Below are positions 1 to 35,090 of a stretch of 35,090 nucleotides of DNA, one piece after another. The notes beneath the pieces are model-generated. The model saw only the letters and a program-made list of their open reading frames with translations, was not told where the DNA came from and searched no databases. Source of the stretch: Rhodothermia bacterium. Its GTDB lineage: Bacteria > Bacteroidota > Rhodothermia > Rhodothermales > JAAAOL01. The stretch is taken from the NCBI GenBank assembly GCA_030428385.1, contig JAUIDY010000063.1, positions 1-35,090 of the forward strand, read 5' to 3'. The position numbers and the translations under genes are program-made. The stretch's first letter is position 1; every line of letters starts with the position of its first letter.

Positions 1-120
1 AAAGGAGGTGTTTATTCTTTCAGGGACGAAAGAACCAACGTCCCGCCGCCTCCGAAACGCACGGGCACCCAACACAGCGCCCTCTGAAACGCCAAGCCCG
101 TACGCGCCAGGATTCCATTC

Positions 121-168
121 ACCAAAATATTGTAAGTCTAAAATTTTCAAATTCTTATATATTTAATC
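121..168 (+). promoter_or_regulatory. AT-rich promoter-like stretch upstream of the first gene
   Basis: This is a strongly A/T-rich island in otherwise GC-rich DNA. It holds a TTG at 130-132 and TATATTTA at 158-165, which matches 7 of 8 positions of the Bacteroidota -7 box TAnnTTTG. The 25-bp spacer is longer than the usual 19-21 bp, so the exact boxes are uncertain. It lies about 80 bp before the hypothetical gene. Nothing else was recognised in the first 240 bases. Confidence 0.3.
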
Positions 169-248
169 AGTACCTTAGTTTCCCTGTCGGACAGCGAAAT
201 CCCTCCAGCGCCTGGTCCACCTTTCCTCTCCCTACCCTGGTGCTATGT

Positions 249-1103
249 ATGAAAAGCTGGTGTAAGCTGTATCAACTCTACGACGAGCAATTTCCCAACC
301 GAGACAACCTGCCGGGCGCAATCGGCACCATGGGCAGAGAAGTCTCCTCCATCCTGATGCTGGCCCGAAAACCCACGGAGTTCTTCCAGGCGCTGAGTCC
401 CAAAAACCTCGATGATAAGCAGATCGCGATCAAGCAAGAATGCCGCCTTTTTTACGGCCATTACAAAAAAATACGGGGCAAGTCGCAGGAGCGACACATG
501 TTCAATGCCATGCGCGCCCGAGACCAGGGATTTGGAAACTCCCTATTGGGCGGTGTTGCGACGGGCAACGATAAAGTGGATGGTGCCGTCGGTGCCATTT
601 CAACCCTGGTAGAATTCGTTGATGATCCGATTCAGGCAGCGATTGGGTTTGCCATCGAAAAGTTGTTTGTGGCGGCCGACATTGACCAGGAGTTTTATTT
701 CTACGGCCTGAGTATTCGTAAAAACGGAGGCAAGGTCTTTAACAACCAGGATAAGCACAAAGAGCTGACGACCCTGCAACCGGGCGCAAGCATCTATTTC
801 GGTTCCTTCATGCGAAAGTATCTCCAACGGGCAACGGGGATTCTGTTCTCGGAGGTCGTCGTCGAGGAAATAGAGAAGGCACCTGTTACTCCCCAGGCCT
901 CCGCCCAGGCCGCCGCAGCCGCGTTCGCGCAGGAGCATGGTGGGGTCTTCAAAATCGCGTATGATGGGAAACAGGCGGGGCTTAGCAGGGAGCAAGTCAG
1001 GGCAAACATCGCCGATTATAGTTACCAGCAGGACATAGCGAACCAGTTTGAGGCGGGTGGCGAGTTAAAACCGAAAAAGAAGCGCTGGCGCATCCTTAAA
1101 TAA
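249..1103 (+). CDS. Hypothetical protein, no recognised family
   Basis: I do not recognise this 284-residue protein (287 if the GTG at 240 is used). There is no signal peptide or clear membrane helix at the N-terminus. The middle, about residues 100-150, is Gly/Val/Ala-rich and moderately hydrophobic (GVATGNDKVDGAVGAISTLV), followed by a Phe/Tyr-rich segment (DQEFYFYGLS). An Ala/Gln-rich stretch (QASAQAAAAAFAQEH) is likely a helical linker, and the C-terminus is strongly basic (KPKKKRWRILK). ATG 249 was preferred over GTG 240 because neither has a Shine-Dalgarno and ATG is the commoner start. It stands alone, with an AT-rich promoter-like region upstream and a hairpin across its stop codon. 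The even codon-position GC pattern and length argue for a real gene, but no function can be given. Confidence 0.6.
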   Translation: MKSWCKLYQLYDEQFPNRDNLPGAIGTMGREVSSILMLARKPTEFFQALSPKNLDDKQIAIKQECRLFYGHYKKIRGKSQERHMFNAMRARDQGFGNSLLGGVATGNDKVDGAVGAISTLVEFVDDPIQAAIGFAIEKLFVAADIDQEFYFYGLSIRKNGGKVFNNQDKHKELTTLQPGASIYFGSFMRKYLQRATGILFSEVVVEEIEKAPVTPQASAQAAAAAFAQEHGGVFKIAYDGKQAGLSREQVRANIADYSYQQDIANQFEAGGELKPKKKRWRILK

Positions 1104-1109
1104 GGATGC
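1090..1109 (+). terminator. Hairpin across the stop codon of the hypothetical gene
   Basis: Bases 1090-1109 form a near-perfect palindrome, with GCATCCTT pairing with AAGGATGC around a 4-nt loop. The stem contains the TAA stop. No T-run follows, so it may be a factor-dependent terminator or an mRNA 3'-end stabiliser rather than an intrinsic terminator. Confidence 0.3.
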
Positions 1110-1132
1110 AACGGGCGCATCCGGCACCCACC

Positions 1133-1406
1133 TCATGGCTGCTGCACACACGGGATGACGTTGACTGAGGAGCCGTACATTGGGAAGCGGCGAGAGGTGA
1201 GGGGCCGCGCTTCCCCGTCATGCTGCGAGGTCCAATACGTGACCCATCGCCCCGTTTCGTTCAGCACCGCCTCCCAGCACGTAATATCCCTGCCAGATCG
1301 TCAAGATGAAGTCGTCGGCTTCCGCAAGGAGCAGCACGCCTCCAACACGGGTGACCTCGGTTGTGCAGCCGCCAAGAATACACAGGAAGGATACGGAAAG
1401 AAACAA
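1133..1406 (-). pseudogene. Small lipoprotein-like gene, probably frameshifted
   Basis: On the minus strand, TTG 1406 opens a frame with a lipoprotein signal: hydrophobic LFLSVSFLCILGGC with Cys in an LGGC lipobox, preceded in-frame by basic codons (KRVKVRGRARQP) that lack an ATG. The frame runs through VGGVLLLAEADDFILTIW and stops at 1218. One base over, between roughly 1306 and 1280, the next frame carries a more protein-like continuation (EAVLNETGRWVTYWTSQ, then SRRFPMYGSSVNVIPC) ending at TGA 1133-1135. The simplest reading is a short secreted lipoprotein of about 90 residues disrupted by a one-base frameshift. The alternative is that only the 62-residue version is made, or that this is chance. 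The plus-strand frame over the same bases looks like a shadow. The stretch 1110-1499 holds nothing else recognisable. Confidence 0.35.
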
Positions 1407-1499
1407 TGGCTGGCGTGCGCGCCCTCGAACCTTGACCCGTTTGGCGGATTAGTGTAGATCGTCGAGATTTTCCGCTGAAGATCGGTAACCCAGCCCCTC

Positions 1500-2396
1500 A
1501 TGTCCACGATCAAAAAACTCCTGGGCATCGTGCCCACCCCGGAAGCAGACGGATCGTTCAGCCCCTCGCCGGTGGCCTTGAAACTCGCCACCGAGCGCAA
1601 GACAGACTACGCCCCCGTGGCCTATCCCGAGACGCCCGAAGCCAAGACACAGCGGGTGATGGTGATCTGCACCGAGCAGGCGCATATGGCCATGCGCAAC
1701 GGCAAGAAATTTCTGACCGGCAACCACCCGGTCGAAATGTTCGTGCCCCTGCTCCACCTCGAACGCGCCGGGTTCAAGATCGACGTCTTCACCCCGACAG
1801 GCCGCCCTGCCCAGATCGAAAAATGGGCGCTGCCCGCCGACGATGACGCGGTACAAGGCATCTATGCAAGATACCAGCCGCACCTCGAACGGCCCCGCTC
1901 GCTGCACGACTTCGTCCAACAGGGCCTGACCAGCGACACGCCCTACGTGGCCGTCTTTTTCCCCGGCGGGCACGGGGCCATGCTAGGACTCCCCGAAAAC
2001 GAGGATGTGGGGAAAATCATTCACTGGGCACACGAACACGACAGGTATGTACTCGCAATCTGTCATGCCCCCGCCGCCTTACTGGCTGCCAACCGGGAGG
2101 CTTCTCCCGAAGCCTTTGTGTACCGGGGCTACCAAATGGCGGTTTTCCCAGATACGCTCGACAAGATCACGCCCCTGTTCGGCTACATGCCCGGCCCCAT
2201 GTCCTGGCACTTCGGGGAAAAGTTGAAAGCACTCGGCGTTGAGATCATCAACAAGACCGCCAGTGGCACCTGCCACCGGGACCGACACCTCATCACGGGC
2301 GATGGCCCGCAAGCCGCGAATGCCTTCGGCATTATGGCGGTGGAGACGTTGCTCGGCGAAGCGTCCGCTGCGAAGCCACCCCGCAACAGGCCCTGA
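1500..2396 (+). CDS. hchA: Hsp31/HchA-type protein deglycase and chaperone (DJ-1/PfpI superfamily)
   Basis: Family members act in the cytoplasm as glutathione-independent glyoxalase/protein deglycase and holding chaperone, repairing methylglyoxal-modified proteins. The 298-residue length fits E. coli HchA (283). The catalytic triad is visible: nucleophile elbow AICHAPAALL with Cys188-His189, and FPDTLDK with Asp218. Glu79 in HPVEM corresponds to the conserved active-site Glu. The C-terminal third (FGYMPGPMSWHFGEKLK, then GTCHRDRHLITGDGPQAANA) closely follows the HchA pattern rather than shorter PfpI proteases. FFPGGHGAM (153-161) forms the conserved Gly-rich loop. It is a single gene with no Shine-Dalgarno before ATG 1500. 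The family assignment is very secure; which activity dominates in this organism cannot be told. Confidence 0.93.
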   Translation: MSTIKKLLGIVPTPEADGSFSPSPVALKLATERKTDYAPVAYPETPEAKTQRVMVICTEQAHMAMRNGKKFLTGNHPVEMFVPLLHLERAGFKIDVFTPTGRPAQIEKWALPADDDAVQGIYARYQPHLERPRSLHDFVQQGLTSDTPYVAVFFPGGHGAMLGLPENEDVGKIIHWAHEHDRYVLAICHAPAALLAANREASPEAFVYRGYQMAVFPDTLDKITPLFGYMPGPMSWHFGEKLKALGVEIINKTASGTCHRDRHLITGDGPQAANAFGIMAVETLLGEASAAKPPRNRP

Positions 2397-2602
2397 GCAA
2401 CGGGGAGTGCCCTGATTCAAAGGCGGTTTTGACAACCTGTTTGGCGGGCGCAACAAGACGCCTTGGCACACCTGGCACTCGGAAAAGGGTTGCCCTTGCC
2501 TGACCCTGGCCCGCCTTCAGCACAAGCCTATTATCCCGCCCAGCTTCACCTTTGTGTGCATCCTCTGGAGAACGTGCGGGCTCTGCTTTTCATCGGTGCC
2601 CG

Positions 2603-3187
2603 ATGTACCTTGCAAGACAGACCACCGCTATTTCCCAATCTCAGCTAAAACACATGGGCCGTATTGCTCCCCATTACCAACGGCGTTTCGACGCAACCCT
2701 TCATTTTATGAAATCAACCTGCCCCCCTCCGGCTACGTTGCTGGATCTGGGCACGCCCAATCTGCTCTCCGAACGCATGCAAGCGGAAGGGTATACCGTG
2801 TACAATACCGAGGGGGACCTGGATGAGCATCCCGACCTGGTGCAAGCGTATGACGTGGAAGCCGTAACGGCCTTCGAGATTCTCGAACACCTTGTGGCCC
2901 CGTTTAATGTGTTGCGGGCCATTCGGGCCCCGCGTCTTTTTACCACGGTACCGCTGCGTCTCTGGTTTGCGTCGGCGTATCGCAACCCGAACGATCCGTG
3001 GGATTGCCATTTTCATGAATTCGAGGACTGGCAATATGACTGGCTGCTTCAGAAAGCAGGGTGGGAAGTTGTACGCAAGAAGAAATGGACAAGCCCCACC
3101 AAAATAACCGGCCTACGTCCCATCTTGCGGCGTTTTACCCCCCGGTATTATGCCGTTGAGGCCCGGCGCACCCACCCGCCCCGTTGA
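2603..3187 (+). CDS. Class I SAM-dependent methyltransferase
   Basis: This is a 194-residue Rossmann-type methyltransferase of the Methyltransf_11/23 kind. Motif I is LLDLGTPN (about residues 46-53) and the motif equivalent to the usual FEVLEHL is AFEILEHLVAPFNVLRAI (about 91-108), followed by LFTTVPLRLWF, the strand that usually reads as TVPN in ubiE/coq3-like enzymes. Motif I is degenerate: the usual DxGxGxG keeps only its Asp and first Gly. The N-terminal helix region (RIAPHYQRRFDATLHFM) resembles the SAM-pocket lid of small-molecule methyltransferases. The substrate is unknown. Start options are ATG 2603 (used here), an upstream ATG at 2552 giving a Cys/Arg-rich implausible N-terminus, and ATG 2654. 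No neighbour suggests a pathway. Confidence 0.8.
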   Translation: MYLARQTTAISQSQLKHMGRIAPHYQRRFDATLHFMKSTCPPPATLLDLGTPNLLSERMQAEGYTVYNTEGDLDEHPDLVQAYDVEAVTAFEILEHLVAPFNVLRAIRAPRLFTTVPLRLWFASAYRNPNDPWDCHFHEFEDWQYDWLLQKAGWEVVRKKKWTSPTKITGLRPILRRFTPRYYAVEARRTHPPR

Positions 3188-3535
3188 CAAGGTATAGGCC
3201 TCCCAAATGCCCCGTTGGACCCACGCAGCGATTCAACACACCTGGGGGGAAAGTTGCACGTGGTTATACGGATTACGATTGTTGATGTCTGGATACATTC
3301 CTTCGAGAACGGGTCCCCTCCCTCTCCCGGGAGAGACACGAGCCGTAGGCGACTGATGAGCGTAGCGAGCTAAACAGCGTGAGGGGGAAATATGCTAACA
3401 AAAGCGCTCGGCTAGGTTCAAGGAATCACCCTCACCCTTGCCCTCTCCCATCGAGGGAGAGGGAACGCAAAAAGAAGCACCTGTGCTATCCCAACATCAC
3501 CAAGCAGAACCGGTATTACACCCGCCCCCGATGCA
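3188..3535. other. Intergenic region with hairpin repeats, no gene seen
   Basis: About 350 bases between two convergent genes hold no convincing open frame. It contains the palindrome CTCTCCCGGGAGAG at 3322-3335 and a perfect 9-bp stem-loop at 3441-3463, joined by a segment with GAGCGTAGCGAGC (3358-3370) and GTGAGGG/CCCTCAC arms. The layout resembles dispersed intergenic repeat elements of GC-rich bacteria. Confidence 0.5.
3441..3463. repeat. Perfect 9-bp stem-loop in intergenic repeat
   Basis: CCCTCTCCC (3441-3449) and GGGAGAGGG (3455-3463) pair perfectly around the loop ATCGA. A related palindrome lies 106 bp upstream at 3322-3335. It could serve as a bidirectional terminator between the methyltransferase and the lipoprotein gene, or be part of a dispersed repeat. 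There is no T-run. Confidence 0.45.
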
Positions 3536-4345
3536 CTACGGCCCCGGATCCAGGTAGTGCCCCAGCGATGCGGCTGGAATCTCCAGCGTGTAAAATCCAT
3601 TGGTCACCCAGGCCGCCCTCAGGCCGTGGTCCGCGACCAGGTTGCGCAGCAAGTGCACGTCGGAGACGCTTGGCGCGGGGACGCCCAATCGTAGGTTCCC
3701 TCCTGCCTGCTGAAGCGTGTGGTTGTGCAGCATCGCCCGGTATTCCCACCCTGCTGCTACGTCGGCTGCCACCTCGTCGAACCCATACACCTGCTTGGGC
3801 GGAAACAGCGCCTCACCCGCTCCGAAGTAAACCCGTAGCATCATGCGTCCCGCCACGGGCTTGCGTAAGATCGACGCCAGAAACTCAGTGGGCTGCTCGG
3901 TCTGCGCATACCGGGCATGCTGGTAGGCAAACAGCAGCGCATCGAGGCACTGCACCGGGCGGAGGTGCCCCGCCTCGCCGCTGTAGGCCTGCGCCACGTT
4001 GTGAAGCTCCCGCTGCCAACCATCCTGATCGCGTTCTTCCTCCGGAACGTACTGCGCGGGCTGGGCAACAGCGGCATCGGATTCCTCGACGAAGCGGCGA
4101 TACTGAACGTACGCCGAATCGGCAGGCAAGATAGACCCGGACCACACGGCACGCTCCTCGAACTCCCAGTACTGAAGCACGGCGTTGTCCTGCGCATAAA
4201 CCACCGTGGGCTCCGACGGAAACGCACAACGTTCTGCCGCCTCAGAAGCAACCACCTCAGGAGCCACTGCCTCATGATCAGCCCCTGGGGTACAAGCAGC
4301 CGTTAGGGAAGAAAGGAGCAAGAAAAGAAGAACGTAATGCCTCAT
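3536..4345 (-). CDS. Lipoprotein with a JAMM/MPN-like metal-binding motif
   Basis: This is a 269-residue lipoprotein: MRHYVLLFLLLSSLTAAC, with Cys18 in an LTAAC lipobox, so it should be anchored in the envelope. The C-terminal half carries what looks like the JAMM (JAB1/MPN/Mov34) zinc-protease signature: EFLASIL with Glu154 (family pattern E-x-x-G-x-L), then LHNH with His207 and His209, then PAPSVSDV with Ser226-x-x-Asp229, and a downstream strand AAWVTNGFYTL. The HxH-to-Ser gap is longer than the canonical seven residues. The family is typically a zinc isopeptidase or peptidase; that activity here is inferred from the motif only. It follows the glycoside-hydrolase-like gene by 3 bp on the same strand, so the two are almost certainly co-transcribed and perhaps translationally coupled. 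Alternative: a periplasmic protein of unknown fold whose HNH and PSVSD resemble JAMM by chance. Confidence 0.7.
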   Translation of the reverse strand: MRHYVLLFLLLSSLTAACTPGADHEAVAPEVVASEAAERCAFPSEPTVVYAQDNAVLQYWEFEERAVWSGSILPADSAYVQYRRFVEESDAAVAQPAQYVPEEERDQDGWQRELHNVAQAYSGEAGHLRPVQCLDALLFAYQHARYAQTEQPTEFLASILRKPVAGRMMLRVYFGAGEALFPPKQVYGFDEVAADVAAGWEYRAMLHNHTLQQAGGNLRLGVPAPSVSDVHLLRNLVADHGLRAAWVTNGFYTLEIPAASLGHYLDPGP

Positions 4346-4348
4346 GGT

Positions 4349-6511
4349 TTACTCCGCGACCCTGCTTTGGCGTGCGATATCTACATCCCGTGCCACTTCG
4401 TCGCGGATGAGCGCCCAGTGAAACAGGTTGTCGTTGTTGGCTTCGAAGAAGTTGTGGTTGTAGTGCGTCAGGCGCATGTCGCGGTACAGCGGTCGGGTGA
4501 TGGCGATAACGTCGTCCCAGTGACCCAGCGCCTGCTCCAGGTGCGCGAGGGCGGCCTGTTTCTGCGCTTCGTCGCCCGTCTGACGATACGTGTGCAGCGC
4601 CACCGCGCCCCGCAACTTCTCGGCCAGATGCAGCCCCAGGTTAGCCCACGTTTTCACATCTGCTACCTCGTACCGCAGCGACGCGTTGCCGGAAACGTCG
4701 ATCCCGTCCACCAGCCGCAGCGCCTCGCGGTTGTCGCGCTCCAGCATGTCGGCCAGAATCGGCGGGGGGATGCGGCCTGCGCCGAAGGAACCGCCATCCA
4801 GCATCGTCTCCACATAGTCGCTCACCGAGACGTAGTCGGGGTCCAGCGTTGGGTGTTGGATGAGTTGATCCACGGAGATGTATTTGGTGGTGTCGCCTTG
4901 CAAGGCCAGGAAGCCTTCGCTGTAGAGCGTGAAGTCCCACCGTACGTCATAAAGCGAAGCCAAGCGCAGTTGCGTGGACGAGGCCAGCGAAAACGCATTC
5001 AACAGGTTGTCGCCCTCCGCACCATAGCGTCGATTAAAGGCGGCCTGAAAGACGGCGTCGGGCGTCTCGGGGTTGTAGAGCAAGCGGCCCCACAGTTGGT
5101 AAAAGAGCCACTGCCGCTCGAACGCCCATGTCCAGTCCACGGGATCGTCCACCGGATCGTCCACCGCTGTGAAATAGTCGAGTGCCGGAATGTAGGTCTC
5201 CGAGCCGATGAAGTAGCCGCCCACATAGTCTGGCTCGCCGTTGAGCGCGATGTGTTGGCGGATGAAGCTCGGCACGCCCCAGCGCAGCGCGAAGAAGTCC
5301 TCGTTGCGGGCCTGCCACGTGATTTTGTAGTTCGGCGGCGGCGGTTCAAAATAGGTGTCGCCGAGCTTGCCACCATGCACCTTCACCAGCTTGGGCGTCG
5401 AGTGCGCGTGCGACCAGTTGAACTTCATCTCGACCCAGATCGGCCCATCGAACCGGTCCTCTAGCTTTTCCATCGCCTCGCGGGTCACTTCCTCCACATT
5501 TTTGCTCACGCCGGGGTCCGACGATGTGCCTGACGAAAACGGCACGCGGTGGATCAGCTTCACGGGGCGGTCGGCGTCCAGCATCCCCGCAATCAGCACA
5601 TCGTCCATCCACTGCTGGCGCTCCAGCGGCGTCATGCCCGCCATGCCTTCGCCGTGCGAGATGCCCACGCCGTCGAGGTCCGGGTATTCCTCCAGCACCT
5701 GCCGCACGCTCTCGCGCAGGTAGCGGCGGACCAGTTCGGTGGTGTCGCCCGGCACGTAGTAGTGCGGGTAGAAATTCTGCTCCGCCACGCCATGCGCTTC
5801 GGCCAGTTCCTGGCTCACAAAGATGCTCCAATGCACGATGTACGTGTCCAGCGCCCGCTCCTTCGCCATGCGGAAGATTTCGCGGTAGAGGTGCTGCCAT
5901 TCGGCAAACTCGGCGTCGCTCCACGGGCTGGCTTCGGGGTAATTGGCCGGCTGGATCATGAACGTGTACGGGTGCATGTTCCACAGGCTGATGACGTTGA
6001 AGCGGTTCGCCACCATCATGTCCAGAAACGCCTCCCAGTAGTCGAGGTCGCGCGCCGTCTCGATGTGCTGATCGAGCGCCGAACTGGGCCGATACGTCTC
6101 CCACGGCAGGTTGTACTTGATGCCCCGAAACTCCAGATGCGGGCGTTCTTCTATCGCCTCTATTTCGTCCAGCCGCGTGCCGTTCTGTATCGTTTCTGCC
6201 AATGCCAGCGTGCCATAAATCATCCCCCGGTCGTCGCCGCCATACACGGTGATGACCTTGCCTTCCGGGAGAATCGCAAACGCCTCGGCGTCCAGCCGCT
6301 CGGCGTGTACGGCGAGGCTGAGGAGGAAATCGTAGCCGGTCCGCTCTGGGTGCAGGGTATAGCCGTGCGCGGTCAGCGCCGCGCCCACCTTGCGAGCGGC
6401 GTAGGCGGCCTGTGGGTCGGCGGCGTCATACAGCAGCGCGACGCGCTGCGCCTCGGCGGCTGTGGTGAGTAGATAGCAGAGCGCGAGAAATGAAAGCAGG
6501 AGCTTGTGCAT
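4349..6511 (-). CDS. Secreted glycoside-hydrolase-like protein with GH20/GH67-type N-terminal domain
   Basis: The 720-residue product starts with a type I signal peptide (MHKLLLSFLALCYLLTTAAE, cleaved near AEAQ), which is why ATG 6511 is preferred over an upstream ATG at 6553. Residues about 22-120 form the small alpha/beta domain that precedes the barrel in GH20 and GH67 enzymes, ending in the typical GGDDRGMIYGTLALAETI and ERPHLEFRGIKYNLPW. A (beta/alpha)8-type region follows (NVISLWNMHPYTF, TYIVHWSIF, DGVGISHGEGM, IWVEMKFNWSHAHS); Glu288 in HGEGM and the Glu in WVEMK are candidate acid residues. The C-terminal third is helical. The class is reasonably clear, but substrate and GH family are not. 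A 12-bp in-frame duplication in the DNA (about 5142-5167) gives VDDPVDDPVD. The gene is directly upstream of the JAMM-like lipoprotein and divergent from the dipeptidase. Confidence 0.75.
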   Translation of the reverse strand: MHKLLLSFLALCYLLTTAAEAQRVALLYDAADPQAAYAARKVGAALTAHGYTLHPERTGYDFLLSLAVHAERLDAEAFAILPEGKVITVYGGDDRGMIYGTLALAETIQNGTRLDEIEAIEERPHLEFRGIKYNLPWETYRPSSALDQHIETARDLDYWEAFLDMMVANRFNVISLWNMHPYTFMIQPANYPEASPWSDAEFAEWQHLYREIFRMAKERALDTYIVHWSIFVSQELAEAHGVAEQNFYPHYYVPGDTTELVRRYLRESVRQVLEEYPDLDGVGISHGEGMAGMTPLERQQWMDDVLIAGMLDADRPVKLIHRVPFSSGTSSDPGVSKNVEEVTREAMEKLEDRFDGPIWVEMKFNWSHAHSTPKLVKVHGGKLGDTYFEPPPPNYKITWQARNEDFFALRWGVPSFIRQHIALNGEPDYVGGYFIGSETYIPALDYFTAVDDPVDDPVDWTWAFERQWLFYQLWGRLLYNPETPDAVFQAAFNRRYGAEGDNLLNAFSLASSTQLRLASLYDVRWDFTLYSEGFLALQGDTTKYISVDQLIQHPTLDPDYVSVSDYVETMLDGGSFGAGRIPPPILADMLERDNREALRLVDGIDVSGNASLRYEVADVKTWANLGLHLAEKLRGAVALHTYRQTGDEAQKQAALAHLEQALGHWDDVIAITRPLYRDMRLTHYNHNFFEANNDNLFHWALIRDEVARDVDIARQSRVAE

Positions 6512-6626
6512 GTTGGGGGGCAGATGCTGGGTTGGGGGGCTGTTTGCGCGCACGTTAGGGAATCGGCGAAAATAATGCGAACGACGCCGTATCTTGCGCC
6601 CTCCGCTCGTTCACATTGCGCCGCTT
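6512..6626. promoter_or_regulatory. Divergent promoter region between hydrolase and dipeptidase genes
   Basis: The 115-bp spacer separates two genes that start back to back. For the plus-strand gene, TATCTTGC at 6590-6597 resembles a Bacteroidota -7 box (TAnnTTTG) and lies about 30 bp before ATG 6627; no convincing TTG box was found at the expected distance. This supports the 6627 start rather than ATG 6594. Confidence 0.3.
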
Positions 6627-7847
6627 ATGCTCCGCCTTCTTCCTATCGCCTGCTTACTCTTGCTCATGGGTTGTTCCACACCCGACACGCCCCCTACCGA
6701 AACGGATAGCGACACCGCTGCCCTCCACGCCCGCGCCGAAGCACTCGCCCAGCAATATATCATCGTGGATGGGCACATCGACGTGCCGTACCGCATGACG
6801 GTCACGCCCGAAGACATCACCGACGCCACGCCGGGCGGCGACTTCGACTACCCGCGTGCCAAGGCGGGTGGGCTGAACGCGCCATTTATGTCAATCTTTA
6901 TCCCGTCGGACCGGCAGAACACGCCCGGTGCCTCGAAGACGCTGGCCGACTCGCTGATCGACATGGTTGAAGGCTTCGTCGAACGCGCTCCGGATAAATA
7001 CGCCATCGCCACCTCGCCCGCCGATGTGCGGCAGCACCATGAGGAAGGCCTCATCTCGCTGCCGATGGGCATGGAAAACGGAGCGCCGGTGGAGACCGAC
7101 CTCGGCAACGTGTCGTATTTCTTCGACCGGGGCATCCGCTATATCACCCTGACGCACGGACGCGACAACCAGCTTTCCGACTCGTCGTATGACACCACGC
7201 GGACGTGGCAGGGCCTCAGCCCGTTCGGCGAAGACGTGGTCCGCGAAATGAACCGCCTCGGCATGATCGTCGATATTTCGCACGTCTCGGACAGCGCGTT
7301 TTACGAAGTGATGCGCATCACCCAGGCACCCGCCATCGCCTCCCACTCGTCGGTGCGCCAGTGGACGCCCGACTGGGAGCGCAACATGGACGACGCCATG
7401 ATCCAGCGCCTCGCCGAAAACGGCGGCGTCATCATGATCAACTTCGGCTCCTCGTTCCTGAAGACGGAATACCAGAGCCAGGGCAACCGCATCCAGCAGC
7501 GCCTCACCACGTACCTGGCGCAGAACAACCTCGAACGCACCTCGCCCGAGGCGTACGCCTACTTCACCCAGCTTCGCCGCAACAACCCCGTGGGCACGAT
7601 GCAGGACGTGGCCGACCACATCGACCATGTGGTGAACCTTGTCGGCGTGGACTACGTGGGCCTCGGCTCCGACTTCGACGGCGTGTTTGCGCTCCCGGCG
7701 GGTTTGCAAGATGTGTCGGAATACCCCAACCTCATCGCCGAACTCATCCAGCGCGGCTACAGCAATGCCGACATCGAAAAAATCCTCGGCGGCAACGCAC
7801 TGCGGGTCTGGGAAGCCGTCGAGCGCGTGGCGCAGGAGATGAAATAG
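6627..7847 (+). CDS. Membrane dipeptidase (renal dipeptidase, peptidase family M19), lipoprotein
   Basis: This is a zinc dipeptidase that hydrolyses dipeptides, including D-amino-acid-containing ones, in the envelope. The 406-residue protein starts MLRLLPIACLLLLMGC with the Cys in an LLMGC lipobox, giving a lipid anchor. Family metal ligands are visible (residues counted from ATG 6594, eleven codons upstream): VDGHIDVPYR with His61 and Asp63, MENGAPVE with bridging Glu161, VDISHVSD with His230, ASHSSVR with His251, and GLGSDFDGV with Asp360. All expected residues are present and the length is normal. Its 3' end converges on the PqqD-like gene with only 4 bp between the stop codons. Role: likely peptide scavenging or peptidoglycan turnover. 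Family assignment is secure. Confidence 0.93.
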   Translation: MLRLLPIACLLLLMGCSTPDTPPTETDSDTAALHARAEALAQQYIIVDGHIDVPYRMTVTPEDITDATPGGDFDYPRAKAGGLNAPFMSIFIPSDRQNTPGASKTLADSLIDMVEGFVERAPDKYAIATSPADVRQHHEEGLISLPMGMENGAPVETDLGNVSYFFDRGIRYITLTHGRDNQLSDSSYDTTRTWQGLSPFGEDVVREMNRLGMIVDISHVSDSAFYEVMRITQAPAIASHSSVRQWTPDWERNMDDAMIQRLAENGGVIMINFGSSFLKTEYQSQGNRIQQRLTTYLAQNNLERTSPEAYAYFTQLRRNNPVGTMQDVADHIDHVVNLVGVDYVGLGSDFDGVFALPAGLQDVSEYPNLIAELIQRGYSNADIEKILGGNALRVWEAVERVAQEMK

Positions 7848-7851
7848 CCGC

Positions 7852-8328
7852 CTACAAACCGGACGACAGCCCCGCTTCGCCATTGGGCGGACCGTCCACA
7901 CAGCAAAGCAGGCATTCGGCATCACATGACGACCCGGACTGCGCCATCGCGGGTGTCGGGGCCAGCGTTGTTTCCACCACAGGAATCATCAGCGTGAGTG
8001 CCCCCACCAGACCGATCTTTTTGACAAAGCGCCGCCGGGCGGCCCGCAGTGCTTCCGGCGAACGCGGGCCAGCTTCCTGCAACAGGTGGGCGCGGCGCAG
8101 GTGCGCGAGACTCATCTGCACGAGATCGGCGTCGGCCTCTCCGTTGAGATTCGCTTGCAGCAAAGCCACCAGATCGTCGGTGCTACGCGTGCCGTCGGCG
8201 TGCTGAAAGATGAGCGCCGCGGTTTTGTTGAGCGTATGCGCGAGGTTACGCGTTTGGTCAAAAACGAGCAGTTCGTCGCCAACGGGCTGCACAAGAAGGT
8301 CGCGGGAACGCGCAAGCGGATGGGCCAT
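7852..8328 (-). CDS. PqqD-family (RRE) protein with internal Tat-like signal and Cys-rich tail
   Basis: The 158-residue product has three parts. Residues 1-85 form a PqqD/RiPP-recognition-element winged-helix domain (DLLVQPVGDELLVFDQTRN, LNKTAALIFQHADGTRSTDD, then a helix with QMSLAHLRRAHLL). A linker then leads to RRRFVKKIGLVGAL (about 98-111), which matches the Tat motif RRxFxK, followed by a hydrophobic stretch and APTPAMA|Q, a plausible signal-peptidase site. The last 29 residues are a small Cys-rich tail with Cys135, 139, 142 and 143 (CDAECLLCCVDG). PqqD domains bind leader peptides for radical SAM and other RiPP-modifying enzymes; here the domain appears fused to its own exported peptide. 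No maturase is present in the window. Start ATG 8328 puts the domain at the N-terminus; ATG 8379 adds 17 poorly conserved residues. The domain call is solid; the precursor role is inference. Confidence 0.8.
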   Translation of the reverse strand: MAHPLARSRDLLVQPVGDELLVFDQTRNLAHTLNKTAALIFQHADGTRSTDDLVALLQANLNGEADADLVQMSLAHLRRAHLLQEAGPRSPEALRAARRRFVKKIGLVGALTLMIPVVETTLAPTPAMAQSGSSCDAECLLCCVDGPPNGEAGLSSGL

Positions 8329-8488
8329 GATGAAGCGGTGGATTCGTGAAGACCGGTGGATGATTAAGTGTCTGCACAAATACCGATGGCGCGTGCTGGC
8401 GTGCGTAGATCGTTCGTTCTAATTCGCCTGCACCTAGCTTCCGCTTTTCCTGCCTCTTGGGGGCACCAGGCGTTGCTATATGCGCATA

Positions 8489-8583
8489 TCATCCTGAGCG
8501 TAGGTTCAAGAATCTCCGACGTTTTCGTTTCGCAAGGCCTTGTTGTGGGAGATCCTTCGGCGCACTTCGCTTGCTCAAGATGA
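8489..8583. repeat. Imperfect inverted-repeat element of the TCATCCTGAGC type
   Basis: The outer arms are TCATCCTGAGC (8489-8499) and GCTCAAGATGA (8573-8583), with one mismatch. Inner arms GAATCTCC (about 8510-8517) and GGAGATCC (about 8548-8555) also pair with one mismatch. The form matches a class of short dispersed intergenic elements seen in many bacterial genomes. It lies between the PqqD-like gene start and the Gp157 gene end. Confidence 0.5.
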
Positions 8584-8596
8584 CACCGGCTGCCCA

Positions 8597-9118
8597 TTAG
8601 CTGATGCGTATGTACGCGCTGCGTTCTCCGAGTTCAGCGAAGTCGAGCGTTTCGCCGTGCTCCAGCGCCTCGCGGATGGCGTTGAGATCGGCAGAGATGC
8701 GGACGCGCTGGAAGGCTTCGGGCAACGATTCAGGGTCGTCGGTTTTGAGTACAACGGGCGCTTTGCCGCCGCTGCGCTGCATCGTGAGGCGGTAACGGCG
8801 CGTCTCGACGGTTTTCATGCCGTGCTGCTCGAAGAAGCCAAGCAGGCGTCCTTTGAGGTAGGCGGCGTGTTCGGCGTCGCGGCGTGCACGATCGGCGAGG
8901 CGTTTGGCTTCGTCCTTGCGCACCTGCGCCCGCGTCTCCAGCTCCTGAATCAGCGCCGCGTAGTTGTCCAGCTTGTCGTCGCGTTCCTGCCCCAGCGCCG
9001 CGAACCACGCGTCGATGGCCTGCTCCACCTCCGGCGAAGACACGTCGCCGCCGAGGGTTTCCATATGTTCGTAGAGACCCAGCAGGTCTTGCGAGATTTC
9101 GTAGAGGGTGCGGGACAT
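8597..9118 (-). CDS. Siphovirus Gp157-family protein
   Basis: The 173-residue protein has the layout of phage Gp157 (PF05565). An N-terminal helix SRTLYEISQDLLGLYEHM is followed by AWFAALGQERDDKLDNYAAL, then a long charged coiled coil (RKDEAKRLADRARRDAEHAA) leading into YLKGRLLGFFEQHGMKTVET. The beta-rich C-terminal part (YRLTMQRSGGKAPVVL, LPEAFQRVRI, DLNAIREALEHGETL) matches the family end. Gp157 was named in Streptococcus phage Sfi work and is linked there with phage resistance, but its mechanism is not established. No other phage genes are nearby, so this is either a prophage relic or a domesticated gene. It is transcribed away from the EVE-McrB gene. Start ATG 9118 gives the expected MSRTLYEI N-terminus. 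Confidence 0.8.
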   Translation of the reverse strand: MSRTLYEISQDLLGLYEHMETLGGDVSSPEVEQAIDAWFAALGQERDDKLDNYAALIQELETRAQVRKDEAKRLADRARRDAEHAAYLKGRLLGFFEQHGMKTVETRRYRLTMQRSGGKAPVVLKTDDPESLPEAFQRVRISADLNAIREALEHGETLDFAELGERSAYIRIS

Positions 9119-9181
9119 GTCGCTTTTGGTGTGTCGATTTTGGATTTTTGGGTGTTTCTGGCGGGGGTGCCGAGAGCCAGG

Positions 9182-9239
9182 GCAAAGCTACGGGCTGAAA
9201 CGTGACACGAGCAAAGCTACGGGCTGAAACGTGAAACGT
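9182..9239. repeat. Two tandem copies of a 29-bp direct repeat
   Basis: Units 9182-9210 and 9211-9239 share their first 24 bases exactly (GCAAAGCTACGGGCTGAAAC followed by GTGA) and most of the remainder. There are only two copies with no spacer, so this is not a CRISPR. It lies in the spacer between the Gp157 and EVE-McrB genes. Confidence 0.7.
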
Positions 9240-9359
9240 AAAACGTGAGGGTGCCGAACCTTGTCGTTTGAGACCAACTTCATGCTCCTGCCATAGAAAA
9301 ACGTTCTCGCTCATTCGGGCTTGATCGTCGGAGAATAAGTTCACGTTTTACGTTTCACG
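9230..9359. repeat. Perfect 19-bp inverted repeat flanking 92 bp upstream of EVE-McrB
   Basis: CGTGAAACGTAAAACGTGA at 9230-9248 recurs as its exact reverse complement at 9341-9359. The left arm overlaps the second 29-bp direct repeat. The right arm ends about 40 bp before the EVE-McrB start. The arms consist of AAACGTGA-like words, which also occur as simple intergenic repeats in some genomes. Possible roles are an operator, a transcript hairpin or a repeat-element end. Confidence 0.6.
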
Positions 9360-9400
9360 CATCACACCTCTCTTTCTAACCATCACCAACCAGAAATCGA

Positions 9401-11080
9401 ATGGCAGCGTGGCTGTGGGCGGTTCCGGCCGAGCATTACTCGACGTATGTAAAGACGGGCACCTTCGCGATCCGCAAGGTGGGGCGCGGCGCGCTGGCGT
9501 CGGTCTGCCCGGGCGATGTGCTGTTTGCGTACCTCTCCGGCTCCAAGGTCATCGCAGGCATGTTCGAGGCAGTGGGCACGGCATTCGAGGACGCGACGCC
9601 CTTGGTGGCAGGCGGGCACTATCCGCACCGGCTGCGCGTGCGTCCCATCATTCCCCTCACCCGTGAGGCCTGGGTGCCGTACGACGCCTTCCACGACAGC
9701 CTCGCCGTGGTGCGCGGCTATCCCGACTTTGGGGCCGTCGTGCGCCAGGTCCTCCACCCGCTCCCCACTGTCGATGCCAAGGTGCTGGAGTTTCTTGTCC
9801 GCGCCCGCGAAGCCGCCAGCCTCGACAAGGTGCTGGAAGCGTACGACGCCTACCTCACGGCCAAAGAATCCGGCGACGAAGCCTTACAGGTTGCCGAACC
9901 TGCTGCTGCGTACGACCTCTCCGCCTTCAACCGCGCCGAGGCGATGGAGCAGTTGCTGGCCTATATCGACGGGCAGGGGTTTGTGTATGAGCCGTGGGAA
10001 GTGGCGGCGTACGTCACCGCGCTGCGAACGAAACCGTTTGTGATCCTTGCGGGCGTCACGGGTACGGGCAAGTCGCAGTTGCCGAAGCTGGTAGAGGCAG
10101 GCACAGGCGGACGAAGCCGACTGGTGCCGGTGCGCCCCACCTGGGCCGACAGCGCCGACGTGCTGGGTTATCAGGACCTCGCGGGGCATTTCCGCCCCGG
10201 CGCCGTGCTGCGGGCCGCCCGCGATGCCCAGCAGCGCCCCGACCGCCACCTCACCTGCATCGTCGACGAGATGAACGTGGCGCGGGTGGAGCATTACTTC
10301 GCCGAGGTACTGAGCCGCATGGAAGACCGCCAGCGCGCCGCCGAGGGCGGCTACGAAAGCACCCCGCTCCTCGACCTTGATCTGCCCTCGCCCGACGCGG
10401 CATGGCAAACCGTGGCGCTGGCGCCCAACCTCGCGCTTGTGGGGACGGTGAATATGGACGAAAGCGCCCACGGCTTCAGCCGCAAGGTGCTGGATCGTGC
10501 GTTTACGCTGGAGTTAAACGCCATCGACCTTGGTGCGTGGCAGGACGAGCAGAAGAACGTATCGCCCGGTCGCTGGCCGGTGCAGGCGTGGTTTCCCCGC
10601 GCATCGGCGTTGGCGGAGTCGCTTGTGCTCTCGAAAAAAGAACGGTCGCTCGTCAGCCGCGCCATCGACGAACTGGTGGCGGCCAACGCGTTGCTCGCCC
10701 CCGCGCAGGCGCAGGTCGCCTATCGCACCCGCGACGAAGTGGTGCTGTTTCTGCTCCACGCCGCCGAGACACCCGACGCCTTCCGCACCCGCACCGGAGA
10801 CGCCGTGGACCCGCTGGACCTCGCGATGCACATGAAGGTGCTGCCGCGCCTCGCCGGAGGCAGCCAAGCGCTCCGCCATGCCTTACGCGGCCTCCTTGGC
10901 TGGGCGATGACGGGCACCGCGTTTCAGGACGACGCCGATGTACGCACAGTCCTCAACACCTGGGAAACCGCCGGACGCCCCCACACCGTGCCCGACGCCC
11001 GCTTCCCACGTACCACCGCCCGCCTGTGCCTCATGTGGGAACGACTGCTAACGGAGGGATTTACGTCGTTTTGGGTGTAG
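9401..11080 (+). CDS. EVE-domain/McrB-type AAA+ protein (type IV restriction-like), without McrC
   Basis: The 559-residue protein has an N-terminal EVE domain (residues 1 to about 118; WLWAVPAEHYSTYV and FAIRKVGRGALASVCPGDVL), a PUA/YTH-like fold that reads modified bases. A helical linker follows, then a McrB-family AAA+ motor with Walker A GVTGTGKS (218-225), Walker B CIVDEMN (286-292, Asp289-Glu290), and the McrB-type signature VGTVNMDES (Asn351, Asp353) with LDRA at 364-367. In McrBC systems the motor drives DNA cleavage by a McrC nuclease. The downstream gene is on the opposite strand and is an ABC transporter, so no McrC is adjacent. EVE-McrB fusions are known in type IV restriction and in CoCoNuT-like systems; here the gene stands alone with a repeat-rich upstream spacer. 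Domain calls are strong; a defence role is inference. Confidence 0.88.
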   Translation: MAAWLWAVPAEHYSTYVKTGTFAIRKVGRGALASVCPGDVLFAYLSGSKVIAGMFEAVGTAFEDATPLVAGGHYPHRLRVRPIIPLTREAWVPYDAFHDSLAVVRGYPDFGAVVRQVLHPLPTVDAKVLEFLVRAREAASLDKVLEAYDAYLTAKESGDEALQVAEPAAAYDLSAFNRAEAMEQLLAYIDGQGFVYEPWEVAAYVTALRTKPFVILAGVTGTGKSQLPKLVEAGTGGRSRLVPVRPTWADSADVLGYQDLAGHFRPGAVLRAARDAQQRPDRHLTCIVDEMNVARVEHYFAEVLSRMEDRQRAAEGGYESTPLLDLDLPSPDAAWQTVALAPNLALVGTVNMDESAHGFSRKVLDRAFTLELNAIDLGAWQDEQKNVSPGRWPVQAWFPRASALAESLVLSKKERSLVSRAIDELVAANALLAPAQAQVAYRTRDEVVLFLLHAAETPDAFRTRTGDAVDPLDLAMHMKVLPRLAGGSQALRHALRGLLGWAMTGTAFQDDADVRTVLNTWETAGRPHTVPDARFPRTTARLCLMWERLLTEGFTSFWV

Positions 11081-11159
11081 TCGCAGGTCTGTCAGGTCAA
11101 TAGGTCGCACATCGCTGCCTTTTCATCGTTGTCAGCCTCCCCCCTGTCTGTCATCCGCA

Positions 11160-11211
11160 CACCGTTACGAGTGCCACCCTCTTCCCTAAAACCCCTTCCC
11201 ACTTCCCTCAA
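11160..11211. repeat. Pyrimidine-rich dispersed repeat, copy 1
   Basis: CACCGTTACG at 11160-11169 is followed by CCTCTTCCCTAAAACCCC and CCTTCCCAC words up to about 11211. The same order of words recurs at 28528-28595, so this looks like a dispersed intergenic repeat. It lies between the convergent EVE-McrB and ABC transporter genes and may also act in 3'-end formation. Confidence 0.45.
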
Positions 11212-13016
11212 TTCAGTGCTGCGATCTCCGCTTCCAGCAGTTGCTTGTGGTAAAGCTGGGCGTAGAGCCCACCGGTGAGAACCAGTTCATCGTGGGTGCC
11301 GCGCTCGGTGATGCGACCGTCGTCGAGGACAAGGATGAGGTCGGCGTCTTGCACAGCGGAGATGCGGTGGCTGACAATGACGACGGTGCGTTTGCCGTAT
11401 TGCTTGCGCAGGTGCCCGAGAATGTTGGCCTCGGTGTTGGTATCTACGGCCGAGAGCGCATCGTCGAGAATGAGAATCGATGGGCGGCGGATGAGGGCGC
11501 GGGCGATGCTGGAGCGTTGCTTCTGCCCGCCGGACAGCGTGATGCCGCGCTCGCCCACGAACGTCTCGAAACCCTCGGGGAAGTCCTGGATGTTGTCCAG
11601 CAGTTCGGCTTCGGCGGCGGCGGCTTCCACCTGCGACTCATCCGCGTCGAGTTGCCCAAAGGCAATGTTGTTTGCCACCGTGTCGCTGAACAGAAACACG
11701 TCCTGCGGCACAAAGCCGATGTTGCTGCGCAGCGTCAGGAGCGGGATGGTCCGCACGTCGTGCCCGTCGATGCGGACGGTGCCGCTGTCAGGTTCGAGCA
11801 TCCGCGCCATCATCTCCACGAGCGTGCTCTTGCCGGAGCCGGTGCGCCCGATGACCGCCAGCGTCTTGCCCGCCTCGATGTCGAAGCTGACCTGTTGCAG
11901 CACCGGCACGCCCTTTTCTTCGTACTGAAACGACACGTCCTCGAACGTAATCCGCCCGGCAAGCTGCTGGATGGCCTCGTCCGTGCGCGCGCCGTCGGCG
12001 ATGGCGGGTTGGGTATCGAGGATGCCGCCGAGGCGCACCATCGACGCGGAGGCCCGCTGCACCATGTTAATCACAAAACCCAGCGAAGCGACGGGCCACG
12101 TCATCAGCGTCACGTAAATCAAATACTCGGCGATGTTGCCAATCGTGATCGCTCCTTCCATCGCGAGGCGGCCGCCGACCCACACCACAATCACCTGCGC
12201 CATCCCGATGAGCACCAGAAACACGGGCCGCCACGCCGCATCCACGCGGGCGAGATCCAGCATCCGCGCGCGGTAGTCTGAGCTTTCGCTCGCAAACGCC
12301 TGCGCCTCCGCGTCTTCGCGGGTATAGGCTTTGAGCACGCGGATGCCCGAGAGCGCCTCCTGCACCCGGCTCGTCAGCTTCGAGTATTGCTTCTGGATGG
12401 CGTCGCTGCGTTTGAACTGGATCTTCGCCACAAAAAACACCGCAATGGTGAGCAGCGGCATCGGAATCAGCGCATACATCGTGAGGCGCGGCGAGATGAT
12501 GAGCATCACCGTGATGGCCGTGATCATGATGACCAGCCCTCGCGTGAGGTACATGATGGCGGGGCCGATGTAGCGGCGCACCTGCTCGATGTCGCTCGTG
12601 GCGCGGGTCATCACGTCGCCCGTCGAATAGTCCTGGTAGAAGCGCGGCGAGAGCGTTTGCAGGTGGGCGTAGAGCGTGTTGCGCAGGTCGTATTCGATGT
12701 GCCGCGAGGCGACCACCACCGTCTGCCGCATCAGGAACGAGAACCAGCCACTCAGCAGGCTCAGCCCGATGATGAGGAGTGCAAAGACGATAAGCGTCCA
12801 GAAAAACTGGGCATAGAGGTAGCCACCCAGCACCGTACCCTCGAAGCCGTCGTAGAGGCTGACGAACCGCGGGATGCTGTCCACGGCTTGCCGCACCAGG
12901 ATGGGCACCGCGATGGTGAACAGCGCCGAGATGATGGTAAAGAGCAACCCCGGCACAAACAGGCGCTTGTACGTCCAGAAGAAATGATTCAGCCGAGCAA
13001 GGGCACGCATCCGCAA
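11208..13016 (-). CDS. ABC exporter half-transporter (MdlA/BmrC-like, TMD fused to NBD)
   Basis: The 602-residue protein has six transmembrane helices in residues about 18-320 and a nucleotide-binding domain at 355-595. NBD motifs are Walker A GRTGSGKS (390-397), Q-loop VPQD (Gln438), signature LSGGQ (494-498), Walker B ILILDD (514-519) and switch His550. The residue after the Walker B Asp518 is Asp519, not the usual catalytic Glu, within LILDDALSAVD. That is the pattern of the degenerate-site subunit of heterodimeric exporters such as MdlA/MdlB, BmrC/BmrD and TM287/288. A partner half-transporter is therefore expected, but none is in the window. Substrate unknown; likely lipid or drug export across the inner membrane. 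It is downstream of the Nudix gene on the same strand (84 bp gap). Confidence 0.92.
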   Translation of the reverse strand: MRMRALARLNHFFWTYKRLFVPGLLFTIISALFTIAVPILVRQAVDSIPRFVSLYDGFEGTVLGGYLYAQFFWTLIVFALLIIGLSLLSGWFSFLMRQTVVVASRHIEYDLRNTLYAHLQTLSPRFYQDYSTGDVMTRATSDIEQVRRYIGPAIMYLTRGLVIMITAITVMLIISPRLTMYALIPMPLLTIAVFFVAKIQFKRSDAIQKQYSKLTSRVQEALSGIRVLKAYTREDAEAQAFASESSDYRARMLDLARVDAAWRPVFLVLIGMAQVIVVWVGGRLAMEGAITIGNIAEYLIYVTLMTWPVASLGFVINMVQRASASMVRLGGILDTQPAIADGARTDEAIQQLAGRITFEDVSFQYEEKGVPVLQQVSFDIEAGKTLAVIGRTGSGKSTLVEMMARMLEPDSGTVRIDGHDVRTIPLLTLRSNIGFVPQDVFLFSDTVANNIAFGQLDADESQVEAAAAEAELLDNIQDFPEGFETFVGERGITLSGGQKQRSSIARALIRRPSILILDDALSAVDTNTEANILGHLRKQYGKRTVVIVSHRISAVQDADLILVLDDGRITERGTHDELVLTGGLYAQLYHKQLLEAEIAALN

Positions 13017-13099
13017 AGCACGTTGGCGAGAGACAACACAGCGAGGAAGCTAAACGCGAGGCCCACTGAGCAGATCCGGCAAGAGGAGATTTTCGCTGG

Positions 13100-13579
13100 T
13101 TAAAACGCCACGTCAAGTTCGGGCGCAATGCCCTCTTCCAGTAGCCGTGCCGTGAGCCGCAGCAAGCGCTGTTGCTCGGGCCAGCGGAGGCGCAAAACGG
13201 CCTCTTCGGCGGGCAACCACGCGAAGGCGTCGTGCTCGTCGTCCAGCACGGGGTCGGCGGCGAGTTCAGCCGCGAAGGCTGGGATCAGGTTGATGCGGTC
13301 GTGCTGCCACTCGTAAAACGTGTTAACGGACGGCAGCGCCCACAGCCGCGTGGGGGCCTGCCCCGTTTCTTCGTGTAGTTCGCGCAGCGCCGTTTGCCAA
13401 GCCGTCTCGCCCGGTTCGATTTTGCCGCCCACCATCCGCCAGGCTCCGGCATAGGGCACGTGCGGGGCACGCCGCAGCAGCAAAAACAACAACGCCCCGT
13501 CCACATAGCGATACGGGTACACATCAACAACACGGACGGCAGCTTCGGGCATAGGGTGCAGGGTTTGGATGAGCAACAT
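13100..13579 (-). CDS. Nudix hydrolase
   Basis: This protein of about 159 residues hydrolyses a nucleoside-diphosphate-linked substrate. The Nudix box is complete: it runs from GGKIEPGETAWQ to RELHEETGQ and satisfies G-x5-E-x7-REUxEExGU, with Glu84, Glu87 and Glu88 in the metal site (numbered from an upstream ATG at 13630). The N-terminal strands AAVRVVDVYPYRY and ALLFLLLRRAP and the segment PYAGAWRMVGG match dNTP/NTP pyrophosphatase-type Nudix proteins. DDEHDAFAWLPAEEA is the typical C-terminal loop. The substrate cannot be read from sequence. ATG 13579 was chosen; ATG 13552 (MPEAAVRVV) is equally plausible, while ATG 13630 would run almost into the upstream gene. Confidence 0.88.
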   Translation of the reverse strand: MLLIQTLHPMPEAAVRVVDVYPYRYVDGALLFLLLRRAPHVPYAGAWRMVGGKIEPGETAWQTALRELHEETGQAPTRLWALPSVNTFYEWQHDRINLIPAFAAELAADPVLDDEHDAFAWLPAEEAVLRLRWPEQQRLLRLTARLLEEGIAPELDVAF

Positions 13580-13648
13580 ACGCCATGCACCAAAAAGGGG
13601 CGAACGCGTGATGCATCCGCCCCTGCCCATTGAGGAAAAATATGTGGT

Positions 13649-14071
13649 TCAGGCCGCCACTTCTTCGGTGGGAATAAGACCCATCTGCTGCAGCATGCCG
13701 AGGTTGTCTGATTCCTGCCATTCTTCGGCGATCTTGCCCTCTTTGAGGCGACAGATGTTGATCCCCGACGTGGTGCACCGATTGCCAGTGGGAGGCGCAC
13801 CGAAGAAGCTGCCACTATGAATGGCCGAGACCGTCCAGCGAATCACCATCAGATCCCCTTGCACCACCACATGCGTCACCTCAGAGGTAATGTCGGAGAG
13901 GTTGGCGTGCATATCGAGGACCGACTGGCGGAGCCCGGCGCGGTCGGGGGTATAGCCCAGGGTGGGCGTATGGACGACGTAGTCTTCCGTGAACAGTTCG
14001 TCGATGAGGTCAATCTGGCCCTTGCCGTAAAGGTCAACCGAGAGGCGCTGGGCGATCGTTTTGGCGTCCAT
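13649..14071 (-). CDS. SnoaL-like / ester cyclase family protein (NTF2-like fold)
   Basis: The 140-residue protein matches the SnoaL-like polyketide cyclase/ester cyclase family. It shows an N-terminal helix with LIDELFTEDYVVHTPTLG, the RAGLRQSVLDMHANLSDI helix, strands LMVIRWTVSAIHSGSFF, and the family ending KIAEEWQESDNLGMLQQMG followed by LIP. Many members are of unknown function outside polyketide pathways, and nothing nearby suggests polyketide synthesis. It is the first of three minus-strand genes (with the Nudix and ABC genes), though gaps of 70-85 bp make an operon only possible. Confidence 0.88.
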   Translation of the reverse strand: MDAKTIAQRLSVDLYGKGQIDLIDELFTEDYVVHTPTLGYTPDRAGLRQSVLDMHANLSDITSEVTHVVVQGDLMVIRWTVSAIHSGSFFGAPPTGNRCTTSGINICRLKEGKIAEEWQESDNLGMLQQMGLIPTEEVAA

Positions 14072-14278
14072 GATAAAGTCGGGGTTTTTAGAATTGAGAT
14101 TGGAGGTATGGCTTGTTGGTCAAGCGCTCACCCTTATCACAGCACCCGCGGCCCGATTGGCTCATCATGGCGTGATTTTTTTCAGTTTTCAGTTATAAAA
14201 GAAAGCATCGGTTGTTGGGCGAGTTGTCAGGAATGAGAGAAGGCCTGTTTTCGGGCATGCAACTTCACTATCATTCTG

Positions 14279-14308
14279 TTGTCAGATGATTAACAACCTG
14301 CTTATCTT
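14279..14308 (+). promoter_or_regulatory. Promoter-like boxes upstream of the LRR gene
   Basis: TTG at 14279-14281 and TATCTTGG from 14303 are separated by 21 bp, close to the Bacteroidota consensus TTG-N19-21-TAnnTTTG. They sit about 50 bp before ATG 14361 and overlap an in-frame upstream ATG at 14286. This is one reason to place the true start at 14361. Confidence 0.35.
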
Positions 14309-14360
14309 GGCGTCCCTTGCTCAGGGCATCTGTTCCTCCATCCGTTTTCCCCCGTTGTTG

Positions 14361-17300
14361 ATGGCGCGTTTCTTTTTTGTTCTCCTGCTTCCGACCGTAC
14401 TTCTTGCCACGCCACTCACGGCCCACGCCTACGACTGCTCGGCCCAAACCGAGATTCCGGAGGCCGAGTGCGAAGCCCTCATTGCGTTCTACAATAGCAC
14501 CAACGGCGACAACTGGATTGACAACTCCGGCTGGCTCACTGACCCGATTGCTTCTTGGGAAGGTGTGACGATTGCGAACGGACATGTGCAAGAACTTATT
14601 TTTGTGGAAAACGCATTGAGTGGACATATACCCCCAGAGCTTGGCAATTTGGTCAATTTAAAGACTTTGTTTTTTTGGCTTAATGACCTGTCAGGAACAA
14701 TACCGCCTGAATTAGGCAACCTTGTTAATCTGGAGCATCTGGATTTGGCTGACAACACTTTGACGGGAAATATCCCCCCTGAACTGGGTGCGCTTTCTAG
14801 TTTGAATAAACTATCACTGAATGACAATGACCTAACAGGAAATATCCCCCTCGAATTAGGAGATCTCCTTCAATTAGAGCATCTGGATTTAGGTTTGAAT
14901 GACCTGACAGGAAGTATTCCTCCTGTACTAGCTAACCTTGTCAATTTGCAAATCCTCAGTCTTGCTAACAATGACTTGTCTGGAAATATTCCTCCTCAAC
15001 TAGGAAATCTTTCCAATTTGGAGCAGTTGAGGCTCGAAGAAAATAGCCTGGAGAATATCCCGCCGGAGTTAGGTAACCTGACGAATTTGCTGGCGCTGTA
15101 TCTCTTCGATAATCCTCTGTCCGGAAGTATCCCTGCAGAACTGGGCAATCTTTCTAACTTGGTGCATTTGTTTCTCTTCGATACGAATCTGTCAGGAAAC
15201 CTCCCGCCAGAACTGGGCAATCTTTCTGATCTCGAGTGGTTGGCCCTCTCCAATACAGATTTGTCGGGAAGCATCCCGCTTTCGTTCACCAACCTCTCCT
15301 CCTTATTCCGCTTTCATTATGAAGGCACCAACCTCTGCGAACCGAGCGACCCTACCTTTCAGGCCTGGCTGAATAATATATCCAGCTTGAAAGGAACGGG
15401 GTTGGCCTGCCCCATCAACTGTGCCACCCAAAACGAAGTGCCCCAGATCGAATGCGAGGCGCTGGTGGCATTCTATAACAGCACCGACGGTGACAACTGG
15501 GCCAACAACGACGACTGGCTCACTGACCCAATTTCTTCATGGCATGGTATCGCTATTAGTGGAGGACATGTACAAGAACTAAACCTGTCCTGGAATGCAC
15601 TAAATGGCAATCTTCCTCCCGAGATAGGCAATCTTGGAGAATTGAAAGAATTGTCCATGTCTCAAAATTCCTTGAACGGAGCTATCCCCGCGACGTTGGG
15701 CAATCTTTCCAATTTGCAGAATCTATCATTTCGTGGCAACAATCTGACAGGTAGTATTCCTTCTACATTAGGGGGGCTTTTTCAATTAGAATTGCTCGAT
15801 TTAGGTGGCAATGAATTGACAGGCAGTATTCCCACTGAATTGAGTGACCTCGCCGATTTGAAGTACCTCATACTTAGTGGTAACTCATTGTCAGGCAATA
15901 TCCCGGCTTTTCTTGGCAACCTTACCACCCTGATGCAACTTCGGATTGAGAAGAATGAGTTTTCCGGAACTATCCCTCCCGAACTAGGAAATCTGGTTAA
16001 CTTGGAGGCGTTATTTCTTGAACGAACTTCCTTATCCGGAAACCTTCCTCCCGAATTAGGAAACCTCTCGAACCTGACGCACCTTCACCTCTTCGAGACC
16101 GACCTAGAAGGAAGGATCCCTGTGTCATTTACGAACCTTCCCCTCCAACGCTTTTGGTTCGAGGACACCAACTTGTGCGAACCGAGCGACCCTACGATTC
16201 AGGCTTGGCTCAATGGTATACAAGACCTAGAAGGAACAGGGTTGGCCTGTCCCGTCAATTGTGCGGTACAAACTAGAATCCCAGAGTTGGAATGCGAAGC
16301 TCTTGTGGCACTCTATAACACCACCGATGGCGACAATTGGAATGATAATTCAGGGTGGATTACTGAAGCCACTAGTTGGCATGGTGTAGATGTAGAGGAT
16401 GGGCATGTTGCCGGACTATACCTCACCAGCAATGGATTGATGGGAGCCATTCCTTCTGCAATCGAGAATCTTACAATGCTTGAAGAATTGCAGCTTGATG
16501 AAAATTCGCTTTCCGGCCCAATCCCTGCCGAACTCAGCAGCCTCGCTAATCTAAAGGAATTACGCCTAGACACCAACAATCTGACAGGCCCCGTCCCTTC
16601 TGAATTGGGCAACATGCTCCAATTAGAGCGATTACTACTCAACAATAATACCTTCACAGGAGAGATCCCGCTCTCATTCATCAATCTATCCCTCGACTGG
16701 TTCCACTTCAACGACACCAACCTGTGTGAACCGCAAGATCCCGACTTCCAGGCTTGGCTCGACGGTATTGGCTTCCTGCTAAGCACGGAGGTGGCCTGCG
16801 AAATCATTCAGCCGGTCTTGACCATCACGTCGCAGAATCCCGACAGCGGCGTCGACATCACCGTCAGCCCCGCCGATATCAACGACGAAGCAAACGGCTC
16901 CACTGCCTTCACCCGCACCTATGATCTCGGCACACCCGTCACGCTCACCGCGCCCGATGTTGCGCCGGGAGGCAACATCTTCGCAGGATGGTTGCTCGAT
17001 GGACAGACGTTTCCCGATAACCCGCTGCACGTCAACATGGGTGGCGACCACACCGCCACGGCCCTTTTTGAAACGCCGACGTGTACCCTCACTGTCGCCT
17101 CCGAAGACCCTGCGGTTGATGTCCTCATTTCGGTTAGCCTGGCCGACCTCGACGGCTTCGGCGATGGCACCACCCCGTTCAGCCGCACGTACGTCTGCGG
17201 CACCGAGGTGACCCTCACCGCACCGCCCGAAGCGGGAAGCAACGTCTTCACACGCTGGCTGCTCGACAACAGCCCGGAGACCAACACGCAAGCACTGACC

Positions 17301-18467
17301 GTGACCGTCGATGCCAATCGCGCCACGACGGCGGTTTACGGCCTCGCACCGCGCATCCTGACAGTGAACTCGCAAAACCCAGAATCGGGCGTTGAGATCA
17401 GCGTCAGCCCAAGCGCCACCAACGGCCTCGCCGATGGCACCACGGCCTTCACGCGCACCTACGACGACGGCACCAACGTGACGCTCACGGCACCAGAGAT
17501 GGCCCCTAATGGCAATCCGTTCACCGAATGGCAACTCGATGGCACCACGGCGACCACCAACCTGTCGCTGCTGGTAGCGATGAATGCCAGCCATACCGCC
17601 ACGGCGGTGTATGGGTCGCCTTCCTACACCGTAAACGTAGGCTCGCAAAACCCCGATGCAGGCGTTCCCATCATGGTGAGCCCTGCCGACGAAAACAGCG
17701 ATGGCGACGGCCTGACCGCCTTCAGCCGTACCTACCTCAGCGGCACCCCCATCAACCTGACCGCACCGGATACTTCGCCCGAAGGCAACCCGTTTGGCAA
17801 ATGGGCGTGCGGAGCCACAGAAACGATGGAGGCCACAGTTGCTTTCTCGGTCAGAAGCAACGCCACCTGCACCGCTTATTTCCTGATCCCGCCCGATGGC
17901 GGCTCTACCGAAACGGACATTGGAGAGACGGTGAGCTTAAGCTGGAGCGCCATCCCCGGTGCGGATCGCTATCATGTCCAGGTGAGCGATGGGCCGTCGT
18001 TTGGCAAGCTGGAGGCGTTGGTGGTAGACACCGACACGGTGACCACAAACCGCTTCGACGTCCCGCCGGGCCTGCTCTCTTCCGAGCAGAACTTCTTCTG
18101 GCGCATCCGGTCGGGCATCACGGGCGAAACGACCACGCGGTGGTCAGGCTGGTCCGACCAGAGCGTGATTCCCACGGTGGTCGAACGGCTGGACGACACG
18201 ATCCCTTCGTCGTTTACGCTGGAGAACTATCCCAACCCATTTAATCCAAGCACCACGATTCGGTATTCGTTGCCGGAGGCCGGCGACGTCACGCTGGTTG
18301 TTTTTGATGCGACGGGCCGCCATGTCGTCACGCTGGTGAACGGAGCGCAACCCGCCGGTCTGTATGAGGCTACCTTCGAGGCGGGCGATTTGCCGAGCGG
18401 CACGTATTTCTTCCGCCTCGAACAAGGCACGTACCGCGAGACGCGGGCGATGCTGCTGGTGAAGTAA
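14361..18467 (+). CDS. Giant secreted leucine-rich-repeat protein with T9SS sorting domain
   Basis: The product is 1368 residues (residue numbers below count from an upstream ATG at 14286). A signal peptide (MARFFFVLLLPTVLLATPLT, cleaved near AHA|YDC) is followed by three LRR blocks. Block 1 (51-375) has ten, block 2 (379-655) eight and block 3 (659-838) four 24-residue plant-type repeats of the form LxxLxLxxNxLxGxIPxxLG. Each block opens with a cap containing ECEALVAFYNSTDGDNW followed by GW and SWHGV, and closes with DTNLCEPSDPTFQAWL followed by TGLAC. Then come four beta repeats (844-930, 932-1018, 1023-1109, 1113-1199; SQNPDSGVDITVSPAD, TAFTRTYD, GTPVTLTAP), a fibronectin-like segment (about 1201-1297) and the C-terminal sorting domain (1310-1393; NYPNPFNPSTTIRY). 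It should be exported through the outer membrane and attached to the surface, where LRRs usually bind proteins or glycans. The LRR part is much more AT-rich than the rest. Confidence 0.9.
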   Translation: MARFFFVLLLPTVLLATPLTAHAYDCSAQTEIPEAECEALIAFYNSTNGDNWIDNSGWLTDPIASWEGVTIANGHVQELIFVENALSGHIPPELGNLVNLKTLFFWLNDLSGTIPPELGNLVNLEHLDLADNTLTGNIPPELGALSSLNKLSLNDNDLTGNIPLELGDLLQLEHLDLGLNDLTGSIPPVLANLVNLQILSLANNDLSGNIPPQLGNLSNLEQLRLEENSLENIPPELGNLTNLLALYLFDNPLSGSIPAELGNLSNLVHLFLFDTNLSGNLPPELGNLSDLEWLALSNTDLSGSIPLSFTNLSSLFRFHYEGTNLCEPSDPTFQAWLNNISSLKGTGLACPINCATQNEVPQIECEALVAFYNSTDGDNWANNDDWLTDPISSWHGIAISGGHVQELNLSWNALNGNLPPEIGNLGELKELSMSQNSLNGAIPATLGNLSNLQNLSFRGNNLTGSIPSTLGGLFQLELLDLGGNELTGSIPTELSDLADLKYLILSGNSLSGNIPAFLGNLTTLMQLRIEKNEFSGTIPPELGNLVNLEALFLERTSLSGNLPPELGNLSNLTHLHLFETDLEGRIPVSFTNLPLQRFWFEDTNLCEPSDPTIQAWLNGIQDLEGTGLACPVNCAVQTRIPELECEALVALYNTTDGDNWNDNSGWITEATSWHGVDVEDGHVAGLYLTSNGLMGAIPSAIENLTMLEELQLDENSLSGPIPAELSSLANLKELRLDTNNLTGPVPSELGNMLQLERLLLNNNTFTGEIPLSFINLSLDWFHFNDTNLCEPQDPDFQAWLDGIGFLLSTEVACEIIQPVLTITSQNPDSGVDITVSPADINDEANGSTAFTRTYDLGTPVTLTAPDVAPGGNIFAGWLLDGQTFPDNPLHVNMGGDHTATALFETPTCTLTVASEDPAVDVLISVSLADLDGFGDGTTPFSRTYVCGTEVTLTAPPEAGSNVFTRWLLDNSPETNTQALTVTVDANRATTAVYGLAPRILTVNSQNPESGVEISVSPSATNGLADGTTAFTRTYDDGTNVTLTAPEMAPNGNPFTEWQLDGTTATTNLSLLVAMNASHTATAVYGSPSYTVNVGSQNPDAGVPIMVSPADENSDGDGLTAFSRTYLSGTPINLTAPDTSPEGNPFGKWACGATETMEATVAFSVRSNATCTAYFLIPPDGGSTETDIGETVSLSWSAIPGADRYHVQVSDGPSFGKLEALVVDTDTVTTNRFDVPPGLLSSEQNFFWRIRSGITGETTTRWSGWSDQSVIPTVVERLDDTIPSSFTLENYPNPFNPSTTIRYSLPEAGDVTLVVFDATGRHVVTLVNGAQPAGLYEATFEAGDLPSGTYFFRLEQGTYRETRAMLLVK

Positions 18468-18496
18468 AACGCCGGACGCACTAGCAAGCGACAACC

Positions 18497-20074
18497 TTAC
18501 CGCACCAACAACCGCGTCGCCTGCACGGTTTCGCCTTCTACCTGCACGGCGTAAACGCCGGTTGGCAGGTGGCTCGCGTCGAAGGCAAACGAGGTCTCCT
18601 GCACCACCGTCTCGTTGAACAGCACCGCCACCTGCCGCCCCAGCATATCGTAGACGCGCACCTGCACCGCCTGCGGCTGATCGACGCGGAGGGTGAGGGT
18701 GGTTTCGGTCGTCACGGGGTTGGGAAAGAGGTCGATGTGGAAAGCAGGAGTGGGCACTTCCTCCGTGGCGGTGACCTCCAGCGGGGTGACGTAGATCTCG
18801 AAAAGGCGGTTGCTGGCGCTGGACGGGGTGATGTTGGGGCGCTCGGCAAGGATGCCGCCGTACATCCAACCGACAAACGTGCGCCCGTCGAGTTCATGGA
18901 GTTGGATGACCTCGTTGGCGTAGTGCGGAAGCCCCTCGGCGGGAATAAAGACGGCGTTGGAGCCCAGCCGGGCGGGGAGGCGCACGGGCCAGATGGTTTC
19001 GCTGGAGGTACCGTCGGCGTGACGCGTAAACGTGGTGATCTCGTTGAGGAACGGCACAAGGTCGTCGGGGACCAGTTCGCCCGCGATGTCGTCGTAATAA
19101 TACATGCCGATGCCACCGAAAAAGGTGGTGTGCATCGCGGCGGTGCGGGCGTCGAAAAGCGGCACGGCGGGGCAGGTGTAGTGGCTCATGCGCTGTTCAA
19201 AATCCCAATCGACCGTGTAGGCGTCGTCTTTCATGTAGATCGGGTTGAGGAAGGGCAAATCAACGGTTTTTTGGAAGACACCGCCGTATGCCGCCCAGCC
19301 CAACGTGCCATCGGGATACACCACCGGTGCCGTGGTGAGGTCGCGGCGGTGAAACTGGTCGGTGTCGGTCGCGGCTTCGTAGTCGGCAATCGCCAGCGTG
19401 GTGCCGTCGTCTTCGATGCGAAAGCTGCGCACCTGCTCGGTATACGCCTGCGTGAACGTGAGGCCACTCCGGCTGTACTCACCGTCGAAGTCATGCCCGA
19501 AGGCCAGGTAAAACCGTCCGTCCAGATACTCCATTTCGCCGCCCGTCACCTTCACTCGGGAGTCTGTGATCTGGCGGATGTGCGGCTCCAGCGCCGTACC
19601 ATTAATCACGGCATCAATAAGCGCCGGCACCTGCAGCGCCGTCAGGGTCGGGAACGTAATCTTGCGATCTTCGGCGTTGCTGTGGCCGTAGCCGCCGAAC
19701 ACATACAGGGATTCGCCCACCTGCGCGTACTGTGTGTTCGTTGAACGCAGCGGATCGGCCAGTGAATCGGGCAAGGCATCCAGTGATGCCGACCACACCT
19801 CCCGCGTTTCGGGGTTCATCACCCAGAGGTCGTTGTTGGCAAAGGGGAGCGGAAACGGATTGACCGCAAACCCATGCAGCCCGTTGGTGCGCCCGCTCAC
19901 AAACAGCCAGCGTCCCTGGTGCTGCGCAAAGGCAAACGAATGCAGCCCCGGCGCGGACGGCATGGTCGTTTCGACGAGTTCGAGTTCAAACGGAACCGCA
20001 GGTCCGTACTGGGCCTGCGCAGGCACAACAAAAAGACCGGCGCAGACAACCAGCGCCACACAGAAAAAACGCAT
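18497..20074 (-). CDS. Secreted Kelch-like beta-propeller protein with T9SS sorting domain
   Basis: The 525-residue protein has a signal peptide MRFFCVALVVCAGLFVVPAQ (cleaved near AQA|QYG), so ATG 20074 is preferred over ATG 20134. The body carries Kelch-like blades: RWLFVSGRTNGLHGF, ANNDLWVMNPETREVW, SLYVFGGYGHSN, YLDGRFYLAFGHDFDGEYS, AMHTTFFGGIGMYYYDD. The C-terminal domain (about 440-525) is a Por/T9SS sorting module with DLFPNPVTTETTLTLRV, VRVYDMLGRQVAVL and PTGVYAVQVEG. Function is unknown; propellers of this kind usually bind proteins or glycans outside the cell. The gene converges on the LRR gene with a 29-bp gap, so both 3' ends encode sorting domains facing each other. Confidence 0.85.
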   Translation of the reverse strand: MRFFCVALVVCAGLFVVPAQAQYGPAVPFELELVETTMPSAPGLHSFAFAQHQGRWLFVSGRTNGLHGFAVNPFPLPFANNDLWVMNPETREVWSASLDALPDSLADPLRSTNTQYAQVGESLYVFGGYGHSNAEDRKITFPTLTALQVPALIDAVINGTALEPHIRQITDSRVKVTGGEMEYLDGRFYLAFGHDFDGEYSRSGLTFTQAYTEQVRSFRIEDDGTTLAIADYEAATDTDQFHRRDLTTAPVVYPDGTLGWAAYGGVFQKTVDLPFLNPIYMKDDAYTVDWDFEQRMSHYTCPAVPLFDARTAAMHTTFFGGIGMYYYDDIAGELVPDDLVPFLNEITTFTRHADGTSSETIWPVRLPARLGSNAVFIPAEGLPHYANEVIQLHELDGRTFVGWMYGGILAERPNITPSSASNRLFEIYVTPLEVTATEEVPTPAFHIDLFPNPVTTETTLTLRVDQPQAVQVRVYDMLGRQVAVLFNETVVQETSFAFDASHLPTGVYAVQVEGETVQATRLLVR

Positions 20075-20244
20075 CAAAGCAAGAGAATCAGCAGGTAAAA
20101 CAACACGGTCGGAATATCGACAACGCAAGATCAAGCATTAGAGGTTGTTGAGGTTTTCAGCTTGGTGCAAGCAAGATCACAAATCTTAACAGCGTCTTAG
20201 ACCGGGCATGCGAATATCCTATTCCCCAAAAGACCGCGCAACGC

Positions 20245-20281
20245 AAAAAAGCGCCCTCGCATGGTTAGGGCAAGGGCGCTT
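20245..20281 (-). terminator. Rho-independent terminator of the ScyD-like gene
   Basis: On the minus strand a perfect 9-bp stem (AAGCGCCCT, pairing with AGGGCGCTT; 20273-20281 and 20249-20257) is followed directly by a T-run (the A-run at 20245-20250 on the plus strand). It lies just past the ScyD-like stop codon and is the clearest intrinsic terminator in the window. Confidence 0.85.
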
Positions 20282-20301
20282 GGGAACGGACGACGGGGCT
20301 T

Positions 20302-21954
20302 CTACTTGATCAACTGCATCGTGCGGGTCTGCACGGTGCCGCCCGCCTCCATCCGGTACAGGTACACGCCCGATGGCACGAAACTCCCGGCATCGCTGCG
20401 GCTGTCCCACGTGATCTCCTGTACCCCCGCGTTCATGGCTCCATCCACCAGCGTCGCCACCTGTTGTCCGAGGGCGTTGTAGATGGTCAGCCGCACATGG
20501 GCTGCCTCCGGCAAGGCAAAGCGGATGGTCGTGCTGGGATTAAACGGGTTGGGATAGTTCTGATCAAGGCGGAACGAGGCGGGGGTTTCATCCACCAGCG
20601 CCTGCAGCGCCGGGCGCAGTTCTTGTTCCGACGCCGACGGCGTAGCGCCCAACCCGGCGAGGATTTGGTTTGCTTGATCGATGATCGTCTGTGCTACCAC
20701 GCTTGGAATACGCCCTCCAAACAACGCACGCGGGGATAGGCCCGGAATCCCCAAGGCGTGATCCTCAGAGACCAACGAGACAAAGCCGATGACACTGCGC
20801 AAGGTGCGAAGGGTGCCATTGGTATCGTCGGCGAGTGCCCGTTGCTGGGCGGCACCCAGCCGCGCTTTCAAGATCGAAGCCAGGTTGGGGCTGATTTGCC
20901 CGTCGGCTTCATACCCTGCCACCACCGCTGCCAGCTTGCCGATGCGCTCGGCGGGCGTGGGCGCGACGCGCAGGATCATACCAAACAAACTGCCGATGAA
21001 CAGATCACCGTTGTCGCTGAACGTGAGGCTGCTGGCAAAATTAAGCCCACCCGCCAGCGTTTCCTTCGATCCGTCGGCGTAGAGTTTGGTGACGCTGCCC
21101 GTGCCGGGAATAAAACCGGAGGCCAGATCAAAGTTGGCAATCATCGAAACCGCCGGGGTGCCATCCACCGGATCGACCGCGAGGTCGGTGAGCAGCGTCA
21201 GGCCATCCTGATACACCGAGACGTTGCCCTGTAGATCGACGGCATATACCGTGGCAGCCTTCGGAAGAAACGGGAATCCCGTCAGCGACGACACCAGAAA
21301 CTGGTCGCCCTTGAAGGCAATGCCCGTCGGGACGGTGTTGAAGAACGGCGGGCCAACAGGCGTAGGATTGGGCAGGTCGGGGAACTGGGCAAACAGGCTT
21401 AGTTCACCCGTGTCGCTATTGCGGCGAAAAATGGCGTTGGCGGCAGCATCCACGATGAACAAATCGCCACCTGGTCCCCACACGGCGCGGTACGGGTTGC
21501 TTTCGGCAACGCCGGGGTTGGAAACGGCAAAGTCGCTGATGTTCTCCACCGAGGCAGCATCATCCGCGCTGCGGGGAGCATCACCGGGGGTAAAGCCACC
21601 CATGTCGAACATGAGCAGCGACATCGAAATGGCATCCGAGCCTTGTCCCTGGAGCATAAGCAGGTTGCCATCCGCGTCGAACAGCACGTCCGTGGGGCCC
21701 GTGGTTTCGTCGCCGAACGACTCGGAGGGCAAGCCTTCAATGACGGCATGCACCTGCCCGTCTGGGGTCACGACGGAGATGCGTCCGTCGTTGTTGCCGG
21801 TGCCTTGCTCTGCCACCCACAGGTTGCCGTCGGCGTCGAAGGTCATGCCCAGCGGGCTGTTTAGCCCCGCCGCGTAGATGCTTACGTTTTCCTGAGCCGC
21901 CGCCGTGGGGACAACAAAAAGAAGCAATAACAAAAAGAGCGGTAGTGTTTTCAT
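20302..21954 (-). CDS. ScyD/ScyE-family (NHL-like propeller) secreted protein with T9SS sorting domain
   Basis: The 550-residue protein begins with a signal peptide (MKTLPLFLLLLLFVVPTAAA|QE). Residues about 25-345 follow the ScyD/ScyE pattern: VSIYAAGLNSPLGMTFDADG, NLWVAEQGTGNNDGRISVV, GPTDVLFDADGNLLML, DLFIVDAAANAIFRR, TGIAFKGDQFLVSSLTGFPF. This is a family named from the cyanobacterial scytonemin cluster but widespread as periplasmic or secreted propellers of unknown activity. A helical region follows (about 350-450), then the T9SS sorting domain with NYPNPFNPSTTIRFALPEA, LTIYNALGQQVATL and PSGVYLYRMEAGG. There is no scytonemin pathway nearby, so that function should not be assumed. An intrinsic terminator follows the gene. 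Confidence 0.88.
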   Translation of the reverse strand: MKTLPLFLLLLLFVVPTAAAQENVSIYAAGLNSPLGMTFDADGNLWVAEQGTGNNDGRISVVTPDGQVHAVIEGLPSESFGDETTGPTDVLFDADGNLLMLQGQGSDAISMSLLMFDMGGFTPGDAPRSADDAASVENISDFAVSNPGVAESNPYRAVWGPGGDLFIVDAAANAIFRRNSDTGELSLFAQFPDLPNPTPVGPPFFNTVPTGIAFKGDQFLVSSLTGFPFLPKAATVYAVDLQGNVSVYQDGLTLLTDLAVDPVDGTPAVSMIANFDLASGFIPGTGSVTKLYADGSKETLAGGLNFASSLTFSDNGDLFIGSLFGMILRVAPTPAERIGKLAAVVAGYEADGQISPNLASILKARLGAAQQRALADDTNGTLRTLRSVIGFVSLVSEDHALGIPGLSPRALFGGRIPSVVAQTIIDQANQILAGLGATPSASEQELRPALQALVDETPASFRLDQNYPNPFNPSTTIRFALPEAAHVRLTIYNALGQQVATLVDGAMNAGVQEITWDSRSDAGSFVPSGVYLYRMEAGGTVQTRTMQLIK

Positions 21955-22117
21955 GGTTGTACGAAATATGGTTTTTCAAAGGGGTGATAAAGAGAAGGAA
22001 AAGGGTTAAGCGCCTGTCGGCATTACGGGTGCCGCCTCCCGCTGGAAACACCAACAGTACTCATTTCCCGTGGCGTCTTCAAGGTCATACCCGGGGCAGC
22101 GGGCCGAAGCACGCACA

Positions 22118-22999
22118 CTAATTGGCCGCAACAACAGCCTGATCAGGCAACGTTTGCAGATACTGATGAATCGCTTGCATCTCGTCGTCGGTCATGTGCT
22201 GAAACGCCTCCACAGGCATCCACTCGGGGTCAATGGCCTGCCCGCTGGGGCGCACGCCGTCACGCAAGGCGGTTTTGAAGAGATCGAACGTCCACGCACC
22301 CGCCGCGGTCAGGTCCGGGACGGGCGGACCTTCTGGTGCAAAGCTGGGGCCACCACGCAGGTCTTCGCCATGACATTCGGTGCAGGCAATGGAGGTCAGG
22401 TACTGGCCATAATCCCGCGTCGGGCCCGGCGTGGGATGGGTCACAGGCGTGTGCGCAGCAACAGCGTACTGCTCCACATCGAGCATAAAGTTGAACAGCA
22501 CCCGCCCCAGGAAGCGAATCTCGGTGGGGGCCAGTTCATTGTCGACGGGCTCCAGCGTTTTTAAGTAGGCAATCAGGGCCTCGGCGTCGGCATCGCTGAG
22601 GTGGTGAAACATGGGCGCAGGCATCACGATGTTGACCTTGCCATCGGGACCCACACCGTGCCGCAGTGCCCGGTCCCAGTCCGCATCGGTAAACGTCCGT
22701 CCGATTCCACCCGCGCCCGCCGTCAGGTTCGGCGCGATCATCCGAAACGGCGGCGCATCCACCATAACGTTGCCCGCCATCCCTTCGCCGTGACATTCAT
22801 TGCAAAAAAGAATCTGTGCCAAATGATTCCCACGTGCCAACTGCACCGAGTCAGCCCGCACTGAGGTAACGGCAGGCGTCACCTCGTAGGTTTTGTTCAG
22901 CTTCATCCCGGTGCGTACATAAAGCACGCCTGCGGCCACCACGACCAGACCAACCAACACGCCCAGCAGAAGGCCCACACCTTTCAGTATCCGTTTCAT
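22118..22999 (-). CDS. Membrane-anchored dihaem c-type cytochrome
   Basis: The 293-residue protein has one N-terminal membrane segment (LKGVGLLLGVLVGLVVVAAG) that places two cytochrome c domains in the periplasm. Two haem sites are visible, FCNECHGEGM (CxxCH, Cys71-His75) and ACTECHGEDL (CxxCH, Cys211-His215; numbering from ATG 23014). Each is followed by candidate axial Met regions (IVMPAPMFHHLSDADAEALI and EWMPVEAFQHMTDDEMQAI). The arrangement resembles cytochrome subunits that pass electrons from periplasmic dehydrogenases. ATG 22999 (MKRILKG) was preferred over ATG 23014. It is divergent from the sigma-factor gene; no partner dehydrogenase is in the window. Confidence 0.88.
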   Translation of the reverse strand: MKRILKGVGLLLGVLVGLVVVAAGVLYVRTGMKLNKTYEVTPAVTSVRADSVQLARGNHLAQILFCNECHGEGMAGNVMVDAPPFRMIAPNLTAGAGGIGRTFTDADWDRALRHGVGPDGKVNIVMPAPMFHHLSDADAEALIAYLKTLEPVDNELAPTEIRFLGRVLFNFMLDVEQYAVAAHTPVTHPTPGPTRDYGQYLTSIACTECHGEDLRGGPSFAPEGPPVPDLTAAGAWTFDLFKTALRDGVRPSGQAIDPEWMPVEAFQHMTDDEMQAIHQYLQTLPDQAVVAAN

Positions 23000-23112
23000 C
23001 GTTTGTCTCACCAAAAATGCTATATTTAAGCGTCGCGAAAAGCAGCCCGTGCTGCCCCGTTTTCTTTATCACAGAAAAGCGGGCGGGATTGGCTCATTTT
23101 TTTGGTGAGCGG

Positions 23113-23178
23113 AAAGGAGGAGGTGGAAAGCATATGTTTGAGAACAAAAAAGAAGGCGACAGAAAACGGCATCTGTAG
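23113..23178 (+). other. Possible 14-codon leader ORF with a strong Shine-Dalgarno
   Basis: AAAGGAGGAGGTGG at 23113-23126 lies 7 bp before ATG 23134, which opens MFENKKEGDRKRHL and stops at TAG 23176-23178. Most genes in this window lack a Shine-Dalgarno, so this one stands out. It lies about 80 bp before the sigma-factor gene and may be a leader peptide, or chance in purine-rich DNA. Confidence 0.25.
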
Positions 23179-23257
23179 CATCGTGCTGATGGCGCAGCGC
23201 GGGCTACGCCCTACCACCGACACAAGAAAAAACCACACGTCCAAGAGCTTACCCCCC

Positions 23258-23851
23258 ATGTCCACCAACCGAAAGCCCTCCGTCACGCGTTTGCTCGAAG
23301 CCATCGAGGCCGGTGACCGCCGTGCGATGGATGCGCTGTTTCCGCTGGTGTATGAGGAGCTGCGCAGCCTCGCGCAGATGCAGCGCCAGCGGTGGCAGGG
23401 AAACCACACCATGAACGCGACGGCGCTGGTGCACGAGGCGTACCTCAAGCTAGTGGATCAGGACAAGGCCCACTACCGCAGCCGGGCGCACTTTCTGGCG
23501 GCGGCCTCCAAGGCCATGCGGCACATCCTCATTAACTACGCCCAGCAGCAGCAGGCCCAGAAGCGCGGCGGCGACCAACAGCGGATGTCGCTGGACGACC
23601 TGCGCGACGTGCTCGGCGGGACGTTTACGATGTCGGACGAACGCGCTGACCAGTTCTTGATGCTGGAAGCAGCCCTGCGCCGCCTGGAGGGCGAAAGCGA
23701 ACGGCAGAGCCGCATCGTCGAATGCCGCTTCTTTGGTGGCATGACGATTGAAGACACCGCCACCGCCCTCGACATCTCGCCTGCCACCGTGAAGCGCGGC
23801 TGGACGATGGCACAGGCGTGGCTGCACCGCGAAATAAAAAACGCTGCCTGA
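23258..23851 (+). CDS. ECF-type RNA polymerase sigma factor (Sig-70 X6 / ECF SigK-like group)
   Basis: The 197-residue protein is a sigma-70 family regulator of the group often paired with Ser/Thr kinases in Planctomycetota, Acidobacteriota and Rhodothermota. Region 2 is MDALFPLVYEELRSLAQMQR followed by HTMNATALVHEAYLKLVDQ and RAHFLAAASKAMRHILINYA. Region 4 is RIVECRFFGGMTIEDTATAL followed by DISPATVKRGWTMAQAWLHR, a helix-turn-helix for the -35 element. ATG 23258 gives the usual short N-terminus (MSTNRKPSVTRLLEAIEAGD); upstream codons to 23102 are Lys/Thr-rich and unlike the family. The kinase gene starts 15 bp after its stop, so the two form an operon, and the kinase may control the sigma factor by phosphorylation, as shown or proposed for related pairs. 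Confidence 0.92.
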   Translation: MSTNRKPSVTRLLEAIEAGDRRAMDALFPLVYEELRSLAQMQRQRWQGNHTMNATALVHEAYLKLVDQDKAHYRSRAHFLAAASKAMRHILINYAQQQQAQKRGGDQQRMSLDDLRDVLGGTFTMSDERADQFLMLEAALRRLEGESERQSRIVECRFFGGMTIEDTATALDISPATVKRGWTMAQAWLHREIKNAA

Positions 23852-23866
23852 GTACGCTGAACCTGT

Positions 23867-26677
<2,811 letters not shown>

Positions 26678-26793
26678 TCTTGGAGCTTTTGTCGACTTTT
26701 TCCGTCTCGGATGACAAGAACCGATGAAGGTGAGCGTTTTGCCCACCCTTTGGTGTACTATCCATAGACGACCCGACCCTATCTTCTTCACCC

Positions 26794-28470
26794 ATGTCTT
26801 TTAAACTCATCGTCACCTCTTCGGAGACGCCCGGCGCGCCGCGCTCGTATGTGTTCGACAAGGAGCACATCACCATCGGGCGCAGCACGATGAACGACCT
26901 GCCCCTGTACGACCCCAAGCGCCTCGTCAGCACGCGGCACGCCGAGATTCGCTGTGACGACGCCTGCCACATCATGGACCTGGGCAGCAAGAACTTTACG
27001 TTTCTCAACGGAGAACGCCTGCATCCCGGCCAGCCCTATGACCTGACCGATGGGGACGCCCTGCGCATCGGTGCCTTCGATATTGCCTTCCATCAGGAAT
27101 CGCCGCCGACGGGCAGCATGGGGGTCATTGCCATCGACATCCCTTCGACGCTTCAGTTCGATGCCCAGCCGCCCACGGTGCGGACGCTCTACGAAACCCT
27201 CGACACCGTCCCGCCCGACCGCCGCGAAGACACCCTGCGACAGACGCTGGAAAAGCTGGCGCTGCTTAACGAACTGACCGCCGAAATCGGAGCCTCGCAA
27301 GATCCCAAGGCCATCATGGACCGCATCGTCGAAACCGCCATGCAATCGGTGGAGGCCGCGCAGGGACTGATTACGCTGGTGGATGAAAAAAATGACCAGT
27401 CGGCCCACACGTTTATCCGCCGGATGACGGACACCGAGGAGCAGTTCCACGTGAACCAGCACCTGCTGGGCTGGATGCAAGAGCACAAGAAACCCCTACG
27501 CCTCAACGATGCCGCCCGCGAGGCGTGGAACTACGGTATCTATGCGGGCATCTCGTTTCAGTCGGTGCTCTGTGTCCCGCTGATGACCCGCTCGGCCCTC
27601 ACGGGCATCCTCACCGTGTGTAACAAAAACGACGCAGCGGGCTTCACCGAGTCCGACGAACGGCTGCTGGCGATTATGGCGGGGCAATCGGCACAGATCC
27701 TGGAGACGGCGCGGCTGCAAAAAGAGCAACAGCGGCTTCTGCGCGTGCAGGAAGAAATGCGCCTTGCCTACGACATCCAGACCAACCTGCTGCCCAAACA
27801 AAAGCCCCTCTTTCCCGGCTACGAAATCGCAGGCACCAGCCTCCCGGCCCAGACCGTCGGCGGCGACTACTTCGACTACATCAAGCTGAGCGATCACCGC
27901 GTGGCGCTGTGTGTGGGCGATGCGGTGGGCAAGGGCCTACCCGCCTCGCTGCTGATGGCGAATACGCAGGCGACGCTGCGGGGGCAGACGCCGTGGGCCA
28001 ACTCGGTGCAGGAATGCCTCGAGCGCTCGAACAAGCTGCTGTATGAAAGCACCAAGCCCGGCGCGTTTGTCACGCTCGTCTACGGCATCCTCGATACGCA
28101 GGCGCACACGTTTCGCTATGCCAACGCCGGACACAACCGCCCGCTGTTGCTGCGTCCGGGGTATGCGCCCGTGGAACTGCCCGCAGGTGGCCTCGTCCTC
28201 GGCGCGGTGAGCAACATGAGCTACGACGAAGACGTGTGCGCCCTCTTGCCGGGCGACGTGCTCGTGCTTTTCTCCGATGGCATCACCGAAGCGTTCAATG
28301 AACACCGCGAGCAATTCGACGATCCTCGGCTGGCGCAGTTGATCCAACGGGGGGCGCACCTCTCGGCCCAGGACCTCGTCGATACCATCATCCGCGAAGT
28401 CTGTGCCTTCGTCGGCGATGAACCGCAGACCGACGACATGACGCTGGTGGTGGCGAAACGGGTGGGGTAA
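26794..28470 (+). CDS. FHA-GAF-PP2C (SpoIIE/RsbU-type) Ser/Thr phosphatase
   Basis: The 558-residue protein starts with an FHA domain (1-100) that binds phosphothreonine: ITIGRSTMNDLP (Arg30), LVSTRHAEIR (Ser46, His49), SKNFTFLNGERL. A GAF domain follows (about 155-310; LNELTAEIGASQDPKAIMDR, SVLCVPLMTRSALTGILTV), then a linker helix (EEMRLAYDIQTNLLP) and a PP2C/SpoIIE phosphatase (about 345-556) with metal-binding TVGGDYFDY (Asp358), CVGDAVGKGLPASLLMA (Asp376), LFSDGITEAF (Asp495) and QTDDMTLVVAK (Asp548). This architecture is that of RsbU-like stress phosphatases. It lies 116 bp after the kinase gene on the same strand, so it is likely the opposing partner: kinase writes, FHA reads, PP2C erases. 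Domain calls are firm; the pairing is inference from position. Confidence 0.94.
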   Translation: MSFKLIVTSSETPGAPRSYVFDKEHITIGRSTMNDLPLYDPKRLVSTRHAEIRCDDACHIMDLGSKNFTFLNGERLHPGQPYDLTDGDALRIGAFDIAFHQESPPTGSMGVIAIDIPSTLQFDAQPPTVRTLYETLDTVPPDRREDTLRQTLEKLALLNELTAEIGASQDPKAIMDRIVETAMQSVEAAQGLITLVDEKNDQSAHTFIRRMTDTEEQFHVNQHLLGWMQEHKKPLRLNDAAREAWNYGIYAGISFQSVLCVPLMTRSALTGILTVCNKNDAAGFTESDERLLAIMAGQSAQILETARLQKEQQRLLRVQEEMRLAYDIQTNLLPKQKPLFPGYEIAGTSLPAQTVGGDYFDYIKLSDHRVALCVGDAVGKGLPASLLMANTQATLRGQTPWANSVQECLERSNKLLYESTKPGAFVTLVYGILDTQAHTFRYANAGHNRPLLLRPGYAPVELPAGGLVLGAVSNMSYDEDVCALLPGDVLVLFSDGITEAFNEHREQFDDPRLAQLIQRGAHLSAQDLVDTIIREVCAFVGDEPQTDDMTLVVAKRVG

Positions 28471-28527
28471 CAGTCGTTCAGGTTTCCATCCATTGCAGCG
28501 ATGTTTCTGGCCCGACGCGCCCTGGCG

Positions 28528-28595
28528 CACCGTTACGGGTTTTAGTTTCCCCAAACCTCTTCCCTCAAACCTCTTCCCCCAATCCCCTTCCCACC
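28528..28595. repeat. Pyrimidine-rich dispersed repeat, copy 2
   Basis: CACCGTTACG at 28528-28537 is followed by three imperfect units of the form CAAACCTCTTCCC up to CCCCTTCCCAC. The same words occur in the same order at 11160-11211. It lies between the phosphatase stop and the CotH-family gene start. Confidence 0.45.
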
Positions 28596-28651
28596 GAACC
28601 CTGCTGCGTCGTACATTCTGGCCTTACCCCCTTGTTAATAAGCTGCGCGGA

Positions 28652-30883
28652 ATGATGCAGAAGTACGGCATGTTGTTCGGAGCCTTGGTGTTCATCGCGT
28701 TCGGAGCCCTCCTACCGGTCTATGGTCAAGCCATTGATCACTGGGAGACGGTGGTGTACGACGACGACGTGTGGCGCTACCTGGTGCCTACCGACGAGCC
28801 CAACGCAGCATGGCGCACATTAGGATTCGACGATGCCGCATGGAACAGCGGACCCGGCGGTTTTGGCTATGGCGACGACGACGACAACACCGTGCTGGAG
28901 AACATCCTGTCGGTGTACCAGCGGCAAACGTTTGTAATAAACGACCTGAACCGTATCGAGGGCGCAGTACTGCATGTGGACTTCGACGATGCGTTTGTGG
29001 CCTACCTCAACGGCGAAGAAATTGCTCGCAGCACCATCGGTACCGAGGGCGACTTCCCATCCTTCGACCAACCCGCCGACGGCCTGCACGAAGCGGATCT
29101 CTACCAAGGCAATACCCCGTTCGGCATCATCGTCCCCAAAGAACGTTTAAACGCGGGCGAAAACCTGCTGGCGGTGCAAACCCACAACGAAAGCACCACG
29201 TCATCCGACCTTACCTCGCGGGTATTCTTTTCCGTCGGAGTCACGGGGTCGGGCCGGACCTATAGCGACCCGCCCGACTGGTTCGTGGCACCCCGCCTCA
29301 ACCCGGAGTCCTTCACGTCCAACCTCCCTATTGTTGTCATCGACACCCAGGGGCGTTTTATCCCCGACGAACCCAAAATCCTGGCCCACATGGGCATCAT
29401 TCACAACGGCGACGGGGTTCGCAATAGCACCGACGATGCATTTAATAACTACGATGGGCTGATTGGCATTGAGTTGCGCGGGGCCTCCTCGCAGGCCATC
29501 TTTCCCAAAAAGCAATTCGCCATCGAGACCCGCGATGCCGACGGCGAAGACCAAGACGTAAGCCTGCTGGGTTTTCCCGAGGAGGAAGACTGGATCCTGC
29601 AAGGGCCCTACAGCGACAAGTCGCTGATGCGCAACGTGCTGAACTACCACTTATCGAACCAGATTGGGCGCTACGCCAGCCGCACCCGGTTTGTGGAAGT
29701 CGTGATCAACAACGAGTACCAGGGCGTTTTTGTGCTGATGGAACGCATCAAACGCGACAACAACCGCGTCGATATTTCCACGCTGAACCCGGACGAGATC
29801 AGCGGCGACGACCTCACAGGCGGCTATATCCTCAAGATCGACAAAAGCGAGGGCAGTGAGGTGGGCGGCTGGCAATCGCCGCATCCGACGCGCCCCGGCT
29901 CGCCCCACCGCGTTTTTTACCAGTACCACGTGCCCCGCCCGTCGGAGATTGTACCGGAACAGGAGGCTTACATCCAGGATGTGGTGGCGACGTTTGAAGA
30001 GGTGATGGTAAGCTCTGACTTCGCCAACCCGGAAACGGGCTATGCGCAATACATCGACGTGGAATCGGCCATCGATTTTGCCTTGCTGAATGAGATTTCC
30101 CGCAATGTGGACGGCTACCGCCTCAGCACGTTTTTCTACAAGGACAAAGACAGCATCGGCGGGGGCAAGCTGGTCTTCGGGCCGATTTGGGACTTCAACC
30201 TCGGCTTCGGCAATGCGGACTATTACGATGGCGGCAGCAACATCGGCTTCCAGATTGCGATCGGCGTCCCCGAGACCGATGGCCTCCAGCCGCCGTTCTG
30301 GTGGGCCAAGCTGTGGGGCGATTCTACGTTCCAGACCCTCGCCCTCGAACGGTGGCAGGCGCTGCGGCAGGGCCCCTTCCACACCGACTCGGTGATGCAA
30401 TTCATCGACGCCCAGGCGGCGCTGCTGAACGAAGCGCAGGCCCGCAACTTCGAGCGCTGGCCCGTCCTGAACCAATACGTGTGGCCCAACAACTTCGTCG
30501 GTGGCTCCTACGCCAACGAGATCAGCTTCCTGAAAAACTGGGTGACGGAGCGGCTGGAGTGGATGGACAACAACGTGGGGGCGCAGAATGTAAACACCGA
30601 AACACCGTTGCCCCGTAGTGCCTTTAGCCTGACAGCCCCGTATCCCAACCCGTTCACCGATGAGACGACGTTTACGTTATCGCTGCGCCAATCCGGCTCC
30701 GTAGAGGCTGCGCTGTACGATATCCTGGGTCGCCGCGTGCGCACGGTGGCGACGGGCGTGTTTGAGTCGGCGCGTCTGCATCCGCTCACCGTCTCTGCTG
30801 AGGGGCTTGCGAGCGGGATTTACCTGCTGCACGTCAGCGGGCCATCTTTTTCCACCACGCGCCCGGTGATGGTGGCTCGTTAG
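28652..30883 (+). CDS. CotH-kinase-family secreted protein with T9SS sorting domain
   Basis: The 743-residue product begins with a signal peptide (MMQKYGMLFGALVFIAFGAL, cleaved near GQA); ATG 28652 is chosen over ATG 28493, which adds 53 Pro-rich residues. A galactose-binding-like domain (FDDAAWNSGPGGFGYGDDDD, LHVDFDDAFVAYLNGEEIAR) comes first. The CotH domain follows (about 225-640) with IGIELRGASSQAIFPKKQFA, LQGPYSDKSLMRNVLNYHLS, GVFVLMERIKRDNNRVDI, GGYILKIDKSEG and FGPIWDFNLGFGN; the Lys, Arg and Asp residues of the atypical protein-kinase fold are present. The C-terminal T9SS domain has PYPNPFTDETTFTLSL and ASGIYLLHVSGP. CotH in Bacillus phosphorylates spore-coat proteins; bacterial homologues with sorting domains are surface proteins of unknown substrate. 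Confidence 0.9.
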   Translation: MMQKYGMLFGALVFIAFGALLPVYGQAIDHWETVVYDDDVWRYLVPTDEPNAAWRTLGFDDAAWNSGPGGFGYGDDDDNTVLENILSVYQRQTFVINDLNRIEGAVLHVDFDDAFVAYLNGEEIARSTIGTEGDFPSFDQPADGLHEADLYQGNTPFGIIVPKERLNAGENLLAVQTHNESTTSSDLTSRVFFSVGVTGSGRTYSDPPDWFVAPRLNPESFTSNLPIVVIDTQGRFIPDEPKILAHMGIIHNGDGVRNSTDDAFNNYDGLIGIELRGASSQAIFPKKQFAIETRDADGEDQDVSLLGFPEEEDWILQGPYSDKSLMRNVLNYHLSNQIGRYASRTRFVEVVINNEYQGVFVLMERIKRDNNRVDISTLNPDEISGDDLTGGYILKIDKSEGSEVGGWQSPHPTRPGSPHRVFYQYHVPRPSEIVPEQEAYIQDVVATFEEVMVSSDFANPETGYAQYIDVESAIDFALLNEISRNVDGYRLSTFFYKDKDSIGGGKLVFGPIWDFNLGFGNADYYDGGSNIGFQIAIGVPETDGLQPPFWWAKLWGDSTFQTLALERWQALRQGPFHTDSVMQFIDAQAALLNEAQARNFERWPVLNQYVWPNNFVGGSYANEISFLKNWVTERLEWMDNNVGAQNVNTETPLPRSAFSLTAPYPNPFTDETTFTLSLRQSGSVEAALYDILGRRVRTVATGVFESARLHPLTVSAEGLASGIYLLHVSGPSFSTTRPVMVAR

Positions 30884-30887
30884 GCTC

Positions 30888-31038
30888 TGAGCGATAATTC
30901 GCCCAGGGACTCCGGACGGATCTTTTGCACCCAACCCCGCCCACTTTCTCGGCCCATAGCGCTGCCATGAACCTCCAAAGTCGTTCAGGGCTGGCCACAA
31001 AATCTCTCGTCCTCTCCATCCTGTTGAATTATCGCACA
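30888..31038. repeat. 151-bp intergenic element with near-perfect terminal inverted repeats
   Basis: GCGATAATTC at 30891-30900 is repeated as GAATTATCGC at 31026-31035. Extending outward gives 12 of 13 matching bases. The enclosed 126 bp has no open frame and fills the spacer between the convergent CotH and SDR genes. No target-site duplication was seen, so a MITE-like origin is only possible; the arms could also help end transcription of either gene. Confidence 0.35.
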
Positions 31039-31042
31039 GCGC

Positions 31043-31789
31043 TTAGCCCCGCCCGATGTACGGCATCTTCGTTGCCATCACGGTGAGGAACTGCACGTTG
31101 GCGTCCAGCGGCAAACCCGCCATGTAGAGCACGGCGTCCACCACATGCTTGACATCGAAGGTCGGCTCGGCGACGATGGCTCCGTGCGCCTGCAACGCCC
31201 CTTCACGCATAGGGGTCGCCATTTCCGTGGCGGTGTTGCCGATGTCGATCTGACCACACGCGATGTTGTATTTGCGCCCGTCGAGCGAGGTAGACCGCGT
31301 GAGGCCGGTGACGGCGTGTTTGGTGGCAGTATACGGTGCCGAGTTAGGGCGCGGCACATGCGCCGAGATAGAGCCGTTGTTGATGATGCGCCCGCCCTGG
31401 GGCGACTGGCTCTTCATCAGCTTGAAGGCTTCCTGGGTACAGAGAAATACGCCTGTCAAATTGGTCGCCACCACGTGCTGCCATGCCTCGTAGGTTATGT
31501 CTTCGAGCAGCGCTTTCGGTGCACCCACGCCTGCGTTGTTGAACAGCAGGTCCAGCCGCCCGAACGTGGCTTTTGTCTGTGCGAACAGGTGCCGCACCGC
31601 CGCTGGATCGGTCACGTCCGTGGGCACGACCAGGGTGCGACCGGCCTCGGCCCCGGATTCCTGCACCGTTGCTTCGAGGGCGTCTTGGCGACGACCGGCC
31701 AGCACCACGGCATATCCAGCGTCCAACAATCCAAGGGCGGTGTGTTTACCGATGCCGGAACTGGCTCCGGTGACAAGGGCGACAGGCAT
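31043..31789 (-). CDS. Short-chain dehydrogenase/reductase (SDR), classical type
   Basis: The 248-residue protein is a cytoplasmic NAD(P)-dependent oxidoreductase. The cofactor motif is VTGASSGIG (6-14), AGRR follows the second strand and suggests NADP, NNAG is at 84-87, and the active site is NNGSISA (Ser140), YTATK (Tyr153, Lys157). The C-terminal region ([15 protein letters not shown] and [20 protein letters not shown]) is that of typical single-domain SDRs. Substrate unknown. ATG 31789 is preferred because the open frame upstream to 32089 is Arg-rich and antisense to the TonB receptor. It follows the receptor gene by 53 bp and may be the last gene of the same operon. Confidence 0.92.
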
Positions 31790-31842
31790 AATTCGTGGTT
31801 GTTGTGATGGGGGAACGACACAACCACAAGGTACAACAAAGC

Positions 31843-34107
31843 CTACATCGAAAACCCGACGGCGATGAACAGGTTGCGGCCCCGGCTCGGCAGGTTGCCG
31901 ATGCTGAGGTGCTCGTGGTAAAACGTGTCGAATACGTTCTCGATGCCTGCTTTCAGCCCGAGTTCGGACGTAACCTGGTAGCTCGCCCGCAGGTTGAGGA
32001 TGTTGAACCCGTCGGTCACGTCTTCGTCGGCGGCTTCGGAGGCGCGGTTCTGCGCGAGTGCCCAGCGGCTTTCTACCTCGCCCTGCCACACGCCCCGGTC
32101 GTATCGCAGGCTGATGAAGCCTTTAACCGGGGGCACCATCGGCATCGGATCATCCAGCGTCAGGATGTGCCCCTCCGCGAAGGAGGCGGACGCCGCCACA
32201 TCCAGTCCACGCCCCAGTTCATACAGCCCACTTGCCTCGGCCCCGACGAGATACGCATCCTGGGTGTTTTCGTAAACCCGGAATCGATAGGTGGACGCCC
32301 GCCCGCCCAGCGCCGCGCCAATGCCGGGGTCGCTGATGCCGATGATGTAGTGATGCAGGCGGTTGTAGAAACCCGTCAGCCGCATTCCCAGCCGCCCGCT
32401 GACATGCTCAAGCCCCAGTTCCACCTGGCGGCTGCGCTCGGGCTTGAGGTCGGGGTTGCCAGTGTAGAAGTAGCCGTCCACGTAGTTGTAGACGTAATGC
32501 CCGTAGTTCTCCACGTTGGTGGGCAGCCGGGCGGTGTTGGCGAGCGAAAGGCGCACCCGGGTTGCGGGACGCAGCGTGTATTCCAGCACGGCGCTGGCGC
32601 TCACGAGCTGGTACTGCCGCGCCGTCTCCTCGATGCCATAGCGCGAGCGAAAGATCGACGCCATGTCGGCCCGTTCCACGTCGCGTTCCGAAAGGTCGAA
32701 GCGAACGTTCGTGCGGACGTTGAGGCGGTCCGAGAGCGGGCGGCGTACGTCCAGCGTCGCGGCGGTGTTGAGCGCCACCACATCGCCTACGTTCAGCAAA
32801 TACATGTCGGGGATGTTGGGAAAGAGGCTGAACATCCACATGTCGCCGAACTGCTTCACCTGATGTGCGTCGAGCGTGAGGCCGACATTTGTTTTTCCGA
32901 CCGTGCTGCGGAGCCGGGCGAGGCCGCCCCACGTGTCGGTGTAGCCGAACATCGGCATGTACATCCCGCGCATCACGTCGCGCTCCATCACGTCGCGGAA
33001 GCGATCGTCCATCCAGTGATCGACATGGTTGTGGTAGGCGCGCCCCTCGACCTCGTCGAGCCATGCAACAGCAGGTGTGCCTTCATACGCGAGGCTGTAG
33101 ATCCGTGCCTGCGCCAGCGTGGCATCCATCAGCAGCACCGGATAGCCCACGTTCCACGCATCGTCGCCGAGGAACGACGCCGTCAGTTGGTGGCGGTCGC
33201 CGAGCTGCGAGGCCAGGCTGAGCTTGTAGTTGCGCTTCTCGAAGCCCGAGTGGGTGATCGTCTCCTGTCCGCCCGGCGCGAAGTCGTCGGCCTTGCGGTA
33301 GGAGAAGCTTCCGCGTGCCGCAAAGCGCCCGCGTGACGCCGCCCCTGCCACCCGCACCCGCCGTAGCGCCGCTACCGACTCGAAGCCCGACTCCACATCC
33401 AGCGCATACGGCCTTGCAAAATCCGGCCGCTCGGTGACGAGGTTGACCGTTCCGCCAATCTGCGACGCCTGCGTCAGGTCGAAGCCGCCTTTGCTCACTT
33501 CCAGCTTTTCCAGGTTCTCCGGCTCCACGTAGCTCGACGCCGGGTCCATCTTATCGACGCACGCCCCGTAGATCTTCATGCCGTCGATGACGAGCCCCAC
33601 CTGCCCGCCGCTCAGACCACGAATGGTGGGCTCCCACGCGAAGTTGGCCCGCTGAATCAACTCGACACCCGCGACGCGCTGCAACAGATCCTCGGTGGCA
33701 TTGAGCTTTTGCTGCGGCGCGGCGAGGTCGTTGCTGGTGGCGGCGTGGCTCTGCACCAGCACTTCCTCCATCGGAAGGACGGCGGCCTGGAGGCGCACCA
33801 CGATTGGTTCTGGAGCAGGAATGGCTACCGTCATGTGCCTGGTTTCGTACCCCACAGCAGAGATGCGCAGTGTGTAGGCGGCAGGCGGCAGGCGCAGGGA
33901 AAAGTAGCCGTCGTTGTTTGTGGCCGTTCCGGTGTTTGTACTTTCGACCAGAACAGAAGCCAACGGTACGGAAAAATCGGCGCTGGCGTCCACCACGCGG
34001 CCTTCCAACAGTACAGGCTGCTGCTGGGCCAGCGTCGGCACTACCACGAAACACGCGATCAGCAACGAGCAAAAAGCGGCGGTGAAAATGAAGGGGAAAC
34101 GCATCAT
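31843..34107 (-). CDS. TonB-dependent outer-membrane receptor, OprC/NosA-like (putative copper)
   Basis: The 754-residue receptor has a signal peptide ([20 protein letters not shown], cleaved near TLAQ), a CarboxypepD-regulatory-like domain (about 32-115; [39 protein letters not shown]), a plug ([46 protein letters not shown]) and a beta-barrel to the C-terminus. [11 protein letters not shown] gives a CxxxM motif (Cys183, Met187; codons 33561-33559 and 33549-33547) and [11 protein letters not shown] gives HxM (His364, Met366; codons 33018-33016 and 33012-33010). That combination is the copper site described for Pseudomonas OprC. Copper uptake is therefore the best guess, though not proven. 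The start is one of two adjacent ATGs (34107/34104); the longer frame upstream is unlike any leader. It lies 13 bp after the M1 peptidase gene. Confidence 0.88.
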
Positions 34108-34120
34108 ATCGGGTGGCTTC

Positions 34121-35090
34121 TCAATGAACGACGAGCACAGGCGCAGAATAAACACGGGTTTCGGTACGGGCTTGCACGAGGTAGACGCCCGCCGGAAGGC
34201 CCCGCACATCGGCGTCGATGCGAAACGGTCCGACCGGAGCGGTCGAGTCCCACAACACCCGCACACGCCGCCCCAACACATCCACCAGATGCACCGTCAG
34301 CGGCCCAGCAGCAGGCACCGCCACATCGAGCCGCAGGTGATCGGTAGCGGGATTGGGGAACGAGGTTAGCGCAAAATCAATCACCGGCTGACCAGGCGCT
34401 ACGTCGAGGATCACGTCTACGCCGTCGTTGCGCAGCAGCACACCATCCGGGTCGAAGACGAGGCCCGTGGGTTCAGCCTCTACCGTGAGCAGGAAGGTTT
34501 GGTCGCGCTGGGTGTTGTGGACCACAAATCGCTGCTCGCCTGCCGCCGTCTGTACGGCAAGCGTCAGCGGCATCTCGAAGACCGCGACGTTGGAGGTGGG
34601 CGGAGTTTGCGTCTGCGACACATGGACATACACGTCGTGGCCGCCTTCGGCGGGATGGACCGAATAGGAGACGGCGTAGACCGGATAACCCGTGCCCTCA
34701 GTCACCCACTGGCGGAAAAACGCCTCCAGCGACTGCCCCGAAACGTCCTCCGCCACGCGCTGCAAATCGTCCGTGACGGCGGTGCCATAGGTGAGGGCAG
34801 GGTCGGTGAGGTACGCCTGCAACGTGGCGCGGAAAGCCGTATCGCCGAGGACGTAGCGCAGCATGTGCAGCACCGCCGAGCCTTTGGAATACACCCGGCT
34901 TCCGGCGAAGAGGTTGCTAATACTCAGCGTGTCTTGCACCACCAGCGTGCCCTGTGCCGAACGCGCCGAACTCTGGTCGAACTGCAGCACCGCCCCTGCC
35001 GAACCGGGATAGCGATCCGCCCGCGCTTCCCAATACAACACCTCGGCGTAGGAGGCGAAGCCTTCATTGAGCCACAGGTGCGGCCATGTG
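34121..35090 (-). CDS. M1-family aminopeptidase with T9SS sorting domain (cut by window edge)
   Basis: Only the C-terminal 322 codons are inside the window. The frame enters at the right edge reading HLWLNEGFASYAEVLYW, the conserved region after HExxH in M1 (gluzincin) peptidases; the Glu of NEGFA is the third zinc ligand. The catalytic-domain helix SRVYSKGSAVLHMLRYVLGD and the segment SLEAFFRQWVTEGTGYPVYA are typical of bacterial M1 enzymes. A beta domain follows, then a T9SS sorting domain (SFPNPATDHLRLDVAVPA, VHLVDVLGRRVRVLWDS, PAGVYLVQARTE). It should be secreted and cell-surface attached, trimming peptides. It is the first gene, within the window, of the minus-strand group that continues with the TonB receptor. 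Confidence 0.9.
   Translation of the reverse strand, partial: TWPHLWLNEGFASYAEVLYWEARADRYPGSAGAVLQFDQSSARSAQGTLVVQDTLSISNLFAGSRVYSKGSAVLHMLRYVLGDTAFRATLQAYLTDPALTYGTAVTDDLQRVAEDVSGQSLEAFFRQWVTEGTGYPVYAVSYSVHPAEGGHDVYVHVSQTQTPPTSNVAVFEMPLTLAVQTAAGEQRFVVHNTQRDQTFLLTVEAEPTGLVFDPDGVLLRNDGVDVILDVAPGQPVIDFALTSFPNPATDHLRLDVAVPAAGPLTVHLVDVLGRRVRVLWDSTAPVGPFRIDADVRGLPAGVYLVQARTETRVYSAPVLVVH

Follow-up and report, generated by a model that had tools for sequence, protein, structure and literature searches.

A small gene in the window (the whole 35,090-nucleotide stretch of DNA analysed here) almost certainly belongs to a protein family built on a single architecture, in which an RRE, or PqqD-like domain, is followed by a Tat-like signal and a Cys-rich tail. 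By a narrow balance, we read the gene as an orphan from a family of RiPP-type precursors whose folded RRE would serve as a leader in cis, with export of the protein by Tat; the leader role, the chemistry, the export and the cleavage are what we infer. The RRE-Tat-Cys-tail arrangement seems to be a design for secreted, probably modified peptides that has not been described so far: no description of RRE/PqqD precursors with Tat signals, of HprK-related kinase A or of PqqD knottins was found in the open-access PMC literature. Members of the family come mostly from metagenome assemblies and are known here from their sequences and from models alone.

The gene (P0001; 7852..8328, reverse strand) encodes 158 residues between an ATG at 8328 and a stop codon at 7852-7854. 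An alternative start, a TTG at 8379, lies further upstream; the ATG is the predicted start and fits that of the family. Residues 1-88 (core 11-83; 8065..8328, reverse strand) make up the RRE/PqqD-like domain, which matches PF05402 with an E-value of 6.6e-6, better than the Pfam cut-off; the same profile is detected in all 49 family members. In the AlphaFold2 model of the window protein, DSSP assigns a beta3-alpha3 arrangement to the RRE. Structural look-ups, which covered mainly this part of the protein, found the nearest solved folds to be the lasso RREs TbiB1 (5v1u/5v1v, Foldseek probability 1.00) and TfuB1 (6jx3, VIA Z 9.5). The top matches are lasso RREs in complex with leader peptides; heterocyclases and further RiPP enzymes come next, along with other structures.

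Behind the RRE lies the twin-arginine motif ARRRFVKK (residues 97-104; 8017..8040, reverse strand). The two arginines are invariant in the 49 aligned sequences and are preceded by Ser or Thr in 39 of them; the window copy has Ala at this position. Residue 103 is Arg or Lys in 48 of the 49. Next comes a hydrophobic region (7957..8016, reverse strand) that holds the family-conserved segment LPxVxS[IL]xAP (residues 115-124), and then an AMA site of the signal-peptidase type (residues 127-129; 7942..7950, reverse strand), with a cut predicted before Q130. By a loose pattern, an AxA-like site is found no more than 45 residues from the twin arginine in every aligned sequence (49/49). The genome encodes TatC (PF00902, E 2.5e-60, contig C197). 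Taken from these motifs, it is very likely that the proteins of the family are exported by Tat and cleaved. Within the hydrophobic region, P116 is found in 48 of the 49 sequences, and V/I118 and P124 in all of them; an extra beta-strand is predicted at 118-122 in the model of the window protein and at 123-127 in that of a relative, L051. Judging by the alignment, LPxVxS[IL]xAP is conserved beyond what export alone would require.

The putative core is the remaining tail of 29 residues (130-158; 7855..7941, reverse strand), QSGSSCDAECLLCCVDGPPNGEAGLSSGL. All four Cys of the protein are found here and none upstream. The predicted structure of the tail is of low confidence (AlphaFold2 pLDDT ~55), and with four Cys it does not fit the six-Cys knottin spacing CX4-7CX4-7CCX3-6CX3-9C. 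It ends in GL, as do the copies on contigs C181 and C151; other copies end in FCASA or a close variant. These parts had been named in the preliminary description, namely a PqqD-like domain, RRRFVKK with a hydrophobic stretch and AMA|Q visible in the translation, and a four-Cys tail, and each was borne out. Its proposal that the RRE is a built-in leader and that the tail follows a Tat-like signal gains support from the comparison of family sequences: the family lacks a conserved soluble C-terminus, the twin arginine does not vary and the tail Cys are conserved.

Besides the window copy, the window's genome contains no fewer than 15 copies or fragments of the gene. Most stand in tandem arrays on the contigs C118 and C181, and one or two each are found on C143, C117 and C151. 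Full-length copies are 61-68% identical to the window copy. Among 12 of them, mean identity is 75% in the N-terminal part and 49% in the tails, and none has a Cys before the cleavage site. The tails are mostly long (up to 102 residues) and of low complexity, with Ser, Cys, Ala, Gly and Asp as abundant residues (24.6% Ser, 18.1% Cys, 8.9% Asp). Their Cys counts are of mixed parity: 2, 4, 6, 7, 9, 9, 14, 14, 15, 15, 20 and 21. In 753 tail residues from C118, C181, C143, C117 and the window there is one Arg and no Lys, His, Met or Trp; the tails thus have a strongly reduced, acidic residue alphabet. Because several Ser codons are used, this composition is more than the product of a DNA repeat. 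Gly, Ser or Ala precedes 94 of the 136 tail Cys. One copy on C143 (L011; contig coordinates 14054-14203) is broken off at about 50 residues with unrelated sequence beyond, and is either a pseudogene or a contig-end chimera. A cut copy lies at one end of each of C118 and C181, in compatible orientation, which suggests that the two contigs may be neighbours; no exact sequence overlap between these ends was found.

Which enzymes could act on the tails? No RiPP maturase is present among the scanned ORFs of the 35 kb window, in agreement with the preliminary description, which had suggested that a maturase could act in trans, and candidates for that role are encoded on the two contigs with arrays. 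The C118 array surrounds a fused ThiF-like/YcaO cyclodehydratase (TIGR03604, E 2.1e-80; TIGR03882, 1.7e-42). This gene is the only YcaO of the genome; its product is fused to the TOMM partner protein and has two CxxC pairs. A SagB dehydrogenase gene (TIGR03605, 7.7e-47) lies beside the C118 copies, on the same strand as these and the YcaO gene, and past SagB there is an NTP_transf_5 gene on the opposite strand. Two HprK-related kinases, the only ones found in the genome, are encoded inside the C181 array. With YcaO, SagB and the kinases elsewhere in the genome, the maturation machinery would be present in trans to the orphan window copy. No radical SAM partner was found among the scanned proteins near the arrays. 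The scanned cluster ORFs include no peptidase or peptide exporter, in keeping with export and cleavage by Tat and signal peptidase. The preliminary description had proposed to look for homologues with a twin-Arg motif and a Cys-rich tail, and for radical SAM or other maturases that co-occur with them. Such homologues exist, and the partners found are YcaO and SagB in this genome (SagB also in a second one, G043) and HprK-related and NTP_transf_5 proteins across the family; radical SAM enzymes gained no support.

Directly next to the window copy, a gene for a phage Gp157-type protein (PF05565; 8597-9118, reverse strand) adjoins one for an AAA_5 ATPase (9401-11080, forward strand), and the pair is possibly a mobile-element or defence remnant. 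Genes for an ECF sigma factor, a Ser/Thr kinase with TPRs and an FHA-GAF-SpoIIE phosphatase follow one another at 23102-28470 (forward strand) and are likely to be a signalling set. Secreted proteins with a Por_Secre_tail (type IX sorting) are encoded at 14286-18467, 18497-20134, 20302-21954, 28493-30883 and 34121-35041; an LRR/InlB-repeat protein and a CotH kinase are among these large proteins.

Outside the window's genome, relatives were found at E <= 1e-10 in at least 43 of 396 genomes, a sample of the phylum of a Vicinamibacteria relative (Acidobacteriota side) in which up to ten candidates per genome were scored, with most matches covering the RRE and the signal. A Cys-rich tail is present in nearly every aligned relative; across the 49 sequences, Cys accounts for 16.9% of tail residues vs 1.0% upstream. 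Neighbourhoods were counted at fetched loci. Within 1.5 kb of the precursor at 43 other loci, an HprK-related kinase gene is present at 29, an NTP_transf_5 gene at 29, both at 23 and either at 35. The precursor gene usually lies between or beside the two, often within polysaccharide gene clusters, and in all 12 of the family-bearing genomes tested the best HprK-related match is the gene next to the precursor. The His, Gly-Lys and Asp of the kinase motif are found in 35 of 35 sequences and the second Asp in 31. It is likely that the kinase and NTP_transf_5 proteins are true partners of the family. A named strain with this triad is the cultured Gemmatimonadota Gemmatirosa kalamazoonensis KBS708, in which genes for the kinase, the precursor, MauE and NTP_transf_5 are consecutive. 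An unfused arrangement is found in one genome (G030, locus L036), where a discrete, tail-less PqqD gene lies beside an HprK-like gene. YcaO occurs in two of 11 family-bearing genomes tested (G540 and G662), in both cases outside the fetched neighbourhoods, and is thus no family-wide partner. On the Acidobacteriota side (L080-L115) the triad is often found at one and the same chromosomal site, with polysaccharide genes on one side and a TsaD-family/GNAT acetyltransferase pair on the other.

The nearest outside relative (L024, 9899-10540) comes from Rhodothermales bacterium IP29b_bin.67 (G043) and joins the RRE-Tat part to a Cys-free, Lys-rich repeat tail (SPTKKK, APKKK). An HprK-like kinase gene flanks its gene on one side and a SagB dehydrogenase gene on the other. 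This genome, which is 81% complete, yielded no YcaO. The presence of SagB beside a Cys-free tail suggests that enzyme and tail type are not always matched. Against genome contigs, a query with a single protein gave no match and a query with an alignment gave three loci. The family was not found in viral contigs. For the 'PqqD family' proteins of Halobacterium plasmids, the match ends before the tail, and an OPT transporter is adjacent.

Two types of tail can be told apart. All 36 of the aligned non-Rhodothermales tails have an even number of Cys (six in 24 tails, eight in nine, ten in two and none in one), a count that does not amount to 36 independent trials since the tails are related by descent. 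Cystine-knot spacing is found in five Acidobacteriota-side tails vs 0.23 expected in shuffles, the knottin profiles PF06357, PF07740 and PF11703 are matched by single members, and the model of the L051 tail shows a folded mini-domain (pLDDT ~92-94). The even parity outside Rhodothermales points to disulfides, and for the Acidobacteriota tails a disulfide-bonded, even-Cys mini-protein is the better reading. By contrast, mixed parity and TOMM enzymes in the window's genome point to azol(in)es. Together with the mostly longer tails and the Gly, Ser or Ala before most Cys, they suggest a shift from disulfides to heterocycles. Azole formation on the C118 and C181 copies is somewhat favoured; on the window copy itself it is doubtful.

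How might such a protein be matured? In the explanation that we prefer, the RRE would dock the trans-encoded enzymes, that is, ThiF-like/YcaO with SagB from C118 and the two HprK-related kinases from C181. Their targets would be Cys, Ser and Thr in the tail, which would become azol(in)es, with phospho-Ser as a further possible product. Once modified, the precursor would leave by Tat, a route for folded cargo, and signal peptidase would cut at AMA|Q, freeing the tail. In Acidobacteriota and Gemmatimonadota the same chassis would carry disulfide-type tails, with the kinase/NTP_transf_5 pair alongside; these two proteins, too, would probably dock on the RRE and act on the tail. It is a speculative addition, prompted by the predicted strand, that the RRE may bind LPxVxSIxAP in cis as a ligand of its own, so that the signal is masked until modification is finished. 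A bolder form of this scheme is possible, though less likely than not: a previously undescribed RiPP chassis in which an RRE fused to its own substrate would grip LPxVxSIxAP of the Tat signal as a pseudo-leader, export would wait for modification, the chassis would bear disulfide mini-proteins in Acidobacteriota and Gemmatimonadota but azole-type cores in the Rhodothermales lineage of the window, and in this lineage scattered precursors would be served in trans. Several features of the window copy count against the preferred explanation, namely its distance from the enzymes, its mere four Cys, the lack of an FCASA end and the Ala before the twin arginine. The mismatch of enzyme and tail type in G043, the scores of the HprK-related proteins well below the TIGR04352 cut-off and the lack of sequence overlap between C118 and C181, whose union in one cluster is suggested by their ends, also weigh against it. 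Docking by the RRE is further called into question by the N-terminal region of the C118 cyclodehydratase, which is itself RRE-like by eye.

The same four Cys would suit a different outcome, in which the window tail is a Tat-exported disulfide mini-protein that is not heterocyclised; the kinase and NTP_transf_5 would modify Ser or another residue, and YcaO/SagB would serve only the FCASA-type copies. The window tail shares its even count with every aligned tail from outside Rhodothermales, and the cystine-knot spacings, the knottin-profile matches, the folded L051 tail and the MauE gene of the Gemmatirosa cluster all agree with disulfide chemistry. However, parity is mixed and the tails are mostly long and of low complexity in the genome to which the window copy belongs, its own tail is modelled with low confidence, and the C118 copies have a TOMM cyclodehydratase in their midst. 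We consider the disulfide mini-protein possible for the window tail, though rather unlikely. The acidic, thiol-rich composition, with up to 21 Cys in a tail and almost no basic residues, also brings to mind a Tat-exported metal sink or surface coat in which modification is secondary. Bufferins offer a precedent: these RiPPs carry signal peptides, are exported with modified Cys and bind copper (PMC12452194); yet no metal-handling genes were found among the scanned proteins near the arrays, and kinase, NTP_transf_5 and YcaO are not the partners of bufferins (MNIO and DUF2063), which makes this role improbable.

Two further alternatives would deprive the window gene of a precursor role. Solitary amid housekeeping and secreted-protein genes, on a branch longer than that of most copies and with a short tail, it could be a stranded, decaying duplicate without function. 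Against this, the ORF is intact, the RRE core, the twin arginine and the AMA site are conserved and Cys is confined to the tail, and there is little chance that decay accounts for the gene. The PqqD-like fold could also belong to a membrane-anchored winged-helix domain that binds DNA or acts as a sensor, as this fold is common to RREs and regulators and gives weaker structural matches to the latter. Since the best matches are to leader-bound RREs and the gene partners are RiPP-type enzymes, we regard this as extremely improbable.

If the preferred reading as a precursor is correct, the usual RiPP layout is reversed and the recognition domain belongs to the substrate. It would provide a portable RRE-Tat chassis that takes varied tails to kinase, NTP_transf_5 or YcaO enzymes and then out of the cell. 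It would also supply a likely substrate, in three bacterial groups, for the HprK-related kinases and for the NTP_transf_5 proteins, whose annotation is 'uncharacterised'. The pattern of RRE, RR, AxA and Cys tail gives a handle on peptides that leader-based genome mining may skip, and Cys parity yields a simple azole-or-disulfide prediction, testable by mass spectrometry.

In the window's genome, there is a likeness to TOMM/LAP systems, given a fused ThiF-like/YcaO protein and a SagB-type dehydrogenase beside the Cys/Ser-rich, core-like tails of the C118 copies, with Gly, Ser or Ala before Cys. Known LAP precursors have short leaders that are bound by the RRE of the enzyme, and export is usually by ABC transporters after protease cleavage. 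The precursor described here, by contrast, brings an RRE and a Tat signal of its own and is encoded by several copies scattered through the genome. A structured domain that serves as leader for a YcaO cyclodehydratase is also found in NHLP/proteusin systems (PMC12455567); there the leader is nitrile-hydratase-like and not an RRE, and the abstract of that paper describes no Tat signal. Bufferins resemble the family as Cys-rich RiPP precursors with an export signal, but they use Sec and not Tat, and a precursor without an RRE is served by MNIO and a DUF2063-RRE partner in trans (PMC12452194).

The kinase and NTP_transf_5 genes recall the tailoring of lasso peptides by PadeK/ThcoK and PsmK/PsmN, where one pathway combines an HprK-like kinase that bears a His-Lys-Asp-Asp motif with an RRE (B1) and an annotated nucleotidyltransferase (PMC9266682). 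An HprK-like kinase adds phosphate to a C-terminal Ser of both paeninodin and pseudomycoidin, and the latter also receives a hexose from a nucleotidyltransferase homologue (PMC9266682). Phospho- or glyco-tailoring is therefore plausible for the triad of kinase, precursor and NTP_transf_5. Unlike in lasso systems, the RRE and the putative substrate form one protein, and a Pfam scan of ORFs on C118 and C181 found neither a B2 protease nor an asparagine-synthetase-like cyclase. HPr-rel-A (TIGR04352/TIGR04353) likewise combines an HprK-related kinase with a PqqD-family protein, but the PqqD modelled by NCBIfam is a domain on its own, 74 residues long, in contrast to the one here with its Tat signal and Cys tail. 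Membership of HPr-rel-A was rejected: the kinases are related, and their scores (67 bits at best and 56.6 bits for relatives) are below the curated TIGR04352 cut-off of 200 bits. The protein is classed as a RiPP precursor, which in the window's genome is of TOMM type by gene context, and as a member of neither the lasso nor the HPr-rel-A systems.
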